In this document: one piece after another, positions 1 through 64,000 of the stretch | Numbering within the stretch: the stretch's first letter is position 1 | How the letters are laid out: every line of letters begins with the position of its first letter | Assembly (NCBI RefSeq): GCF_016888135.1 | Contig: NZ_JACSWB010000113.1 | Coordinates: forward strand, 1-64,000 | Direction of reading: 5' to 3' | Length of the DNA stretch: 64,000 bases | Source of the DNA: Leptolyngbya sp. CCY15150 | GTDB taxonomy: Bacteria; Cyanobacteriota; Cyanobacteriia; RECH01 | Notes under the pieces: model-generated | Told to the model about the DNA's origin: nothing | The model's input: only the letters and a program-made list of their open reading frames with translations | The model's database searches: none | Program-made: the position numbers and the translations under genes

Positions 1-88
1 CAATGAATGTCCTATCTTGCCCTTGAACTCGCAGCCGCCCATTCCGCAAAACACCCCAGCGTCCATCGCTAGTCGATACTAAAGCCAT
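1..88 (-). CDS. Partial gene, N-terminus only, unknown function
   Basis: An open frame starts at an ATG on the minus strand (complement of 86-88) and runs off the left edge with no stop, giving 29 residues beginning MALVSTSDGRWGVLRNGRL. An AAGGAG ribosome-binding site lies 8 bases before the ATG, at the right spacing, and this is the main support for a real gene. I do not recognise the family. The visible part looks soluble, with no signal peptide. Most of the gene lies outside the window. Confidence 0.5.
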   Translation of the reverse strand, partial: MALVSTSDGRWGVLRNGRLRVQGQDRTFI

Positions 89-524
89 TGAAAGAATCTC
101 CTTACCAGTGACGTGAACTGAAGCAAGCTCATGCCTGTCTTCCAGCTATTCCTTGCGGTGGGCTGAGAATGCATCAGCGATCGCTCAACCATCGCCACGT
201 CAGCATACCTGATCCTTTAGACCCTTTGAGGGATCATCATAAGAAAACCACACTCGCTCCATTTGAAACGCTAATGTTCATACAACCTTTACACTGCGGT
301 ATCGGTCATGGCCCAACGCCTAGGTGTTTTCTGGAGCCCTAGCATCATCGAACTCACCCACGAAATTCCAGAATGATGGGAGCACACAGAGTAAGAGCGA
401 TCGCGGAGAGGAGAGTTAAGCAAACATTATCAAACATAACTAAATTTTATATAAAAGAAGAGGTGTTATTTGCTGAAATTATAGCTAGTCTGTGAGGTAA
501 CCGTTGTACCTCCTTCTTAACGCC
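89..524. other. Intergenic region, no gene seen
   Basis: About 435 bases lie between the leftward partial gene and the next rightward gene. I see scattered HIP1-like octamers and an A/T-rich stretch near 425-480 that could carry the promoter of the following gene. No convincing ORF, hairpin or array is visible. Confidence 0.4.
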
Positions 525-848
525 ATGTTGAACTCATCCATCTTCAGATCTGTGCTAAAGAATGGCTGGCAGAGCACTAGTTCCTTTTCATGGGATATAG
601 TCAAGCCGCTTCGTCAGTGGCTCAACCAATTAGCCATTCACAATCTCGCCCAGGCCCGTTTAATTTGTCAAATCATTCCCGCTCAATGCCCTTTCGAGCG
701 AGAAATATGCCTGGGAAATCGTTTATCCATCAAAATTCCGCCTCTTTGCAAACTTAACCCGCTCTATGAAGAAGTGGTTGGTCTACGCTTTCGAGCGCTC
801 ACCTATCTAGCCGAAGAATGCCCTAACGATGTCCGTCACTATTGCTAA
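525..848 (+). CDS. Mo-dependent nitrogenase C-terminal-domain-like protein
   Basis: This 107-residue protein matches the small cyanobacterial family carrying the 'Mo-dependent nitrogenase C-terminal' domain (Mo-nitro_C). The family signature is the middle and C-terminal part: a helix with IHNLAQARLICQIIPAQCPF, then ERE, a PPLCKLNPLYEEVVGLRFRAL stretch and a closing YLAEEC. These proteins are widespread in cyanobacteria, also in non-fixers, so the name does not show nitrogen fixation; their biochemical role is unknown. The ATG at 525 is preferred to an upstream TTG at 504 in the same frame. The PsiE-like gene follows 50 bases later on the same strand, so the two may be cotranscribed. Confidence 0.75.
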   Translation: MLNSSIFRSVLKNGWQSTSSFSWDIVKPLRQWLNQLAIHNLAQARLICQIIPAQCPFEREICLGNRLSIKIPPLCKLNPLYEEVVGLRFRALTYLAEECPNDVRHYC

Positions 849-900
849 GTTTCCAGTACCTTAAGCAGTCATTCTCAAGCTCAATTTTTTTCAGAATATT

Positions 901-1473
901 ATGACTAATCCTCGCCCTTCAACGCTTCCCTGGTATCGCTGGCTTAACAATAGCTATGTTATTCGGCTATTAGAAACCGTCCAAGATTTGATTGTGATTT
1001 GCCTTTGTATTGGGCTATTCAGCTTTATGGTTTTGCAGTTGCGAGAGATGGTGTTGTCGCTCCTGCCTCCATTACAGTTTCAGCCAGTCACATCAGACAT
1101 TTTGTTTTTGCTCATTCTGGTTGAGCTATTTCGTCTGCTGATTATCTATTTACAGGAACACCGAGTTTCTATTGGGGTAGCTGTTGAAGTTTCAATCGTC
1201 TCAGTGCTTAGGGAAATCATCGTACGAGGCGTTTTAGAGACCCCTTGGGTGCAAGTTTTAGTCGCCTGCGTATTTCTGCTGGTGTTGGGCGCACTACTGA
1301 TTATTCGAGTTTGGTTACCTCCAACATTTGATGGCATTGATCCAGAGCAATTAATATCAGAAAGGCATCGTTCACGTCTTCATCAGCAAGAAAAACCTGT
1401 CTCGTCTTCATCGACCGTTTTTACCCCCCCAAGGACAGAGGTATTGTCAGACCAACTCAGGAACTCACAATAA
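901..1473 (+). CDS. PsiE-like membrane protein (phosphate-starvation-inducible family)
   Basis: The 190-residue protein has four hydrophobic segments, at roughly residues 27-48, 64-83, 93-112 and 117-138, and a polar C-terminal tail rich in Ser and Arg. The spacing of the segments, the charged loop YLQEHRVSIGVAVEVSIVS and the motif VLREIIVRG are typical of the PsiE family. In E. coli psiE is induced by phosphate starvation and cAMP-CRP; the molecular role is not known, and cyanobacterial members are common. No Pho box was recognised upstream. The start is the ATG at 901; the preceding 50 bases are T-rich without a strong Shine-Dalgarno sequence. Confidence 0.75.
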   Translation: MTNPRPSTLPWYRWLNNSYVIRLLETVQDLIVICLCIGLFSFMVLQLREMVLSLLPPLQFQPVTSDILFLLILVELFRLLIIYLQEHRVSIGVAVEVSIVSVLREIIVRGVLETPWVQVLVACVFLLVLGALLIIRVWLPPTFDGIDPEQLISERHRSRLHQQEKPVSSSSTVFTPPRTEVLSDQLRNSQ

Positions 1474-1630
1474 CGCATTGGTTTAGAACCATGCCACTCT
1501 TATCAGCTTTGAGCAAGTGTATCGGTACTATTTCCCCGTTGCCCATGCAGTTGGGGTGACTCAAAGAGCGATCGCTCCCTACCATACCCATTAGCGTAGG
1601 AAGAGCGATCGCTCTGTTAGAACATCGAAT

Positions 1631-1657
1631 CTAACTACCTTAACGTAAGATAGTTAG
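1631..1657 (-). terminator. Hairpin, probable transcript end of the acetamidase gene
   Basis: CTAACTACCTTA (1631-1642) pairs with TAAGATAGTTAG (1646-1657), 11 of 12 positions with a 3-base loop. It begins 29 bases past the stop of the leftward acetamidase gene. Just beyond it, 1566-1617 holds a second inverted repeat in which two copies of GAGCGATCGCTC face each other. There is no long T run, so terminator function is inferred from position. Confidence 0.45.
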
Positions 1658-1685
1658 ACCCATGACCTAGCGTCATTCATGACCT

Positions 1686-3086
1686 CTAGCTATCAGCGGG
1701 CTTGGGCTTCACATGGTCTGGATCAAAAATTCCCTTGGGTACAATACCATGAACGCCCCAGTTGCCATCCACCACTTGGGTAATAGCAAAATCTGCACCG
1801 ACGGTGATCAGCGAAAACGCTTCATCTTCCGTGAGGTTCATGCCATTCATCAAAAAGTCGCGTAGCTTGGCCGAGCTATCTTTCAAGGCTGGATCGAGAG
1901 ACGACAATTCATAGATTTTGGATTGGGCATCTTCTCCCAGAGCTTCCAGATAGTTGGGATAGGTAAAGCCATGAACAATCCAAGAATCTGGCGTTTCCAG
2001 TAGCGGATAATTGACCCCTTCTAGAATTGTGCCAGGGAGGTCAGCCTGTTTGTGGAGCACAAACTGAAATACTCCAGTAATCGACGTTTCGATCGCCGTG
2101 CCATCCAGTTCCGAGTCTCCTTGGGAGGCATGGGCATCACCGCCGGAGAATAGGGCACCCGGTACGGATACGGGGTAGTACATGGCGGTACCCATGGCGA
2201 TGTTGCGGTTGTCGATGTTGCCGCCAAAGTAGCTGGGCGGAATGGAATCCACCACGTCAACCTCGCTAGGGGCAACACCCATAGAGCCTAGGTGCAGCCG
2301 CAGGGGAATTTTGACGCCCTCTAGGGTATCGTCAATTTCGGTCACGGTGTCGTGGTCAACGATAATGCCGGGATAGTCGATGGTGTCGTGAACGGTTCCA
2401 TCTGGAGTGGTTTGGGGTGTCCAAACATAGCGATAGGCGGCGGTGGCGTAGTCTAGCTCGCCGGTAGCGTCCATTTCATAGAGGGTAATCACTTCCCGAG
2501 GCTTAGGATCGTCTTTATAGTTATCGTATTGAAAACCCCACCAAGCGGAGGCATTGGAACCAAAGGTTTTGCCCGCATAGTCTGGGTTACCGCTGGGACG
2601 CAATTTTAGATCGACAACGCGCACCTCTAATAGGTCGCCGGGCTCTGCGCCACAGACATATACAGGCCCCGTGAGAATGTGAACGCCGGGGCCGCGATCG
2701 CTCACGGTCTTCTCGTCACTTGTCCAATGATAGATACTCTCAATGGCCGGGTCACCCGCAATCATGCGATCGTAGTCATCACCGGCATGGTGGGTGATGG
2801 TTTCCAGGGTGACATAGTCTTGGGAATTGACGGAAATAATCGGGGCTAGATTCTTGCTGTAGAAGCCCCAATGCACCGTTTCAGGGCTAGCGGCGACCTT
2901 GTAGTGGCGGGGGCTCGCGGTACTGGTGCTACAGGTTGTGGGTAGGCTGCTTTCCAGGGGTGGAATGCCGTCACTAGCAGCGGTTTGACCAGCGGGCAGG
3001 AAGCTGGCTCCTAAACATAGCGCTAGCGTTGCAACAAAGAGCACTGACCAAGTTCTTAGCCAGCGTTTTTTTCGGTTTTCAACCAT
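1686..3086 (-). CDS. Secreted acetamidase/formamidase family protein
   Basis: The 466-residue protein belongs to the FmdA/AmdA family, which hydrolyses formamide, acetamide or related small amides to ammonia and a carboxylic acid. Residues 1-37 form a signal peptide: a basic MVENRKKRW start, a hydrophobic stretch and an AxA-like end. The mature part shows family marks: HWGFYSKNLAPI, a GPVYVCGAEPGDLLEVRVVDL strand pair, LHLGSMGVAP, GGNIDNRNI, and GDAHASQGDSELDGTAIE with the conserved acidic and His residues. An export signal is unusual for this mostly cytoplasmic family but is seen in cyanobacterial and other periplasmic members. A GGAGAAG ribosome-binding site precedes the ATG. The gene stands alone, with no amide transporter beside it. 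Substrate cannot be told from sequence. Confidence 0.85.
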   Translation of the reverse strand: MVENRKKRWLRTWSVLFVATLALCLGASFLPAGQTAASDGIPPLESSLPTTCSTSTASPRHYKVAASPETVHWGFYSKNLAPIISVNSQDYVTLETITHHAGDDYDRMIAGDPAIESIYHWTSDEKTVSDRGPGVHILTGPVYVCGAEPGDLLEVRVVDLKLRPSGNPDYAGKTFGSNASAWWGFQYDNYKDDPKPREVITLYEMDATGELDYATAAYRYVWTPQTTPDGTVHDTIDYPGIIVDHDTVTEIDDTLEGVKIPLRLHLGSMGVAPSEVDVVDSIPPSYFGGNIDNRNIAMGTAMYYPVSVPGALFSGGDAHASQGDSELDGTAIETSITGVFQFVLHKQADLPGTILEGVNYPLLETPDSWIVHGFTYPNYLEALGEDAQSKIYELSSLDPALKDSSAKLRDFLMNGMNLTEDEAFSLITVGADFAITQVVDGNWGVHGIVPKGIFDPDHVKPKPADS

Positions 3087-3264
3087 TCTTCTCCAACAAG
3101 GATTGACGCGGGTGTACGGTCTCCATGCTTCTTGATTGGGGAGATCCCGTCTGTATCATGGATATCTATTTCATGAGTGCTTCCACGGAGAAAATAGCTA
3201 TCCAGCTCCGGGCAGAGTCTATCTCAGCAGCCTAATCTTTCCTAGCTAAGATAAGTTTATCTGT

Positions 3265-4521
3265 CTAGGATAAACCGCCATCCTCCCGCACAGTCCCTTT
3301 TTGATCGATGGCGATCGCTTGCTCTAGGGCAATCCGTTCCCGCGATCGCCTGGCATAGGGCTGTAGCTGGTCTATCGACTCCCCTGTCAAAATACTGAGG
3401 TTCTCCAAACTCATACCCCGCATCAACATTTCAATGCACCAGGTTTGCCGAGCTTGATCAAGACGGGGAGGTGCGCCATTGGGGGCTACCAGGCCATCCG
3501 TGAGCTGCTGCCACCAAGTTTGTAAGGCTGCCAGCGACCAGCGATCGCCCTCCTCCGTGATAAATAGACTAGGATGATCATCCTTGCGGCTCTTCAGCCA
3601 TTGGGTCAACGGGTTTCGGGTATGGGAACCATAGCGATGGCCCAAAATCCATCGATTGAGCGGCACCTGACGGATATCGTCCTGCATCACTTGAATCAGA
3701 TGCTGTTGGCTATCACTCACCTGATGCGATCGCTCCAAAGCGATCACTTCCCCTGGTCGTAGCCCCGCTCCAAATAGGATATAGGCTATGGCATAGTCTT
3801 GAGTCCCCTGTTTCTTGGCCCGCAACAACAGCGATCGCACTAGCCCGGGCGGCAAATCTACCACCACATCCCCTAAGGGCTGATGCAGCACCAGGGCAGA
3901 GGGCAAGGCGGACGAGGCATCGGTAGCCAACACACCGTTTAACACTAAGGTCGGCAGTTGATCCAAAAAGCGATCGCGATCGCCTCCCAGAAAACCATGG
4001 GTATCGCTACTCAATTCCAGCACCGCGTAGCCCAACACCAGCGTGTTCAAAAACTCCGCCACCGTTTCCAGCGGCACGGTCAAGGGCTGGGGATCGTGTG
4101 ACAGTGCTACTTGCAGATAGTCCTGGGTATAGCGATTCATCTGCTGAAGCTGCTGGCCCAGAGCTTGGCGAGTCTCTGGAGGATAGAGCCCCGACTCACC
4201 CACCAGCGATCGCACAAATTCGGGGACTGCTTCCAACTGCTGCAACCAGGCTGCACCATAGCTCCGCAACGCCTGAGACAAACTACTCGGCAGGGGCAAA
4301 AATGCCGGAGCGATCGCCTTGAAGGATTCTCCATGACTGGTTTCCAACAGCGCCAATAGCAAACCATGCTTGCTTCTAAAATGACGAAACAGGGTGACTT
4401 CATTCACCTCAGCCTGATCAGAAATTTCCCGCGTCGTGGTTTCGGTAATTCCTTGGTGAAGAAACAGGCTAAGAGCAGCCTGCATCAACCGTTCATGGGT
4501 AGAAGGTCGAGACTCTGACAT
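3265..4521 (-). CDS. TetR-family regulator fused to a degenerate tyrosine-recombinase domain
   Basis: This 418-residue protein has two parts. Residues 1-200 are a TetR/AcrR regulator: a helix-turn-helix at about 22-50 (TTREISDQAEVNEVTLFRHF) followed by an all-helical ligand domain. Residues 220-395 resemble the catalytic domain of tyrosine recombinases: GAGLRPGEVIALE around Arg255 matches box I, LDQARQTWC around Arg358 matches box II, and Tyr389 sits where the nucleophile would be. The box II His is Asp355 and the later His/Trp is Glu381, so strand-exchange activity is doubtful and the domain may only bind DNA or dimerise. The ATG at 4521 is chosen because the TetR domain starts there; a frame extension to 4692 would run over the operators. 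It is divergent from the desaturase at 4713, which it probably controls together with itself. Confidence 0.8.
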   Translation of the reverse strand: MSESRPSTHERLMQAALSLFLHQGITETTTREISDQAEVNEVTLFRHFRSKHGLLLALLETSHGESFKAIAPAFLPLPSSLSQALRSYGAAWLQQLEAVPEFVRSLVGESGLYPPETRQALGQQLQQMNRYTQDYLQVALSHDPQPLTVPLETVAEFLNTLVLGYAVLELSSDTHGFLGGDRDRFLDQLPTLVLNGVLATDASSALPSALVLHQPLGDVVVDLPPGLVRSLLLRAKKQGTQDYAIAYILFGAGLRPGEVIALERSHQVSDSQQHLIQVMQDDIRQVPLNRWILGHRYGSHTRNPLTQWLKSRKDDHPSLFITEEGDRWSLAALQTWWQQLTDGLVAPNGAPPRLDQARQTWCIEMLMRGMSLENLSILTGESIDQLQPYARRSRERIALEQAIAIDQKGTVREDGGLS

Positions 4522-4540
4522 GGGTCTTTCTAAAGAAAAT

Positions 4541-4602
4541 GTAAGTATTACTTGCAATTTTGCTGCGAGGGTTGTTATAGTCACAGTGTAAGCATCACTT
4601 GC
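4541..4602. promoter_or_regulatory. Twin TetR-type operators and desaturase promoter
   Basis: Two copies of one imperfect palindrome, GTAAGTATTACTTGC (4541-4555) and GTAAGCATCACTTGC (4588-4602), are spaced 47 bases apart, between the divergent TetR gene and desC. They fit GYAAGTNNTRCTTRC-type symmetry. A plausible sigma-70 promoter for desC, TTGCAA (4552-4557), 18 bases, TATAGT (4576-4581), lies between them, so the second copy would cover the transcription start. The nearer copy also sits 20 bases upstream of the TetR start codon, which fits autorepression. The promoter assignment is by eye. Confidence 0.65.
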
Positions 4603-4712
4603 ATCCACTGTATCGCATCTTCCCCAACCCTGGTCTCTCGCCAAGGGTTCACCGGAGCAGTCGAGCAAGGTTGAGCGCTTATGATCCTTCACCCTTGAGA
4701 TGTCAACTGACT

Positions 4713-5609
4713 ATGACAGCAAACCCTCAATCTGCCCCACGTCCTCTGTCTGAGAGCGATCGCTCTCCCCAGAGCGCACCCATGGATCCCTCATCGCTCC
4801 CGATCCATTGGGTCAGCATTTTCTTCTTCGGCACTGTCCATGCTGTGGCGCTCCTCGCACCGTGGTTCTTCTCTTGGTCTGCCCTAGGCGTGATGCTTGT
4901 TTTGCACTGGCTCTGCGCTAGCATCGGTATCTGCCTTGGCTACCATCGTCTGCTCACCCACCGCAGCTTCCGCGTTCCCAAGCCAGTGGAATACTTCTTT
5001 GCCACCATGGGGGCTTTGGCGGTTCAAGGCGGGCCAACGTTCTGGGTTGCTGGACATCGTCAGCATCACATGTACACCGAAGATGTAGATAAGGATCCCT
5101 ATTCAGCCCGTCGAGGTTTTTGGTGGAGCCATATCCTTTGGCTATTCTATGATCGCCCCAGCGTTTTTGATCGTAAAGAATTAGTTAAATATGTTCCCGA
5201 CCTAGCCCGCGATCGCTACTACCAATGGCTGGATCGCTACTTCCTGCTCCTGCAGGTGCCCCTAGGTGTGGCTCTCTATGCTCTAGGCGGTTGGTCGTTT
5301 GTCATCTACGGCATCGCGGTACGGTTAGTCCTCGTCTGGCACGCTACTTGGCTCATTAACTCGGCAACGCATAAGTGGGGCTACCGTCGATTTGACGTTA
5401 GCGATAATTCCCGGAACCTTTGGTGGGCAGCGCTGTTGACCTATGGCGAAGGCTGGCACAATAACCACCACGCCTACCCCAACGTTGCAAAGGCTGGCCT
5501 AACTTGGTGGGAAGTGGATCCAACCTGGTGGGTGATTCGCGGCTTGCAAATGATGGGGATTGCCAAGCGGGTGATTATGCCCCCAGATCTCCCAGCCAAA
5601 AAGGCATAG
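4713..5609 (+). CDS. desC: Acyl-lipid delta-9 desaturase (DesC type)
   Basis: The 298-residue membrane di-iron enzyme introduces the first double bond, at C9, into acyl chains of membrane lipids, using ferredoxin in cyanobacteria. The three histidine boxes are visible: HRLLTH (about residue 80), HRQHH (about 118) and HNNHH (about 257). Hydrophobic segments flank them, and the tail WEVDPTWWVIRGLQMMGIA is typical of cyanobacterial DesC. The ATG at 4713 is chosen over an in-frame ATG at 4599, which would overlap the second operator palindrome and add 38 residues unlike the family. The divergent TetR-fusion gene and paired operators suggest control by a local, perhaps lipid- or acyl-responsive, repressor rather than only by temperature. 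Other desaturases are not in the window. Confidence 0.9.
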   Translation: MTANPQSAPRPLSESDRSPQSAPMDPSSLPIHWVSIFFFGTVHAVALLAPWFFSWSALGVMLVLHWLCASIGICLGYHRLLTHRSFRVPKPVEYFFATMGALAVQGGPTFWVAGHRQHHMYTEDVDKDPYSARRGFWWSHILWLFYDRPSVFDRKELVKYVPDLARDRYYQWLDRYFLLLQVPLGVALYALGGWSFVIYGIAVRLVLVWHATWLINSATHKWGYRRFDVSDNSRNLWWAALLTYGEGWHNNHHAYPNVAKAGLTWWEVDPTWWVIRGLQMMGIAKRVIMPPDLPAKKA

Positions 5610-5635
5610 ATCATTACACTTGATATGAATCAACC

Positions 5636-5667
5636 AACTGGGCTATGTCAACCATGGCCCAGTTTTC
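5636..5667 (+). terminator. Rho-independent terminator after desC
   Basis: AACTGGGC (5636-5643) pairs perfectly with GCCCAGTT (5657-5664) across a 13-base loop, followed by TTTTC. It lies 27 bases after the desC stop codon on the same strand. Confidence 0.65.
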
Positions 5668-5855
5668 TATGGAGCGATCGCTCTAAGATGAGATTAATCT
5701 GGCATTGCATAGCAGTATGATTTTAGAGAATTGGGCATACCGTTCCAGACCCTATAGCTAAACATTTATCTTCTAGTGCAGCAACACCGAGATTCATCTT
5801 ATTCATCCTATACGTTCGCCTGAATCTTGCTCTCAAGCAGACAATAAGGTGGGGA

Positions 5856-8800
5856 CTACGTTGAGATGCGCTCTAAATCACGAGATCGTCGTTGTGAACC
5901 GTTCAACAATAAATGGGCACTAGGTACCGCATATAGCGCTAAGATCGTTGTACCGCCTAGACCTCCAGCGATACAGATTGCTAGGGGTGGCCAAAATCCG
6001 GTCGCGTCAAATAACAGCGGGACAAAACCTACCAAAGTCGTTAATGTCGTGGCAATGACATGGCGGGTAGAACGACCTACGACCTGAATCACCTCCTGTA
6101 CATCGCCATGGCGTGCTAGCGGATGATCTCGCAGAGCAGACAGCACGACAATCGAGTCATTAATCGCCAATCCTACAAGCCCTAGGGTACCCAGAATAGC
6201 TGTAAAACCAAAGGGATAGCCTGAAATGTACAGGGCACCTAGACCCAATCCGGCAGCACAGCCAGCGATCGCTAAGATAAGTCCTGCTGCCGCAAAGGAA
6301 TTAAAGGAAAGCACAAGGGTTGAAACCATCAGCACGAAAAGTACCCCCACCGTAGAGAGTAGGTTGGCGATCGAGGAACCCCGCGCATCTTCTTCCCCTC
6401 CTAACTCGATACGATAATCCGGCGGCAAGCTCACGTCACTCTGTTCCAAGCGATCTAGAAAGTCTGCAAGAACCTGAGAGGGCAACACCCCAGCCGTGAC
6501 ATAGGCCTGGATGGTATTCACCCGCTGTCCCTGGCGGCGAGCGATCGCAGGTTGATCGGCCATTAAACTCATCTGTCCTAAGGTGGAAAAAGGAACCCGT
6601 TGCTGTCCCACAATATCGAGAGAGTCTATGGTATCCAGACGCGATCGCTCCTCATCGCCCACCCGCACCCGCACGGGCATTTCTTCATTATCTTCAAGAA
6701 TAGAGCCACCCACGACTCCTTCTAAATAGGCATCTAGCTGTGCAGCAACCTCTGATTTCGTCAGCCCAATACGACGGGTCTCTTCCTCATCTAGGATTAG
6801 CCCAAGTTTAGGTAACGCTTCGCTGAGGGTCGCACGGGTATGACGCACCTGTGGCGTTTGGGTCAGAACTTCGCGGATCTGGTCTCCTAGAGATCGCAGG
6901 TGTTCTAAATCTGGGCCATAGAGTCGCAGTTCAATCGGTGCTTCAAAGGGAGGCCCTTGTTCCAATTGCCTAACCAAGACCTGAGCAGAAGGAAGAGTGG
7001 CATCCAAATCTTGCTGTAAATTTTGGATAAGATCTGCGTCGGCAGTTTGATAGACTTGCACCAACGCTTGAGCATAGTTTGGAGAGTCTTGCTGACCACC
7101 CAAGACATTGTAATAGAAGCGGGGAGCAGCCGCACCTAAAAACCAACTCACCTGCTGCACGTCAGGATAGGTTACGAGTTTCTTATAGGCTTGGTCAGCT
7201 ACGGCTTCTGTGGCTGCAAGCGAAGACTGAATCGGCAAACGCATCTCAATGTAAAACTGATCCCGTCCGGCAGGAGGAAAAAACTGCTGGGGCAAAAGAG
7301 GGGCAACGGCAAATCCGAGAATCGGCAGCACTAGACCCAGAAGAATACCTAAAACAGGACGGCGAAAGGTAAGCTTCAGCGATCTGTGATAGAGCTGAGC
7401 TAGCCAAGGCGAGTGCCAACCGATCTGCCACCAGGCTGTTCCTGAAGCACCCCCTAGATAATGTAGGCGTCCCATCAGGGATGGAATAACCGTCAACGCT
7501 AAGATTAATGAACTGGTTAATGCCAAAATCACCGTTGTGCCAATCGTGCCCGTGAACTCTCCTACACCCCCAGGTGCTAGGGCAATCGGCAAGAAAGCCA
7601 GGACTGTGGTTAGCGTAGATCCCAGCAACGGCACTGCCATGAACCGCACACTCTGTTCCACGGCTTGTGAGCCTTTTAGACCAGATTCCAGGCGAATTTT
7701 TACCTCATCTACCATGATGATAGCGTTATCGATTAACAGACCTAACGCAATAATCAGTCCCGTAATCGAAATTTGGTGTAGAGGAATTCTAAGCAGGTTC
7801 ATCATGCCAAACACCATAAGACAAGATAGCGGCAATGCCAGCCCCACAATTAAAGATGACTGCCAGCCCATGATCACCCAAGTTACAAGGATGACTAATC
7901 CTGCCCCAATCAATAAATTACCTAGAACAGTATTCAAGCGGGTTTCCACATAGCGACTTTGGTCTAAAATCACCTGCAGTTGAATGCCGCTGGGAAGATA
8001 GGCTTGAAACGTCTGTAATTTTGAACGAGCCATCACGGCCCATTCATCTAAACGTTCCTGGGATTCCACCTGAGCAGCGATCGCAATCGCAGGCTGCCCA
8101 TCCAACAGTGCCTTCTCAGGTAGAGGTTCACGAATGCTGCGCCTCACCTGAGCTATATCGCCCACATAGATAAACTGACCGTCAGTACCGAACTGAATAG
8201 GGGTACGGCGGATGCGTTCCAGAGAATCCAGCTCTCCCTGAAGCTCCAGCAATAGTTGATTCTCAAGACCACGCACCTGACCGGCAGATACCCGAGCATC
8301 ACTGCTCTGTAACTGTGCTGCCAGCATCTGTGGCGTGATGCCCAGTTGCCCCAACTGTACAGGATCCACCTGCACCAAGATCTCCTCCTCAGCCGCCCCA
8401 AACCGTTCCACCGTTTTTGTCCCTGGAATGCCGCGTAGATCCTCTTGAAGTGTTTCTGCTAAACGGCTCAAGACTCCGTAGTTTGGAGGCTCTGGCAAAT
8501 CCCACACCAGTCCTACAATCAAAGCATTAGCAGAAACATTGGCAACATCTACCTCTGGTTCCAAGGCTCCGGCCGGCAATAGAGCCATAGCATCCGAGGC
8601 TTTATCTCTCACCTGCGACCAAATTTCATCCACGTTCGCGATCGCCTCTTTGAGTTCCACCTCAATCACAGAAATGCCCAGACGAGAGGTCGATGTAATG
8701 GTGTCAATAGCGTCCAGTTCTCGCAGCTCTTGCTCAATGGGATCGGTTATCAACGTCTCGATCCGCTGCGGACTGGCTCCCGGAAAAAGGGTCGTTACTG

Positions 8801-8930
8801 TAGCATTACGGGCCGTCAGTTCTGGATCTTCTAAACGCGGCAGGGATAAGAATGAGCTAGCACCCCATAGAAGGATCATGACCAGTGTCAAGATCAACAG
8901 TTGTACATTGCGGAAAAACAGATTTGACAT
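5856..8930 (-). CDS. RND efflux transporter permease
   Basis: The 1,024-residue protein is a full-length RND permease of the AcrB/HAE-like group: an N-terminal membrane helix, a large periplasmic porter domain (about 35-330), helices 2-6, a second porter domain (about 560-850) and closing helices. The TM4 proton-relay region reads GLLIDNAIIMVDEV, with Asp-Asn instead of the Asp-Asp of AcrB, a common variant. Such pumps export drugs, lipids or metals by proton antiport with a periplasmic adaptor and a TolC-like channel. The adaptor gene lies 244 bases upstream on the same strand; no outer-membrane channel is in the window. A PadR regulator gene is divergent from the pair. Substrate is unknown. 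Confidence 0.9.
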   Translation of the reverse strand: MSNLFFRNVQLLILTLVMILLWGASSFLSLPRLEDPELTARNATVTTLFPGASPQRIETLITDPIEQELRELDAIDTITSTSRLGISVIEVELKEAIANVDEIWSQVRDKASDAMALLPAGALEPEVDVANVSANALIVGLVWDLPEPPNYGVLSRLAETLQEDLRGIPGTKTVERFGAAEEEILVQVDPVQLGQLGITPQMLAAQLQSSDARVSAGQVRGLENQLLLELQGELDSLERIRRTPIQFGTDGQFIYVGDIAQVRRSIREPLPEKALLDGQPAIAIAAQVESQERLDEWAVMARSKLQTFQAYLPSGIQLQVILDQSRYVETRLNTVLGNLLIGAGLVILVTWVIMGWQSSLIVGLALPLSCLMVFGMMNLLRIPLHQISITGLIIALGLLIDNAIIMVDEVKIRLESGLKGSQAVEQSVRFMAVPLLGSTLTTVLAFLPIALAPGGVGEFTGTIGTTVILALTSSLILALTVIPSLMGRLHYLGGASGTAWWQIGWHSPWLAQLYHRSLKLTFRRPVLGILLGLVLPILGFAVAPLLPQQFFPPAGRDQFYIEMRLPIQSSLAATEAVADQAYKKLVTYPDVQQVSWFLGAAAPRFYYNVLGGQQDSPNYAQALVQVYQTADADLIQNLQQDLDATLPSAQVLVRQLEQGPPFEAPIELRLYGPDLEHLRSLGDQIREVLTQTPQVRHTRATLSEALPKLGLILDEEETRRIGLTKSEVAAQLDAYLEGVVGGSILEDNEEMPVRVRVGDEERSRLDTIDSLDIVGQQRVPFSTLGQMSLMADQPAIARRQGQRVNTIQAYVTAGVLPSQVLADFLDRLEQSDVSLPPDYRIELGGEEDARGSSIANLLSTVGVLFVLMVSTLVLSFNSFAAAGLILAIAGCAAGLGLGALYISGYPFGFTAILGTLGLVGLAINDSIVVLSALRDHPLARHGDVQEVIQVVGRSTRHVIATTLTTLVGFVPLLFDATGFWPPLAICIAGGLGGTTILALYAVPSAHLLLNGSQRRSRDLERIST

Positions 8931-9079
8931 GACTGAGATCCAGGCTAACAGGCTTGCTTGATCGTTGCAGAAAACAGCAGATAGGCTAGGCTCTGTTTTA
9001 AAACCTGCTAAACCCCTTGATCTTTCCTACGAGAGAATCAGAGTTTGGATGAGTTTTAAAACACGCCCTAGAGTTTATT

Positions 9080-9173
9080 GGCGTTACTGAATAAGTATGA
9101 TTCCGCAGAACTTTGCAGGAGGCTTCAGCACTGCTAGGTTAAAGGTTATGCCTTGACTCAGCAGCACCAGATT
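9080..9173. repeat. Degenerate copy of the TTGCTGAAT inverted-repeat element
   Basis: GGCGTTACTGAATAAG at 9080 and a weak inverse counterpart ending near 9173 enclose ATGATTCCGCAG, which also occurs, reverse-complemented, in the 86-base elements at 15962 and 60776. It fills much of the gap between the adaptor and the RND permease, so the operon appears to have accepted a small repeat. The copy is eroded and its ends are uncertain. Confidence 0.4.
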
Positions 9174-9174
9174 C

Positions 9175-10497
9175 TTAAGGATGTAACCTGACTATCTGAC
9201 CGGGCACCAAACGCTGAGAACCTTCAGCCACCAAGCGATCGCCTGGCTGCAGCGTACCTCGTACAAGGACTCGCTCGGTTTCCATATGCAAAATTTCTAC
9301 CTCTTGCCGGTTGACGAGAAAACGCGCTGGCTCTTGAGCATCTTCATCTGGCGTGACGGTATAGACAGTCCACAATCCCCGTACTCCTGGTACTAAAGCT
9401 GTTGTGGGCACCCAATAGCCGTCACTGGAGATGCGATCGCTAATCATCAACCGAGCTGTTTGTCCCGACGGTACACCATTCATATCCACATCTAGTAATA
9501 CCGTCACAGTGCGGCTCGCGGGATCAACTTCAGGTAAGACCGAAAGCACTTGAGCGGGATAAGACCTATCTCCGATCGCTACCGTTTGAGCCGATCCAAC
9601 CCTTGGCACATGCTGAGGCGGCACCCCAATTCTCGCCTCCCAAGATCCAGTTTCCACCAGCCGCAGCACTGGTTCTCCAGACCCAACCACCGCGCCCTCA
9701 TCCACGTAGCGCAGGGCAATGTGTCCAGAAAACGGTGCATAGAGAACGCGTTGGCCCAGGGCAACATCTAGGCTTGCTAGGTTAGCCTGAAGCTGTTGGA
9801 TGCGGGCCTCTTGGGCCACAATCTGCTCTGGGCGCGTCCCCGTCTGCAGTTCCTGCTGCTGCTGCTGGGCAGCCGTGAGGCGGGCCCGCAAGGATCCGAC
9901 CTGGTAGGTCACTTCATCCAAATCCTGTTGAGCGATCGCTCCTTCTGTGAATAACATCTGCCGCCGTTGGTGAAGCAGTTCTGCCAGATCCAGTTGATTG
10001 CGAATGTCGTCCACCGTTGCAGTCGCAGCCGCGATCGCTTCCTGACGCGGCCCGGCCTCTAGTTCCTGGAGCTGCGCTTGGGCCACAGCGAGCTGAGCCA
10101 AGACGGCCTGTTGCTCAGTCTCTAGGGTCTGGGTATTGAGATAAGCTAATGGCGCGCCCTCGGTTACTTCCATCCCCTCCGTCACCGCAATTTGGGTGAC
10201 TTCACCGCCCTGCTCAAACCCCAACTCGCTACTGCGTCGCGCCTGAATCTCACCGGTATAGGCTCGCTCCACATCATAGGCCTGCACCGGCTCAATGACC
10301 AAGGTCGCAACCGGCAGAATCATCTCATCATCCGCCTCAGAGGCCAAACTCTGACGAGATGCCTCCGAAGCGGGTAGGACTTGCAGTCCCACCCACCCAC
10401 CTACACTCAACAAGGCTCCAGCGATGGCTATCCTAGACGGCCATCGTCGCCGATGGCTGATGGCCAACTGTCCTGCTTTTGTCTGAGTTTCCGTCAT
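9175..10497 (-). CDS. RND efflux periplasmic adaptor subunit
   Basis: The 440-residue protein is a membrane fusion protein of the HlyD/AcrA type. After a short cytoplasmic start there is one hydrophobic anchor (about residues 24-43). A biotinyl-lipoyl half-motif (GEIQARRSSELGFEQGGEV), a long Gln/Ala-rich helical hairpin (about 110-230), the second lipoyl half (LYAPFSGHIALRYVDEGAVV) and beta-barrel and membrane-proximal domains follow. It would bridge the permease at 5856-8930 to an outer-membrane channel. The ATG at 10497 is preferred because AGAGGA lies just before it; an upstream in-frame codon at 10515 adds six residues. The gene faces the PadR regulator across the dyad at 10534-10559. Confidence 0.88.
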   Translation of the reverse strand: MTETQTKAGQLAISHRRRWPSRIAIAGALLSVGGWVGLQVLPASEASRQSLASEADDEMILPVATLVIEPVQAYDVERAYTGEIQARRSSELGFEQGGEVTQIAVTEGMEVTEGAPLAYLNTQTLETEQQAVLAQLAVAQAQLQELEAGPRQEAIAAATATVDDIRNQLDLAELLHQRRQMLFTEGAIAQQDLDEVTYQVGSLRARLTAAQQQQQELQTGTRPEQIVAQEARIQQLQANLASLDVALGQRVLYAPFSGHIALRYVDEGAVVGSGEPVLRLVETGSWEARIGVPPQHVPRVGSAQTVAIGDRSYPAQVLSVLPEVDPASRTVTVLLDVDMNGVPSGQTARLMISDRISSDGYWVPTTALVPGVRGLWTVYTVTPDEDAQEPARFLVNRQEVEILHMETERVLVRGTLQPGDRLVAEGSQRLVPGQIVRLHP

Positions 10498-10533
10498 GGT
10501 TCCTCTGAAACACAAGTTGACTAGCTAAATAGT

Positions 10534-10559
10534 TGCATACTAAATTTGTTGAGTATGCA
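10534..10559. promoter_or_regulatory. Perfect dyad, probable PadR operator
   Basis: TGCATACT (10534-10541) and AGTATGCA (10552-10559) form perfect 8-base arms around a 10-base spacer. The dyad lies in the gap between the divergent RND adaptor and PadR genes, where a repressor could control both. PadR sites are often inverted repeats with an 8-10-base spacer, which fits. Confidence 0.65.
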
Positions 10560-10601
10560 TGTCAGTGTATTCTAGAGTCATATACCTGTCAAGTACTGTC
10601 T

Positions 10602-11174
10602 ATGTCCCTCTCCCATACCATCCTGGCTAACCTAGTACACCATCCCACCACGGGCTATGAGCTTGTTAAGGATTTCAATGAACGCATTTCCTGCTATTGG
10701 CAAGCCAGCCAACAGCAAATCTATCGGGAATTAAGCCGCATGGAAGAGCAGGGTTGGATTGAAGGAGAGCGAGTCATCCAAAGCGATCGCCCCAATAAAA
10801 AGCTCTATCGTGTCACCGAACTAGGGCTCAACGTTCTAAAAGACTGGCTTGTGCAACCCTCGAACCCAGCAGCGATACGAGAAGAGCTGTTGGTGAAGGT
10901 CTTGGCAGGCTACTTGGTGGATAGAACGGTGATTCGCGCTGAGGTAGAGCGGCGACGGCAGTATCACCAGCTTCGCCTTCAACACCATCAGCAAACCGAG
11001 CAGGACTATTTCCAGGATCTAGGATCTGCATCACTTGCTATGCAGTTTATCTATCGCACGCTGCGGCGAGGCATCCACTATGAAGCCGACTGGATTGCTT
11101 GGTGTGATGAGACGATCGAGTGGCTGGATAGCATGGCTGAAAACCAAGATCCTAACGGTGGTCAGTCTGGTTGA
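10602..11174 (+). CDS. PadR-family transcriptional regulator
   Basis: The 190-residue protein has the PadR winged helix at its N-terminus: SLSHTILANLVHHPTTGYEL, then a recognition region with YWQASQQQIYRELSRMEEQGW and a wing containing RPNKKLYRVTELG. The helical C-terminal half (about 100-180) belongs to the PadR subfamily with the 'virulence activator alpha C-term' dimerisation domain, seen here as REELLVKVLAGYLV and a Gln/His-rich coiled segment. PadR proteins usually repress efflux or stress genes until a phenolic compound or drug binds. It is divergent from the RND adaptor, so control of that pump and of itself is the simplest reading. The ATG at 10602 starts the conserved domain; an upstream in-frame start would run into the operator dyad. 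Confidence 0.85.
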   Translation: MSLSHTILANLVHHPTTGYELVKDFNERISCYWQASQQQIYRELSRMEEQGWIEGERVIQSDRPNKKLYRVTELGLNVLKDWLVQPSNPAAIREELLVKVLAGYLVDRTVIRAEVERRRQYHQLRLQHHQQTEQDYFQDLGSASLAMQFIYRTLRRGIHYEADWIAWCDETIEWLDSMAENQDPNGGQSG

Positions 11175-11540
11175 GACTTGGTTGACTGACAAGTCTGGTG
11201 TTGCTGAGTCAGTAATTCTCAGGTTAAACAAAGGTACAGTGCCAGCGCTCCCGCGTTGATACCTGTCTTGGTCGCTCCTGCGACTCTTCTCATGCACCCA
11301 GACCTAGCCGCAGGAGAAGAGTCGCAAAAGCATTCCCACGCTTAGCATAGGAATGCTATCAAAACCAGGATCACAAGTAGGTGGATCCCATTCAATGAAG
11401 CTAAGTTGCCGGGTTTCGACGTCGCTCAACCCTCTTCTCATGAAGAATTGGAGCCTTGAGCAACGTTGAAATGCTTGCCAACAGTTAAGTCTTCCCATTT
11501 AGCTGTGGTCAGCCTGGTTGAGACTCATCCTAGATTGAAT
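11175..11540. other. Intergenic region rich in inverted and direct repeats
   Basis: This gap between two convergent genes has no gene. GCGACTCTTCTC (11280-11291) pairs perfectly with GAGAAGAGTCGC (11314-11325). GCATTCC (11330-11336) pairs with GGAATGC (11350-11356). GTGGTCAGTCTGGTTGAGACT at 11158-11178 recurs with one change at 11505-11525. At 11406-11434 lies a copy of an interspersed motif, GCCGGGTTTCGAC then GTCGCTCAACCC, also found at 25036 and, inverted, at 38743. The hairpins may end both transcripts. Confidence 0.5.
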
Positions 11541-12332
11541 CTAGGTGATCAACAAGAACAGTTCTCCGCGATTTTCCCACAGCATCAATACACCACTGAG
11601 AGCTACAAATGTCAGAATGGCGTGGCGAAACTGCTGACGACTCATATGATAGAGGACATACTTACCTAGCCAGTTTGCCGGAATGGCCGCCAGCCCCACC
11701 ACCAATCCATAGCCCACATACTGCCAACTGAGAATACCGAGCGCCAGGTAGCTAATCAGCTTCAGGCTGTGCATGAGGGTGACGGTGATCGATTTGGTGG
11801 CAATGAGATCCTCTTTTTCCAATCCATAGCTAAGATAAAGCGGATTGAGGATCGGGCCCGTACTTCCTACAAGGCTAGAGATAAAGGCATTGATCAGTGA
11901 AAGGGGAAAGAACTGCCAGGCTTGAATCGTGATGCGAAGCTGCGATTGATTGATGAACGCCGTCACCGCCATCACAATCAGCAAAATGCCCATAATTGCT
12001 TGCAGCCATTCCAAGTTAATTTCCTTGAACGCATAGGCTCCCAGAACAGCCCCAATTAAGGTACCCGGCACATGCCAGAGCGTTAGCTTCCAGTCGATGC
12101 GATTCCAGAAAAAGATGGAGCGCTGGGCGTTTCCCACTAGCATTCCCACGGTGATCACCGGCGCAACGGCCTGCGCGCCAAACCATAGGCTAACCAAGGG
12201 AATCAAAATGAGGGGACTGCCGCCCCCCGACAACATACTGACAAACCAAGCAAGAAAGCTGACGAGTCCAAGGAGCAGCAATGGCATGGAGTTACGCAGG
12301 TGAGATGGAGGTAACCCATTAAGCGTTGACAT
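11541..12332 (-). CDS. TauE/SafE-family (DUF81) membrane permease
   Basis: The 263-residue protein has about eight hydrophobic segments in two repeats, the layout of the TauE/SafE family of putative sulfite/sulfonate or small-anion exporters. The N-terminal repeat holds SFLAWFVSMLSGGGSPLILIP with its glycine-rich turn, and the second holds INAFISSLVGSTGPILNPLYL. The substrate is unknown; other members move sulfite, sulfoacetate or taurine-derived anions. The ATG at 12332 is used; an upstream TTG at 12341 is less likely. It is convergent with the PadR gene and has no sulfur-metabolism neighbour. Confidence 0.8.
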   Translation of the reverse strand: MSTLNGLPPSHLRNSMPLLLLGLVSFLAWFVSMLSGGGSPLILIPLVSLWFGAQAVAPVITVGMLVGNAQRSIFFWNRIDWKLTLWHVPGTLIGAVLGAYAFKEINLEWLQAIMGILLIVMAVTAFINQSQLRITIQAWQFFPLSLINAFISSLVGSTGPILNPLYLSYGLEKEDLIATKSITVTLMHSLKLISYLALGILSWQYVGYGLVVGLAAIPANWLGKYVLYHMSRQQFRHAILTFVALSGVLMLWENRGELFLLIT

Positions 12333-12442
12333 AACCACCAAGTTTCTTAGTGTTTGAAGTCAAATTTTAATGTGTTGTTACAATTCTACTCGCAGAGCGA
12401 TCGCCTGCCCATAAAGATTGATCGAGATCAGCTAGGTGAGCC

Positions 12443-14059
12443 TCAAAAGGGCAGAGGCGCTGAGAGGGTCAGCCAAGTCTGGCGATGGGGATGGCAAAGG
12501 GTGAGGTGATGGGCGTGGAGGTGCAGGCGATCGGCCACCCCCCCGCCATAGAGGCGATCGCCCCAGATAGGACAACCCAGCCCCTGGGCGGCATGAACGC
12601 GCAGTTGATGGGTGCGACCGGTGATGGGTGCAAATTCTAGGCGGGTGCGATCGCCCTGGCGATCGACGACGCGATAGTGGGTATGGCTGGTTTTTCCCTG
12701 AGGGTGAACGAGCTGGCGAGGGGCATGATCGGGGTCTGCTTGCAAAGGCAGATCGATGTGGCCTTGATCGGTGGCAACGTGACCGATGACGATGGCTTCA
12801 TAGGTTTTTCGCACTTGGCGAGCTTGAAACTGCTGCCGCAGAGCGCGATCGCTCTCCGGAGTTTTAGCCAGCAGCAGCACCCCAGAGGTATCTTGATCCA
12901 AGCGATGGACGGCAGTCACGTGGGGTAGACGAGAGCGAAGGCGGCTGAGGACACTATCCTGGCGATCGCTGGTTCGTCCTGGTACGGAAAGTAATCCTGC
13001 TGGTTTGTCTACAGCCACTAGCCAGTCGTCTTCATAGAGGATGGGCAGGGAAGGCTGGGAGGCGATCGCCTGGGATAGCCCTGACAGCATGAAGCCCATG
13101 AGCGGCTGGCAACGGTCAGCGCAGGCTTCGTAAAACCGACCCGCCACGCGATCGCCCTGGGATGGCCCCCACCAAAATTCAGCCATGGCCAAGGGGGTGA
13201 GCTGATGGGTGGCGGCGTAGTAGAGCAGCTTGGGAGCACAGCAGTCGCCGGTGCCGCTGGGCAGGTGAGGGTTTAGATCAGGCAGCGATCGCCATTCTCC
13301 AGCAAAGTTTGTCAGTTGGTAGGCCTCATGGAGCTGACTCTGCAGGCTCCGAGATAGCTGCTTGCGGGCCTGCTTGATCTGACGCATCTGGGCATCGGCT
13401 TGGGCGATCGCTTCTTCCAACGGCTGCAGTTGCTGGCGATGCTGGCGTTTCAGGTGGCGCAACTCGCTTCCATCCTGACGGCTTTGCTGATCTAAGGACT
13501 CAAGGGCGATCGCCTGCTCTGTTCCTAGGAGAGTTTGCTGGAGAACAACGCGCTGCTGCTGTCGGTGCTGCTGCCGTTGCCGATGGCGATCGCCCATCTG
13601 CTGCCGTTGCTGATCACAGAACTGCTTCACCTCTGCATACTGCTGGCGTATTGGTAAGCTGTGCAGCTCCTGAAGCTGCTGTTTCATCTGCTCTAGCTGG
13701 TGCAGTGTCTCAATCTCCGCCGTCCTTAAGGTCTGACGAGCCGGCAGAGGCGGCACCCAACCTGGGCGATCAGTCTGCCCCTGCAGGGTTCCTGAAAACG
13801 CCTTGAGCACTTGGATCTCTGCCGTTGCCGTTGCAGCCAGCAGCACCCCATACATCTTGCCCTCCTGAGAACAGATGGGATCTACCGCCAACTCATCCAT
13901 TACCCGCCGCGCTACAGATTCTGCCAAGGGCGATCGCGGCAGTCGCAGCCAGTCCCCAGTGCTCGGACAGCGTCCCTCATACCAGTAGGCGGCGCACGGT
14001 GCCTCATGGGGGGCGATCGCTTCTGGTTCGTACAGCGCTAGGGGTAGAGCAACGGTCAT
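12443..14059 (-). CDS. RluA-family pseudouridine synthase with long N-terminal extension
   Basis: The C-terminal part (about residues 325-538) is a pseudouridine synthase of the RluA family, isomerising uridines in rRNA or tRNA. The catalytic block HRLDQDTSGVLLLAKT supplies the Asp nucleophile, and KTYEAIVIGHV, GRTHQLRVHAA and a closing CPIWGDRLYGG match. The first 320 residues are an extension: a segment with cysteines and EGRCPSTGDWLRLPRS, then a Gln/Arg-rich coiled coil at about 130-250. This long form is found in several cyanobacteria and proteobacteria; the role of the extension is unknown. The ATG at 14059 is used rather than a TTG two codons upstream. It stands alone. Confidence 0.85.
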   Translation of the reverse strand: MTVALPLALYEPEAIAPHEAPCAAYWYEGRCPSTGDWLRLPRSPLAESVARRVMDELAVDPICSQEGKMYGVLLAATATAEIQVLKAFSGTLQGQTDRPGWVPPLPARQTLRTAEIETLHQLEQMKQQLQELHSLPIRQQYAEVKQFCDQQRQQMGDRHRQRQQHRQQQRVVLQQTLLGTEQAIALESLDQQSRQDGSELRHLKRQHRQQLQPLEEAIAQADAQMRQIKQARKQLSRSLQSQLHEAYQLTNFAGEWRSLPDLNPHLPSGTGDCCAPKLLYYAATHQLTPLAMAEFWWGPSQGDRVAGRFYEACADRCQPLMGFMLSGLSQAIASQPSLPILYEDDWLVAVDKPAGLLSVPGRTSDRQDSVLSRLRSRLPHVTAVHRLDQDTSGVLLLAKTPESDRALRQQFQARQVRKTYEAIVIGHVATDQGHIDLPLQADPDHAPRQLVHPQGKTSHTHYRVVDRQGDRTRLEFAPITGRTHQLRVHAAQGLGCPIWGDRLYGGGVADRLHLHAHHLTLCHPHRQTWLTLSAPLPF

Positions 14060-14246
14060 GGACAAACGGTTACAGCTTACTGAATCGGGAGCAAGATCCT
14101 GCGATTGCCGTCTTCGTGACTAGAAAGGATGCTTGGATGGGGGCGGCGATCGCGGCTAAGGTTTTCTACTTAGGTAAGAAAGATATGTAAGATTATCCCA
14201 TATCCCTGAGCATTCCACAATCTCGCCGCCCGGTCATCAGAAACCG

Positions 14247-15686
14247 CTAGGTTTCCCCCATGGACGGCCGTCGGGCTTGGCGGATTAGGCTGTAGCCAAC
14301 AACGATCCAAAACAGGAGTAGCCCACTAGTAATGGCCAGCATGGGCCCTGCACCCAGACGATTGATCAACGCCGGAGCCGCCGCTGTAAATAAGCCGCCG
14401 CCGACAATCGGTTCAAAAAACAGTTGCTTGTAGGCAAACCCTTCAAACGCGCCGGTGTGGTTATCTGAATCCACCATACGAATCAGCAAAATGCCGGTAG
14501 CCGTAACCCCCATAGATTGACCCATGTCGCCAATGCCCTTCTCAAACCAGTAGGTGGGAAAAACCCGAGGGGCCCACCAGAGAAAGATCAGCACATTCCA
14601 CGATACCCCCACCACGCTCAGCACCAGGAATACACCGAGATTTGCGCCGATAACCTGCAGAGAAATGGAGGCGATCGCGGCCACAATCAACACATCCAGC
14701 GCCACCCCGGCAATATTTTGTACCATAGGACGGATAATCAAAGACCCCAACCCCAGACGGTTGAGAATCACCTGCACCACAATGCCACCGATCAGAGCCA
14801 AGGGAAACAGCGGCACAAAGGGAAATAGGGCAAAACCCGCCTGCCCCCAGGTCACCGACTCAATCCACTTCAGCGCTTCTAGCATCAGCCAACCCACCGC
14901 GATCGCCGCCCCCACAATCGCCGCATTAATCGACAGAGGATCGATCAGCAGGTTGTGCAATAATCTAGCCCGCTGCTGGCGAATTTCAGGCGTTTCAGCC
15001 AACACATTCAGGTCAGGAATTTCGGCCGGCTCCGTCACATCCCGGTTGAGCATCGACACATGGCCCTTGCGCCGTCCCCAGTCGGCCAAGGCCGTGCCGC
15101 AGACAATACCAGACACAATCCCCACGGTTGCCAGACCTAGAGCCAAGTCCCCCCCATCGGCAAAGCCAAGATCCGACAAGGTTTCGATCATGCCGCCCGC
15201 CGTGCCATGCCCTCCTTCAAAACCAATTTCAATCAAGGCCGCCGCCATGGGGTTAATGTCAAACAGGGGAATCAAAATCACAATGGTCACCAAGAGACCC
15301 ACCACATACTGCCCCCAGGCCAAGGTTTGGCCAAAAACAACTTGGGGCGCGGCCTTACGCCAAATATCGCGGGGAGCTGGGATTGATTCACCCAAAAACA
15401 GCGCCGCAAACACCACGTTGATAAAGACCCCCGGCATCTGAGACCAGACGGCACTAATATCCGGGGAAAATAAACCGCCAGCCAAGAGCGTATCCTCACC
15501 CCCAATGGAGGTAGCGATCGCCCCCAAAACTCCCGGCCCCAGCAGTAGACCCAGCACTCCAGCCATGATGGAGGAGGGAAGATAGAGACGCTGACACCAT
15601 CGACTTCGTTGTTTTACAAAACGTCCTGCCAGCAGCAATAGTGCCAGCAGGATGAAGGCAAACATTGCCGTGCGTAGGTTGAACAC
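14247..15686 (-). CDS. Sodium:glutamate symporter (GltS family)
   Basis: The 479-residue protein has ten or more hydrophobic segments in two inverted halves and matches the GltS family of Na+-coupled glutamate carriers. Conserved glycine-rich loops are visible: IEIGFEGGHGTAGGM in the first half and GIGDMGQSMGVTATGILLIRMVD in the second. A GTG start at 15686 is supported by an AGGGAG sequence 7-8 bases before it; the first in-frame ATG, at 15665, lacks one. Cyanobacterial GltS proteins import glutamate, so this is probably an uptake system in the plasma membrane. A repeat-filled gap of more than 500 bases separates it from the upstream genes. Confidence 0.82.
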   Translation of the reverse strand: MFNLRTAMFAFILLALLLLAGRFVKQRSRWCQRLYLPSSIMAGVLGLLLGPGVLGAIATSIGGEDTLLAGGLFSPDISAVWSQMPGVFINVVFAALFLGESIPAPRDIWRKAAPQVVFGQTLAWGQYVVGLLVTIVILIPLFDINPMAAALIEIGFEGGHGTAGGMIETLSDLGFADGGDLALGLATVGIVSGIVCGTALADWGRRKGHVSMLNRDVTEPAEIPDLNVLAETPEIRQQRARLLHNLLIDPLSINAAIVGAAIAVGWLMLEALKWIESVTWGQAGFALFPFVPLFPLALIGGIVVQVILNRLGLGSLIIRPMVQNIAGVALDVLIVAAIASISLQVIGANLGVFLVLSVVGVSWNVLIFLWWAPRVFPTYWFEKGIGDMGQSMGVTATGILLIRMVDSDNHTGAFEGFAYKQLFFEPIVGGGLFTAAAPALINRLGAGPMLAITSGLLLFWIVVGYSLIRQARRPSMGET

Positions 15687-15961
15687 AGATTCTTCTCCCT
15701 GATGTTTTCCTAAGTTATAGATGGAGTATCTTGTGGGTCAAAGGTCGAAACGGCATGCTCAACCCAAAACCCTCAAAACCGTCTAAGGTTCCAACATCCT
15801 CTATGGATAGCCCCAACTCTGCAGTAACCGAAGGCACACCTTGACCTACAATTTAGCGATCGCTCATGCTAGTGCAGAATGTTGACGAGAATATATCCCG
15901 ATCTAGCGAGTTGGCATCAGGGAAGCTTGAAAGCTTTAGCTGTCCTCTCCGTTGCCCATGG

Positions 15962-16047
15962 GCGTTGCTGAATCACGGTATGAACCTATAGCCAGGAGAT
16001 CTGAACTCCATGCAACATTTGTGGAATCACACTGCTATCCAGCAACA
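15962..16047. repeat. 86-base MITE-like element, copy A
   Basis: The element runs from GCGTTGCTGAATCACGG to CTGCTATCCAGCAACAC, so its ends are inverted copies of TTGCTGRAT. Its interior aligns along its whole length with the element at 60776-60862, including GGAATCA followed by CTGCTAT near the right end. It has no coding capacity. The rest of the gap from 15687 to 15961 shows only HIP1 octamers. Confidence 0.6.
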
Positions 16048-16076
16048 CCGGTAGGGTGAGAACTATTAGCCTCTTC

Positions 16077-16209
16077 CTATCAAATCCGGCTGAATGGTCA
16101 TGACTGTAACAGCCCGCATTCAATCCCCCGCTTCGCCTCCCTCGATAAGGGACTATTGGTATCCAGGACTGCCGCAGCCTTGAATCAATGGCATAACCAG
16201 ATTTGATAG
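16077..16209. repeat. 133-base element with CTATCAAATCCGG termini
   Basis: CTATCAAATCCGG at 16077-16089 and CCAGATTTGATAG at 16197-16209 are inverted copies with one mismatch. Between them is CCTTGAAT and other blocks that recur near 38407-38458. The element lies 30 bases from copy A of the TTGCTGAAT family, just past the stop of the V4R-like gene. Confidence 0.5.
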
Positions 16210-16224
16210 CGTCACCCAGAATGG

Positions 16225-16695
16225 TTACAGCACCCCAAACTCAATGACATCATGGTCACTGCCCCGTAAAACCGAGGCAATTTGCTTGCCCCGCAGCCGT
16301 TTTTGGGTAATTTCTTCTAAAGCTCCTTGTACTGCACCGAGAGTAAAGGACAAATTACGGTTAGAACCCTGGGGTTCCCCAGCAGAACAGACCGTTTCCC
16401 GACAAAAAACTTGATAGGTTCCATCAACTTCAAGGATGTTGTCTACGAGGCATAGGCGGGTGCCATCTTTTCCTAGAGCCTTATTTAACAAAGCTGCTAG
16501 CTGATCCAACGGTGCATTAGAAGCGCTAAGCTGTAACTCCTTAGCTAAATTCTTACCTCGTAGGCGACCAGCAGCTAAGAGAGCGATCGCTGCTGCTTTT
16601 TCTCCTAGGGCCTCTTCGACGCCTACTACAACAGCTTTGAAACATACGATGCTACTAAAATCACCAAGTTCTGGACGAAGCAGGTTGGTACTCAT
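16225..16695 (-). CDS. Conserved cyanobacterial protein, V4R-like, paralog 1
   Basis: The 156-residue protein starts at the ATG at 16695, eight bases after a TAGGAG ribosome-binding site. I do not know its function. The pattern of a helical N-terminal half, a CRETVCSAGE turn, the glycine-anchored helix TLGAVQGALEEITQKRLRGK and a final strand VLRGSDHDVIEF resembles the 4-vinyl-reductase (V4R) small-molecule-binding fold, in which the usual ExxC of the last strands is absent. From memory it is related to proteins encoded in the Synechocystis slr0144-slr0152 photosystem II assembly cluster, but this needs a search. A second copy lies about 600 bases upstream on the same strand; the last 60 or so residues of the two are identical. 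Confidence 0.6.
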   Translation of the reverse strand: MSTNLLRPELGDFSSIVCFKAVVVGVEEALGEKAAAIALLAAGRLRGKNLAKELQLSASNAPLDQLAALLNKALGKDGTRLCLVDNILEVDGTYQVFCRETVCSAGEPQGSNRNLSFTLGAVQGALEEITQKRLRGKQIASVLRGSDHDVIEFGVL

Positions 16696-16758
16696 TGTAA
16701 AATCTCCTAAAGGGAAAGAAAGTGAAAGACTTTGGTCATAGTTGAATGTCAAAACCGA

Positions 16759-16894
16759 CATTGCTGAATTGCTATATGATTTGCCCTCATCCCCAACCCT
16801 TCTCCCCAGGGAGAAGGGAGCTAGAACTCCTGTCCCCTCTCCCTAGGGCTAGGGTGAGGGCGGATTGAGCCATTCATACTTGTATTCAGCAACG
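16759..16894. repeat. 136-base MITE-like element with nested hairpin, copy B
   Basis: CATTGCTGAAT (16759-16769) and ATTCAGCAACG (16884-16894) form the ends. Inside is a strong C/G dyad, CCCTCATCCCCAACCC facing GGGCTAGGGTGAGGG, a motif common in cyanobacterial intergenic DNA. The element sits about 65 bases before the start codon of V4R-like paralog 1, so it may affect that gene's 5' region. The remaining sequence to 17320 has no ORF or clear signal. Confidence 0.6.
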
Positions 16895-17320
16895 CCTCAA
16901 AACCTTTAAATCTCGAAGGTTTTAGCATTAAGGTCTTGATCAGATGGACTGATATTAAATCCGATACAAGAGCTATAGGATCTCTCCCACGCTAGCCTTG
17001 TTTAACCTTGAAACGTCAACGAATCTTAGCCCTTCTCCGGTGACGAGAAAGCTTGGGGTGAGGGCTGCTAGGATAATGACGTCTAGTAGGTTCCTCATGA
17101 AGGGATGCATCAGACTACGCTTTGTGACGTATCAGGATTAAGGTGTTGCCTAGATCGGTAAACGTACTCACAGGATCTCTTTCATGTAGTCCTGTTGCTA
17201 AGATCGGAAGCTGTTTGATTCTAGCTTGATGTCTTCTCTTAGGTAAACAACTCTCCTAGGTAAAGAATAGGATAAATAGCGTGGAAAAGAGAACATGTTA
17301 AACAATCTTGATGACCATAG

Positions 17321-17794
17321 CTATAAAACTCCAAACTCAATGACATCATGGTCACTGCCCCGTAAGACCGAGGCAATTTGCTTGCCCCGCAACCGTTTTT
17401 GAGTGATTTCTTCTAGAGCACCTTGCACTGCACCGAGAGTAAAAGACAAATTACGGTTAGAGCCTTGGGGCTCTCCGGCGGAACAGACCGTTTCTCGACA
17501 AAAAACTTGATACGTTTCATCAACTTCAAGGATGCTGTCTACAAGGCATAGGCGAGTGCCATCTTTTCCTAAGGCTTTGTTCAACAAGACGGCAACTTGA
17601 TCGAGTGGTAGGTTGGCATTGCTAAGATTTAAGTCTTTAGCTAATTTTTTACCCCGTAGGCGACCGGCTGCTAAAAACGCGATCGCTGCTGCTTTTTCTC
17701 CTAGGGCTTCTTCGACGCCTACAATAACAGCCTTGAAGCATACGATACTGCTAAAGTCGCCGAGTTCTGGACGGAGGAGTTGGGTAGTCATCAT
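17321..17794 (-). CDS. Conserved cyanobacterial protein, V4R-like, paralog 2
   Basis: The 157-residue protein is a tandem paralog of the product of 16225-16695, with the same LLRPELGDFSSIVCFKAV start and an identical C-terminal third (CRETVCSAGEPQGS to the end). Differences cluster at about residues 35-80. The ATG at 17794 is preceded by two Shine-Dalgarno-like repeats, TTAGGAGAA and TTTAGGAGAA. The two copies are separated by about 625 bases with a repeat element, so each probably has its own promoter. A ligand-binding V4R-like role is a guess from the pattern; no pigment or iron-binding site is evident. The near-identity of the 3' ends at DNA level suggests recent duplication or gene conversion. 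Confidence 0.6.
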   Translation of the reverse strand: MMTTQLLRPELGDFSSIVCFKAVIVGVEEALGEKAAAIAFLAAGRLRGKKLAKDLNLSNANLPLDQVAVLLNKALGKDGTRLCLVDSILEVDETYQVFCRETVCSAGEPQGSNRNLSFTLGAVQGALEEITQKRLRGKQIASVLRGSDHDVIEFGVL

Positions 17795-18337
17795 TAATTC
17801 TCCTAAATTCTCCTAAAAGGAATGGAAACGATTGAACGTAAAAAACAGAAGCGTTCTTTTTTCTAAATCGTTGAGGTGAATGCACTGCAAGGAGCTCAAG
17901 TTTCTATTCAATGGATCGCCTCAAGCAAGTGAGCAATCATCCGGGGGATGGTGATTCATAAGACCGTGAGCCAACCTGATACCCGTAGTCTGCAACTGTA
18001 GAGTGGGGGATATAACGCAGTGGACATAGGGGTGATGGATGCAGAGATGGCCATACTCTGCGATGTCTTACTGGGCTTAGTGTGCCCAAGGCAACAATGG
18101 GTAATCACTAGAGATGGATCAAACGTTTCAATTCTTTATAGACAAGCATGGGGCGATCGCCTTCAGCTACCCTAGTCAAGCTTAGATCATATATGATATA
18201 TAATATATAACACCAACTCAATTGCAGCATCCCGTTGTCCTATGGATGGCGAAACCTCTCTTTTGTGGAGTTTCTGATGACCTTAGATAGCCAGTTGCCG
18301 CCGGTTGAGGAGCGATCGCTTGTACTATGAGAATCCC
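17795..18337. other. Divergent intergenic region, nothing coding
   Basis: About 540 bases lie between V4R-like paralog 2 and the GntR gene. The left part should hold the paralog promoter. Near the right end is a very A/T-rich block (18186-18210) described separately. No ORF, RNA gene or array was recognised. Confidence 0.4.
18186..18210. promoter_or_regulatory. A/T-rich palindrome and -10-like box before the GntR gene
   Basis: ATCATATATGAT (18186-18197) is a perfect 12-base palindrome, and TATAAT (18199-18204) follows it directly. GntR regulators of the FadR group bind short A/T-rich palindromes and often repress their own promoter. No clear -35 box is visible, and the site lies 130 bases before the start codon. 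Confidence 0.35.
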
Positions 18338-19009
18338 ATGGCCACCAAACATACGATTCCTAACCTTGCGCCCAGTCCTCGCACCAGCCAGGCAAATGTC
18401 ACCCAGCACCTGCGACGATTGATTCTGGCAGGGCATCTACCCCCCGGCACTCGTCTGGTTCAGGCTGACCTAGCGGCATCTTTGCATATGAGCGTCACCC
18501 CCATCCGTGAAGCTCTGCGGCAACTGAGCAGTGAGGGCTTGATTGACCTAGATGCCTTTCGCGGAGCCGTGGTTCATACCCCTACCCTGGTGGAACTGGA
18601 AGAAATTTTTGATATTCGTGCTGCTCTCATCCCCCTCTCCGTACGTAAAAGTATGGGGCAGGTGACCCATGCCCAACTGCAGGCCGCTGAAGCATTGCTG
18701 GATCAGATGGACGCCGAACCTGACCAAGCCGAATGGATTGTGCTGAATCGCGACTTCCACTGGCTGCTCTACGGCCCCATCCCCACCTCTCATTTACATA
18801 ATATTCTCCAACGCCTGTCTGATATTGCCACCCTCTATATCAATCTATCGTTTACCCAGCATCCTGGCCAGCGTGCCTCCGCCGATGCCGAACACCGGGC
18901 TATTCTTGCTGCCTACCGCGCTCAGGACGTAGATCAGGCCACCCACCTGTTGCTCAGCCACATTAACTCAACCCTAGACTCAGCTCGCATAGTGCTTGCC
19001 CCCCAGTAA
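18338..19009 (+). CDS. GntR-family (FadR/FCD-type) transcriptional regulator
   Basis: The 223-residue protein has an N-terminal winged helix: VTQHLRRLILAGHLPPGTRL, then QADLAASLHMSVTPIREALRQLSSEGLI, the GntR recognition block. Residues 90-215 form the helical FCD effector domain, with metal-binding-type residues in FDIRAALI, NRDFHWLLYG and AEHRAILAAYRAQD. FCD regulators sense organic acids and control catabolic genes. The gene is 34 bases upstream of, and in the same direction as, an AtzD/barbiturase-family gene and then a GlcG/HbpS gene, so it probably regulates that small catabolic operon. The ATG at 18338 is used; an in-frame TTG at 18305 is less likely. Confidence 0.85.
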   Translation: MATKHTIPNLAPSPRTSQANVTQHLRRLILAGHLPPGTRLVQADLAASLHMSVTPIREALRQLSSEGLIDLDAFRGAVVHTPTLVELEEIFDIRAALIPLSVRKSMGQVTHAQLQAAEALLDQMDAEPDQAEWIVLNRDFHWLLYGPIPTSHLHNILQRLSDIATLYINLSFTQHPGQRASADAEHRAILAAYRAQDVDQATHLLLSHINSTLDSARIVLAPQ

Positions 19010-19043
19010 CCGATCTCTTTTCCCATCCCCTCAGGAGTTTTGC

Positions 19044-20168
19044 ATGGAATCAACTTGGACTGAAACCGGTGTCTATCGTCTACCCATGGCTGCCCCAGAC
19101 GATGTCAGTGGCTTACAGCAGTTACTGGAAACAAAGGCGATCGCTGCTGACGATATCGTAGCCATCATTGCCCAAACAGAGGGCACCGGCTATGCCCGAG
19201 GCTACAGCGCCCTCTGTATGCAACTGCTGCTCTCGGAGTATTTACATCTTACCCCCCAGGCAGTATTTGATCGGATTCCCATGATGATGATCGGTCTCTG
19301 TGGTGGGCTGATGAGTCCTCACTATACGGTTTTTACCCGGCGTACCGTTGCTGCTCCTAGCAGTCCACCCAGCGGCAAACGGCTCACGGTGGGTGTGGCC
19401 AATACCCGTGTCTTGCTGCCGGAAGACTATGGCACGCTGACGCAAATCAAGCTCGTCGCTGCTGCCGTGGAGGAGGCGATCGCCCAAGCGGGCATCACTG
19501 ATTTAGCGGATGTTCACTGTGTGGAAGTTAAATGTCCAGCGATGACCCCAGGTCGCTTACAAGACGCGGCGCAGCGGGGCATGGCAGTGGTGAGCAGTAA
19601 TCTAGGGCAGGCCAGTTCCTTCTCCAAGGGAGCCAGTGCTTTGGGAATTGCCTTAGCGTTGAAGGAACTGACCATCGATCAGCTTAGTGATGACGTGGTC
19701 AATCGCGATCGCTCCTTATTTACCCAAAAGGGATCGGTTTCGGCTGGGGGTGAACAATCAGCCTGTCGGGTTTTAGTGATGGGGAATAGCGATCGCTCTA
19801 TCAGTCCCTATCGAGTTGGGCACGGAGTCATGGTGGATCAGCTTGACAGCCAGGGCATCTATGCATCCTTATCTAGCGCTGGCTTAGAGGTCACGACACT
19901 GCTCACGCCGGAGCATCAGCAGCGGATTGTGCAGATGTTTGTGAACTGCGGAGCTGACGCAGTATCGGCCGTGCGTGATCGCCGCCATACGATGCACAGC
20001 GATTTTCTGGCAGGCTATGCCGGAATTGTCGCCAAGGCCGTGGCGAATGCAGTGGTAGCGTCGGTGGTGGGGGATCCCATGATCTTGGCATCTGCGGGTA
20101 ACGAACATCAGGGGGCTCCAGGCAGTAACCTGATTGCGGCAATTGTACGCGAGGACGGCACGGTCTAG
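19044..20168 (+). CDS. Ring-opening amidohydrolase family (AtzD/barbiturase), diverged
   Basis: The 374-residue protein belongs to the cyanuric acid hydrolase/barbiturase family, three-fold repeated proteins that open cyclic imides with a Ser-Lys dyad. The central dyad, the nucleophilic one in studied enzymes, is kept: Lys163 (EVKCPAMT) and Ser233 (SVSAGGE). The first-repeat Lys and Ser are Gln44 (IIAQTEGTG) and Cys86 (GLCGGLMSP), and the third-repeat Lys is Asn301, while Ser350 (LASAGNEHQGAP) is kept. The substrate may therefore differ from cyanuric acid. CAGGAG lies seven bases before the ATG. It sits between a GntR regulator and a GlcG/HbpS protein. A second family member at 40734 keeps all the key residues. 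Confidence 0.82.
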   Translation: MESTWTETGVYRLPMAAPDDVSGLQQLLETKAIAADDIVAIIAQTEGTGYARGYSALCMQLLLSEYLHLTPQAVFDRIPMMMIGLCGGLMSPHYTVFTRRTVAAPSSPPSGKRLTVGVANTRVLLPEDYGTLTQIKLVAAAVEEAIAQAGITDLADVHCVEVKCPAMTPGRLQDAAQRGMAVVSSNLGQASSFSKGASALGIALALKELTIDQLSDDVVNRDRSLFTQKGSVSAGGEQSACRVLVMGNSDRSISPYRVGHGVMVDQLDSQGIYASLSSAGLEVTTLLTPEHQQRIVQMFVNCGADAVSAVRDRRHTMHSDFLAGYAGIVAKAVANAVVASVVGDPMILASAGNEHQGAPGSNLIAAIVREDGTV

Positions 20169-20260
20169 CCGTTCCATTCAACACCCATGGATGACTTTGA
20201 CCTGTGATGCCTAGGGTTGACACCATCTCAGAATAATATTTTTATCTACGAGGCTATGCC

Positions 20261-20677
20261 ATGTATCTACGTTCAACTCAAGAATTAACTCATGCAGCAG
20301 CGCAGGTTATCTTACAGGGGGCGATCGCTAAAGCTGAATCCATGGGCGTTCCCCAATGTATCGCCATCGTTGATGCTGGCGGTAATTTGCTAGCGTTCCT
20401 GCGCATGGATGGTGCCAAGGTGCTCAGCCAACTGTCTGCCACCCAAAAAGCCATCACGGCGGCCTCGTCCCGCGTTCCTACCGGGGGTGTCCCTGGGGAT
20501 GTGGAGCTAAAGCTTGCCTTTGCCACGGGCGGGCAATTAACAAACCTCAAAGGCGGTCTACCGATTGTAATTCATGGACAAGTGGTGGGAGCGATCGGGG
20601 TTGGCTCTGGTACAGGAGATCAAGATGTGGAGGTAGGCCAGGCAGGACTTGATGCCTTGATGGCTGTCCTCAGTTAG
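20261..20677 (+). CDS. GlcG/HbpS-family protein
   Basis: The 138-residue protein matches the GlcG/HbpS (PduO C-terminal-like, DUF336) family: CIAIVDAGGNLLAFLRMDGA, a SATQKAITAASSRVPTG loop, and GGLPIVIHGQVVGAIGVGSGTGDQDVEVGQAGL near the end. HbpS of Streptomyces binds haem, while GlcG and PduO domains occur in organic-acid and diol pathways; many members have no known role. It follows the AtzD-like gene by 92 bases and is probably cotranscribed, which suggests an accessory role in that catabolic step. There is no signal peptide, so it is cytoplasmic. A strong terminator follows at 20830. Confidence 0.85.
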   Translation: MYLRSTQELTHAAAQVILQGAIAKAESMGVPQCIAIVDAGGNLLAFLRMDGAKVLSQLSATQKAITAASSRVPTGGVPGDVELKLAFATGGQLTNLKGGLPIVIHGQVVGAIGVGSGTGDQDVEVGQAGLDALMAVLS

Positions 20678-20829
20678 AAATAACCTTGTCTAGATCAGTA
20701 TTCATTCAGGCAACACAGTTTTAGAGAGCGATCGCTTATCTGGGCGGCTGCGATCGCTCGGACGCCACATTCCATGATTCCATAGAGAACATCGAGAAAA
20801 CTGTAGTAGCCAAACAAGTTGGGCTGCCG

Positions 20830-20856
20830 CGGGGGTTATGGCTAACCCCCGTTTTT
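20830..20856 (+). terminator. Rho-independent terminator
   Basis: CGGGGGTTA (20830-20838) pairs perfectly with TAACCCCCG (20843-20851) around a TGGC loop, followed by TTTTT. It faces rightward, about 150 bases after the GlcG/HbpS gene, and closes the GntR-AtzD-GlcG unit. Confidence 0.75.
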
Positions 20857-20857
20857 C

Positions 20858-21091
20858 TTAGTCTTGATAGCGCTGAGCTAAGGTGAGAATTTTATCCCGA
20901 AAGCGATCGCGTACAGACTGAGGAGCAATCAGTTCACAATCATCGCCATAGCGCAAGAGCTCTCGACATAACCAAAATGTATTGCTTACCTGGCGCACCA
21001 CTCGCCGCACCTCCGATCGCTCTGGGTGCCATTCGTTGACCACATCGACCCCCGTCTTCGACTCATAGGCAGGGGATTTAGACGAGTTCAA
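20858..21091 (-). pseudogene. C-terminal remnant of a WYL-domain regulator
   Basis: The 77-residue frame looks like only the last part of a WYL-type regulator: NEWHPERSEVRRVVRQVSNTF, then LLRYGDDCELIAPQSVRDRF and a closing LTLAQRYQD, typical of the WCX end of these proteins. From memory it is closest to the cyanobacterial TIGR03985 family, annotated as CRISPR-associated. The helix-turn-helix and WYL core are missing; the upstream DNA is occupied by an opposite-strand ORF, so the gene is truncated. A Cas6 N-terminal fragment lies about 1 kb away, which supports a decayed CRISPR locus. Confidence 0.6.
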
Positions 21092-21143
21092 GAATGTCTA
21101 TTTGAATAAACTCTATGCATTTGAAAATTGCCACATCACCAGA

Positions 21144-21407
21144 ATGCAAGGAGACATGATTCGGCCAACTCCCTTGGTCATCGAAAAAACGCTCATCCCC
21201 GGAGTCGCGATTTCTAAATCTGCCCAAAATTCCTGGGCGATCGCCCGTCTCCGTAAGCAAGGGTTAGACTGTTATCCGATCAAGGTCTTCGATAGCTTGA
21301 CATCCAAAGATTATCTATTTTTTACCAGTCTAGCTGGCATTTTAGCGATCGCCTCTGCAGGAATTCGTTTAAAATGCACAGATGACGAGGAGTTTTGGAT
21401 TGCATGA
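21144..21407 (+). CDS. Hypothetical protein in the decayed island
   Basis: I do not recognise this 87-residue frame. It reads MQGDMIRPTPLVIEKTLIPG at the start and ends with DDEEFWIA; a hydrophobic patch (FFTSLAGILAIASAGIRL) lies near the C-terminus but is too polar for a sure membrane helix. The start is uncertain: the frame opens at a TTG at 21102, with ATGs at 21144 and 21156. It lies between the WYL remnant and the oxygenase gene and could itself be a fragment. Confidence 0.35.
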   Translation: MQGDMIRPTPLVIEKTLIPGVAISKSAQNSWAIARLRKQGLDCYPIKVFDSLTSKDYLFFTSLAGILAIASAGIRLKCTDDEEFWIA

Positions 21408-21452
21408 TACAACCGTCCTCGTTGACCACGTTGTTATCATTGCCATTGCCCG

Positions 21453-22067
21453 ATGCCCTACTTCCAAAAGACACCGAACGCGTTCCCTGCTGAGTATCTC
21501 AGCAATCTAGGCAGCAAGATTCAAGCTTGCCCCTATTTTTCCATCAACAACCTCAACCGCGACTTCGTAAAAACCAAGGGATTTTCGGTTGTCTTCAAAT
21601 GCGAGGGTATATCTGAGGTAGAGCGGCAGTTTCCATTTTTCCAGCCCTACCTAGCCAAGGCCCTGAAGCCCGACTGCAATGCTTTCTACCTGAATCCTCT
21701 GTTGCTCAGCCAAGGTTCTCGGGTCGATCCTCACATCGATCGCTCCCTGCGGTCATACTGCAAAACCATTGATCCGCCAGCTTGGGTAACGGTGCTCTAT
21801 GTCCAAGTACCGCCTGAGCTAGACGGTGGGGATTTGATCTTGCGGAATCATCGGCAACAGGTAGGTCAAATCAAGCCTAAGGTGAATACATTACTGCACT
21901 TTCAAGGTAATTTAACCCATTCCGTGAATGCTGTGCATAGCGTTGGAATGCGTCTCAGTTTGGTTTGTGAACAGTATGATCTAACAGACTCAGAGTTGCG
22001 CGATATTCCTATCTTTACCATTGAATCTCGCGTGATGTCATCCAACGTAGCAAAATCTAAACCATAG
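21453..22067 (+). CDS. 2OG-Fe(II) dioxygenase-like protein
   Basis: The 204-residue protein has the residues of a 2-oxoglutarate/Fe(II) oxygenase of the prolyl-4-hydroxylase type. The iron ligands are His and Asp in DPHIDRSLRSY (about residue 94) and a distal His in GNLTHSVNAV (about 152), followed by the 2-oxoglutarate-binding Arg in GMRLSLVCEQY. Core strands such as AWVTVLYVQVPPELDGGDLIL match the jelly-roll fold. These enzymes hydroxylate proteins or small molecules; the substrate cannot be told. The gene ends four bases before the Cas6 fragment, in the same direction. It looks intact, unlike its neighbours. Confidence 0.75.
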   Translation: MPYFQKTPNAFPAEYLSNLGSKIQACPYFSINNLNRDFVKTKGFSVVFKCEGISEVERQFPFFQPYLAKALKPDCNAFYLNPLLLSQGSRVDPHIDRSLRSYCKTIDPPAWVTVLYVQVPPELDGGDLILRNHRQQVGQIKPKVNTLLHFQGNLTHSVNAVHSVGMRLSLVCEQYDLTDSELRDIPIFTIESRVMSSNVAKSKP

Positions 22068-22071
22068 ACCC

Positions 22072-22368
22072 ATGCCCCATAGCCTGATTCTTAATGTACA
22101 GCCGCGATCGCCCATTAAGCCGGGATATCTCAGCGGTAAACATCTCCATGCCTTATTTTTGACTCTGGTGAGTTCGGTGGATCAGGAGCTAGGCGATCGC
22201 CTGCATGGACAATCGTCCAACAAGGCATGTATCCTCAGTCCTCTACAGACGACAACAGAGCGATCGCTCATTTTGGACTATCAGCATAAGCATCCGATTG
22301 CAGCGGGAACGCCATGTTGGTGGCGAATCTCGTTGTTAGATGATCAGTTATTTGGTCATTTTCAGTGA
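22072..22368 (+). pseudogene. cas6: Truncated Cas6 (N-terminal third only)
   Basis: The 98-residue frame matches the start of cyanobacterial Cas6, the endoribonuclease that cuts CRISPR precursor RNA in type I and III systems: MPHSLILNVQPRSPIKPGYL, then GKHLHALFLTLVSSVDQELG, LSPLQ, and AAGTPCWWRISLLDDQLF. Full Cas6 is about 250-290 residues; here a stop comes right after the first ferredoxin-like segment, and the DNA beyond reads as a different small ORF. The C-terminal ferredoxin fold and glycine-rich RNA loop are missing, so it should be inactive. No CRISPR repeats, cas1, cas2, cas10 or other cas genes were seen nearby. Confidence 0.72.
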
Positions 22369-22547
22369 AGCATCGCAAACGCCAGAAAGAATGCGATCGC
22401 TGCCAACAGGTTCAAGCAACCCTATATCGCGTGCAGTGGATCAAGTCACAGACATGGCAGTTCGTTTGTTCAGATTGCTGGGTTGGCCTTGGTGATCACG
22501 CTGACTATCGCTATGGAGGGACATGGAAATCAAAGAAGCGCCCTTGA
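22365..22547 (+). CDS. Small zinc-ribbon-like protein
   Basis: The 60-residue basic protein has two Cys pairs, CDRC (about residue 10) and CSDC (about 35), spaced as in a zinc ribbon, and a closing YRYGGTWKS motif that I recall from small conserved bacterial proteins of unknown role. Its ATG overlaps the stop of the Cas6 fragment in an ATGA arrangement, so the two could be translationally coupled. It may have been brought next to cas6 by the event that cut that gene. Confidence 0.55.
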   Translation: MKHRKRQKECDRCQQVQATLYRVQWIKSQTWQFVCSDCWVGLGDHADYRYGGTWKSKKRP

Positions 22548-22698
22548 TTCCAGACCGCAGCGGATGGATAAACTTGTCTACATCGCTGCAAATTGAACGA
22601 TAATCGCGATGAAGCTGACCAGGAATAAGGCGAGTGTGGCTAATGATAGCATAGTGTATTGTCTTGAGTCCTAGATATCCTAGCAATAGCCATCCCCG

Positions 22699-22911
22699 TT
22701 AGAACAACGGCTGTGGATCAACCCACACCCCATCAACCAGAATGGTTCCAGCTCCTTGATTCAGGAGATAGCGACAGCGGGAAACCCTATGCAGCATATC
22801 CTTATCAAGATGACGATTGCTATATCTACAGGCTACCCAATCAGCGCTGATGTTTGGAGTGAGGATAACCGTCTGCGGGTTTGCCACGCGGGGCAACAGG
22901 ACGGGGCTCAA
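22699..22911 (-). CDS. Short unidentified ORF
   Basis: The 70-residue frame ends in ILVDGVWVDPQPLF and has no family I recognise. It starts just four bases from the stop of the M56 protease gene and runs the same way, so it could be a small downstream gene or a chance frame. The stretch 22548-22698 before it has no gene. Confidence 0.2.
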   Translation of the reverse strand: MSPVLLPRVANPQTVILTPNISADWVACRYSNRHLDKDMLHRVSRCRYLLNQGAGTILVDGVWVDPQPLF

Positions 22912-22914
22912 GGC

Positions 22915-23757
22915 TCAATAATGAAACGGTACGATCAGCAACGGGAATAACGCCACCAAAAACCAAAGCCACTGAACAGGATGGTGCGCTGTTTGGGGCG
23001 GGGCAGGCGTCAGCAAGGCCTGAATGCGAGTGGTGATGCGATCGCCCATGAGGGTAAGGCTAAACTCGGCGGCGACGGTTGAGAAAAGCGACTGCGGCGC
23101 TTGGGCAACCTGGATCAGGGCTTCAGCCAACACAATGGGATCAACAGTCTGAGTTGCCCAGCGGTCAGCCCGGATTTCTCGTAGTAGCAGCAGATCGTGC
23201 CAGAGGCGATCGCTCTCAGGCAGCCAAGCTGTCAGCCGTCGTAAGCAACCTAGCCAGAAAGTCCAGAACGTATCTCGATAGTGCCGATGTCCAGCCTCGT
23301 GGGCCAACACGGCCTGTAAATGAGGTTCATCAAGAGCCTGAAGCAGCCCTCGACTGACCACTAATTCAGGATTCCAAAAGCCTACTTGAGCACTGTAGGG
23401 TAACTCCAGTTCTAAAATACGGCAGGTGTAATGACCTATCTGCGATCGCTCACAGTTGCGCACAGACTGTAGAGCCCGGTACCCATCGATCGCTAACTTC
23501 AGCATCCAGACGAGGGCGATCACTAAAATTCCAGCAGACAGACCGTAGGACAACCATCCTTCCCAATACATCACCATATGCCCGCGTGGGCCCATGCAAA
23601 CAATGGCAATTTCAGTCATGATCGGCAAGAGAGCCGGCACAAGAAACCCAAGAAGGGTCGGTTGCCAATCTTGGAGCATAGATCCATCCCTGCACCAAAA
23701 CAGCCGCATTCCACAGGCAACCGTGAGAGACACGATGATTAGTCCTAGGTGCATCAT
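22915..23757 (-). CDS. M56-family membrane metallopeptidase (BlaR1/PetP-like)
   Basis: The 280-residue protein has hydrophobic segments at about 1-20, 32-55, 67-90 and at the C-terminus, with a zinc protease site between them: VLAHEAGHRHYRD gives HEXXH, and the downstream REIRADRWA supplies the third ligand Glu. It is paired with a BlaI-type repressor whose reading frame it overlaps by four bases. In the BlaR/MecR systems such a protease destroys or inactivates the repressor after a signal. In cyanobacteria the similar PetP/PetR pair controls the plastocyanin/cytochrome c6 copper switch, and this pair may be its counterpart; I infer this from arrangement and size only. Confidence 0.8.
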   Translation of the reverse strand: MMHLGLIIVSLTVACGMRLFWCRDGSMLQDWQPTLLGFLVPALLPIMTEIAIVCMGPRGHMVMYWEGWLSYGLSAGILVIALVWMLKLAIDGYRALQSVRNCERSQIGHYTCRILELELPYSAQVGFWNPELVVSRGLLQALDEPHLQAVLAHEAGHRHYRDTFWTFWLGCLRRLTAWLPESDRLWHDLLLLREIRADRWATQTVDPIVLAEALIQVAQAPQSLFSTVAAEFSLTLMGDRITTRIQALLTPAPPQTAHHPVQWLWFLVALFPLLIVPFHY

Positions 23758-24176
23758 GCATCCGACTCCCGCGTTTGCCGGAGGCTATGTAAACGCTGGG
23801 CGATCGCATCCAGTTGTTCGAGGCTAGTGGCATCCAGGCTATCCACAAATGCCGCCACAATATCTGGATTACTCACCGCTAAAAAGGCCTGAAGCTGATG
23901 ATGGGCCTGCAAAACTTGGGCATCGGCACGGGACAGACGCGATCGCCAATAGTAGAGCTTGCCCTGGCGCTGCCGGGTAATCCATCCCTTTTTTTCGAGG
24001 CGGTTCAGCACCGTTGTCACCGAGGCGTAGGCTAACTCGCGATCGGGATCGCTCAAAATCTGATCGTGAATATCCCGCACGGTCACCGGATTGTGGTGCC
24101 AAATAATGTCCATGACTTCAGCCTCTAGGGGCCCAAGCCGTAGTTGCTGTGGGGAATAGTCTGGTAAAGGAGACAT
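23754..24176 (-). CDS. BlaI/MecI/CopY-family repressor (PetR-like)
   Basis: The 140-residue protein begins with the BlaI winged helix: LGPLEAEVMDIIWHHNPVTVRDIH, then ELAYASVTTVLNRLEKKGWITRQRQGKLYYW, the hallmark recognition and wing region. The rest is a helical dimerisation tail. It precedes the M56 protease gene and overlaps it by ATGA, so the two are one operon, as in bla/mec and petRP systems. In Synechocystis the homologous PetR represses petJ and activates petE; whether this protein does so is unproven, and neither target gene is in the window. Confidence 0.85.
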   Translation of the reverse strand: MSPLPDYSPQQLRLGPLEAEVMDIIWHHNPVTVRDIHDQILSDPDRELAYASVTTVLNRLEKKGWITRQRQGKLYYWRSRLSRADAQVLQAHHQLQAFLAVSNPDIVAAFVDSLDATSLEQLDAIAQRLHSLRQTRESDA

Positions 24177-24290
24177 TTAACTCATGACGATGTCCTATGT
24201 TGAGTCTAGACCATAGGTTGCTAGACGGGAAGGTGGTTGCTTCAGGTTTCATCGGGCAAGCTGTGCCATCTGAGGCTTGCTGGATGGGCC

Positions 24291-24911
24291 TTAGAGGTCT
24301 TCAGGGGGGATAGGCTGTGGAGCCAGAATAAGACCGATCAAGCAGTCGATCAACAGATCTGGATCCATGGGGGCAATATGCTGGCCATGCATAATTCTCT
24401 GGGTCATGGCATAGCTGAGTAATGTGCCCGTAAAAATTCGGGCCACGGCGTCTGAATGAGCGATCGCTAAATCAGGATGGGAGTCAAAATAGTGCGTGAG
24501 ACTACGCCACACCTTTTGGGGTAGAGATTGAATGAAAAGCTGAGCTAAGGCCGGAAAACGACCTGATTCTCCAATGATCAGCCGCAAAAAGGCCACATAT
24601 TCATCATCTACCGCCAGCAGAGCTAAAAATTTCTGGGCAATCTGCCGCAAGACCTGAGCAGGGGAATCATCGAGGCAGATAGTGCCGAAGACTTGGTTGA
24701 AACGTTGGGCGGTGACCTGCTCAATCAACGCGGTGAACAGGCCTTCTTTATCGGCAAAATGCTTATAAATGGTGATCTTGGAGACTCCGGCCGCCGCCGC
24801 CACCCGATCCATGCTAGTGCCCTCATAGCCTTGGTGCAGAAAAATTTCTAGGGCACCCTGGAGAATTTGGGCTCGCTTTAACCCGGTGGTGGAATCTGGG
24901 GACGGCGTCAT
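24291..24911 (-). CDS. TetR/AcrR regulator of the adjacent ABC exporter
   Basis: The 206-residue protein has a typical TetR helix-turn-helix (AQILQGALEIFLHQGYEGTS, then DRVAAAAGVSKITIYKHFADKEGL) and a C-terminal ligand domain with FLRLIIGESGRFPALAQLF. That domain resembles regulators next to YbhGFSR-type exporters (CecR/YbiH group). It is divergent from the four-gene exporter at 25158-30702 across a perfect 19-base palindrome at 24962, so it probably represses both. The ATG at 24911 is chosen over an upstream GTG at 24935. Confidence 0.85.
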   Translation of the reverse strand: MTPSPDSTTGLKRAQILQGALEIFLHQGYEGTSMDRVAAAAGVSKITIYKHFADKEGLFTALIEQVTAQRFNQVFGTICLDDSPAQVLRQIAQKFLALLAVDDEYVAFLRLIIGESGRFPALAQLFIQSLPQKVWRSLTHYFDSHPDLAIAHSDAVARIFTGTLLSYAMTQRIMHGQHIAPMDPDLLIDCLIGLILAPQPIPPEDL

Positions 24912-24961
24912 GGGGGTTGATGAATGAAGAAACACAAACTTTATCGTGGAATCTCACAGCT

Positions 24962-24980
24962 ATACTATACCGTATAGTAT
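24962..24980. promoter_or_regulatory. Perfect 19-base TetR operator palindrome
   Basis: ATACTATAC (24962-24970), a central C, and GTATAGTAT (24972-24980) are exact inverse complements. The length and single-base centre match many TetR operators. It lies 51 bases before the TetR start codon and about 180 bases before the first exporter gene. Confidence 0.7.
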
Positions 24981-25035
24981 TATCAAAGACATACCTTGCA
25001 GGCTCAACGTCAATACTTCACTTAAAGGCATCTAC

Positions 25036-25070
25036 GTTGCCGGGTTTCGGCTGCGCTCAACCCTCGTCTC
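25036..25070 (+). repeat. Interspersed GCCGGGTTTCG/CGCTCAACCC motif
   Basis: GCCGGGTTTCGGCTGCGCTC followed by AACCCTCGTCTC repeats, with few changes, the motif at 11406-11434 and, inverted, 38743-38774. It lies in the leader of the exporter operon. Its two halves are partly complementary. Function is unknown. Confidence 0.5.
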
Positions 25071-25157
25071 ATCAGGGTTTGAGCATTCAGCAATGATGAC
25101 GTTGACTGACCAATATTCTGTTCAACCTTGGTACATGTCTTCTCTATAGGCTTTGTT

Positions 25158-26444
25158 ATGACTCAGGTTGCTCCATCCAATCCTTCATCTAGTCCAACGT
25201 CTAGTCCAGCAGGGCAGACGGTTCAAACTGACCCACCGAAGCGATCGCTCTTACGGCTAGCTATTCCCCTGCTACTTGTGATAGTTGCTGCCGCATGGGG
25301 GGCAAAGACATGGCTGTTTCAGACCCAGGAGACTGGTCTAACCCTGAGTGGTCGCATTGAAGGGTATGACACCCATCTAGGGGCGAAAACGGGTGGCAGG
25401 GTCGAGTCTGTGGCGGTGCGGGAGGGCGATCGCGTTCAGGCAGGTCAGGTGATTGCTCGCCTCGATGATGGAGAACTGCAGGCGGCGTACCAAGCGGCTC
25501 AGGCTGCCACCTTGGCGGCAAGGCAGCAGGCCATCCAAGCTGAGAGCCAGATCGCCGTGGTGCAAAGCCAACTTGCTGAAGCAGCCTTGACGTTACAGCA
25601 ATCGGAAGGGGATACGGTGGGGCGGGTCAGCCAGGCAGAGGCCACGGTAGCCACCACTGAGGCCCAGCTTGCCCAAGCCCAAGCCCAGGTACAGCGGGCT
25701 GTATCGGAATTGCACCTCGCGGAAGTGGAGCGCGATCGCCTGCAGTCACTCTTGGCCGATGGGGCAGTGCCGCAGCAGGATCTTGACGTTGCCCAAACCC
25801 GCTTTGAAACAGCCCAAAGTAATCTGGCCGCCAGCCAGGCCACCCTGCTTGCGGCTGAACGACAGGTTAATGCGGCCCAAGGTGGCCTGGTTCAGGTACA
25901 AACCACCCAGTTGAACCCCGACATTCGTTCAGCCCAGATCACCCGCCTGCAGCGCCAGCTTGAGCAAGCCCAGGCCCAACAGAGGGCGGCCCAAGCAGAG
26001 GTCGAGAGAGCGATCGCTCTGGAGCAGGAAGTGGCGGCGCGGTTGGCGAATTTAGCCATTGTCAGTCCCATTGATGGCGTGGTGCTCAACCGCATGGTGG
26101 AGCCGGGGGAGGTGATTGGAGCCGGGGCAACGGTGGCAACGGTGGCAACGGTGATTAACCTTGATGATGTGTATCTGCGAGGCTACATTCCCCAGGGTGA
26201 GGTGGGCAATGTGCGCGTGGGGCAAGCCGCCCAAGTATTTCTCGACTCGGATCCCAATCAACCGCTGGCAGCAACGGTGATCGCCATTGATACCGAAGCG
26301 TCCTTCACGCCAGAAAATATTTACTTCCGTGACGACCGGGTGACCCAGGTGTTTGGTCTGAGGCTAGGCATCGACAATCCTGACGGCTTTGCTAAGCCAG
26401 GAATGCCAGCGGATGGTGAGATTGTGCTGTCTGAGGAGGAGTGA
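25158..26444 (+). CDS. HlyD-family adaptor of an ABC exporter (YbhG-like)
   Basis: The 428-residue membrane fusion protein has one N-terminal anchor (about 35-52), a lipoyl half-motif (GRIEGYDTHLGAKTGGRVESV), a very long Gln/Ala-rich helical hairpin (about 105-305), the second lipoyl half (LAIVSPIDGVVLNRMVEPGEV) and a beta-barrel domain. It would link the inner-membrane ABC complex to an outer-membrane channel. It is the first gene of an operon with a double ATPase and two ABC-2 permeases, the E. coli ybhGFSR order. The ATG at 25158 is chosen; an upstream in-frame start adds ten residues. Its stop overlaps the next start. Confidence 0.88.
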   Translation: MTQVAPSNPSSSPTSSPAGQTVQTDPPKRSLLRLAIPLLLVIVAAAWGAKTWLFQTQETGLTLSGRIEGYDTHLGAKTGGRVESVAVREGDRVQAGQVIARLDDGELQAAYQAAQAATLAARQQAIQAESQIAVVQSQLAEAALTLQQSEGDTVGRVSQAEATVATTEAQLAQAQAQVQRAVSELHLAEVERDRLQSLLADGAVPQQDLDVAQTRFETAQSNLAASQATLLAAERQVNAAQGGLVQVQTTQLNPDIRSAQITRLQRQLEQAQAQQRAAQAEVERAIALEQEVAARLANLAIVSPIDGVVLNRMVEPGEVIGAGATVATVATVINLDDVYLRGYIPQGEVGNVRVGQAAQVFLDSDPNQPLAATVIAIDTEASFTPENIYFRDDRVTQVFGLRLGIDNPDGFAKPGMPADGEIVLSEEE

Positions 26445-28375
26445 TGCCAGCCCCCTTGCCGCCAACCTCGTCAGCACCCCTTGGGAGCACATCAGCGATC
26501 GCTGTCCAAGGATTGCATAAATCCTACGGCTCCCTCAAAGCTTTGAGGGGGATAGATTTCACCGTGCAACCAGGAGAAATTTTTGGCTTAATCGGCCCCG
26601 ATGGAGCGGGTAAAACCACCACCTTTCAGATCCTGGCAGGGGTGATGGAGGCTACTGCCGGCCAGGTCAGTCTGTTGGGTAAACCGCCCAGGCAAGCCCA
26701 GCTCAACGTCGGCTATGTGACCCAGAAATTTTCCCTCTATCCCGATCTAACGGTGCTGGAAAACCTGCGCTACAGTGCTGGCCTGCGGCGGGTGCCGGCC
26801 GCACGCTGGAGCGAACGCGTCCCCCCTCTCCTCAAACAGGTGGGCTTGGATGCCTTTGGCGATCGCCTGGCCCAAAACCTATCCGGCGGCATGAAGCAAA
26901 AGCTGGCCCTCTGCTGTGCGCTGGTAGCCAATCCAGCGGTGCTGTTATTAGATGAACCGACGACGGGCGTTGATCCCGTATCGCGGCGGGAGTTTTGGGA
27001 TTTACTGGCCACCGTCGCCTCCACTGGGGTCACGGTGGTGGTGGCTACCCCCTACCTGGATGAAGCGGAGCGTTGTCACCGCATTGCCCTGATTTACGGG
27101 GGCGAACTTCAGCAAATGGGTACCTTAGCTAACCTACGCCAGGGGTTGGGGCTTCAGCGCCTGGAGGTGTGGGCGGCGGATATTGCCCAAGCGGAGACTG
27201 TGCTTCAGACTGCAACCGTTCCGGGGTTGGTGGATATTCAGACCTTTGGCGATCGCTTAGATATTTTGGTTACGGATCCAAAGGTGGCAGACCAGCAGGT
27301 GCGCCAGCATTTAGCCCAACAGCAAATCCACGTCGATAGAATGCAGCACACGACACCCACCCTCGAAAATGTATTTGTGAATCACCTGCGGCAGCAGGGT
27401 CTAGATCCACCCTATTTAAGCTTTCCCACAGCGCGAACCGGTCAAACCTTGGGCAAGGTGGCGATCGCCGCTCGCTCGCTGCAAAAAACCTTTGGGAGCT
27501 TCTGCGCTGTAGACCATGTGGATATTACGGTGCGCCATGGCGAAATCTATGGACTCCTCGGTGCCAATGGAGCCGGAAAAACCACCACGATTAAAATGCT
27601 CTGTGGGCTGCTGCCGGCCAGTGGTGGAGAGATTGAGCTAGCAGGACAAACCGCCAATCTGAGTCGCCCTGAGGTGCGATCGCGCATTGGCTACATGAGC
27701 CAGAAATTTACTCTCTACGATGACCTAACGATTCTGCAAAATCTTACCTTTTACTGCGGCGTCTACGGTGTTCCCAAGCGGCTGCAGCGCCAGAAAATTA
27801 ACTGGGTTCTAGAGACCTGTGGCTTGCAGGGGCAAGAGCAAACCGTGACCGCGAAGCTACCGGGCGGATGGAAACAGCGGGTTGCCTTTGGAGCCTCGGT
27901 GATGCACGAACCCGATATCTTATTTCTCGATGAACCAACCTCCGGTGTCGATCCCTTAGCGCGACGGCAGTTTTGGCGACAGATTCGCGACTTCGCCCGG
28001 CGCGGTACTGCTATTTTAGTCACCACCCATTATCTAGAAGAAGCTGAAAACTGCCATGCTATGGGCTTTATGGTTGCCGGACGGGTGGTCGCTCAAGGGT
28101 CTCCCAGCCAGATCAAGGCGGAGCAGCCAGGGCAACTCGTAGAATTGGTGACCGACCGAACGCAGGCTGCGGCCGACTGTCTCAAGCAGCACTTAGAGCA
28201 TTGGCGAGTAGCTATTTTTGGCGATCGCCTCCATCTGGTTCTCGATCATCTCGATGACGATCTGCCTAGGGTGCGGCAGTGGCTTCAGGAGTCCGAAATT
28301 CCCATCCAAGCTGCTAACCCCATTCCCTTTTCCTTAGAAGATGCCTTCATTGGCATTGTCCAGCGGGCCGCCTAG
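26444..28375 (+). CDS. Double-domain ABC ATPase (YbhF-like)
   Basis: The 643-residue protein carries two complete ATPase domains in tandem. The first has Walker A GPDGAGKTT (about residue 50), signature LSGGMKQKL and Walker B LLLDEPTTGVDP. The second has Walker A GANGAGKTT (about 370), a signature reading LPGGWKQRV instead of LSGGQ, and Walker B ILFLDEPTSGVDP. The Pro and Trp in the second signature are unusual and may weaken that site. The ATG overlaps the adaptor stop as TGATG, with a GGAGG-like site inside the adaptor end. It powers export with the two permeases that follow. Confidence 0.9.
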   Translation: MPAPLPPTSSAPLGSTSAIAVQGLHKSYGSLKALRGIDFTVQPGEIFGLIGPDGAGKTTTFQILAGVMEATAGQVSLLGKPPRQAQLNVGYVTQKFSLYPDLTVLENLRYSAGLRRVPAARWSERVPPLLKQVGLDAFGDRLAQNLSGGMKQKLALCCALVANPAVLLLDEPTTGVDPVSRREFWDLLATVASTGVTVVVATPYLDEAERCHRIALIYGGELQQMGTLANLRQGLGLQRLEVWAADIAQAETVLQTATVPGLVDIQTFGDRLDILVTDPKVADQQVRQHLAQQQIHVDRMQHTTPTLENVFVNHLRQQGLDPPYLSFPTARTGQTLGKVAIAARSLQKTFGSFCAVDHVDITVRHGEIYGLLGANGAGKTTTIKMLCGLLPASGGEIELAGQTANLSRPEVRSRIGYMSQKFTLYDDLTILQNLTFYCGVYGVPKRLQRQKINWVLETCGLQGQEQTVTAKLPGGWKQRVAFGASVMHEPDILFLDEPTSGVDPLARRQFWRQIRDFARRGTAILVTTHYLEEAENCHAMGFMVAGRVVAQGSPSQIKAEQPGQLVELVTDRTQAAADCLKQHLEHWRVAIFGDRLHLVLDHLDDDLPRVRQWLQESEIPIQAANPIPFSLEDAFIGIVQRAA

Positions 28376-28423
28376 CCCTTACCAGGTTGGTTGTCCTATC
28401 CTATAGTGGCTGTACCTACGCCT

Positions 28424-29533
28424 ATGAAACGGGTGATCTCCCAGTGTTTAAAGGAATTAGTTCAGTTCCAACGCGATCGCATCACGGTGGCCCTGGCCCT
28501 GGTGCTGCCCTTAGCGGTCATGTTGATTTACGGCTATGCTATTCGCCTAGAATCCAAAAATATTCCCATTAGCATTCAGGATTTTGACAATAGTTTCCTG
28601 AGCCGTACCTACGTAGAGCGGATTGTGGCAACCAACCAGTTTGTACCCACACCGCTGATGAATGGAGATCCCACTTTGTCCATCGATTGGGGGCGCGCTA
28701 AGGCCACCCTCGTAATCCCTCCAGACTTTTCCCAATCCATCCTCACCCAAACACCAGTCACTGTGCAGGTCTTAGTCGATGGTACCGATGTTAACAATGC
28801 CCGCGTCATCCAAAATGGCATCCGTGCTGCCACCCAGTTTTTCCTCAGCAGCAGTAACCTCCTGCCCGATCGCCCCCAAATCCAGATCATTGCTGACGTA
28901 CGGCTCTGGTTTAATCCAGGTCGTGATGAAGCCCTTTATATCGTACCTGGAATTTTTGGTGTCATCCTTTGGGTCTTTCCCTCTATGCTGGCAGCGATCG
29001 CCATGGTCAGGGAAAAAGAAGAGGGCACCATTGTGCAGATCTATGCCTCCGACCTCAGTGCTACAGAATGGTTACTGGGTAAAGAATTAGCTTATTTCAT
29101 CGTGGGTGTGGGTGAAGCGATCCTAGCATTTTCTGTCGCCGCAGTCCTCTTCGGCATCCGCGTGCGGGGCGATCCGACCACTCTGCTGGTAGGTACAGGT
29201 ATCTTTCTGGCTGCTGCCGTTGCCTTTGGTCTGCTTGTGGGGGCTCGGGCCGGCAACCAGACTGGAGCCGTGCAGGGAACAGCGATCGCAGGTTTCCTCA
29301 CCGCCCTGCTGCTCTCTGGGTTTATTTACCGCATCGAAAATATACCCATGCCCCTATCCTTACTGTCTAACGTGATTCCGGCACGATATTTTATCCTGAT
29401 TACCCGTGATGCTTTCGTGCGCGGCACGGGCTGGTCAGGCATCGGTATTGCCCCAGGAGCGATCGCCCTCATGGGTGGCCTCTTTTTCTTTGGGGCCATC
29501 CGTACACTAAGCCAAATGCAGTTGTCTGACTAG
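28424..29533 (+). CDS. ABC-2 permease (YbhS-like)
   Basis: The 369-residue protein is an ABC-2 type membrane component: one N-terminal helix (about 20-40), a large extracytoplasmic domain (about 45-165) and five closely spaced helices toward the C-terminus, with the motif AMVREKEEGTIVQIYASDLSATEWLLGKELAY between them. It pairs with the permease at 29581 as a heterodimer. The ATG at 28424 is used, 48 bases after the ATPase stop; a frame extension to a TTG at 28391 is less likely. Substrate is unknown; YbhFSR in E. coli has been linked to drug and Na+ or chloramphenicol efflux. Confidence 0.88.
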   Translation: MKRVISQCLKELVQFQRDRITVALALVLPLAVMLIYGYAIRLESKNIPISIQDFDNSFLSRTYVERIVATNQFVPTPLMNGDPTLSIDWGRAKATLVIPPDFSQSILTQTPVTVQVLVDGTDVNNARVIQNGIRAATQFFLSSSNLLPDRPQIQIIADVRLWFNPGRDEALYIVPGIFGVILWVFPSMLAAIAMVREKEEGTIVQIYASDLSATEWLLGKELAYFIVGVGEAILAFSVAAVLFGIRVRGDPTTLLVGTGIFLAAAVAFGLLVGARAGNQTGAVQGTAIAGFLTALLLSGFIYRIENIPMPLSLLSNVIPARYFILITRDAFVRGTGWSGIGIAPGAIALMGGLFFFGAIRTLSQMQLSD

Positions 29534-29580
29534 ATTTTTAACAACGTTATCTAAGCTAACGGTTCATGTAAACACCCTCT

Positions 29581-30702
29581 ATGCACTACCTTCGCCATAT
29601 CCTCAGCGATCGCCTCTGGTCTTTGATCATCAAAGAAGTCCAGCAAATTCTGCACAATAAACAAATTATTTTTCTGCTGCTCTTCCCCCCCACCGTACAG
29701 TTATTGATCTTTGGCTTAGCCCTAAACCCAGCCGTCAACCACCTTAGCCTAGGCGTTATGGACTATAGCCACAGCGCAGATAGCCGAGCCTTGGTGTCTG
29801 CCCTCGTGGAAAATCAGGTCTTTCAGGTGCAAACCTACGAGTCGCGGCAAGGGGATTTGGAAAACCAGGTTCGCACCGGACAGGTAACGGCTGGATTGGT
29901 GATTCCACCAGACTTTAGCCAATCCCTAGCCCGTCACCAACCGGCCCATGTGCAGGTGTTGATTGATGGGGTTGATGCCAATACCGCTGGCATTGCCCAA
30001 GGCTATATGAAGCAAATTATCCAGCGCCATACCCAAACCTTACATGCCGGACAGCGATTGCCCGTCGAGACAGAGGTGATTTTTCTCTATAACCCTGGAT
30101 TATTAAGCAGTTGGTTTTTTGTGCCAGGGGTAATTGGCGTAGTCCTGACCCTCACCGGATCCTTGGTATCTTCAACCACGGTCATCCGAGAAAAAGATGT
30201 GGGCACCCTAGAGCAACTCCTGATGACCCCGGCTGCCGGTTGGGAAATCCTGACCGCCAAAATCGCTCCCCTCTTTGTCTTGCTGATGGGCGATGTCTTA
30301 CTGGCCTCCGCCATTGGTCGGGGAATTTTTGGTCTTCCTTTTCGAGGCAACTACGGTCTATTTCTAGCCCTATCCGCCCTGTACGTCCTAGTTTGTATTG
30401 GCATTGGGATCCTATTAGCAACCTTAGCCAATAATCAACAGCAAGTTGTGTTGATCTCATTTTTCTTCAACGTGCCGCTGATTCAGCTCTCCGGAGCGAT
30501 CGCCCCCATCGAAAGTATGCCACCCTTTTTTCGTGCCCTATCTTTTTTGGATCCCCTACGCCACTATGTACAGATTGCCCGCAGTCTGATTCTCAAAGAT
30601 GTAGGTATTGAAGCTCTGTGGATTCATATCCTAGCCCTCGGTGTTTTTGCGGTGCTGTTTCTGGGCGTCAGCATCAATCGATTTCGAACCCAGTTAAGCT
30701 AG
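29581..30702 (+). CDS. ABC-2 permease (YbhR-like)
   Basis: The 373-residue protein has the same plan as the preceding permease: an N-terminal helix (about 30-48), an outer domain and five C-terminal helices, with TVIREKDVGTLEQLLMTPAAGWEILTAKIAP as the ABC-2 signature region and a closing LDPLRHYVQIARSLILKDVG. It is the last gene of the exporter operon, 47 bases after the YbhS-like gene. The outer-membrane channel must come from elsewhere. Confidence 0.88.
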   Translation: MHYLRHILSDRLWSLIIKEVQQILHNKQIIFLLLFPPTVQLLIFGLALNPAVNHLSLGVMDYSHSADSRALVSALVENQVFQVQTYESRQGDLENQVRTGQVTAGLVIPPDFSQSLARHQPAHVQVLIDGVDANTAGIAQGYMKQIIQRHTQTLHAGQRLPVETEVIFLYNPGLLSSWFFVPGVIGVVLTLTGSLVSSTTVIREKDVGTLEQLLMTPAAGWEILTAKIAPLFVLLMGDVLLASAIGRGIFGLPFRGNYGLFLALSALYVLVCIGIGILLATLANNQQQVVLISFFFNVPLIQLSGAIAPIESMPPFFRALSFLDPLRHYVQIARSLILKDVGIEALWIHILALGVFAVLFLGVSINRFRTQLS

Positions 30703-30855
30703 GGTCTGGCCGTCCAATCAGCCCAGCGCCATCGCCCCCTCCCACAGGGAATGCGATCCCAGGTTTTGTAACGTGAGAATTGCTGGCACAATGGAGCAAG
30801 GCCTGTTTCCACCCTAGGGCAGCAGGTCTCAACTGTAGTCATCAAAGGGCGATGT

Positions 30856-31083
30856 ATGTGGCGAGTCATTATTCAATGTTCTGCTGATAGCTGGCGTGAC
30901 CATGCGGTGGCCTTTAAGGCGATCGCTGCCCAATATTCCGAGACGCCCTTGGCATCGAAGAAGATGAAAGACGATGAACGCCGGATTATGGAATTTCAGG
31001 TGGAATCGGTGAGTGATGCGGAAGATTTTATGGAAGAATGTCTGGCGCTGGAGGGCTTCACGGCAACGTTTGAGGCCCTTTAG
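30856..31083 (+). CDS. Small conserved cyanobacterial protein
   Basis: The 75-residue acidic protein begins MWRVIIQCSADSWRDHAVAF and ends LEGFTATFEAL. I recall similar short proteins in many cyanobacteria without known function. The pattern of strand, helix, strand, helix suggests a small ferredoxin-like fold. There is no signal peptide or metal motif. It is not closely spaced with either neighbour. Confidence 0.55.
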   Translation: MWRVIIQCSADSWRDHAVAFKAIAAQYSETPLASKKMKDDERRIMEFQVESVSDAEDFMEECLALEGFTATFEAL

Positions 31084-31126
31084 CGACATGCTGGGCCACA
31101 CCCACTGTAGCGATCGCCCAATCTTC

Positions 31127-31163
31127 TAAGATCCCGTAGGAACACTTAAGATCCCGTAGGGAC
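31127..31163. repeat. Tandem direct repeat TAAGATCCCGTAGG
   Basis: TAAGATCCCGTAGGAACA (31127-31144) is followed at a 20-base period by TAAGATCCCGTAGGGACA (31147-31164). It lies in the 314-base gap between 31084 and 31397, which otherwise holds a CAACCGGATT motif at 31231 and no gene. The spacing of about two helical turns would suit cooperative binding of a regulator of the FkbM genes, but this is speculative. Confidence 0.4.
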
Positions 31164-31397
31164 AATCGAAAGGAGACTGAGTCACATCTGCTTCACGCTG
31201 CATTGCCCGCCATCCTGAGCTGTAGCTCTTCAACCGGATTGGATATGAAGGGGATCAGCAGGATGTCGGCCCACAGCCAAGGTTCATGAGATAGCGCGAT
31301 CGCTCGGACACTGACCCATCCCCTCAGTCAACCAGACTCTTCGCTGTTCAAGGCCTGGTTTAGATGAGGATTCACGCCTGCCCTGATGTCATGAGTT

Positions 31398-32162
31398 ATG
31401 CATTATTTAAACCAACTATCGCCCAGCAAGCGAGGCTACGCCCTAATCAATCGCTCCATCCACTGGCTCTCTAAATTCCTGGTAAAAGACTGGGATCGCC
31501 GTCTGCTCGGGCTTTCTAGTCTACCCATTCATTCCATCTTGGATATTGGAGCCAATGAGGGACAGTTCTCCAAACGGATGCGATCGCTCTTTCCTGATGC
31601 TCAGATCTATGCCTTTGAACCCTTGCCCGATGCCCTCAAGGTTTTAAACGCCTGGGCCAAGACCCAGCGGGGAACGGTGCAGGTGTTTGATGTGGCTTTG
31701 GGGGAAACAGAGCAGGTGTTGGCCCTTCAGCACCATTTGTATTTCAGTGCCTCATCCTCCCTGCTGCCCACCACCGCCCTGGGTGAGGAGGTCTATCCAA
31801 TCATGAGTCGGCAGCAGCCCATCTCCGTGACCCAAACCACCTTGGATGGAGCGATCGCCCAATTACCCCAGTTTCCCCAGCCCGACGTTCTGATCAAGCT
31901 GGATGTGCAAGGCTATGAAGATCGGGTGATTCGAGGCGGTCTGCAAACCTTTGCCCAGGCCAAGGCCTGCATCGTCGAGATTTCCTTAGATGCGCTTTAT
32001 GATGGGCAAGCGACGTTTCAGACCATTTTTGAGCTGCTGAGCGGTTTGGGCTACAGCTACTGCGGTAACCTAGACCAGATTCAGGCTCGGGATGGTCATG
32101 TGATCTATTTCAATGCCCTGTTTATCAATACCCACCCTACCCTACCCCATCATGCGCGTTGA
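31398..32162 (+). CDS. FkbM-family methyltransferase 1
   Basis: The 254-residue protein has the Rossmann-like SAM-binding core of FkbM methyltransferases: SILDIGANEGQFSKRM (motif I, about residue 50), IYAFEPLPDALKVL (motif II) and VLIKLDVQGYEDRVIRGG, the FkbM hallmark. FkbM enzymes O-methylate sugars or polyketides and are common beside exopolysaccharide genes. The second FkbM gene starts within its last codons (overlap of 11 bases), so the two are translationally coupled. No glycosyltransferase is adjacent, so the acceptor is unknown. Confidence 0.85.
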   Translation: MHYLNQLSPSKRGYALINRSIHWLSKFLVKDWDRRLLGLSSLPIHSILDIGANEGQFSKRMRSLFPDAQIYAFEPLPDALKVLNAWAKTQRGTVQVFDVALGETEQVLALQHHLYFSASSSLLPTTALGEEVYPIMSRQQPISVTQTTLDGAIAQLPQFPQPDVLIKLDVQGYEDRVIRGGLQTFAQAKACIVEISLDALYDGQATFQTIFELLSGLGYSYCGNLDQIQARDGHVIYFNALFINTHPTLPHHAR

Positions 32163-32970
32163 AGCTTGCTGTACCGCTTTGCTGAAGCAGATCCTGCCGA
32201 CCCTTGATCCCCAGCGTCAGGGGCTTTGTTTAGATGTCGGGGTTGGCACCTTCGCCTTCTACTGCCAAATGTTTGCCCAGCTCGGGTTTTCCACCATTGC
32301 CATTGAACCCTTACCCATCCCCAAACTGCGGCAGATCTGTCAGCGCCACCATATTCAGTTGCTAGAAACCTGTTTATCCAATCAAACAGGCACGCAGACC
32401 TTCTATGGCGGTCAGTTTGCCCGCCTAGGCAATCAGAACTTTAACTCTCTGGCACCAGACTGGTTTGGCTCATCAGCACGGAGCCAGCAGGTACCCACCA
32501 TCGATCTACCTGACTTGATGGAGGCGATCGCCGCCCAGCAGATTACTTGCCTAAAACTGGATATTGAAGGCTGGGAACCGGTGGTCATCCAGCAGTTTGC
32601 TGACCTCCCCGCCTCGCTCTTACCCAAGGTCACCATGTTTGAATATGGCGGCGGCACCGATCGCCAAGCGGGAGCCAAGGGCTGGGCACCCAAGTTCCTC
32701 GAAGGCACCATGCAATGCCTCACAACCCTCCAGCAGCGCGGGTATGGGCTGAGTATTATGGTGGACTATTGCCACGGTACCGATGTCAATGTGTTTGACC
32801 TACAAACCATGGACCTCAATCCAGCCAACGTGTTTCCCCCCAATGCCGTCTATGGCAACATCATCAGCTTCTATGAAGGTAGCTATCCTCAGGAAGCGAT
32901 CGCCCAAATCTGCCAGCGCTACCGTGGTGGGGTGATTAACTGGTTGGTGAGCCAGCTTGTATCGACCTAG
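32152..32970 (+). CDS. FkbM-family methyltransferase 2
   Basis: The 272-residue protein shows the same family marks with a different sequence: GLCLDVGVGTFAFYCQMFAQ (motif I), IAIEPLPIPKLRQI (motif II) and ITCLKLDIEGWEPVVIQQF (FkbM hallmark). The ATG at 32152 is chosen because it begins at the expected distance before motif I and overlaps the end of FkbM 1 by 11 bases. The two proteins are clearly diverged, so they may act on different positions of one acceptor. Confidence 0.82.
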   Translation: MRVEACCTALLKQILPTLDPQRQGLCLDVGVGTFAFYCQMFAQLGFSTIAIEPLPIPKLRQICQRHHIQLLETCLSNQTGTQTFYGGQFARLGNQNFNSLAPDWFGSSARSQQVPTIDLPDLMEAIAAQQITCLKLDIEGWEPVVIQQFADLPASLLPKVTMFEYGGGTDRQAGAKGWAPKFLEGTMQCLTTLQQRGYGLSIMVDYCHGTDVNVFDLQTMDLNPANVFPPNAVYGNIISFYEGSYPQEAIAQICQRYRGGVINWLVSQLVST

Positions 32971-33210
32971 ACGAACATCTATCAAGTCTACCGGTTGAAT
33001 AGCAATTGCTCAGAAACCCAAGACTAGCGTCGTCAGCTCTCCCTAAGTTTGCTAGGATGAAGTCTTAGATAGCGTAATCTAGTCTGCGCTTGGTTTGATC
33101 AGAGTAAACACGTTAGGTTTATGCCACGTCAAATCCACTATTCATTGCTCTTAGACTGGTTTCATACCGATGGTATGAAGTAGGGGCAAGCTAGGAGCAA
33201 TTCTTAATCT

Positions 33211-34536
33211 ATGTCTTTTCAAGACCTCGGTCTTTCGACCGAACTTCTGCGTGCCGTTGCCGATCAAGGGTATACCGAACCGACCCCCATCCAACAGCAG
33301 GCCATTCCCTTGATTCTCCAAGGTCGAGACGTTATGGCCAGTGCCCAAACAGGCACAGGTAAAACGGCTGGCTTCACCTTGCCATTATTGCAACGTCTGA
33401 TCGTCCAAGGTCGCGGACAGCGGGGTGTACGCGTTTTAGTCCTCACCCCCACCCGTGAACTGGCAGCCCAAGTCGGCGAAAGTGTCCAGACCTACGGCAA
33501 ATACTTACCGTTGCGGTCAGCGATCGTGTTTGGCGGCGTTAAAATCAACCCCCAAATCGATAAGTTGCGCAAGGGTGTGGACGTCCTAATTGCCACACCG
33601 GGGCGTCTCCTCGATCACGTGGGACAGCGCACCGTTGATCTATCCCAAATCGAGATTTTGGTGCTCGATGAAGCCGATCGCATGTTGGATATGGGATTCA
33701 TCCACGATATCCGCAAGATTTTGGCCCTCGTGCCCGCCAAACGGCAAACCCTCATGTTTTCCGCAACCTTTTCTAAGGACATCAAGAAGCTAGCCGATAC
33801 CCTCCTCGACAATCCTGCCTTGGTAGAAGTAGCGCGACGCAACGCTCCCGCCGACAGCGTCAGCCAAGTTGTTCACCTCGTCGATCGCCAACGCAAGAGC
33901 GAGTTGCTATCCTACATGATTGGGTCACGCAACTGGCAGCAGGTGCTGGTATTTACTCGCACCAAGCATGGAGCCAATCGGTTAGCCCAACATCTGGAGC
34001 GAGATGGTTTGCGTAGTGCGGCCATTCACGGCAACAAGAGTCAGGCAGCCAGAACGCGAGCCCTGGCCGACTTTAAGCGAGGTGCCGTGCGGGTGCTGGT
34101 GGCCACAGACATTGCAGCGCGGGGTCTAGATATTGATCAACTTCCCCATGTCGTCAACTTTGAGCTGCCCAACGTGCCGGAAGACTACGTGCATCGCATT
34201 GGCCGCACCGGCCGGGCAGGCTATGAGGGCGAGGCCGTATCCCTCGTTTGCGTTGACGAACATGGTTTGCTGAAGGATATCGAACGCTTACTCAAGCGAG
34301 AAATTCCTCGGGACAGCATTCCTGGCTATGAGCCAGACCTATCCATTCCGCCGGAGCCCATTCAAGCAAAACGCAATGGTTCCGGTGGTGGACGGGGTGG
34401 TCATCGCTCATCGTCATCCAAGCCAAAGTCGAGCGCCAGCAGTCCTAAACACTCACCGCGCCGCGCCAGTCCAGCGCCAGCACCCAAAACCCATCGCGAT
34501 GCTAGCAGTGCGCCCAAACGGTTGCGCTCTTCCTAA
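33211..34536 (+). CDS. DEAD-box RNA helicase (RhlE-like)
   Basis: The 441-residue protein has the full set of helicase motifs: Q motif [14 protein letters not shown], motif I AQTGTGKT (about residue 46), Ia PTRELAAQ, Ib TPGRLLD, II DEAD in [32 protein letters not shown] and [12 protein letters not shown]. The last 60 residues are Ser/Lys/Arg/Pro-rich and disordered, the RhlE-type tail for RNA contact. Such helicases unwind rRNA or mRNA, often under cold stress. It stands alone, and a strong terminator follows at 34608. Confidence 0.92.
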
Positions 34537-34607
34537 CTCATGGTTGGCATGAATTGGCATAGCTACGGGTTCTACATCGAGTAGTTTGCCATCACAGCAT
34601 AACCCAG

Positions 34608-34638
34608 CACCCCCAGAGTTTTTTGACCTCTGGGGGTG
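34608..34638 (+). terminator. Rho-independent terminator after the helicase
   Basis: CACCCCCAGAG (34608-34618) pairs perfectly with CTCTGGGGGTG (34628-34638), with a T-rich loop, followed by TTT. It is 72 bases after the helicase stop. It lies 195 bases from the convergent adenylation gene. Confidence 0.75.
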
Positions 34639-34833
34639 TTTGGAGCTGGGATGGTGTAGGCTTTCATCGTCTGCGTTCAGCGGTATCGCGATCGCCGCCC
34701 ACGTCAGATCAACTTCGGTTAACGAGGTACATGATCTATTGAACACAGCTAGACAGTGCTCATAACCTGCTAATAGAGGGGCGATCGCTGCTCTCGATCC
34801 ATCAGGATCCTCTCTCGATCCATCAGGATTCTC

Positions 34834-37557
34834 CTAGGGCGTAGAAGACTGGACATGACTGATGCCTCGACTGCCCCAGGTTTGCAGCAGTTGAACACCT
34901 GACCAAAAGGCAATACCACCCAAGACACCGACACCGAGGTGAATGATTGGAGATTCTAGCCCTACCTTATTCGCTAGGCTGAAGAAGCCTACATGGGTTA
35001 GATAAATGTAGTATGATGCGGCACCAATCATTTGCATAGGCAAAATCAATAGCTTTGGTATGACCACATGCTTTTTCCAGATGATCAATGTCCCACCCAT
35101 CAACAACCAAATGATCTCTGATGGAATCAAATCTCTTAGGGTCAAAACAGACAAGACATAGATGCTGGTAACGGCCATACGCTGTATCTTAGTCTTGGTG
35201 AAATAAGCTGTCCAGCCCAAAAGAAATAGCCATAGCATCATATGGGGAACTCGATGGTACAAGTCAGCCGTATCCCAGACATGGGGGCCCACACAAGCCA
35301 TAACCCCAGTGATTCCCACAAGGGATAGGGAAAATCCCCAGGGACTAGCATCAGCGGTCTCCCGTAGCTTACGGATACTAAACAGCAGCACTAAAATTAC
35401 TACACACTGCACAAATACTTGAATAAACCATACCTGCAAAAACATCGTCATCACCTCCGGCCCCATGAAGTTGCTAACCATCAAGAGGGAACCAATGCTG
35501 AAATCTTGGGTATAGACTTGGAAGAAAGCCTCTAAGATAAGGTATGGAATAATCAGGCTGCTGAGTAGCGAAGTCAGAATCTGCTTCTGGTTGCCCTGGA
35601 ATAAGTTATGGCTCTGAAACCGAGCAAAGTTAAGACCAGCAATAAACAACAGCAGCAACGCTCCTCCCTGAACATAGGGTAATGGAACCAAGCGAGCATG
35701 ATTTGCTACCACACCGCAGATGGCTAAAGCCCGCAGCAAGATATTGGTTTCAATGATAGGAAATGCGCTACGCTTCTGGGGTTGTTGATCAAGTTCGGCA
35801 ATGGTCATGCTCTCCCAGTCGGAGGGAACGTAACCCAGATGGCGTTCTAGCTCGATGGAAAATTGGACGTAGAGGAGGGAGTGCCCTCCCAAGGAAATGA
35901 AGGTATCTTCTAAATCTAGGCGCTGGAGATGAAAGGCTTTACAAAAAATAGCCTGAATGGGCGTGTCAGCTTGAACATCTGCTGAGGACTGCGCCTCTAG
36001 GCTCGATGGTTTGATCAGGCCTCGACGATCGAGCTTACCGGATGGGGTTTGGGGTAGAGCATCCAAGTCTACGAACAGGGCCGGTACCATATAGTCTGGC
36101 AGATGCTCGCCTACAAATGTTCGCAGGTCTTGATGCCAGCGGCTGGTCGATTGATGGGAAGGTTGGGGGACAACATATCCCACCACTACTGTGTCACCCG
36201 TGGGAGAGTCATGGGCAGCGATCGCCGCTGCTTTGACCGTAGGATGCTGCTCTAGGGTAGCGGCAATTTCGTCTAATTCAACGCGCATCCCCCGAATTTT
36301 GACCTGAAAGTCCGTGCGCCCCAAAAGTTCTATGCAGCCATCAGGGGAGCAACGAGCTAGGTCTCCAGTTTTAAAGAGACGAGATGGCCCATGGGCCCAT
36401 GGTTGGTCAATAAATTTCTCTGCTGTGAGATCCTCACGGTTCATGTACCCGTGGGCTAAACATCCACCTGCCATATGGAGTTCGCCCACCTCGCCATCAG
36501 AGACGGGATGGAGATGCTCATCCAAAATATAGGCTTGGTTATGGGGGTATGGATAGCCAACCGGTACATAGCCCTGGTGCTGATCAAAACTAGACGGTAC
36601 TAGGTAGGCAGTATTGCCAATGGTTTCTGTTTGCCCATACACGTTAGCAAACTGAACGCGATCGCCGAAAAACTGGCGGAGATTATGCAGTAGGATACAG
36701 GGCGTTAGCTCTCCTGAGAGGATCAAGAAGCGCAGGTTGAGTTCAGACGCTTCCAGTCGCAGTTCAGCCGATTCGTTGATGATTTGCAGTGCATAGCGCC
36801 AGATGGATGGAACGCCATCAAAAATAGTGACGCGCTGCTGTCGCATCAGGTGCAGGAGGTGGATCGGATTTTTAGTTTGATCACGGGTGGCAATGACAAC
36901 TGTGGCACCTGCCATAAGGGGCAGAAACAGTTGCCGCACTGACGATGAAAAAGAGAACGAGGCAACGTGTAAATAGATATCCTGGGTCTGCACTGGAACA
37001 AGTTGATGCAGTGCGGTGATATATCGCACAATGTTGGCCCGGGGCATCTTCACGCCTTTAGGTTTGCCCGTAGAGCCAGAGGTATACATGACATACGCCA
37101 AGTAATCGGCATTTAGCTCAAGCGTTAGGGGCTCCCGACTCTCTTGGGCGATCGCATTCCAATCGGTGTCTAGGCAGATCAACTGAGTGGCAGGTACATG
37201 GGGAAAGCGATCGCGTAGATCGGTGTGAGTTAACACAATCGATAGCTGCGTCTCTTGGGCGATGAAGTGAATGCGATCGCTTGGATAGTGAGGATCTAGG
37301 GGAACATAGGTCAACCCAGCTTTGAGGATACCGAGCATAGCCACCACCATCTCGATGGAGCGATCGAGATAGATGCCAACGAGGGCATTGGGCTCAAGAT
37401 GGGCGTGGTGGAGATAGTGGGCTAGCTGGTTAGAACGCTGATCTAGGTCATGGTAGGTCAGTTGGCGATCGCCGCAAACTAAAGCGATCGCAGTGGGAGG
37501 ACGCTCTGCTATGGTTTGCAGCAGCATACACAAAGGATGAGTGATAGGTTGAACCAT
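34834..37557 (-). CDS. NRPS-like adenylation-carrier protein fused to membrane acyltransferase
   Basis: The 907-residue protein has three parts. Residues 1-515 are an adenylation domain: A3 YTSGSTGKPKG (158-168), A5 NVYGQTE (305-311), A7 FKTGDLARC (395-403) and A10 PSGKLDRRGL (505-514). Residues 530-595 are a carrier domain with LGGHSL, Ser560 taking the phosphopantetheine arm. Residues 605-907 hold about ten membrane helices of the acyltransferase-3 family, with the candidate catalytic His620 in VVANH. There is no condensation or thioesterase domain. In A4 (FSFSSSVRQ, 201-209) the Asp that binds the substrate amino group is Ser, so the substrate may not be an alpha-amino acid. I infer that an activated acyl group is passed to a membrane or outside acceptor. 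The ATG at 37557 fits the domain start. It has no biosynthetic neighbours. Confidence 0.85.
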   Translation of the reverse strand: MVQPITHPLCMLLQTIAERPPTAIALVCGDRQLTYHDLDQRSNQLAHYLHHAHLEPNALVGIYLDRSIEMVVAMLGILKAGLTYVPLDPHYPSDRIHFIAQETQLSIVLTHTDLRDRFPHVPATQLICLDTDWNAIAQESREPLTLELNADYLAYVMYTSGSTGKPKGVKMPRANIVRYITALHQLVPVQTQDIYLHVASFSFSSSVRQLFLPLMAGATVVIATRDQTKNPIHLLHLMRQQRVTIFDGVPSIWRYALQIINESAELRLEASELNLRFLILSGELTPCILLHNLRQFFGDRVQFANVYGQTETIGNTAYLVPSSFDQHQGYVPVGYPYPHNQAYILDEHLHPVSDGEVGELHMAGGCLAHGYMNREDLTAEKFIDQPWAHGPSRLFKTGDLARCSPDGCIELLGRTDFQVKIRGMRVELDEIAATLEQHPTVKAAAIAAHDSPTGDTVVVGYVVPQPSHQSTSRWHQDLRTFVGEHLPDYMVPALFVDLDALPQTPSGKLDRRGLIKPSSLEAQSSADVQADTPIQAIFCKAFHLQRLDLEDTFISLGGHSLLYVQFSIELERHLGYVPSDWESMTIAELDQQPQKRSAFPIIETNILLRALAICGVVANHARLVPLPYVQGGALLLLFIAGLNFARFQSHNLFQGNQKQILTSLLSSLIIPYLILEAFFQVYTQDFSIGSLLMVSNFMGPEVMTMFLQVWFIQVFVQCVVILVLLFSIRKLRETADASPWGFSLSLVGITGVMACVGPHVWDTADLYHRVPHMMLWLFLLGWTAYFTKTKIQRMAVTSIYVLSVLTLRDLIPSEIIWLLMGGTLIIWKKHVVIPKLLILPMQMIGAASYYIYLTHVGFFSLANKVGLESPIIHLGVGVLGGIAFWSGVQLLQTWGSRGISHVQSSTP

Positions 37558-38859
37558 AGTTGTCAAAGAAGGAAACTTTCTTGAGGTAGATGAACAGCAG
37601 CCTGCCAAGATAGCCGGATAGATGCCAACCCAAAATTACCTTAGCCCCATAGCACTAATGGAGATAAGATTAGCAATAGTGCCTAGAATCTGACAGCAGA
37701 GCTGTTAGCAAGGCATGAATAATGTGACAGCAATTCTCCTATTTGTCACGACGACGATCTTATTTCTTCGTGAACTGGATTCACAGAGAGTCTCAGAGAC
37801 ATATATCTCTGGATCGTCAGGTGTAGCCTACTCTGCCCATGGAGTTCAACAACAAGTAGGTTGAATAGCGCTAACGTCTATTCCTTGTATCTATTGAGCA
37901 TCATTAAGCCTGGCTTATGCCTATCTATCGTTTTCGACCATTAAGATGATCATGACAACTAGTAGATTGACCTGATTTATATCGTCATAGCTCTCGTACC
38001 GAGGGCACTCTAATCAGTTAAATGTCGTTGTTATGCAGTTAGTCTATAAACACCTCTAAGTTGACGTTGAACAGCTACCTTAAGGTTCCCAGTAATTCCC
38101 GCCAAGTAACGGCTAAATTGATCATCTACAAACAACGCTAACGAAAACTTCACACTAGCTTGATACCTCACTCCGGATATTAGAAATAGAGACAGCTAAA
38201 GCACAACTTAAGGCTGTAGCACCATCTCTTTTTGAATGATTCATCCATATAGCATAGAGATTCCGCAATCTCTCTCAAGGAAGTCTCCCTCGAAAAAAAG
38301 CTTGAACAGCAGGCCATATCAACGTCGGTTGAACGTTCATGGCTAGAATATCCTGCATTTAATCCCCTACTGAGCTGCTCTCTTTAAGCAGGCTAAAGAC
38401 ATCTAGGTATGGCCAAAGTCTTGAATGCCTAGAATGTCCAACCGGATTTGATATCAATGCACTATCACGAGATAGCTGAAGTTTATGGTATGCCCAATCT
38501 TTGATGACCTGAACCAAGTCACTTTTACCCCAAACGCTTTGCCCATAGGGCGAAGGGCTTAGAACGTAATGACTTATGGTTTGTACAAAAGAAGGCCAAT
38601 AAAGGTTTATATAACGAAGCGTGTGGGGGTGGAACTAGTACACTCCCACACCAACGTGAACCAAGTGAACAATTGACGTTTAAGTGGAAGGACGCAACGC
38701 CTAGCAAGCCTTTCGATGTTACTCAATGCTCAAACCCTAAGGAGAAGGGGATTGAGCGTCGTTGAAACCCAGTAGCCTCGCTTCATTTCATTGAGTCCGC
38801 TTACGTATGATCACCCTAGAATCTTCTCTGCCATTGAGATTGCATGATGCATGGCTAGA
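37558..38859. other. 1.3-kb gene-free stretch with repeat fragments
   Basis: I found no credible gene here. At 38621-38651 GTGTGGGGGTG and CACTCCCACAC form a near-perfect hairpin. At 38407-38458 there is a block ending CAACCGGATTTGATATCA that resembles the element at 16077-16209. At 38743-38774 there is an inverted copy of the GGGTTTCGAC/CGCTCAACCC motif. Upstream of the adenylation gene the DNA is A/T-rich. It may be decayed coding DNA or host unannotated RNA. Confidence 0.45.
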
Positions 38860-39846
38860 CTAAACCGAAGCAGTTTTGCTGACACTGTTGCCTAGATTTG
38901 GACTGGATACCTGTCGTCGTACGGCTCGAAACATACCAAATCGACAAAGTCCTGTACCAAAGGCTAATCGCATCAGTAAAAGGGTGGGCACCTCGCGGAT
39001 AGACTTTACGAAGCCAGCAGGGCCAAATTTGACGAGCCCGGCAGGACGAATGATACCTTGCCAAATAGAATCTAGCCAGGAGGGTAGGGTTTGTTTCGAC
39101 CAGTCTGCTGTATCCACCGTGCCCTCTACCAACCCCGTTGCCATCAACTGCTCTGAGAATCCTTCAATGCTGGCAAATTCTGGATGAGACCATTGGTCGA
39201 GCAGTTGGCGCATGACTGGCTTTTCCCAAACATTAAGCGGTTTACGGCGATCGTCCCGCTGGTTCCAATCAGCCACCACCAGAACTCCGCCGGGCTTCAG
39301 CACCCGCAGTAATTCTCTGGCAAAGACTGCCTTATCTGGCATGTGGGGCCCGGCTTCTACCGACCAAACCACGTCAAAGCTAGCATCAGGAAACGACAGC
39401 GCCATGGCGTCATCGACCTTAAATTGGGCGGTGATGCCGTCGGGGGTGAGTTGACGAGCACGGTTGACCTGCTGGGGGCTGATGGTGACCCCGGTGACGT
39501 CAAAACCATAGTCCCGCGCTAAAATTCGACTGCTGCCACCAATCCCGCACCCCACATCGAGAAGCGTGGTGCCGCGAGGTAATTGATCCAACCGCCCCCA
39601 ACGCACCATCTCATGGACAAAGTCGATCTTGGCGGTGAGGAAGTCCTTGCGGCGGGGTGGTGATCCGTAGTGACCTAAGTGGATATGCTCTCCCCAGTAA
39701 AATTCCAGGATGCCGTCTTCTGTCCACTGGTCGTAGGCATTCGCCACCGAATCGGCGGACTGATAGCGGCGAGCCGTCACCAGATAGAGAATAATGCCCA
39801 AGACAAGCAGTCCAAGAAGCAACCCGATCGCAGAAAATAAACCCAT
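38860..39846 (-). CDS. MPBQ/MSBQ methyltransferase (Sll0418-like)
   Basis: The 328-residue protein is very close to Synechocystis Sll0418, the 2-methyl-6-phytylbenzoquinol / 2-methyl-6-solanesylbenzoquinol methyltransferase of tocopherol and plastoquinone synthesis. It has an N-terminal membrane anchor (about 5-24), then YQSADSVANAYDQWTEDGIL, YWGEHIHLGHYG, SAM motif I TLLDVGCGIGGSSRIL, ISPQQVNRARQL, FDVVWSVEAGPHMPDK and the long helical tail WQGIIRPAG to FGTGLCRFGMF. It would add a methyl group from SAM to the quinol ring at the membrane. The gene stands alone, in line with dispersed quinone genes in cyanobacteria. Confidence 0.9.
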   Translation of the reverse strand: MGLFSAIGLLLGLLVLGIILYLVTARRYQSADSVANAYDQWTEDGILEFYWGEHIHLGHYGSPPRRKDFLTAKIDFVHEMVRWGRLDQLPRGTTLLDVGCGIGGSSRILARDYGFDVTGVTISPQQVNRARQLTPDGITAQFKVDDAMALSFPDASFDVVWSVEAGPHMPDKAVFARELLRVLKPGGVLVVADWNQRDDRRKPLNVWEKPVMRQLLDQWSHPEFASIEGFSEQLMATGLVEGTVDTADWSKQTLPSWLDSIWQGIIRPAGLVKFGPAGFVKSIREVPTLLLMRLAFGTGLCRFGMFRAVRRQVSSPNLGNSVSKTASV

Positions 39847-40036
39847 GGGGAGAACACTGTTGAATGCTGTTACATCGTTATTATAGTGAGCTTTGAGCCA
39901 ATGGTTCAGCCGGGCTGGCTAGCGACTGCGGAATCTACGGAGGCGATCGCCCCAAAAGCCAACGATAGGTGACATAGGGGATGTTACAGAAGGCGTGACC
40001 CCATCTACAATAGCTTCATTCTGCTGGTAGTTTCCT

Positions 40037-40744
40037 ATGTTTCATCTTGATGCCCAACCCTATGCCTATCCCCTACCGGGCGATCGCTCCCTAGCCCTGG
40101 TGATTATTGACATGCAGCGCGATTTCTTAGAGCCCGGTGGCTTTGGGGATGCCCTAGGCAATGATGTCAGTCTGCTCCAGGCGATTGTACCCAAGCTCAA
40201 AACCCTGCTCGACTTCTTTCGCGCCCACCATCTGCCGGTCATTCATACCCAAGAATGCCATCAGCCCGATTTGTCCGACTGTCCTCCCTCCAAGCGCGAT
40301 CGCGGTAACGGTACGCTGAAAATTGGTGATCAAGGCCCCATGGGACGCATCTTGGTCTACGGTGAACCCGGTAATCAAATTATCCCGGAACTGGCTCCGC
40401 AGCCCAACGAACAGGTGATTACTAAGCCTGGGAAAGGTGCTTTCTACAACACACCCCTGCAAACCTACCTACAGCAAGCTGGTATTACCCACCTGCTGTT
40501 CACCGGGGTGACCACCGAGGTATGCGTACAAACCACCATGCGTGAAGCGAATGATCGCGGCTATACCTGTCTGATGGTGGAGGATTGCACGGAGAGCTAT
40601 TTTCCTGCGTTTAAGCAATCGACCCTGGAGATGATCCGGGCCCAGGGGGGCATTATCGGCTGGACAGCAACGGCCGATCAGGTACAGTCTGGTCTAACCC
40701 CATGGCTAGAAGCGTTAACAGTCGGAGGTGCTCATGCGGGTTGA
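40037..40744 (+). CDS. Isochorismatase-family amidohydrolase (biuret hydrolase-like)
   Basis: The 235-residue protein is a cysteine hydrolase with the Asp-Lys-Cys triad: Asp in [14 protein letters not shown], Lys in [12 protein letters not shown] and Cys in [22 protein letters not shown]. In this family are isochorismatase, nicotinamidase, RutB and biuret amidohydrolase. The next gene, whose start codon lies inside its last codons, encodes a cyanuric-acid-hydrolase-family protein. In bacteria that use cyanuric acid, the ring-opening product becomes biuret, which a protein of this type cleaves to allophanate and ammonia. The pairing is the main reason for this name; ureidoacrylate or another amide is possible. 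Confidence 0.82.
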
Positions 40745-41786
40745 TGTCTTCAAAATTCCCCAGGCTGGGCCAGATGATGTGTCGGGGCTTCATCACCTGA
40801 TTCAATCGGGAGCGATCGCTCCCCAGCAGATTGTGGGCGTTCTTGGCAAAACCGAGGGTAATGGCTGTGTGAATGATTTCACGCGCGGCTTTGCCACTCA
40901 GTCTCTCAAGGTTTATCTAGCCAAATATCTATCTCCTGAGGCGATTCAGGAGATCGTCTTTGTCATGTCTGGCGGTACAGAAGGGGTGATCAGCCCCCAT
41001 CTAACGGTCTTCACCCGCCAACCGGATGATCCCCAGCGATCGCCCCGTCTTGGCCTTGTATTAGGTACCGCCAGGACCCGTCCCTTTTTGCCCCGGGAGA
41101 TTGGTACCATGACCATGGTAACCACCGTGGCCGCGGCGGTTCAGGAGGCGATCGCAGACGCCGGTGCCGCTGCAGAGCAGATTCACTTTGTCCAAATCAA
41201 ATGTCCGTTGATGACCGCCAGCCAACGGTCTAGTCAGGCAGAGGTGGTGCAGATTAGCAGCTATCAATCCATGGCCCTGTCCCGGGGCGCATCGGCATTG
41301 GGGGTGGCGATCGCCCTCGGTGAATTGTCCCTCAACGATCTCCAGGAGCCCGATATTGCCCATAACTTTGATCTATATTCTGGGGTAGCCTCAACCTCCG
41401 CCGGAGTGGAATTACAGAACTGCGAAATTATGGTGTTGGGCAATGCTCCCTGCACCAGCGCCTACGTCATCGGCCACAGCGTTATGGATCATGCGCTCGA
41501 TGTGGAGGCGGTTCGCCAAGCCATGGCTCAAACAGGTCAAGGGAGCGATCGCATGGTTCAAATTCTCGCAAAAGCCGAAGCTTCTCCCACGGGACAGATT
41601 CTGGGTCGCCGCCATACTATGCTGGATGACTCTGATATCAGCCACACGCGCATGGCCCGCGCTGTTGTTGGGGCAGCGATCGCCTCTGTTGTCCAGGATC
41701 CCATGATTTACGTATCTGGCGGCAGTGAACATCAAGGGCCGCCGGGTGGAGGGCCTGTGGCAGCGATCGCCTGTTTAGACGAATAA
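40734..41786 (+). CDS. Cyanuric acid hydrolase/barbiturase family, canonical
   Basis: The 350-residue protein has the three-fold repeat of ring-opening amidohydrolases with every Ser-Lys pair present: Lys39 ([10 protein letters not shown]) and Ser79 ([12 protein letters not shown]), Lys156 (QIKCPLMT) and Ser222 (ASTSAGVE), Lys280 (ILAKAEAS) and Ser328 ([15 protein letters not shown]). The middle pair is catalytic in AtzD-type enzymes. These open cyanuric acid to (carboxy)biuret or barbiturate to ureidomalonate. The ATG at 40734 is preceded by GGAGG at the right spacing and overlaps the isochorismatase-like gene by 11 bases. No allophanate hydrolase or urease gene is in the window. Confidence 0.88.
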
Positions 41787-42069
41787 TTATGATCACTCTT
41801 GGAGGCCTTTCATAGATAAAACACTAGGACTATCTAAGGTTGATGTTGCTTGTTGTTGATCAGCAAGAAGGCGATCGCACAGGTATCGAAGTATGCCTAA
41901 TCCTTGAATTGACGCTATGGATTATCAAGCTCGACTAAGTGAACTGTAGACGGAACAGGTTTTCTGAGTACTCTAAAGTCTGACATAAATAGAACAGATG
42001 TTTGACCGGATTTAATCGTATCCACTTTTCAGGTATTTTTCATCAACCACTGTTCAGGACGTAACCCCC

Positions 42070-43134
42070 ATGCAAGGCTCGTTTCAGCGTATTCTTACCG
42101 GAGCCGTTTTCTTTAGCATTACTCTCATTGTAGCTATCTTTGGCTACACCCTCTTTGGTTGGTCATTACTAGAAGCTATCTACATGGTGGTCATCACCAT
42201 TTTTGGAGTAGGATACGGAGAAGTGAGACCTCTCGACACTCCCACCCAAAAGATATTTACCATGATTGTGATTATCGCGGGTACATCGTCTGCCGTATAC
42301 ATTGTAGGAGGCTTTTTACAGATGGTGACAGAAGGAGAAATTAACCGAGCACTGGATGATCGCCGTAAGCAAAAAAGTATTGATAGCCTGAAGGATCATG
42401 TGATCATCTGTGGTTTTGGACGCATTGGCCAAGTCTTAGCACGACACCTAGATGATGCTCAGCATCCCTTTGTGGTCATCGACTCTGCCCCCCAGCAAAT
42501 TGAACAGGCAGAAGCATTAAAGTATCTCGCTTACAGTGGCAATGCTACGGATGAAGATGTTCTCAATGCTGTGGGTATCAATCGAGCTAAGGTTTTAGCT
42601 ACAGTTTTATCCGATGACGCCCTCAATGTCTTTATTACCTTAACGGCTCGTGAATTAAATCAAAATTTAGTGATTCTTGCCCGGGGCGAAGTGCCCTCCA
42701 CGGAGAAGAAACTGCGGCTAGCTGGTGCTGATCATGTAGTTTTACCCGCGACCATTAGCGCGTTACGTATGTCGCATTTAATTACTCGCCCGACCACCAC
42801 CGATTTCCTCACCGAGAAAGACGAGCGTAGCTATATTAACGATCTGCTCACCCAAATCCATGTACAAATGGCAGAACTAGCGGTGCCAGAGGGATCTGCT
42901 ATGATTCGCAGGACGATCAAGGAGGTCGAGATCCGGGGCAAAGGAACGTTCATCATTGTGGCGCTGCGCCGGGCCAATGGAGAGCTCGTCCTGCAGCCGG
43001 AAGCAGGGCTAATGCTGGCAGCCGGGGATGCCCTAGTTATTCTAGGGCACGAAGGCGATATTCCTCAGTTTGCGCAAAACTATGAGCTAGATCGACAGAA
43101 ATTGCGCTACCGAGGCGCAAAAGTTGATGGATAA
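42070..43134 (+). CDS. Two-helix potassium channel with RCK (TrkA) domain, GYGE filter
   Basis: The 354-residue protein has two membrane helices (about 10-32 and 66-88) around a pore loop whose filter reads TIFGVGYGEVRPL, giving GVGYGE rather than the common TVGYGD. A Rossmann TrkA-N domain follows (HVIICGFGRIGQVLARHL, about 112; FVVIDS), then a TrkA-C ligand domain (about 255-340). It resembles the calcium- or nucleotide-gated MthK type and cyanobacterial SynCaK-like channels. It would form a tetramer with an octameric RCK ring. A GYGE filter occurs in other cyanobacterial members and should still conduct K+. Confidence 0.88.
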   Translation: MQGSFQRILTGAVFFSITLIVAIFGYTLFGWSLLEAIYMVVITIFGVGYGEVRPLDTPTQKIFTMIVIIAGTSSAVYIVGGFLQMVTEGEINRALDDRRKQKSIDSLKDHVIICGFGRIGQVLARHLDDAQHPFVVIDSAPQQIEQAEALKYLAYSGNATDEDVLNAVGINRAKVLATVLSDDALNVFITLTARELNQNLVILARGEVPSTEKKLRLAGADHVVLPATISALRMSHLITRPTTTDFLTEKDERSYINDLLTQIHVQMAELAVPEGSAMIRRTIKEVEIRGKGTFIIVALRRANGELVLQPEAGLMLAAGDALVILGHEGDIPQFAQNYELDRQKLRYRGAKVDG

Positions 43135-43155
43135 TCAGAAAAAACTACTCTTACC

Positions 43156-43680
43156 ATGGTCAACCTATCATTTTGGCTGATGCCCAAAGAGGAGCACCGT
43201 ATCCCCCTAGCCATCCTCATTGAGCAGCTCAGCAATCGCTTCCAGAGCACACCCTTTACCCCCCATGTTACTCTAGGCAGTGGTGCCGTACCTTGGGCGA
43301 TCGCTGACTTTCCCGCCCACCTAGATCCACTGGTCAAGACCATCCCACCCCTGAGCCTCAAGACTGAACCCCTACAAACCAGCGATCGCTTTTCAAAAAC
43401 TCTGTTTATTCCCCTACAAACGACTCCAGCCCTCACCTACCTAGTGACCAGCCTGCAGCAGACCGTTCCCGCCTCCCTCACCGATTGCAATCAGCCCCAC
43501 ATTAGCCTACTGTATAAAACCGGTGTCGATGCGGCGGCGATCGCTGCCTCTCTCACCCTTCCCTTGGCAACGGTAACGTTCAGCGAACTATGGGCGATCG
43601 CTGCGCCCCAGCAGTTTGAAGGTCAAGCGGATGTGCAGCAACTGCATTGTCTATATCGGGGTCAATTGGGGGACGCATGA
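43156..43680 (+). CDS. 2H-family cyclic phosphodiesterase
   Basis: The 174-residue protein has the two HxT/S motifs of the 2H phosphoesterase family: HVTLG (about residue 36) and HISLLYKTG (about 115). It is closest in pattern to the 1'',2''-cyclic phosphodiesterases (CPDase) that open cyclic phosphates of RNA-processing by-products such as ADP-ribose cyclic phosphate. Its end overlaps the start of the nucleotidyltransferase gene as ATGA, so the two are translationally coupled although the functional link is unclear. It starts 22 bases after the K+ channel gene and may belong to the same transcript. Confidence 0.78.
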   Translation: MVNLSFWLMPKEEHRIPLAILIEQLSNRFQSTPFTPHVTLGSGAVPWAIADFPAHLDPLVKTIPPLSLKTEPLQTSDRFSKTLFIPLQTTPALTYLVTSLQQTVPASLTDCNQPHISLLYKTGVDAAAIAASLTLPLATVTFSELWAIAAPQQFEGQADVQQLHCLYRGQLGDA

Positions 43681-44513
43681 CAAAACGCGTGATTGGTTTA
43701 GTACCCGCAGCGGGACAAGGTACCCGCATCTCACCTTTACCGATGAGTAAGGAACTGTTCCCCATTGGCTTTCAAACCGTGGGCGATCGCCCCGGACTAC
43801 GCCCCAAGGTGGTCTGTCAGTACCTGTTGGAAAAAATGCGGCTAGCGGGAATTACAGAAGCTATCCTGATTCTGCGTCCTGGCAAGTGGGATATTCCTGC
43901 CTATTTGGGAGATGGAGCCCAACTGCAGATGCACCTGGCCTATCTCACCGTTCATGTACCCTTTGGTGTGCCGTTTAGCCTCAATCAAGCCTATCCATTT
44001 ATTCAAGATGCGATCGTAGCCACTGGCTTTCCCGATATTTTATTTCATCCAGATCATGCCTATCAAGCGCTGCTGAATCATTTGAACCATAGTGATGCTG
44101 ACATAGTGCTAGGGGTATTTCCCACCGATCAACCCGAGAAAGTCGGTGTCGTCGATTGGGATGCCAGTGGGCGTGTCTCTCAAATTATCGAAAAATCGCC
44201 CCACACAACTCTGCGGCACATGTGGGCGATCGCCGTTTGGCAACCAACTTTTACCCATTTTTTACACAACTTTATTCAAGCGCGCCAGCAAGAGTGGATT
44301 GGGGATCAGGTACCTCAACTGATGTCAACCATTCCATCGCAGACGGAAATCCCTATCGGTGATGTCGTTCAAGCCGCTATTCATGCTGGACTACAAGTGG
44401 AGGCAGAAGTATTCGCTGATGGTACCTATCTTGATATTGGCACGTCTGAGAATCTTATCGCCGCTGTTCATCAATTTATCCCAGAGATAAATTCTGAGCC
44501 GCATCCTGATTAA
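43677..44513 (+). CDS. Sugar-phosphate nucleotidyltransferase-like protein
   Basis: The 278-residue protein has the nucleotidyltransferase start VPAAGQGTRISPLPMSKELFPI with the GXGTR and PxSKxL elements that bind NTP and the metal. A catalytic Asp-containing stretch (GFPDILFHPDHAY) and DGTYLDIGTSENLIAAVHQF at the end fit the glucose-1-phosphate thymidylyl/uridylyltransferase fold. The product cannot be named. The ATG at 43677 overlaps the preceding stop; the frame opens earlier at 43647, but the family begins at MTKRVIGL. Confidence 0.8.
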   Translation: MTKRVIGLVPAAGQGTRISPLPMSKELFPIGFQTVGDRPGLRPKVVCQYLLEKMRLAGITEAILILRPGKWDIPAYLGDGAQLQMHLAYLTVHVPFGVPFSLNQAYPFIQDAIVATGFPDILFHPDHAYQALLNHLNHSDADIVLGVFPTDQPEKVGVVDWDASGRVSQIIEKSPHTTLRHMWAIAVWQPTFTHFLHNFIQARQQEWIGDQVPQLMSTIPSQTEIPIGDVVQAAIHAGLQVEAEVFADGTYLDIGTSENLIAAVHQFIPEINSEPHPD

Positions 44514-44652
44514 CACAAGCTAGAGGATCTCTGAAGGGCATATCGATGACGCCCCTATCAACGATGCTGCAACACCTCGAAGATGCCCTAGCGAGCATCT
44601 ATCACGTATCATCAATTGTATAGTCACTTGAGATTTCGTGATAGCCAAGTGC

Positions 44653-46503
44653 CTAATCATGAAACATTAGTTTTTCAATCTGTGGAACTGAGAGAGGTTT
44701 ATGAAACAAATAACCTTGACCAAACTCACACCCTAGGGAATGAAGATAAGTTTGATGATAGTCAGTTTCAACACCCTCTGCTACGATTGATATATTAAGG
44801 CTCTTAGCAAGAGCAACGATCGCTCGAATGATTTCCAGATTTTCACCTTGTTTTCCGATACGATTGACAAATGAGCGATCAATCTTAAGAATATCAACTG
44901 GAAAACGATGAAGATAGCTAAGCGACGAGTAACCCGTACCAAAATCATCAATGCTAAGTTGAATTTGGCGTGCTTTAAGTTGCTGCAGAATTTCCATAGC
45001 CGACGTAGAATATTCCATAATGGCGCTTTCGGTGATTTCTAGCTTCAGTAGTTGGCTATCCAAACCAGTCTCAGCTAAGATGCAATCGATGCGTTCCATG
45101 AGATTAGGTTGGGTAAACTGCCGCACAGAAAGATTAACGCTAACGCTGGGAAAAGCCTGATCGACTAGATCACTGCTGTGGGTCGCCTGCTGCTGGAGTC
45201 GTTCCTTCCAAGCTTGAAACTGCTGACAAGCTTGGCGCAGAATCCACTCACCCAAAGGAATAATGAGTCCTGTTTCTTCAGCTATGGGAATGAAGTCTGC
45301 AGGTGAGATGAAACCCTGTTCTGGATGCTGCCAGCGAATTAAAGCCTCAAAACTCACAATGCGGCGATCGCTAAAGGCCACAATCGGCTGATATTGGACG
45401 GAGAATTCTTGATGCTCAATAGCTCGTCTCAAGTCTGTTTCTAGGTGAAGGCGCTGTACAACATGGGCATGCATAGATTGAGTAAAAATACGATAACATG
45501 CCTTGCCCTCTGCCTTAGCTTGGTACATAGCTGTATCTGCATCGCGGAGGACGTCTTGAGGATGGTGATAATGGGGAGCACTGAAGACGATGCCGATACT
45601 AATGGACATGAAAATCTCCCGCCCATGGATTTTGAACGGCACCATCATGGAGTGCTGTAGCTGTTCAGCCAGTTGGGTTGCCTCACCCGTTTGGTGGACA
45701 GGTTTAACAAGAATGGTAAATTCATCCCCCCCCAAACGCATAAGGGTTTGTTGAGGAGTCAGTTGAGCCTGGATCCGTTGAGCGATCGCCACCAGCAGTT
45801 GATCGCCAACTAAGTGCCCCAGGGAGTCGTTAACGGTCTTAAAGCGATCGCAGTCCAGAAACATGAGCGCAAAAAGAGTGCTGTTACCGTCTGCGTCTGG
45901 TTCTAAAACCTGCTGGAGGCGTCGCATAAGAAGCGATCGATTGGGCAAATTAGTGAGCGGATCATGCCAGGCTAAGTGCTGAAGCCTAGCTTCAATTTGT
46001 TTGCGCTCAGTAATTTCTGCCTGTAGGGTTTGATTGAGGCCTTCCAGCTCAGCCGTGCGTTGACGTACCCGCTCTTCTAGTTCGTCATTGAGCGATCGCA
46101 ATCGTTGTTGAAGATTACGGAGATTGAGATGATTTTCAACCCGGGCGAGGACTTCTTTAACCTGAAATGGTTTTGTAATGTAGTCTACACCGCCCACGCC
46201 AAAAGCCTTGACTTTGTCTAAGGTTTCATCAACAGCGCTAACAAAAATAACTGGTATGTCGGCTGTCTCTTCCATCATTTTAAGGCGTTGACAAACCTCG
46301 TAGCCGTCCATATCTGGCATATTAATGTCTAATAAAATGAGATCCGGTGGAGCAGCCGTTGCTCCCATAAGACCCATTTCTCCATTAATAACACTACGTA
46401 CCTTATATCCTTGTTCAGACAGCACCGACGTCAGCAATCTGAGATTGTCTGGGGTGTCATCGATCAGCAAGATATTCCCTTTGGAGTAGTCCAACACTGT
46501 CAT
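44653..46503 (-). CDS. Response regulator with GGDEF and EAL domains
   Basis: The 616-residue protein begins with a receiver domain (LLIDDTPDN, phospho-acceptor Asp59 in LILLDINMPDMDGYE, Lys in YITKPF), then a coiled coil. A GGDEF domain follows with RLGGDEFTILV; no RxxD inhibitory site precedes it. The EAL domain is complete: FEALIRW, VNLSVRQF, LEITESAI, DDFGTGYSSLSY, KIDRSFV, AEGVET and the final Gln in FGQGYLFHKPL. So both cyclic-di-GMP synthesis and breakdown are possible, with phosphorylation as the switch. It lies 92 bases after the CHASE2 hybrid kinase gene, same direction, and is the obvious output of that kinase. Confidence 0.92.
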   Translation of the reverse strand: MTVLDYSKGNILLIDDTPDNLRLLTSVLSEQGYKVRSVINGEMGLMGATAAPPDLILLDINMPDMDGYEVCQRLKMMEETADIPVIFVSAVDETLDKVKAFGVGGVDYITKPFQVKEVLARVENHLNLRNLQQRLRSLNDELEERVRQRTAELEGLNQTLQAEITERKQIEARLQHLAWHDPLTNLPNRSLLMRRLQQVLEPDADGNSTLFALMFLDCDRFKTVNDSLGHLVGDQLLVAIAQRIQAQLTPQQTLMRLGGDEFTILVKPVHQTGEATQLAEQLQHSMMVPFKIHGREIFMSISIGIVFSAPHYHHPQDVLRDADTAMYQAKAEGKACYRIFTQSMHAHVVQRLHLETDLRRAIEHQEFSVQYQPIVAFSDRRIVSFEALIRWQHPEQGFISPADFIPIAEETGLIIPLGEWILRQACQQFQAWKERLQQQATHSSDLVDQAFPSVSVNLSVRQFTQPNLMERIDCILAETGLDSQLLKLEITESAIMEYSTSAMEILQQLKARQIQLSIDDFGTGYSSLSYLHRFPVDILKIDRSFVNRIGKQGENLEIIRAIVALAKSLNISIVAEGVETDYHQTYLHSLGCEFGQGYLFHKPLSVPQIEKLMFHD

Positions 46504-46595
46504 AACAGGATAGTATGAATGTAGTTAATTCAAAGTCAAAGTTAATGCTTGCTAGCGTAAATCACTTCAGTCTATCCTAGCCTTTCAGCAACCTT

Positions 46596-49500
46596 CTATG
46601 TAGACTCCGCTCGCTCTAGGTAGGCATGGGTGATTTCTATGATCTGGTCAAATCGAAAGTGATGCACCAAGTGGAGAATAGCTTGTGCAAGTTCAGGATG
46701 ACTATCATCAATCTGCTGCACACATTGATGGATTTGATCCCCGTCCACTTGGGTAGCAGCTTGATGAAGCTGGATGACCCAGGTAGCTGGCAAGGTCATG
46801 AGATCCTCGGATTGAAAAGGTGAACGTTGACTAGATTGTGATGAGAGGGGCGGTGCAGGAGGGGGGCTATGATCAGTATAAACATATTGAACCGGTAACT
46901 GGTCTGCAATTTTGCCAAAGAGAACGGAGTCTTGAAACGGTTTGAGAATCATATCGTCCCAGGGGTAGGAATCTGGACTGATAGGTTCTTTCCTAAAAGC
47001 ATTAGAAGTGAGGACAATAATTTTGGTTCCTGTAGGCGATCGCTTAGGGTTGTTGTTGTTCTCGATTGATTGTAGAGACTGGATTGTGGAAGCAGCAGAT
47101 TGCCCCGTGAGAGAGTCGTTTAAAAGGAGAAGATCGGGTTGCCATGTTTGCCACTGTTCCGCTAGCGCATCATAGTCTTCCACAACCCGCACTCTAAAAC
47201 CGATAGATTCTAGTAAACGGCTTAATAAATGCTGCTGATCAGGGGTGTTATCTGCTACTAGAATACGATACTGAGGCTGATTTGGGACTAAGCCGACAAC
47301 TGTTCTAAAGGACTCTTGTACATGATCAGCAACTTCGGCAATCTCTGCCTGAATGCTGAAACGGAATATGGAGCCGTGATCGACCTGGCTACTGACGCTA
47401 ATGTCTCCTCCCATCAAATGGACAAATTGGCGACTGATGGCCAGGCCTAGTCCTGTACCTTGTTGCGATCGCCGCCCACTTTCTGTTTGCTCAAAGGGCT
47501 TAAAGAGGTGGCTCAGTTCCTCTGCTGAAATGCCAGGGCCAGTATCTTCAACACTAAAGTGGAGAATACAAGGCGTAGGATGACTTGGTGATTGACCGTT
47601 GCCAGAGGGTGAAAGGATCTGCTCTGCTTGAGCAGATAGCATAATTTGCCCCTGGGTCGTGAACTTAATGGCATTACTCAGTAAGTTAATGAGCACCTGG
47701 CGAAGCTTGCTTTCATCTGCAATGACATATTCTGGCAACTCTGAATCATAGTTAAAGATAAGAGCTACATCCTTAGGTTGAGACTGGAGAGAAAACATAT
47801 GGCGTAATGTTTCCAAAAGCCCATGCAGGCTAAAGCGAACTGGTTTAAGGATCATCCGCCCTGCCTCAATTTTAGACATCGTCAACACATCATTGATCAA
47901 GTCTAGTAAATGCTCACCACTGCGGCTAATAATTTGAACGGAATCTTGCTGGGCTAGCGAAAGATTGCTATCGCGTCCAAGAAGCTGAGTAAACCCCAAA
48001 ATAGCATTCAGCGGAGTACGCAGTTCATGGCTCATGGTTGATAGAAACTGACTTTTGGCTTGATTGGCTGCCTCTGCTAACTCTTTCGCTGCTTTAAGTG
48101 CCAGTTCTGCTTCTTTACGATGGGTGATATCTCGCGCCACCCATAGTACAGTGTGGTCTGAAAGGGGTGAGATATTGGCAGAAAACCAAATTTGAGTATC
48201 TTGGATGGGCAGGCAATATTCCACGGTGATATCTGGCTGATGATGATAGACAGCAGGGCGATCGCTGCGAAAATATCCCCCAATACGATATCGATACAAG
48301 GTACGCTTAATCGCATCTAAGCTAAGATCTGCAACGTGCTGAGGTAAGATATCATGAACGGTGCGGCCAATGCGCTGAATGCCAAGCTTATAGGATAGTC
48401 TTGGGTTAGGTTGGCGATATTTGAGGTAATGTCCTTCTTCATCAAAGACAATAATCGTGTCGGTCATGGCCGCGAAGAGTAGGTTAAGTTCCGCCTCTGC
48501 CTGTTGGCGATCGTGAATTTCCTGCTCAAGCTGTTGATTTTTGTCCTGTAGCTCTAGGGTACGCTGCGCTACTTTTTGCTCTAAGGTTTGGGAGTATTTT
48601 TCTAATTCTTGGTTGGATAGAAGGAGGTTAGTCCAAAGAACATAGCCTTTATTGAGTAAGGCTGCTCCCATCAGGGCCAGGATAGTGGGAATAATCGGCA
48701 CCCACCATCCTTGCAGGAAAAGTAAGTAGGCCGTTATTCCTAAAATGGTGCTGGTTAAAATAGCACTACTAGCGGTGCTGAGGGGCGATCGCATGGTCCA
48801 CCCGTACATAGCTCCGATGATGGCTCCTCCCAGAATCCATAACCATTCGACTGGTTCTGCAAAAGGGCGCAGCAGGGGGCGTCCATCTAGGGCCGCACTT
48901 AAGACCTGACTGACAAAGTCTGCATGAACGACCACACCCGGCATCCCCGGCAATTCAGTGTAGCGATCTGAAAAGGGGGTTTGAAAGCGATCGCCTAAGC
49001 TAGCGGCGCTGGTACCAATCAGCACGACGCGGTCATAAAAAAAGCCCTCGGGGACGCGCCCTTCGAGTACCTGGGTTAAGGGGATGCTCTCAATGGGATT
49101 TGCCCAATGCCGATAGCTGGAGAGAATTTGGTAACCTCCCGCATCAGCTTGTACATACCCGCCACTATTGGGGTGTAGAGGTAAAAATTCAGCCTTACCT
49201 AGACCTAAATGTTGGCGATCGCTTTGAATACTGGTTAGCGTAACGCCTTCTTGTTCTAGATAGGCTAAGGATAGACGAGCAGCCAAGCTTAGAATGGTTT
49301 GCCCTTGGGGATCGCGAATGGATAGAAGAATGCGGCGTACCATGCCATCCCGATCAATCACAATATCGCTAGCGCTGACTTGCCCTAGGTCACCTAAGAT
49401 AGGTGGAGGGGCGATCGTGGCTCCGTAGGCATCCCCCACGGCTTTTTCAATGCCAATCAGGTTGGGTGTAGTTTGAAAGACCTGAACCAGACGATCATGT

Positions 49501-49877
49501 CCGGGCTCAATGGGTAAATTGCGATATAAATCAAGCCCAATGACCCGGGGTTCCTGTTGACGGATTTCTTCAATCAGCCTAGCGAGGGTGCTGTCTGAAA
49601 TTGGCCACTGCTCCAAGTTTTCAATGTCAGACTCTTCAATGGAAACAACGACAACTCTCGACTCAGCGGCTTCGATGGGACGCAGGCGGGTAAATTGATC
49701 GAGGGACATCCACTCTAAAAACTGAAGAGCCCCAGTGAGGCGGACACTCAAGACGACACCAGTGACAAGAGGAGCCGTTATCCCAACCCCTCTCCATTTC
49801 CAACACTGACGTTTGATAGCATTCCACATAGATTGCATGAGTGTAGCAGCTCTCGCGAGACCGATGCTCTCCAACAT
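46596..49877 (-). CDS. CHASE2 hybrid histidine kinase with degenerate receiver
   Basis: The 1,093-residue protein has an N-terminal helix (about 32-52), an extracytoplasmic CHASE2 domain (about 55-335), three helices (about 343-410), a coiled coil, a PAS domain (about 465-585), HisKA with His617 in STMSHELRTPLN, and an ATPase domain (NLLSNAIKFT, VEDTGPGIS, GTGLGLAIS). Residues 870-1010 are a receiver in which the phospho-acceptor Asp is Asn920 (PDLLLLND) and the acidic pair reads ADN, so it probably cannot be phosphorylated; Lys in MILKPF remains. A C-terminal helical tail (about 1030-1093) is Hpt-like in length but shows no clear phospho-His motif. A DUF928 gene lies upstream, as is common for CHASE2 proteins in cyanobacteria. 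Confidence 0.9.
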   Translation of the reverse strand: MLESIGLARAATLMQSMWNAIKRQCWKWRGVGITAPLVTGVVLSVRLTGALQFLEWMSLDQFTRLRPIEAAESRVVVVSIEESDIENLEQWPISDSTLARLIEEIRQQEPRVIGLDLYRNLPIEPGHDRLVQVFQTTPNLIGIEKAVGDAYGATIAPPPILGDLGQVSASDIVIDRDGMVRRILLSIRDPQGQTILSLAARLSLAYLEQEGVTLTSIQSDRQHLGLGKAEFLPLHPNSGGYVQADAGGYQILSSYRHWANPIESIPLTQVLEGRVPEGFFYDRVVLIGTSAASLGDRFQTPFSDRYTELPGMPGVVVHADFVSQVLSAALDGRPLLRPFAEPVEWLWILGGAIIGAMYGWTMRSPLSTASSAILTSTILGITAYLLFLQGWWVPIIPTILALMGAALLNKGYVLWTNLLLSNQELEKYSQTLEQKVAQRTLELQDKNQQLEQEIHDRQQAEAELNLLFAAMTDTIIVFDEEGHYLKYRQPNPRLSYKLGIQRIGRTVHDILPQHVADLSLDAIKRTLYRYRIGGYFRSDRPAVYHHQPDITVEYCLPIQDTQIWFSANISPLSDHTVLWVARDITHRKEAELALKAAKELAEAANQAKSQFLSTMSHELRTPLNAILGFTQLLGRDSNLSLAQQDSVQIISRSGEHLLDLINDVLTMSKIEAGRMILKPVRFSLHGLLETLRHMFSLQSQPKDVALIFNYDSELPEYVIADESKLRQVLINLLSNAIKFTTQGQIMLSAQAEQILSPSGNGQSPSHPTPCILHFSVEDTGPGISAEELSHLFKPFEQTESGRRSQQGTGLGLAISRQFVHLMGGDISVSSQVDHGSIFRFSIQAEIAEVADHVQESFRTVVGLVPNQPQYRILVADNTPDQQHLLSRLLESIGFRVRVVEDYDALAEQWQTWQPDLLLLNDSLTGQSAASTIQSLQSIENNNNPKRSPTGTKIIVLTSNAFRKEPISPDSYPWDDMILKPFQDSVLFGKIADQLPVQYVYTDHSPPPAPPLSSQSSQRSPFQSEDLMTLPATWVIQLHQAATQVDGDQIHQCVQQIDDSHPELAQAILHLVHHFRFDQIIEITHAYLERAEST

Positions 49878-49946
49878 CGTGCCGTTGGGTTCTTAACCAG
49901 TGTGGCATACTTCCGTCAACGTGAGTTCAATGATGGGATCACGATA

Positions 49947-50083
49947 GGGCATTGCTGAATTATAAGATGATGGGCGCTAGCGAACCGTGGGCGAGACGCC
50001 CATGCCCAACAATTCATGCACCATCTAGGTAGGGTGAGCATCTTGCACACATTCCGATGTCCTGCCTTCATTCAGCAATACCC
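49947..50083. repeat. 137-base MITE-like element, copy C
   Basis: GGGCATTGCTGAAT (49947-49960) and ATTCAGCAATACCC (50070-50083) are inverted copies with one mismatch. The interior carries a GTGGGCGAGACGCCCA dyad. It differs from the interior of the copies at 15962, 16759 and 60776, so only the ends are shared. It lies in the 569-base gap 49878-50446; the remaining part, 50084-50446, has HIP1 octamers and no gene I can support. Confidence 0.6.
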
Positions 50084-50446
50084 ACGATACGACCGTTCTG
50101 ATCGGCTTGAATCATCCTGTCTTCTTGGGTGGGCGACGTTGCTAAGCCGTAGAATAGCTGCACGTTGGCTGGCGGTTTCAGTGCTGTTAGGCTCAGGATG
50201 AACCAGGCGCAGCCCAGACGATATCGGTCATCGCCCCAGTGCCAGAGGCTTCTGGAGCCATAACGTTATAGAACTCATTTATCAAACACCATGCTGTATC
50301 CCAAGTCTTCCAGGCGAGGGAACCGCTTGATAGACGCTGAGGCTGGTTACTAAAGCGATCGCTGGCGATCGCTTTAGAGGGCGCAGTCGTCCCAAGCCCA
50401 TGACATCTTAGACCTGTCCCATGAATGCTGGGTGGGCAATGAAGCG

Positions 50447-51043
50447 TTACTGCCAAGATGGCTGGGAGGCGTGGGAGTCCACCCGATGGACGGTACCACC
50501 AATAGCAACGTCTAGTAAGCGATTATCTGGATCGCAGACGAGAGCAAACATCCAGTAATATCGCTCCCCAACATCTAAGCCTGGTTGATGCTCAGGTAGA
50601 GCGACTGAGACGATACCTGGAGCTTGTTCAATGGGAATGGCTGCTTCGTAAACGACATGGCCTTCCCCGGTGAGGAAGCTAAAGGTGGCGGCGGTTGCTG
50701 AGGTTTTGGGTACTTGGATATCAATGGTGGGATAGGGCTCGGTGGTTTCTTCTCCAGAGACAACCCTGAGGGCGACAGGCTGGGAAGCCTCGCTTGGGTT
50801 AGCATCGGAGTTAGCTGTAGTCAGGTCGGCCGGGCATTGACGTTCCCCCCGCGATCCGCCTCCTGCGGTTTGATCTGGACTATCTTGGCCAGGAGGAGGC
50901 TCAAAGGTGGTTTGGCTGATCTGCGAAGCACTGCTGACCACTTGGGCGATCGCTTGTTGCGGTAGCCCTAGGGTGATCAGTAGGCTGGTGATCGAGAGCC
51001 CGGATAGAATGGATGTCAGGATGAGTAATGGTTTACTTGCCAT
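50447..51043 (-). CDS. DUF928-family secreted protein
   Basis: The 198-residue protein has a signal peptide (about 1-33, ending PQQAIAQ) and the DUF928 pattern: TFEPPPGQDSPDQTAGGGSRG, RQCP, then strands with EPYPTIDIQVP, a TFSFLTGEGHVVYE block, and ALVCDPDNRLLDV near the end. DUF928 proteins are mostly cyanobacterial, periplasmic and of unknown function, and sit next to CHASE2 sensor genes, as here. It ends soon after the VCDPDNR motif, shorter than many members, which continue for some tens of residues; a C-terminal frameshift is possible but I see no clear continuation. Confidence 0.75.
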   Translation of the reverse strand: MASKPLLILTSILSGLSITSLLITLGLPQQAIAQVVSSASQISQTTFEPPPGQDSPDQTAGGGSRGERQCPADLTTANSDANPSEASQPVALRVVSGEETTEPYPTIDIQVPKTSATAATFSFLTGEGHVVYEAAIPIEQAPGIVSVALPEHQPGLDVGERYYWMFALVCDPDNRLLDVAIGGTVHRVDSHASQPSWQ

Positions 51044-51511
51044 GATTTAACCTTGTTGGATCTGAGTGATCTGTCATCTTGGCGTTGGTAGACGCAGCCC
51101 GGTCATCCTAACGTATGCTGTCAACAGGAAGGATACTTGGCCGCTGGGATCGTTATCCCATGGGGTACGCAAAGAGGTAGGAGCGATCGCTAGTCTGATA
51201 AGTGCATCTCTAGAATGATTGAGCACTCTACGTCCGTAACTGCAGATCTAATCCCTACGTTGATACGATGCCTCTACGTTAAAGTAGTCTATTAGCCTAT
51301 AAAATTGCGACCGAGTTTCCACCGACTAAGTTCCCTAAACCCTAGGGCAGTTCAGTCCGCATATTCACTCAATAGGCTCAGCCTCCAGATCACCTAGCCC
51401 TCAGGGGCCTGTCTTGATGCATGAGGCTACCTCACAACAAAGCCCGCCTTGGCGGGCTTTCACATGGATAGGGAGCGTGGAGAGCTCCCCTGAAATCTGC
51501 CCTACCGGAGT
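51044..51511. other. Intergenic region between DUF928 and disordered-protein genes
   Basis: The right part, near 51437, carries the terminator described separately. The remainder contains the promoter region of the leftward DUF928 gene; no sequence element there was distinctive. Confidence 0.4.
51439..51460 (-). terminator. Palindromic hairpin terminator
   Basis: AAAGCCCGCC (51439-51448) and GGCGGGCTTT (51451-51460) pair perfectly around TT. It is 52 bases past the stop of the leftward 51512-51805 gene. The A/T ends can give a U-tract on either strand. Confidence 0.7.
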
Positions 51512-51805
51512 TTACTGATCCTCAGGGCTTTCATCCGTTGCGCTGCCTTCAGATTCATCCGTTTCTGGCGTGGATTCTTCTAATTTTGGCGGTTCAGGTG
51601 CGGGCTTGGGCTTGGGCCCACGCATGAGAGCTTGGGGCACTGCAGGAGTTTTTTCTTGGCGATCGCCCCGCCCTTTTCGGTTACCTGATGATTTTCCTTG
51701 TCCGCCCCGATCCGAACGACGCTCGTCTTGGGATTGAGGAGTATTGGCCGGCTCTGCGCTGCTACGTTCTGCCCGCTCTGATTTCTTAATCGGTCGCTCG
51801 CCCAT
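51512..51805 (-). CDS. Low-complexity, probably disordered small protein
   Basis: The 97-residue protein is rich in Ser, Glu, Arg, Lys and Pro, with no hydrophobic core: a basic N-terminal half (RSDRGGQGKSSGNRKGRG), a short conserved-looking core TPAVPQALMRGPKPKPAP and an acidic tail ending in DESPEDQ. I recall similar short disordered proteins in cyanobacteria with the core motif, but not a function. The ATG at 51805 begins MGERPIKK. It is a single gene closed by the terminator at 51439. Confidence 0.5.
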   Translation of the reverse strand: MGERPIKKSERAERSSAEPANTPQSQDERRSDRGGQGKSSGNRKGRGDRQEKTPAVPQALMRGPKPKPAPEPPKLEESTPETDESEGSATDESPEDQ

Positions 51806-51921
51806 GACTGAACCATCGTTAACGCCTTGTCGATTCTACATCGAAATCGGTGGAGATCGGCGTCATGACCAGACGAATTTGTCTCCTTGGGCTGATTTTT
51901 GATCCGGGATAGAGGAAGATG

Positions 51922-51966
51922 CTGGGATAGCCGGGGATCGGTATGGGCGATCCCCGGTCATCCCAG
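51922..51966. other. Large hairpin between ugd and the next gene
   Basis: CTGGGATAGCCGGGGATCG (51922-51940) and CGATCCCCGGTCATCCCAG (51948-51966) pair at 17 of 19 positions with a 7-base loop. It lies in the 270-base gap upstream of the 97-residue gene and downstream of ugd. There is no T run. It may be a terminator, an mRNA-stabilising structure or a small repeat. Confidence 0.5.
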
Positions 51967-52014
51967 AACAAGGCTCTCCCATCGGCAAAAGGAACTTGTG
52001 CTCTGATCAGTGCC

Positions 52015-52041
52015 GGGATCACGAGCCAGTCTCGTGATCCC
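52015..52041 (-). terminator. Hairpin after ugd, probable operon end
   Basis: GGGATCACGAG (52015-52025) and CTCGTGATCCC (52031-52041) pair perfectly over 11 bases with a 5-base loop. It begins 36 bases past the stop of the leftward ugd gene, the last of the sugar operon. A T-tract is lacking. Confidence 0.55.
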
Positions 52042-52077
52042 TCGTGCTCTAAGTCTCCCTAAAGGTCTAGGAGAGAG

Positions 52078-53415
52078 CTAGAGGCCAATGCCTTCGTAGA
52101 TGGCAACACTATGCTTGTCTAACATGCGTCGTCCGTCGATCACCACCGGCTGAGGATCCAGGGAAGCAATCATCTCCGGTAGGGCTTTGAACTCTGCCCA
52201 ACGGGTAATGATGATAATGGCCTGGGCTCCAGCGATCGCCGTATCGACATCAGGGCAAAAGGTCACCGTCCCTTCCCCAAACACTTTTTGTGCTTCATGC
52301 TGGGCGATGGGATCGTATCCCTGCACCACAGCCCCTGCATCTAAAAGGGTTTGAGTCACTGGCAGAGCCGGTGATTCGCGAATGTCATCGGTTCCTGGCT
52401 TGAAAGCATAGCCCAACACCGCAACCTTGACGCCTTTTAGATCAGGATAATGTTTTTGCAGTAAGGTGATCAGCCGAGCTGGCTGTTTCTCATTAACCGC
52501 AATCACGGAGTCTAGGATTTGCATGGAGTTGCCCTGTTTTTTGCCGTAGGCAATCAAGGCCTTGACGTCCTTAGGGAAACAGCTTCCCCCAAAGCCGCAA
52601 CCCGCTTCAATATAGGTAGTGAACGACGGGACAATGCGGGTGCCGTCTTCGAGAATGGGGGTGAGACGCTTATCTAGGTGAACGCCACGGGTGACTTCCG
52701 TGACATCAATGCCGCCGGTGGAGGTGCAAAGATTGGCAATCTCGTTCGAGAAGGAAATCATCGTAGCCAACAGGGAATTAGCCGTGTACTTAATCATCTC
52801 GGCGGTGCGGCAGTTGGTCGCCAGTTGATCCACACCTTCAAACACCGCATAGAGCTCCTGTAAAACCTGGATACTCTTATCGTTGACACCACCGTAGACA
52901 ATGCGATCGGGATACATGAAGTCTTCGATCGCTTCCCCTTCCTTGAGGAATTCAGGATTCATGCCCACCCCAAAATCCACACCAGCTTTTTTACCCGATG
53001 CTTCTTCTAGAATTGGCAGCACGACCTCGTCGGTGGTGCCTGGAACCACGGTACTTTTCACCACAACGGTGTGATACGTGGTCTTGTCCTTGATGACTTC
53101 ACCAATTTGCCGCGCCACTGTCTTGATGTATTTGAGATCAATCTCATTGCCATCAAACGGTGTGCCAACCGCAATCAGCGAAATATCTGTATCTAGAACC
53201 GCTTGGCGCAGGTTGGTCGTAGCCGACAGGGACTGACCAATGTTTTTCTTGAGCAGATCTTCTAGGCCATCTTCATAGATGGGAGGGATTCCCTGGTTAA
53301 TCTTATCGACTTTGACCGGGTCAATGTCAATACAGATGATCTCATGTCCTTTTTCTGCCAGGCAAACTCCCGACACCAAACCGACATAGCCTGTACCCGC
53401 AACAGAAACTTTCAT
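52078..53415 (-). CDS. ugd: UDP-glucose 6-dehydrogenase
   Basis: The 445-residue enzyme oxidises UDP-glucose twice with NAD+ to UDP-glucuronate, a precursor for exopolysaccharide and for UDP-xylose. The N-terminal NAD site is VAGTGYVGLVSGVCLA; the catalytic Cys is in AGCGFGGSCFPKDVKAL (about residue 265). Conserved NPEFLKEGEAIEDF and GYAFKPGTDDIRESP are present. It is the last gene of a leftward five-gene sugar-nucleotide operon; its ATG at 53415 directly abuts the stop of the epimerase gene. The hairpin at 52015 follows. Confidence 0.93.
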   Translation of the reverse strand: MKVSVAGTGYVGLVSGVCLAEKGHEIICIDIDPVKVDKINQGIPPIYEDGLEDLLKKNIGQSLSATTNLRQAVLDTDISLIAVGTPFDGNEIDLKYIKTVARQIGEVIKDKTTYHTVVVKSTVVPGTTDEVVLPILEEASGKKAGVDFGVGMNPEFLKEGEAIEDFMYPDRIVYGGVNDKSIQVLQELYAVFEGVDQLATNCRTAEMIKYTANSLLATMISFSNEIANLCTSTGGIDVTEVTRGVHLDKRLTPILEDGTRIVPSFTTYIEAGCGFGGSCFPKDVKALIAYGKKQGNSMQILDSVIAVNEKQPARLITLLQKHYPDLKGVKVAVLGYAFKPGTDDIRESPALPVTQTLLDAGAVVQGYDPIAQHEAQKVFGEGTVTFCPDVDTAIAGAQAIIIITRWAEFKALPEMIASLDPQPVVIDGRRMLDKHSVAIYEGIGL

Positions 53416-54528
53416 TTATGCCTCCTCTGCTTCGCGGTTGTCTTGATACCAAACGAGCGATCGCCGTAGTCCATCATCAATCATAATGCCAGGGGTGTAG
53501 CCCAAATCGGTGCGAGCTTTGGTGATAATGGGACAGCGACGGTTGGGGTTATCCACCAAATAGGCTTTATCGTCACTTTCTTGGCGAACCACCTTCCCGG
53601 TATAACCAAAGAGTTCCTTGGCCAGTTCCACTACGCGATCGGCTAGGTTAGCCATGGAAATTTCCGGCTCTTCTACCCCAATGTTGTAGGCTTCCCCAGG
53701 ATGTCCCTTAATCAGGATTTTGTAGTATCCCACAATGGCATCGGCGATATAGCAAAAGGTACGGGTAGGCGATCCATCCGATAGCATGATGATATCTCGC
53801 CCGGATAAAACATCCCGGGCAAAATCTGGAAGCACGCGCTTGTCGGTGATTTTTAGACCCGGCCCATAGTTATTGAAGGGACGAGCAGTTTTGATCGGTA
53901 GCCCATGCTGCTGAGCAAAGTTAACGCAAAGCGTTTCCCCATAGCGCTTGGATTCGTCGTAGCAGGCCCTGGGCCCTGTGCAGGAGACGTTACCGCGATA
54001 GGTTTCCGGGGTGGGAATATTTTCGGGGGTTGGATCACCGTAAATTTCGCTGGTGGAGTAGAACAGGAACCCTTCAACGGGAATGCCCTTTTCCTTTTGT
54101 CTTAGGCAATATTCTAAGAGCGATCGCAGCCCGTTTACATTCGCATCCATAGTTTCAATGGGATACTTGCGATAATAGGTGGGAGAAGCGATCGATGCGG
54201 CATGGATGATGAACTGAAAGTCCTCTATGTCAGACGGCAGAGGATGGGTAATATCGTGCTTGGTAAGGGTAAGCGTAGGATTATCCTTGAGGCTCACCAA
54301 CCAATCAGGAACACCGCGAATGTAATTATCAAATACGGTGAGCTGAATCTGTTGATCGGCATCCACCGTGTCATTCCAGTACAAAATCATCTGAACTAGA
54401 TAATAGCCTAGAAACCCACCTCCTCCTACGATCAGGAGTTTTTTCCCAGCCATTACACTCAGTTCTTCCTGTAAATTGCCCCGCATGTAGTCTAAATCGG
54501 CAGCAATTACATCACGCGCTGTTTTCAT
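53416..54528 (-). CDS. NAD-dependent epimerase/dehydratase, UDP-glucuronate decarboxylase-like
   Basis: The 370-residue short-chain dehydrogenase has GGGGFLGYYLV (about residue 35) for NAD binding and the catalytic STSEIYG and YDESKRYGE (YxxxK) motifs. Conserved TARPFNNYGPG and a sugar-nucleotide C-terminal domain fit the UXS-like group that converts UDP-glucuronate to UDP-xylose, which agrees with the directly following ugd. A 26-residue extension precedes the Rossmann fold, so the real start could be a later Met (MAGKKLL). Other sugar nucleotides remain possible. Confidence 0.82.
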   Translation of the reverse strand: MKTARDVIAADLDYMRGNLQEELSVMAGKKLLIVGGGGFLGYYLVQMILYWNDTVDADQQIQLTVFDNYIRGVPDWLVSLKDNPTLTLTKHDITHPLPSDIEDFQFIIHAASIASPTYYRKYPIETMDANVNGLRSLLEYCLRQKEKGIPVEGFLFYSTSEIYGDPTPENIPTPETYRGNVSCTGPRACYDESKRYGETLCVNFAQQHGLPIKTARPFNNYGPGLKITDKRVLPDFARDVLSGRDIIMLSDGSPTRTFCYIADAIVGYYKILIKGHPGEAYNIGVEEPEISMANLADRVVELAKELFGYTGKVVRQESDDKAYLVDNPNRRCPIITKARTDLGYTPGIMIDDGLRRSLVWYQDNREAEEA

Positions 54529-54659
54529 ATGTCAAAACCTAAGATAGACAGGATTGTCATAACGCCTGTAGAGAAACAGGAAACTCCTTTTAGAATGCCC
54601 AGAACTCCGTAATTCTAACCAGAGTTTTCCTGAATCTCTCAAATTAGTCCCGGTCAAAC

Positions 54660-55970
54660 TTAAACGGTGGCTAACGGTTTGGGAGCAAAGTAAGCATCCT
54701 GCTCTAAACGGAGTTTGACCGCTAAGCTATCTGTGGGCAACTCAACATCATCATAGGTGAGAACCTGATCTTTCGGGACATCTCGCTTGAGTCGGCAGCC
54801 CTCGGCAATCCCCATGGGCAAGAGACGCTGCTCCATGACAACATCAGTGTTTTCACACATGCCGTAAGTCATGTAGAAGCCCAGCCCATCAAGGGTTTCG
54901 CCGGCTTTAAGGTCAATCTTAGCTGTAGTCACTACATCAACAACCTGACCGCCCAAGGGGGAAATCACGGAGTCGTTAAATAGGGCTACCCGCGCTGCGG
55001 AAAGGGGAACCTCAAAAATAGTCAGGTGGTAGGGGACGTAGAAGCTATAGAGCGGCCCCTGGCCGAGTTTGCCGTAGTTGAGGTAGTGGGCCTGCTGGGC
55101 ATCATTTTCGTGGGCGGCGTAGACAAACACCCCCGGGCTAGGTTTGGTCTTCACCACATACTCAACAATTCCGCCTAGCTCTCGCAGTTGGTCAATATCA
55201 TAGCGATCAATCATGTCGTCAATATGACCGTCGTAGTCGTAGCCCAACATACCGCGCTGCGCCACCTTCATACCCGTAGCATTGGCAACGATCGCCTGTT
55301 CAAACGAAATTTTGGTACCATCTGCAAAGCTGGTGACCATAGAAGGCGTTTGCCCCCACTGTTTGGCAAAACTTTCTTGGGTTGTGGGGTTGCGGTAGCG
55401 ATCCTGCAGACCCTTGATGTTGCCGCAAATCAAAGGCGTTAGCCCAATACTTTTGACAAACCGGTAGAGGTTCATTTGTACCCCTGGCTGATCGCCATCA
55501 CAACCGGTGAGAATCACGCCAGCGCGGTCAGCATAGACCTTTAGAATGGGGCCAACCGTGCCATCTAGCTCCGCATTCATCAGCACCATGTGCTTCTTGC
55601 ACTCGATCGCCTTCATGGTGACCTGTGCGCCGAATTCTACATGTCCGGTAGACTCAATGAGCACATCAATGTTTTCGGCTTCACAGAGCAGATCGGCATC
55701 CGCGGTGACTACAAACTTACCGGCAGCGATCGCTCCATCCAACTGTTCTACGGTATAAGCCTCCGTGACCTCATCAGCTCCAGCTAAGGCATAGGCCTGC
55801 TTCGCGTTTTCCACCGTGCGGTTAGAAATAGCAACTAGCTGCATTCCGGGAATGTAGTTGAGGATTTGGTTGGCGATGCCGCGCCCCATGAATCCTGCCC
55901 CAATCATGCCCACTCGTACAGGATTGCCTGCTTCTTCCCGTGCCTTTAAAGCTGTATCTACAATAATCAT
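54660..55970 (-). CDS. NAD(P)-dependent oxidoreductase with SAF domain
   Basis: The 436-residue protein starts with a Rossmann domain of the homoserine-dehydrogenase-like/Gfo-Idh group (VRVGMIGAGFMGRGIANQIL, then IESTGHVEFGAQVTMKAIE) and a long catalytic domain with TGCDGDQPGVQMNLYRFVKSIG. Its last 80 residues form an SAF domain (GLGFYMTYGMCENTDVVMEQ, LPMGIAEGCRLKRDVPKDQVLTYDDVEL), as in some sugar and sialate dehydrogenases. The ATG overlaps the RfbC-like gene stop (ATGA). I infer a redox step on the operon's nucleotide sugar. Confidence 0.8.
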   Translation of the reverse strand: MIIVDTALKAREEAGNPVRVGMIGAGFMGRGIANQILNYIPGMQLVAISNRTVENAKQAYALAGADEVTEAYTVEQLDGAIAAGKFVVTADADLLCEAENIDVLIESTGHVEFGAQVTMKAIECKKHMVLMNAELDGTVGPILKVYADRAGVILTGCDGDQPGVQMNLYRFVKSIGLTPLICGNIKGLQDRYRNPTTQESFAKQWGQTPSMVTSFADGTKISFEQAIVANATGMKVAQRGMLGYDYDGHIDDMIDRYDIDQLRELGGIVEYVVKTKPSPGVFVYAAHENDAQQAHYLNYGKLGQGPLYSFYVPYHLTIFEVPLSAARVALFNDSVISPLGGQVVDVVTTAKIDLKAGETLDGLGFYMTYGMCENTDVVMEQRLLPMGIAEGCRLKRDVPKDQVLTYDDVELPTDSLAVKLRLEQDAYFAPKPLATV

Positions 55971-56512
55971 GACCGAACTCCTTCAGATGTTAACAACGAC
56001 CAAGACTGATCCTTCTCGGAGACTTCGACAGCCGGCAGGGGCCATTCAATCCCTAAGGCTGGATCGTCATACCGTAATCCTCCCTCCACACCGGGCGTGT
56101 AAAATTCACTCACCTGGTATAAAGCTTCTGACCCATCTTCCAAGGCTTGATAGCCATGGGCAAAGAGATCGGGGACATAAAATGCTCGGTGATTATCTGC
56201 AGATAACTCCACGCCAACATGTTGCAAGTAAGTTGGAGAGTCAGGACGCATATCTACAATCACATCATAGATAGCTCCACGAATACAGCGGATTAGTTTA
56301 GCCTCAGTAGCCGGAGGACGTTGATAATGTAATCCGCGTAGCGTTCCTTTTTTGGCGTTAAACGATAAGTTACATTGAGCTACGGCTGGATTGAGCCCGT
56401 GAGCTTCAAACTCTTGTTGACAAAATGTGCGTGCAAAGAAGCCACGATGATCGCTTCGAGGCTCCAAATCAATCACATAGGCCCCTTTGAGCTTGGTTTC
56501 AATAAACTGCAT
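55967..56512 (-). CDS. dTDP-4-dehydrorhamnose 3,5-epimerase-like (RfbC)
   Basis: The 181-residue cupin-like enzyme has the RfbC features HRGFFARTFCQQEF, FNAKKGTLRGLHYQ with the catalytic His, FAHGYQALEDGSEALYQVSEFY with the catalytic Tyr region, and a closing DPALGIEWPL. It epimerises C3 and/or C5 of a 4-keto-6-deoxy sugar nucleotide. Here the nearby activating enzyme is RfbF (CDP-glucose route) rather than RmlA, so the substrate is probably a CDP-linked 4-keto sugar. It overlaps the next gene by four bases and follows rfbF by 73. Confidence 0.85.
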   Translation of the reverse strand: MQFIETKLKGAYVIDLEPRSDHRGFFARTFCQQEFEAHGLNPAVAQCNLSFNAKKGTLRGLHYQRPPATEAKLIRCIRGAIYDVIVDMRPDSPTYLQHVGVELSADNHRAFYVPDLFAHGYQALEDGSEALYQVSEFYTPGVEGGLRYDDPALGIEWPLPAVEVSEKDQSWSLLTSEGVRS

Positions 56513-56585
56513 TCATCCTCCTGTAGCGATCGCTTTATCCCTAAACTATAGACGGCACTTCTGCAACAAGATGTCGGCACAGATG

Positions 56586-57371
56586 CTACCAAATTTTCCA
56601 GGGGGCTTGACCGCTGTGCCAGAGTTTTTCGAGGTAGTTTTTGTCCCGCAACGTATCCATGGGTTGCCAAAATCCATCATGGCGGAAAGCAGAAAGTTGT
56701 CCATCATGAGCAATTTTCTGGAGGGGAGTATGCTCCCACATCACCGAGTCTTCGCCAGCATCATCGGGCACATAGTCGATCGCTTCAGGCTCCACAACAA
56801 AGAAACCTGCGTTGATGTAGGCACCATCGCCCTCAGGCTTTTCCTGAAAACTATCAATCTTGGTTTGCCCTTGAGCTAATTCAATCGCACCAAAGCGTCC
56901 AGGGGGTTGGACAGCCGTTAACGTCACTAAGGTTTTTTGCTCTTTATGAAACTTAATCAACTCAGTGATGTTAACGTTACTGACCCCATCTCCGTAGGTA
57001 AAGCAGAAGGTTTCCTTACCAATGTATTCGCGAACCCGCTTGAGTCGCCCTCCGGTCAGCGTGGTTTCACCCGTGTCGGCTAGCGTGACCTTCCAGGGTT
57101 CTGCTTTGGCTCCATGAATATTCATTTGGTTGTAGCGCATGTCAAAGGTGACATCAGACATGCGTAAGAAGTAGTTATTGAAAAATTCTTTGATCACATA
57201 AGCCTTATAGCCGCAACAAATCACGAATTCGTTGATGCCATGGGCTGAGTAGACCTTCATAATGTGCCACAAAATGGGCAACCCACCAATTTCAACCATG
57301 GGCTTGGGTCGAATACTGGTTTCCTCACTGAGACGAGTTCCTAACCCACCTGCGAGTATTACTGCCTTCAT
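56586..57371 (-). CDS. rfbF: Glucose-1-phosphate cytidylyltransferase
   Basis: The 261-residue enzyme makes CDP-glucose from CTP and glucose 1-phosphate, the entry to CDP-3,6-dideoxyhexoses and related branched sugars. It has [20 protein letters not shown] (residues 4-23), [13 protein letters not shown], the family-specific YNQMN and [12 protein letters not shown], and VEPEAIDYV with [10 protein letters not shown]. It is the first gene of the leftward operon (rfbF, rfbC-like, SAF dehydrogenase, epimerase, ugd). The CDP-glucose 4,6-dehydratase (rfbG), the usual next enzyme, is not in the operon or window, so it must be elsewhere or the epimerase-like gene substitutes. Confidence 0.9.
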
Positions 57372-58062
57372 TCTAAACTTGCCTCACATTGTGTCAGTTG
57401 TGGATAGTGACGGACATGGGCTAGAACCAAGATCGGGGCAAGACGACCCAAGCAGCGATCGCACCTGACCCAGATTCTTTTCAACCTTAATTGCGCTAAC
57501 CCAGAAAAACGCAATCACATTTTGCTTGTAAAGCTTGGCATATTTTTATGGGTATGGCATCCCCTTTCCCATGGTGCTGATGTGAAAACGTCCTTATAGC
57601 TGAGCCGAAAGGGCATTCCTAGTATTCACTGGTCTTCATGCAACTCCGTAAAACTACTGTTCAGCATTGACCTAGACGGTTCATGGGCGATAGCTCGTGG
57701 GTGACGATGGATGGTTCCTCTATAAAAGTGCTGGGTTATGATCCATGATGCAGCAACCAGGTTACACAAGAGACGGATCAATCCTGAAACGCCTAGGCAA
57801 GGTGCAGTTAGTCATGAGTCCTAGCTGAATCATATTTGATACGACTTATAACTTCAATATCAACGAAGCGCCAAGTTTTTATGAAGTAACTTTACTTGAT
57901 CTTTAAACTAGACCTACCGTAGTTCTACTTAGTGTGAGGAAAAACCTGTCTTCTTGCTGGTTCTTATGCGAGATTGAGCCCAAGGCTGTGTGAGGTTGAG
58001 CCATAAGATAAGGGCTGGGCGATCGCCCTCGGGACAATCCGGGGGGTGTTTAGGTAAAGGCA
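57372..58062. other. Intergenic region upstream of the sugar operon
   Basis: About 690 bases hold no gene I can support. The promoter of rfbF should lie at the left end. An A/T-rich block near 57835-57920 and a CATATTTGATACGACTT-like string may be repeat debris. No array or hairpin stood out. Confidence 0.4.
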
Positions 58063-58503
58063 CTAGTCCATAGGCTGGTTTCTAGAAGCCTGCATGTCGG
58101 TCTCAATGACATCTAGAGTCTTCATGGCCAGACGTTTTGCCTCTAGTTTCCAGCCCCAGCGCTGCACGGAGAAGGCTACGTAGAAGCCAATGCCCGTCGC
58201 TAAAAAGTCGAGGGGTTGGGAGGCAGAAATGCCAAAGAGCAGGCCTAATCCGCCAATGCCCCAAAATGGGAGTGCGACCAGTTGGCGGTTGTTTTCAACT
58301 AACTTGGCCGGCAGACTTGTGGGAATCTGGGCAGCGATCGCCGCCCGCACGTCTTGCTGTTGAGGATAGGGCACGGTTAACCCAAATTTTGGCCGTAGTT
58401 TTTCGATTTTGCGTGCTTCAGTGCTGTATTCGGTCAATTCATCCTCAGCCATCATGACGAGCTGCTGTGCATAATCCATGGCGGTATACCAAACCCTTTG
58501 CAT
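58063..58503 (-). CDS. Small membrane protein, unknown function
   Basis: The 146-residue protein has a charged N-terminal part (MAEDELTEYSTEARKIEKLR), two hydrophobic segments (LVALPFWGIGGLGLLFGISA and PLDFLATGIGFYVAFSV) and a charged tail. I do not recognise the family, though short two-helix proteins of this kind are common in cyanobacteria. The ATG at 58503 is chosen; an in-frame GTG at 58530 adds nine residues. It has no close neighbour. Confidence 0.5.
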   Translation of the reverse strand: MQRVWYTAMDYAQQLVMMAEDELTEYSTEARKIEKLRPKFGLTVPYPQQQDVRAAIAAQIPTSLPAKLVENNRQLVALPFWGIGGLGLLFGISASQPLDFLATGIGFYVAFSVQRWGWKLEAKRLAMKTLDVIETDMQASRNQPMD

Positions 58504-59059
58504 GACTATCCTAGGGCTGAGGTGCCCCATCCTTCAAGCGTTAAGCGGAGAGGCTGCGAGATAGAATAGACATGGACGCAACCCCTAGTTTTAGCCCATG
58601 ATCAACAACACAGACTGATGCAATGTTCAGAAAGGTCGTAATAACACGTATGAACTTCTTGCAAAACTAAGTCAAAATTAATACAGACATAGTTCCTGAT
58701 TTCATTCGCGACAAAGCTTTATCATTAGCATCTGCGCACCTATCCCAAGCATTGCCTATCATCACAGTAAGCTGATCATGGGCTTATAAAGATTATCCCT
58801 TGAACCCCATACCTGATGACCTGCTTGGCATCATCAGGATTCCTGTATAGTAGTAAGACTACGTAGGAATTTAGGGGCGATCGCCACCCAGATTGTAAAG
58901 CCGTGACACGCTGCTTCCATAGTTGTACTGATTTATAGATGAGGGCAGTTGTATCAAAACTGGTTGCGTACAGCGTTTAGTCTATCAACCCACTACGATT
59001 GTAGAACTACCATCTGCGTGACGTGTTTGCGGCACCCTATATACTGATTGTCCTTGTTT
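58504..59059. other. Intergenic region, divergent promoters expected
   Basis: These 555 bases separate the leftward membrane-protein gene from the rightward kinase gene, so promoters for both should be here. The region is A/T-rich around 58650-58860. No gene or repeat was recognised. Confidence 0.4.
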
Positions 59060-60637
59060 ATGTCTGATTTGCACTCCCATTTAACGGCTGACATCCTCGT
59101 GGTGGATGATATTCCCCATAACCTTCGCCTGCTCTCTAGGATGTTAGACATGCAAGGCTACAATGTCCGCTGCACCACGAGCCCTCGCATGGCCTTACAA
59201 GCAGCCAAGACCAAGCCACCTGACCTATTGCTGCTGGATGTCAAAATGCCGCAGATGAGCGGCTATGACCTATGTCAACTGCTGAAACGGGATGAGCAAA
59301 CCCAGACAATTCCGGTCATCTTCATCAGTGCGCTGGATGAGCTGGCTGATAAGCTGCGGGGGTTTGAGGTGGGAGGGGTTGACTATGTGACGAAGCCGTT
59401 CCATGAAGCGGAAATCCTAATGCGGGTGAAAACGCAAATTACGCTGCAGCAGCAGCGGAAACAGCTTTTGGATCAAAACCAAAAGCTCACCCAGGAAATT
59501 CAGAAACGGCAGCAAACGGAAGTGTCGCTGCAGGCCAGTGAAGAGCAGTATCGAAATCTAGTCGAGCAGACCAGTGACTGGATCTGGGAATGTGATGCAA
59601 ATTTGCAGTTGACCTATACGAATGCTCAGATTGCTTCTATCCTGGGGTATTCACTGGAGAGGGCAATCGGGCTTTCCTTCCACGACCTAATGGCGGAGGA
59701 TAGCTATGAGAGCTTTGTGGATGCCTTGAAGCACTTATCGGGCGATCGCGCTTCGACGCAGCTTGAGGTGGGTGTACGGCACGTTTCAGGCGATATTGTT
59801 GAATTTGAAACCAGTGGCTTGATGCGACTCGATCCCCAGGGAGTTTTACAGGGCTATCGCGGGATTGCTCGCGATATCAGCCGCCGCAAGCAGGTGGAGC
59901 ATGAAATTCGCCAGGCACTCAGCCGCCAGAAGGAAATCAACGAGTTTAAGTCTCGATTTGTGTCGGTGATTTCCCACGAATTTCGCACACCGCTGACGGT
60001 GATTCAGTCGTCAGCCGATATCCTGCAAAATATTCCCTGCACCGAGAGCGATCGCGAAGAACTGCTGACGCGGATTCAGGCGGCCGTCAACCATATGACG
60101 CTGTTAGTGGATGATGTTGTCGTCGTCGGGCAGGCTGAGGCCGGCAAGCTAAAATCTGTGCCGACCCGGTTAAATTTAGAGCAATTTCTGCGAGATCTAC
60201 TGCGGGAGTTTGAGGTGTTGACCCAGCCTAACCACAGGATCGACTTTTCTAGCACGTCGGCGTCAATTGAGCTCTCCGTAGATCAAAAGCTATTGCGCCA
60301 GACGATTACGAACCTGGTATCTAACGCCATTAAGTATTCTCCCGGCGGTGGGGCGATCGCCATTCATCTCAAGCGGCAAAACCATGATGCCATCATTGAG
60401 GTCAGCGATTCTGGGATCGGTATTCCTCCTGAGGATCAAGAGAACCTGTTTGAATGCTTCCATCGAGCTCAAAACGTGGGCACCATTCCCGGCACTGGCA
60501 TTGGTTTGTTTATTACGCGGGAATGTGTCCGTTTACACCAGGGTGATATTGACGTGCGCAGTCAAGTAGGACAAGGCACAACCTTCACCATTCGGTTTCC
60601 CATGGAGCCAGATGATGTTCCAGATGATTTAGTTTAG
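59060..60637 (+). CDS. Receiver-PAS histidine kinase
   Basis: The 525-residue soluble protein starts with a receiver domain (LVVDDIPHN, Asp60 in LLLLDVKMPQMSGYD, Lys in YVTKPF), a coiled coil, a PAS/PAC domain (about 160-280), HisKA with His in SVISHEFRTPLTV (about 310), and an ATPase domain (NLVSNAIKYS, DSGIGIPPEDQENLF, GTGIGLFI). The order REC-PAS-kinase means the kinase is probably switched by phosphorylation from another kinase. The ATG at 59060 is used rather than a TTG at 59048. No partner output is next to it. Confidence 0.9.
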   Translation: MSDLHSHLTADILVVDDIPHNLRLLSRMLDMQGYNVRCTTSPRMALQAAKTKPPDLLLLDVKMPQMSGYDLCQLLKRDEQTQTIPVIFISALDELADKLRGFEVGGVDYVTKPFHEAEILMRVKTQITLQQQRKQLLDQNQKLTQEIQKRQQTEVSLQASEEQYRNLVEQTSDWIWECDANLQLTYTNAQIASILGYSLERAIGLSFHDLMAEDSYESFVDALKHLSGDRASTQLEVGVRHVSGDIVEFETSGLMRLDPQGVLQGYRGIARDISRRKQVEHEIRQALSRQKEINEFKSRFVSVISHEFRTPLTVIQSSADILQNIPCTESDREELLTRIQAAVNHMTLLVDDVVVVGQAEAGKLKSVPTRLNLEQFLRDLLREFEVLTQPNHRIDFSSTSASIELSVDQKLLRQTITNLVSNAIKYSPGGGAIAIHLKRQNHDAIIEVSDSGIGIPPEDQENLFECFHRAQNVGTIPGTGIGLFITRECVRLHQGDIDVRSQVGQGTTFTIRFPMEPDDVPDDLV

Positions 60638-60775
60638 CTCTCTGTCTTTAGGGGGTGGTGAAAGATGGATGGTGATTTTTCTTTGAGCCCAGAAATCTGG
60701 CTTGACTTCACCTCATCTTCATAGTGCAATCGGTCAATCATCCGGCGTTGCCTGATTAAGACGATGAAATTAGGG

Positions 60776-60862
60776 TATTGCTGAACCAGGAGGTGAACCT
60801 CCTAACTACAGGATCTAAACCTCTAGGCAAACTATTGCGGAATCATCCTGCTATTCAGCAAA
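60776..60862. repeat. 87-base MITE-like element, copy D
   Basis: It runs from TATTGCTGAACCAGG to CTGCTATTCAGCAAA and aligns end to end with the element at 15962-16047, sharing GTGAACCT/TATGAACCT, GGATCT, GGCAA and GGAATCATCCTGCTAT. It lies in the 393-base gap 60638-61030. The rest of that gap holds the promoter region of the next gene and nothing else recognised. Confidence 0.6.
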
Positions 60863-61030
60863 GGTGATGTCAACGTTGACTTGGGATGCTTGAAAGATTG
60901 TCCTGGAGCCAGGTTCAACATGACATCGCGATTGGTATTGGCTAAGCTTTGACCATGGTCTGGTATGGATCATGGCTAGATCTGGGTACCCTTCTAAAGA
61001 ATCGACGGATAGAAACGGTAGGAAACGTTC

Positions 61031-62467
61031 ATGGCAGTCATCGTCGGGTTGATTAAACTAACGCTGTATGGGCTGGTCTTCTGTACTCCCATTCTAGGAG
61101 TATGGTTGGTCTCCTCCTTGGTCGCGTTTACCAATGGCCCCATGGGGCTCACCATTTTTTCTGGACTGCTCTTTTTTCCACTGCTGCCTATTCTCTGGGA
61201 TTTATGGGCTCAGCGCAAACGGCGATCGCAGCCCGGTATTCTCACATGGGGCGATCGCATTACGCTGCGTACCTTGGTGTTAAATGTCGTATTCATCTCA
61301 GCATTGTTGGCGTTAAGGCCAGAGACGGCTTTCCTCGCCCTTGCTACTCGGGGTGATTGGATGCTCGATGGGCGATCGGGGCAGCCAGTAGAATGGGTGC
61401 GGCAATCGTTGTTTAAGACAGCCGGTGGCTTGGAATGGCTTTACTCATCCGTGCGCCAAAATCCCTATCACCAAGATGCGCCAACGATTCGCCCTCGCCC
61501 TACGGACTTAGGACAGACCACCTCCCCAAGGCAGCCTACCAGTTCAGAACAGACCGCCTCCCCAAGTACACCGTCGGTGAGTCAAGCTGCCTCGAACTGG
61601 CCTTGGACTGGGATGGGTTTACATCCAGCAGTTGCCCAGATGCCAGCCAATGTTGAAACCTCGATTGCATCTGTAGCTCAATACATTGCTCAGCAAGAAC
61701 CTGATCCCATGCTGCGCATCAAGGCTCTCCATGATTACGTTGCTGATCGGGTTGCCTATGATGTGCCTGCATTGCGGAATCCTAGCACCCGCCCGCCCCA
61801 GGATGCGACTACGGTGTTTCAAACCCATAAAGCTGTCTGTGAAGGTTATGCCAGACTGCTGGTTGCCCTAGGGGAGGAAATTGGCGAAACGATTCTCTAT
61901 ATTTCAGGAGATTCTCGCAGTTTGAGTAACGACTTGAGTGGTCAAGGTCATGCCTGGAATGCAGCTCAGATTAACGGCAATTGGTACCTTCTAGATGCCA
62001 CCTGGGACAGTGGTTTTGTGGATGATACGACCTTTACCAAGGCCTATAAAACAGATTATCTATTTCCGCCGGCAGATGTGATGGTGATGAGCCATTTACC
62101 AGAAGATCCAGCTTGGCAACTGTTGGCTAAACCCCTATCCATTGGCGAGTTTTTACGCCAGCCGATGCTGCGCCCTAGCTTCTTTGCCCAAGGACTACGC
62201 TTAATCTCTCCCGATCGCTCCCAGTCCCATGTGGAACGAGAGGCCACGATCCAGCTCGAAAATCCTGACCAACGCTGGATCATGGCGTCCTACCGCCGCA
62301 AAGGCAGTCAGCAGCAAGAGCGATGTAATGATGAAACTTCCCAAGGGCCAACGGTTACCTGTGCCTTACCCAGTGCTGGGACGTACCACGTTATGCTATT
62401 TGTTGGCGATGAAGCCTATGGATCGTATTCATCTGTTGGACAATTTGAGTTTAACCGCCAGTCTTAA
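61031..62467 (+). CDS. Membrane-anchored transglutaminase-like protein
   Basis: The 478-residue protein has two or three N-terminal hydrophobic segments (about 5-30, 38-56, 85-100), a Pro/Ser/Thr-rich linker (about 150-190) and a transglutaminase-like cysteine-protease domain: Cys in AVCEGYARLLVAL (about 278), His in GHAWNAAQINGNWYLL (about 315) and Asp in LDATWDSG. The C-terminal part has a beta-sandwich pattern. These domains may cleave or cross-link cell-wall or surface proteins; in this topology the domain would lie outside the membrane. No neighbour clarifies the role. Confidence 0.82.
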   Translation: MAVIVGLIKLTLYGLVFCTPILGVWLVSSLVAFTNGPMGLTIFSGLLFFPLLPILWDLWAQRKRRSQPGILTWGDRITLRTLVLNVVFISALLALRPETAFLALATRGDWMLDGRSGQPVEWVRQSLFKTAGGLEWLYSSVRQNPYHQDAPTIRPRPTDLGQTTSPRQPTSSEQTASPSTPSVSQAASNWPWTGMGLHPAVAQMPANVETSIASVAQYIAQQEPDPMLRIKALHDYVADRVAYDVPALRNPSTRPPQDATTVFQTHKAVCEGYARLLVALGEEIGETILYISGDSRSLSNDLSGQGHAWNAAQINGNWYLLDATWDSGFVDDTTFTKAYKTDYLFPPADVMVMSHLPEDPAWQLLAKPLSIGEFLRQPMLRPSFFAQGLRLISPDRSQSHVEREATIQLENPDQRWIMASYRRKGSQQQERCNDETSQGPTVTCALPSAGTYHVMLFVGDEAYGSYSSVGQFEFNRQS

Positions 62468-62574
62468 TCCTTGATCATTGGGTCGTGCTCAAACTTAGTC
62501 AGGATAGTGGAATGAAATCTCTGATTCTTAAGGTTTCCAGTGATAGACAGCATGACATCTTGAAGACCGATCGG

Positions 62575-63741
62575 CTAAGTGATGGGTGGAAAACAACGAG
62601 GATCATGCAGGCTAGCCTTTTCTGGGGCGCGGGGAAACCAAAAGGCGGTGCGTTTGCAAACTTCTACCAGCATCAGCATGACGGGCACTTCAATCAAAAC
62701 ACCAACCACCGTTGCCAGGGCAGCTCCGGAGTTAAGACCAAATAGAGTGACGGCCGTAGCGATCGCCACTTCGAAGTGGTTGCTTGCGCCAATCAAGGCG
62801 GCTGGGGCGGCGTCTTCGTAGACCATATTCAGTTTCTGAGCCGCTAGATATGATAGCAAGAAGATAAAATTAGTTTGCAGAAATAGAGGAACTGCAATCA
62901 GTACGATATGAAAAGGATTGCGAACAATCAGATCGCCCTTGAAGGCAAAGAGTAAAATCAGCGTGATCAGCAGGGCAATAACGGCAATGGGGCTGAGGTA
63001 GTTCAAAAATACCTGCTCAAACCAGGCTTTGCCTTTATGACGTAAAATCCAGGTGCGAGATAGGGCTCCTGCCAGCAGCGGCAATCCCACATAGATCAGC
63101 ACCGATAAGACAATCGTTTCCCAGGGCACCGTCAGGTTATTGGCGGCTAAGAGCCAGCGTCCTAGGGGAGCATATAGGAACAGCATAGCCAAGGAGTTGA
63201 TGGCCACCATCACTAGGGTATGCCCCTGGTTGCTAAAGGAAAGATAGCCCCACATCAGCACCATGGCCGTACAGGGGGCGATGCCGAGAAGAATCGTGCC
63301 AGCGATATAGGAGTCGGCGATCGCTAGGGGCGTGCCTCGCACCAGTTCTGACCCTTCGATCAGGGGACGGAACAGCCAGCCTAGAAAAAATTGGGCGAAG
63401 GCTACCATGGTGAAGGGCTTGATGAGCCAGTTCACAACGAGAGTGAGCATTACAGGACGAGGGGTTTGGGCTGCTTTCTTGGCCTGGGAAAAGTCAATCT
63501 TCACCATGATGGGATACATCATGAAAAAGAGGCAGATGGCAATGGGCACAGAGACTTGATAGATACTCATCGCGTCGAGAGCCTCGGCGATCCCTGGAAA
63601 GACTCGTCCTAGGGCAATTCCAGCCCCAATGCATAACAAAACCCAAAGGGTGAGATATCGCTCAAAGGCGTTGAGGCTACCCCCAGCCTGGACGGCAGGG
63701 CTTGGACGATCCGGTTTCTCTGTGGTCATGCGGTCACCCAT
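62575..63741 (-). CDS. acr3: ACR3-family arsenite efflux transporter
   Basis: The 388-residue protein has ten predicted membrane helices and the ACR3 marks: the conserved Cys in GIAPCTAMVLMWGYLSFSN, PIAICLFFMMYPIMVKIDF in an early helix, and ALIGASNHFEVAIATAVTLFG. It exports As(III) using the proton gradient. A closing extension after the last helix (WFPRAPEKAS) is soluble. The start may be 63741 or an internal ATG at 63729. No arsR, arsC or arsH gene lies within the window on either side, so control is by genes further right or elsewhere. Confidence 0.9.
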   Translation of the reverse strand: MGDRMTTEKPDRPSPAVQAGGSLNAFERYLTLWVLLCIGAGIALGRVFPGIAEALDAMSIYQVSVPIAICLFFMMYPIMVKIDFSQAKKAAQTPRPVMLTLVVNWLIKPFTMVAFAQFFLGWLFRPLIEGSELVRGTPLAIADSYIAGTILLGIAPCTAMVLMWGYLSFSNQGHTLVMVAINSLAMLFLYAPLGRWLLAANNLTVPWETIVLSVLIYVGLPLLAGALSRTWILRHKGKAWFEQVFLNYLSPIAVIALLITLILLFAFKGDLIVRNPFHIVLIAVPLFLQTNFIFLLSYLAAQKLNMVYEDAAPAALIGASNHFEVAIATAVTLFGLNSGAALATVVGVLIEVPVMLMLVEVCKRTAFWFPRAPEKASLHDPRCFPPIT

Positions 63742-64000
63742 GATATAAACGATCCAACATCATCAAGCGGTAGCCCCAGGTAGGGCCGTCGATCGCTTGG
63801 CAGCAAACGTTGCGATCGCTGCCGATTACAACCAGCTCAGCGATCGCTTACTCTTAGTCAAATCAAAAAAAGTTGTTTTGTCAACCATGTCCCAACTTGA
63901 GAGCATGGGAGCACCTAGGGAGAACGGCAGTCTGCTCCTCGGGTTAATCATCGCTGCAGGATCGAGAGGGGCGCGGGGTAGCCTGTCTTAGGTTGGATAG
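63742..64000. other. Right-edge sequence, no gene supported
   Basis: The 259 bases hold the acr3 promoter region and several HIP1 octamers. A short open frame at 63797-63991 has no family resemblance and no ribosome-binding site. Confidence 0.35.

Follow-up and report, generated by a model that had tools for sequence, protein, structure and literature searches.

A TetR regulator fused to a degenerate tyrosine-recombinase catalytic fold beside a cyanobacterial desaturase gene

What does the catalytic fold of a tyrosine recombinase do inside a transcriptional regulator that adjoins a lipid desaturase gene? The question is raised by a reading frame of Leptolyngbya sp. CCY15150 in the window, by which we mean the whole 64,000-nucleotide stretch of DNA that was analysed. 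An earlier note on this DNA had read the frame as a TetR regulator joined to a degenerate tyrosine-recombinase catalytic domain, next to a desaturase and two operators, and our analysis supports this description.

Domain layout and distribution of the fusion

The frame at 3265–4521 on the minus strand is single and unbroken, starts with an ATG at 4521, ends with a stop at 3265 and encodes a TetR-pseudo-recombinase fusion regulator of 418 amino acids (418 codons) with a conserved orthologue family. Its domains follow one another on the minus strand. The TetR helix-turn-helix domain (residues 12–58; 4348–4488) was recognized by the Pfam profile TetR_N (PF00440) with 48.6 bits, against a cut-off of 24, and was detected in 72 of 72 family members. 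It is followed by the TetR ligand/dimerisation domain (residues 60–198; 3928–4344), a weakly conserved linker with pLDDT below 50 (residues 199–217; 3871–3927) and the pseudo tyrosine-recombinase catalytic domain (residues 218–410; 3292–3870). Within the latter, the Pfam profile Phage_integrase (PF00589) matched residues 232–392 with 31.5 bits (cut-off 27.1), and 63 of the 72 family members matched it at E 0.01 or better. A phmmer comparison of the C-terminal half with solved structures gave the archaeal XerC-like recombinase 4a8e (E 8e-4). Both parts are hence present in one frame, as the earlier note had stated.

An AlphaFold2 model of the full-length protein, built from 72 family sequences, had a mean pLDDT of 86 with an interdomain break at residues 199–217, and its pTM of 0.52 does not define how the two domains are arranged relative to each other. 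The structure match of the recombinase domain rests on this full-length model, in which the pLDDT of the domain is mostly 90 or more. Residues 216–408 matched XerA (5hxy_D) with a Z of 20.4 and an rmsd of 3.7 over 175, and archaeal Xer (4a8e) with a Z of 18.1, an rmsd of 1.9 Å over 148 and 25% identity, in good agreement with the recombinase fold proposed for the C-terminal half. The match starts at residue 216; the N-terminal core-binding (SAM-like) domain of recombinases is absent from the fusion, and the TetR part and linker stand in its place. Residues 7–200 of the same model, for which Foldseek was also used, matched TetR regulators, including FadR-type proteins and QacR, with Z of about 15–16 over 180 residues and an all-helical ligand/dimerisation domain. 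FadR-like structures scored no better than the drug-binding QacR.

When 386 genomes of the phylum and 39 relatives were searched at the protein level and the frames extracted, we obtained 48 fusions of full length, together with three TetR-only relatives. With a domain profile, 340 confirmed loci encoding the recombinase domain were found in GTDB species genomes, and 76 of the 80 loci kept from these were near-full-length fusions. The fusion thus recurs widely across cyanobacteria, in named genera from Leptolyngbya and Nostoc to Fischerella, Scytonema, Xenococcus and Gloeocapsopsis. An assembly error or chance frame join, against which the earlier note had cautioned, was rejected, since the same fusion occurs in dozens of independent genomes, single-contig ones included. 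Four members (L069, L070, L071 and L076) have longer chains of 449–528 amino acids, in L069–L071 through extra interdomain residues. The window also encodes an ordinary second TetR regulator, which has 30% identity to the TetR part, at 24345–24872 on the minus strand.

In 377 genomes searched with the domain profile, fusions scored at least 230 bits and anything else at most 38 bits, and this gap suggests that the domain exists only in the TetR fusion. No free-standing source of it scored above 38 bits in these genomes, and no donor was identified. A tree built on the TetR part, with several long or weak branches and weak support for many inner ones, places the TetR-only members within fusion-bearing branches. 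TetR-only proteins as the ancestral form are therefore not supported; these relatives more likely arose by loss of the recombinase domain. The best reading is that the fusion is old and conserved, and that its domain lost strand exchange early.

Loss of the active site and conservation of the domain

The catalytic set of a functional tyrosine recombinase, Arg-Lys-His-Arg-His/Trp-Tyr, is not preserved in the family alignments. The ArgI position is occupied by Ser in 95 of 118 members and by Arg in 7; the HxxR motif mostly reads E/A-x-x-Q, with Gln at ArgII in 81/118 and Arg in 33/118. The catalytic Lys and His-II are lost throughout the family and the Arg residues mostly so, and the nucleophile Tyr (Tyr389 in the window) is retained in 107/118. 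At the His/Trp-III position Trp (62/118) and Cys (27/118) prevail; a Trp there could serve an active recombinase, yet it restores no site because ArgI, Lys and His-II are gone. The window protein itself has ArgI, ArgII and Tyr and lacks the catalytic Lys and both His. Arg255 (box I), Arg358 (box II), Tyr389, Asp355 and Glu381 all lie where the earlier note had placed them, but the two arginines are atypical of the family and are found together only in the window protein, the two proteins of its congeners and a small number of other members. The deep-branching member L075 has Ser and Cys at the ArgI/ArgII-type positions. Present or recent activity as a site-specific recombinase under TetR control would agree with the widely kept Tyr and with the ArgI, ArgII and Tyr of the window; set against the absent Lys and His of the window, the substituted arginines of most members and the Ser and Cys of L075, this reading is exceedingly improbable, and we rejected it.

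The domain is nevertheless under constraint. Median pairwise identity was 61% for the recombinase domain, 57% for the TetR ligand domain and 77% for the helix-turn-helix. These values show, at the level of sequence, that the recombinase domain is under purifying selection and no less constrained than the ligand domain of the TetR part. Since the domain is this well conserved and its active site is lost, it must have some function other than strand exchange. The hairpin that bears the catalytic Lys in free-standing recombinases is without this Lys in the fusion family, and an added loop is about 9–10 residues longer than in most aligned free-standing recombinases. Alignments define a family-specific, near-invariant loop, W-I-x-G-x-R-Y-G-S-x-x-x-N-P, at residues 291–304 (3610–3651, minus strand), with G294, R296, Y297, G298, N303 and P304 as near-invariant residues.

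Operators, promoter and the neighbouring desaturase

The presumed regulated gene, at 4713–5609 on the plus strand, encodes a Delta9 fatty-acid desaturase of 298 amino acids, assigned from its frame, neighbourhood and a clade comparison as likely DesC2-type. A Delta9 desaturase adjoins the regulator in 51 of 51 neighbourhoods examined and is divergent in 50. The exception is L075 (G395 C1:3058545-3059702; locus 4500-6164), where both genes are on one strand and the desaturase follows the regulator. Divergence was clear in 78 of the 80 kept named loci; of the other two, L107 stops at a contig edge and L101 is broken. Genome G042 has another Delta9 gene with 52% identity; two frames with a DesA/DesB-type His box come after it, which identifies it as desC1 of the desCAB cluster and leaves the regulated gene as the second Delta9 gene, not DesC1. 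Two Delta9 genes were counted in a Nostoc-type genome, and two plus four in a Gloeobacter-like genome. These counts fit clade 1 of the Delta9 desaturases, which contains the sn-2-specific DesC2 (PMC2593844), and the regulated desaturase is probably DesC2-type. The genome of the window has a second close desaturase (G000:C278:130464-131288), 66% identical, without a linked operator pair.

The intergenic region shared by the two genes contains two 17-bp palindromes, TGYAAGTNNNACTTGCA, at 4540–4556 and 4587–4603, which confirms the two operators of the earlier note. Operator 1, TGTAAGTATTACTTGCA (4540–4556), is predicted to contain the −35 of the desaturase promoter, with which it overlaps through the predicted hexamer TTGCAA (4552–4557, plus strand), identified by its spacing to the −10. 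A predicted extended −10, TGT-TATAGT (4573–4581, plus strand), emerged from intergenic alignments, and the predicted operator 2, TGTAAGCATCACTTGCA (4587–4603), begins 5 bp after it. We found the operator pair in 123 intergenic regions, with a centre distance of 47 bp in 71, 46 bp in 31 and 48 bp in 5 (46–48 bp in 107). In 121/123 regions a TAnnnT −10, in most cases with TGn directly before it, is placed 17–18 bp from the −35. Operator 1 supplies TTGCA of the −35, with the −10 at 17 bp in 107/123, and operator 2 starts 5–6 bp past the −10 in 103/123. From this arrangement the palindromes are taken to be the operators of the TetR part, lying in the promoter of the neighbouring gene.

The operators are specific to this locus. 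In the genome of the window the operator pattern occurs only at these two sites (reversed control 0), and of 377 genomes 37 have the spaced pair, each of them exactly once (control 0). These 37 comprise 36 genomes with the fusion and G011 with a TetR-only relative; the pair was never found in the rest. No wider regulon was seen in 20 genomes, where single extra palindromes are scattered at no more than two per genome outside the locus. In L075 each operator is a perfect 14-of-14 palindrome, and the two are found past the end of the regulator, in front of the desaturase and not in front of the regulator. They stay with the desaturase despite the changed gene order, which ties the operators to the desaturase promoter. 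The recombinase-free G011 (L072) keeps both operators at 47 bp, and the TetR-only members of G177 and G332 (L074 and L073), which also lie beside a desaturase, have a single operator with the second site unrecognizable. L076 has one recognizable operator only.

Proposed function and comparison with known systems

We consider it probable, with some reserve, that the fusion is a dedicated local repressor of the desaturase, and likely of itself, in which an exapted dead recombinase domain serves assembly or signal. The TetR part would bind as dimers to the two palindromes, which cover the −35 and the stretch directly behind the −10, and the bound operators would occlude the divergent Delta9-desaturase promoter. 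Repression is the likeliest outcome because the operators sit over the −35 and the start site, and autorepression is probable, given that about 18 bp separate the end of operator 1 from the start codon of the regulator itself. An acyl-type signal in the TetR pocket may release the regulator. The catalytically dead domain could have been kept for gripping a neighbouring protomer, as recombinase catalytic domains also do, and its likeliest role would be to join two operator-bound dimers or to couple the signal to them. A more specific proposal, which we put forward as possible yet doubtful, is that the pseudo-recombinase bridges TetR dimers on the paired operators in a synapse-like manner, without recombination, after exaptation early in cyanobacterial history. 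Operator spacing is no independent evidence for such bridging, because promoter geometry alone would fix it, and the 47-bp pair of the recombinase-free G011 counts against an argument from spacing.

An opposite effect on the same promoter, with the fusion as activator and not repressor of the desaturase, appears quite improbable. TetR-family activators exist, and operator 1 shares sequence with the −35, a place at which some regulators also make contact with polymerase; the location of operator 2 over the start site, so close behind the −10 in most promoters, favours occlusion. The pseudo-recombinase might otherwise be a second DNA-binding module with a non-specific or shape-dependent grip beside or between the operators, and so increase affinity or bend the −10 region. 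Tyrosine-recombinase catalytic domains do bind DNA in solved complexes of the family, and the invariant or near-invariant basic residues R284, R296 and R312 are kept. This reading is nonetheless unlikely, as the domain is near neutral (22 K+R versus 21 D+E), most members no longer have the arginines that contact the scissile phosphate, the recombinase core-binding domain is missing, and the intergenic region has no third conserved motif beyond the two palindromes, the −10 and A-rich palindrome edges.

We regard as equally unlikely, taken by itself, a second sensor in which the old active-site cleft and the family loop bind a small molecule, a nucleotide or a protein and so tune repression. It would account for the extra loop and for the invariant N289, G294, N303, P304, W337, W361 and D406, several of them unlike active recombinases; these new invariant residues, together with purifying selection, favour a surface for a protein or a ligand. 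The earlier note had suggested that the added domain provides a second DNA-binding or multimerisation surface. A sequence-specific DNA reader is disfavoured by the near-neutral charge and the lack of a third motif. The multimerisation surface is the better of the two ideas, but promoter geometry explains the spacing that might have argued for it, and L072 keeps both operators.

The locus is a compact system of two genes, two operators and one promoter. Here a mobile-element enzyme fold has been domesticated in a one-component transcription factor and selected after the loss of catalysis, with a single well-defined target promoter. Membrane-lipid desaturation is central to cyanobacterial temperature acclimation. 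If bridging were true, a membrane-lipid gene would be switched through recombinase-style protein contacts with no recombination.

DesT and FabR are TetR-family fatty-acid regulators, and DesT targets a desaturase. With the TetR fatty-acid regulators FadR of Bacillus and Thermus, FasR and SaFadR the fusion has in common the TetR fold, the helix-turn-helix and palindromic operators at a lipid-gene promoter; in contrast to these proteins of about 190–230 amino acids without a second domain, it adds about 190 residues as a pseudo-recombinase domain. With the Xer recombinases (XerA 5hxy, archaeal Xer 4a8e and XerH 5jk0) it shares the fold of the catalytic domain, beginning at the first helix and extending to the C-terminal helix that bears the Tyr. 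It differs from them in the lack of the core-binding domain, Lys and His, the mostly replaced Arg, the extra conserved loop and the attached TetR part. In open-access papers on the fusion and its neighbourhood, we found no description of a TetR-recombinase fusion or of a specific repressor of this desaturase, and the passages that a term search found in a 2022 review of domesticated mobile-element proteins treat transcription factors and recombinases with no such fusion (PMC8987985). XerC of Pseudomonas aeruginosa has a second function in pyocin gene control, apart from recombination (PMC9431673). It is likewise a tyrosine recombinase with a regulatory function; however, it is intact, active as an enzyme and not attached to a TetR domain, and its target genes and mechanism are unrelated to those of the fusion. 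TetR circuits on lipid genes and a regulatory tyrosine recombinase are hence already known, and what is unusual here is an exapted recombinase domain in an ordinary TetR circuit.

Follow-up and report, generated by a model that had tools for sequence, protein, structure and literature searches.

In the Dlt system (DltA-DltC-DltB-DltD) an adenylation enzyme charges a cytosolic carrier protein, from which a membrane acyltransferase with many helices takes the group towards an envelope acceptor; the functions reside in separate proteins, DltA activates D-alanine and DltB is grouped with MBOAT (PMC3783018). Likewise, the glycylation of Vibrio LPS by AlmE/AlmF/AlmG is a relay of adenylation, carrier and acyltransferase to an envelope lipid, carried out by three proteins with glycine as substrate and an LPLAT domain in AlmG, as described in the same source (PMC3783018). 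The AT3/TmAT enzymes (e.g. OafB, OatA and HGSNAT) are characterised by a 10-helix fold, an R-x10-H motif (AT3), a Tyr on helix 9 and a model of transmembrane transfer. They are described as acyl-CoA users whose fusions, if any, involve SGNH, alanine racemase or NRF partners (PMC9833829, PMC12423673); PMC9833829 names SGNH, alanine racemase and other AT3 fusions, and the terms "AMP-binding" and "carrier protein" are absent from the main texts of both papers. Finally, the poly-epsilon-lysine and poly-diaminopropionate synthetases combine an adenylation (A) domain and a carrier domain (PCP) with a subsequent membrane region in one protein, with three tandem soluble C-like domains among 6-7 helices (PMC4668381). 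Here we analyse a gene in a 64,000-nucleotide stretch of DNA from Leptolyngbya sp. CCY15150 (the whole of which is referred to as the window) whose product joins an A domain, a PCP and an AT3 domain. We consider it moderately probable that this protein is a self-loading membrane acyltransferase, a one-protein counterpart of the Dlt and Alm envelope-modification systems.

Domain organisation and predicted fold

The gene occupies positions 34834..37557 on the minus strand, as do all features given below, and encodes 907 aa from the ATG at 37557 to the stop codon at 34834-34836; the mechanically called reading frame begins with a TTG at 37608, and the ATG was used here. A sequence-only reading of the same DNA had proposed the order A-PCP-AT3 without condensation or release domain, and this order was recovered from Pfam, NCBIfam and a model of the AT3 fold. 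The core of the A domain (residues 14-371, 36445..37518) matches the AMP-binding family PF00501 (6.4e-83) as well as TIGR01733, the NCBIfam amino acid adenylation domain (1.2e-118; 396.5 bits, above the curated cut-off of 317.4), and is followed by the AMP-binding C-terminal subdomain (residues 430-508, 36034..36270; PF13193, 2e-10). Its catalytic Lys508, equivalent to GrsA 517, is Lys in 42/42 aligned rows. The PCP (residues 534-576, 35830..35958) matches PF00550 at 3.6e-5, with 24.4 bits against a cut-off of 20.8, and the phosphopantetheine-accepting Ser560 (35878-35880) is Ser in all 42 aligned rows. Two phosphopantetheinyl transferase family matches are found in the genome.

The assignment of the C-terminal 312 residues (596-907, 34837..35772) to AT3 required more than one line of evidence. 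Pfam applied to the whole protein did not report AT3, and PF01757 scored below its cut-off of 31 bits both in the genome search (21.3 bits) and on the isolated C-terminus (23.2 bits, E 4.3e-5). The same profile is matched at E ≤0.01 by 39 of the 41 rows of the family alignment A5, the best at 1.3e-13. The AlphaFold model of the domain (pLDDT 93.3, pTM 0.91) has 10 helices. Foldseek alone returned no significant match to this model in the PDB, and a fold search with the whole-protein model was, as expected, dominated by A domains. In VIA, with 487 chains aligned, the nine top rows were HGSNAT-type entries and GWT1 (Z 10.1-13.6), followed by a next row at 6.4. The eight HGSNAT-type rows (Z 12.8-13.6) comprise six entries titled HGSNAT as well as 8jkv, which is HGSNAT according to PMC12423673, and 8jl4, titled only "membrane proteins". 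The predicted model thus shows the TmAT 10-helix fold, with HGSNAT superimposing at Z 13.6 (rmsd 4.7 over 267 residues) and GWT1 at Z 10.1; the value reported for OafB against HGSNAT is Z 13.2 (PMC12423673). In combination, the profile matches across the family and the HGSNAT-like fold of the predicted model make the AT3 assignment sound. One close relative (G052) has Gln in place of the AT3 His.

A copy about 70% identical along its length is present in the genome of another family (G495), from which it follows that the protein is a product of neither chance nor decay, and a chance fusion as the origin of the reading frame was rejected on these grounds. The region upstream of the gene showed no blastn similarity to that of this ortholog, and no Rfam match was obtained within 37500-38900.

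The PCP-AT3 family and its exchangeable A domains

Searching genome_contigs with the PCP-AT3 half as query gave 359 pattern matches and 319 confirmed relatives, of which 80 were kept (L011-L090); the relatives occur in cyanobacteria, proteobacteria and actinobacteria. The description of the protein as an orphan in the sequence-only reading thus fails for the architecture, given 319 PCP-AT3 relatives, and holds for the locus, as the four copies with an NRPS-type A domain have no conserved neighbours. PCP and AT3 lie in a single open reading frame in 80/80 kept loci, as expected in part from a query that held both, and the frame spans 783-1144 aa in 79 of these, the remaining one (L056) being interrupted by a contig end.

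In an alignment of 41 proteins from 40 of the 80 kept loci and the window, three types of A domain were found joined to homologous PCP-AT3 units, each with a nearly constant pocket code. Clade 1, the cyanobacterial NRPS type (the window, L014, L016 and L099), carries the code SSRD[IV]S[VI]G[NV]K, a pattern conserved in all four full-length copies, i.e. the window's and those of three other genomes. Clade 2, with a shorter A domain, is found in cyanobacteria and Parabeggiatoa (SFGSSYHR[ST]K), and clade 3 in actinobacteria, alphaproteobacteria and others ([SC]YS[ASP]TAMARK). The AT3 tree places clades 1 and 2 together (92/96), with a weak split between them (58/62).

When the NRPS-type A domains were placed in a tree, that of the window grouped with full support (100/99) in a set of 10. 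Other members of this set are an A-PCP-thioesterase protein (L100, SSRDISVGNK) and A domains that come first in NRPS proteins, one with the code SSRDISVGVK (L103) and four with TARD[IV]GIG[NH]K (L102, L104, L129 and L130). The pocket code of the window's protein thus recurs in A domains that precede a thioesterase or condensation domain, and this recurrence together with the tree placement indicates that an existing PCP-AT3 unit apparently acquired its A module from an NRPS source. That PCP and AT3 stay joined while the A domain changes supports the reading of the protein as a self-loading acyltransferase.

The A-domain pocket and candidate substrates

Pocket positions were read by column mapping, numbered as in PMC12283262, and give the code SSRDISVGNK. 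When applied to NRPS domains serving as controls, the same mapping gave codes of ordinary appearance (e.g. DAWFLGNVVK and DLTKIGHIGK). The A4 motif FSFSSSVRQ (residues 201-209, 36931..36957) supplies Ser204, Ser205 and Arg208 at positions 235, 236 and 239, and Asp247 (36817..36819) corresponds to position 278. The replacement of the A4 Asp by Ser noted in the sequence-only reading is accordingly present, at position 235. Asp235 and Lys517 are described as occurring in all domains that activate alpha-amino acids (PMC12283262); the window's domain retains Lys517 and has Ser at 235. It had been argued from this change that the substrate is a non-alpha-amino acid. Ser235 alone says little in this respect; in combination with Arg239 and Asp278 it suggests something narrower, an acid with a distal carboxylate and not any non-alpha-amino acid.

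Arg239 is shared with the published aminoadipate code DPRHLALLAK (PMC12283262), and aminoadipate is adenylated on its delta-carboxyl by ACV synthetase (PMC7147772). From this pair of observations we infer that Arg239 holds the distal carboxylate of the substrate, and the pocket as a whole points to a dicarboxylic acid or a side-chain-activated amino-dicarboxylic acid. The aminoadipate code keeps Asp at 235, unlike the window's domain, and the combination of Ser235 and Arg239 exactly matches no known code; the distal-carboxylate reading is therefore a lead and not an assignment. Searching the open-access literature for the pocket codes as text strings yielded no paper. In support of the lead, the gene for the A-PCP-thioesterase protein that shares this code is located 348 bp upstream of one for a fused LeuD-LeuC/homoaconitase-like product.

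Genomic neighbourhood and the putative acceptor

An all-against-all frame comparison revealed no neighbour in common between the four NRPS-type loci; beyond the gene itself, it returned only two matches of 30-32% identity over 135-149 aa. The nearest genes in the window encode an RhlE-like helicase, two FkbM methyltransferases, another methyltransferase and a biuret/cyanurate hydrolase pair. Conversely, when selected neighbours were scanned in three clade 2 loci (L106, L017 and L018), glycosyltransferases, a standalone AT3 and a WecG-type transferase were observed nearby, as well as an O-antigen ligase and a flippase-like protein. Inspection by eye of the neighbour list of L011 showed none of these glycan genes. 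In clade 3, a Phenylobacterium locus (L022) has a Polysacc_synt_2 protein and a sugar 4,6-dehydratase-like protein nearby. Since the NRPS-type copies lack a conserved neighbour, the link to glycans is seen only in relatives whose A domains are of other types, and the earlier proposal that the window's protein might suffice to modify a lipid or glycan is one we retain as an inference. A different association was found in 16 of the 80 kept loci, all actinobacterial by title, which contain reading frames resembling all three parts of a Rhodococcus iron ABC transporter; such a transporter was also found by annotation in three of five plasmid loci inspected.

The acceptor might instead be a small molecule. 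In that case a small alcohol, amine or lipid would receive the acyl group from the PCP through the AT3 domain, and the protein would be a compact natural-product synthase making a secreted or membrane-dissolved metabolite. The proximity of the actinobacterial relatives to iron transporters, as might be expected of a siderophore gene, fits this possibility, as does the NRPS clade of the A domain, whose other members stand first in NRPS proteins or are followed by a terminal thioesterase. MdmB and Asm19 modify antibiotics. Together with CmmA, they are standalone AT3 proteins for which use of acetyl-CoA in vitro is cited in PMC9833829. However, no other biosynthetic gene is conserved beside the window's gene, and in several genomes the nearest relatives in the AT3 tree are surrounded by genes for glycosyltransferases, O-antigen ligase and flippase-like proteins. 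Synthesis of a metabolite is consequently regarded as unlikely, and an acceptor in the envelope remains the preferred reading.

The acyl-donor site of the AT3 domain

The acyl-CoA site of TmAT proteins, as described in PMC12423673, is built from the Asp and Arg of a helix-1 DxxR motif, the Phe and Gly of a helix-2 FxxxxG motif, the first Arg of a helix-3 RxxR motif, a Gly on helix 6 and a Tyr on helix 9, the last of these located around the mercaptoethylamine end of acetyl-CoA. In simulations reported in PMC9833829, Arg74 of RxxR and Arg14 contact the CoA 3'-phosphate. In the window's AT3 domain the R-x10-H motif on helix 1 (Arg609 to His620, 35698..35733) is intact, as in 41/41 rows of alignment A5, and the helix-9 Tyr is Tyr852 (35002..35004), Tyr in 38/41; its role is taken from PMC12423673. 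Arg609 and His620, as well as Gly641 on helix 2 and Gly781 on helix 6, are each kept in all 41 rows. Conversely, the helix-1 acid is found in 0/41 rows and Phe at position 636 in 1/41, and neither DxxR on helix 1 nor RxxR on helix 3 is present in the window's domain. In the MAFFT alignment the first Arg of RxxR occurs in 0/41 rows at the aligned place, and the second, Ser in the window, in 24/41, mostly of clade 3; a total loss of RxxR across the PCP-AT3 family was rejected on account of these 24 rows.

For comparison, 34 control AT3 loci were collected, of which five were dropped for want of a suitable R-x10-H; at least one of the remaining 29 (L145) looks to have been read in the wrong frame. 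With one regular expression applied to both sets, the helix-1 acid (R-3) was present in 0/41 family members against 15/29 controls, FxxxxG in 7/41 against 25/29, and RxxR..P in 2/41 against 16/29. When alignment A5 was compared as a profile with the canonical AT3-SGNH-like protein of the genome, the two could not be aligned with confidence (probability 7.3 over 62 columns), and the comparison of RxxR thus rests on MAFFT and the regular-expression count. As a statistical pointer, these counts suggest a donor site in which the nucleotide end is eroded and the pantetheine end kept. A PCP brings phosphopantetheine without the 3'-phospho-ADP, and such a pattern would fit a carrier-bound donor; considering that many control AT3 proteins also lack these features and that clade 3 members mostly keep one helix-3 Arg, the loss is suggestive only.

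If the AT3 domain used acyl-CoA after all, the A-PCP half would make or carry something else, e.g. the acceptor. The TmAT superfamily consists of acyl-CoA enzymes as described in PMC12423673 and PMC9833829, and the conserved Arg609 corresponds to Arg14 of OafB, to which the CoA phosphate binds in the simulations. Against this stand the union of PCP and AT3 in one reading frame throughout the kept loci (the caveat on the query applying as above), the change of A partners and the depletion of the other CoA-site features. In our view acyl-CoA is an improbable donor, and the acyl group is more probably delivered on the PCP.

An iterative homopolymer synthetase of the poly-epsilon-lysine or poly-diaminopropionate kind would have the same layout of A, PCP and transmembrane C-terminus, without a classical condensation or thioesterase domain (PMC4668381). 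However, the known enzymes hold their three soluble C-like domains between membrane helices, and the 312-residue C-terminus is predicted to form a single compact helical fold of the AT3/TmAT kind, bearing R-x10-H, which leaves such domains no space; identity with the poly-amino acid synthetases was rejected because these tandem domains are missing, and a homopolymer product is very improbable. Equally hard to credit is a degenerate relic whose odd A pocket reflects loss of function, which would suit a PCP-AT3 half found (E ≤0.001) in only three of 386 sampled cyanobacterial genomes, the window's own included and that of L099 lying outside the sample, and the missing conserved neighbours, and which was rejected in view of the conserved full-length copies with their common pocket pattern and intact catalytic residues.

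Proposed mechanism

The best reading of the protein as a self-loading acyltransferase is one of loading followed by transfer to a membrane-side acceptor. The cytosolic A domain would adenylate a small acid with a second, distal carboxylate and load it onto the phosphopantetheine arm of the fused PCP. Candidates for this acid are dicarboxylic acids and, with activation at the carboxyl of the side chain, Asp, Glu and aminoadipate. The loaded arm would then enter the AT3 pore, where His620 would take part in handing the acyl group to an acceptor on the outer side of the membrane; this acceptor is probably a glycan or lipid of the cell surface. Extended to the whole family, a proposal in which we place somewhat less than even confidence, these would be AT3 enzymes fed by a fused phosphopantetheine carrier reaching into the pore, so that any acid that an A domain can load might be exported to the cell surface; at least three kinds of A domain would have been plugged in, and the window's version would place a charged group derived from an (amino-)dicarboxylic acid on the cyanobacterial surface.

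If true, a single chain would combine the choice of a substrate in NRPS fashion with acyl transfer across the membrane, AT3 enzymes would gain donors other than acyl-CoA, and surface glycans or lipids could be decorated by a single-gene, swappable route. It would also suggest a role for hundreds of proteins whose only annotation is AMP-binding protein, including the actinobacterial ones near iron transporters.

Comparison with known systems

The A-PCP-AT3 proteins of actinobacteria and alphaproteobacteria, which carry no annotation beyond AMP-binding protein, share the domain order and a homologous PCP-AT3 half (about 27-35% identical) with the window's protein; they differ in the type of A domain, with the clade 3 code, and often lie near an iron ABC transporter. 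Compared with the described AT3/TmAT enzymes, the window's protein carries a fused A-PCP and is missing several features of the CoA site. The individual parts are known; among the titles and abstracts returned from the open-access literature searched, none described a fused A-PCP-AT3 architecture, and the combination of an apparently carrier-adapted AT3 with exchangeable A domains was not found described there. As to the Dlt system, the protein is a single chain with an AT3 fold and without Asp at position 235, and it scores 269.7 bits against the DltA profile, below the cut-off of 559.85; it is accordingly not a member of that system. By analogy, the best reading is that the window's protein works like Dlt and Alm, yet belongs to neither.

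Genomic context of actinobacterial relatives

A three-part iron ABC transporter was found near the actinobacterial genes encoding A-PCP-AT3 proteins (an adenylation domain, a carrier domain and a membrane acyltransferase domain) in 16 of the 80 loci retained from the scan for the PCP-AT3 half (L032, L033, L035, L037, L038, L042, L044, L055, L057, L058, L062, L063, L068, L071, L075 and L085). The same transporter lies near the A-PCP-AT3 gene in three of the five plasmid loci examined (L007–L009), and the pocket code is almost constant among the actinobacterial A-PCP-AT3 genes. The proximity of the transporter suggests that these actinobacterial genes play a part in iron supply or iron binding at the envelope.

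Other adenylation domains and unusual family members

The other strong NRPS-type A domain of the window's own genome, on contig C120 (L111/L123), likewise has Ser at 235 and carries the pocket code SIFHSGICMK; on visual inspection a PCP and then a C-terminus resembling a thioesterase follow it. An A-PCP-thioesterase protein at L100 (9063–13867) has a pocket code identical to that of the window protein; 348 bp downstream of its gene comes a LeuD-LeuC fusion gene of homoaconitase-like type.

Within the family, the AT3 histidine (His620 in the window protein) is invariant among the aligned members, in contrast to the copy from genome G052 (L004 22–2439/L106 9705–12122), where it is replaced by Gln. 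Candidatus Parabeggiatoa (L013) carries A-PCP-AT3 genes in tandem (1157–3751 and 4051–6498), the first with a divergent carrier motif (ALGMDSLLS) and a divergent AT3 half.

Other features of the window

The stretch of about 1.25 kb upstream of the A-PCP-AT3 gene (window 37609–38859) has no listed ORF and no Rfam match, and its GC content is 43%, as compared with 51% for the window. Two overlapping FkbM-family methyltransferase genes lie at window 31398–32970 (+). At window 40037–41786 (+) two genes overlap, one encoding a protein similar to biuret amidohydrolase and the other a cyanuric acid amidohydrolase; against the respective profiles the former scores 253 bits, under its cut-off of 370, and the latter 472.9 bits, over its cut-off of 360. 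The pair could possibly serve s-triazine ring degradation in a cyanobacterium.
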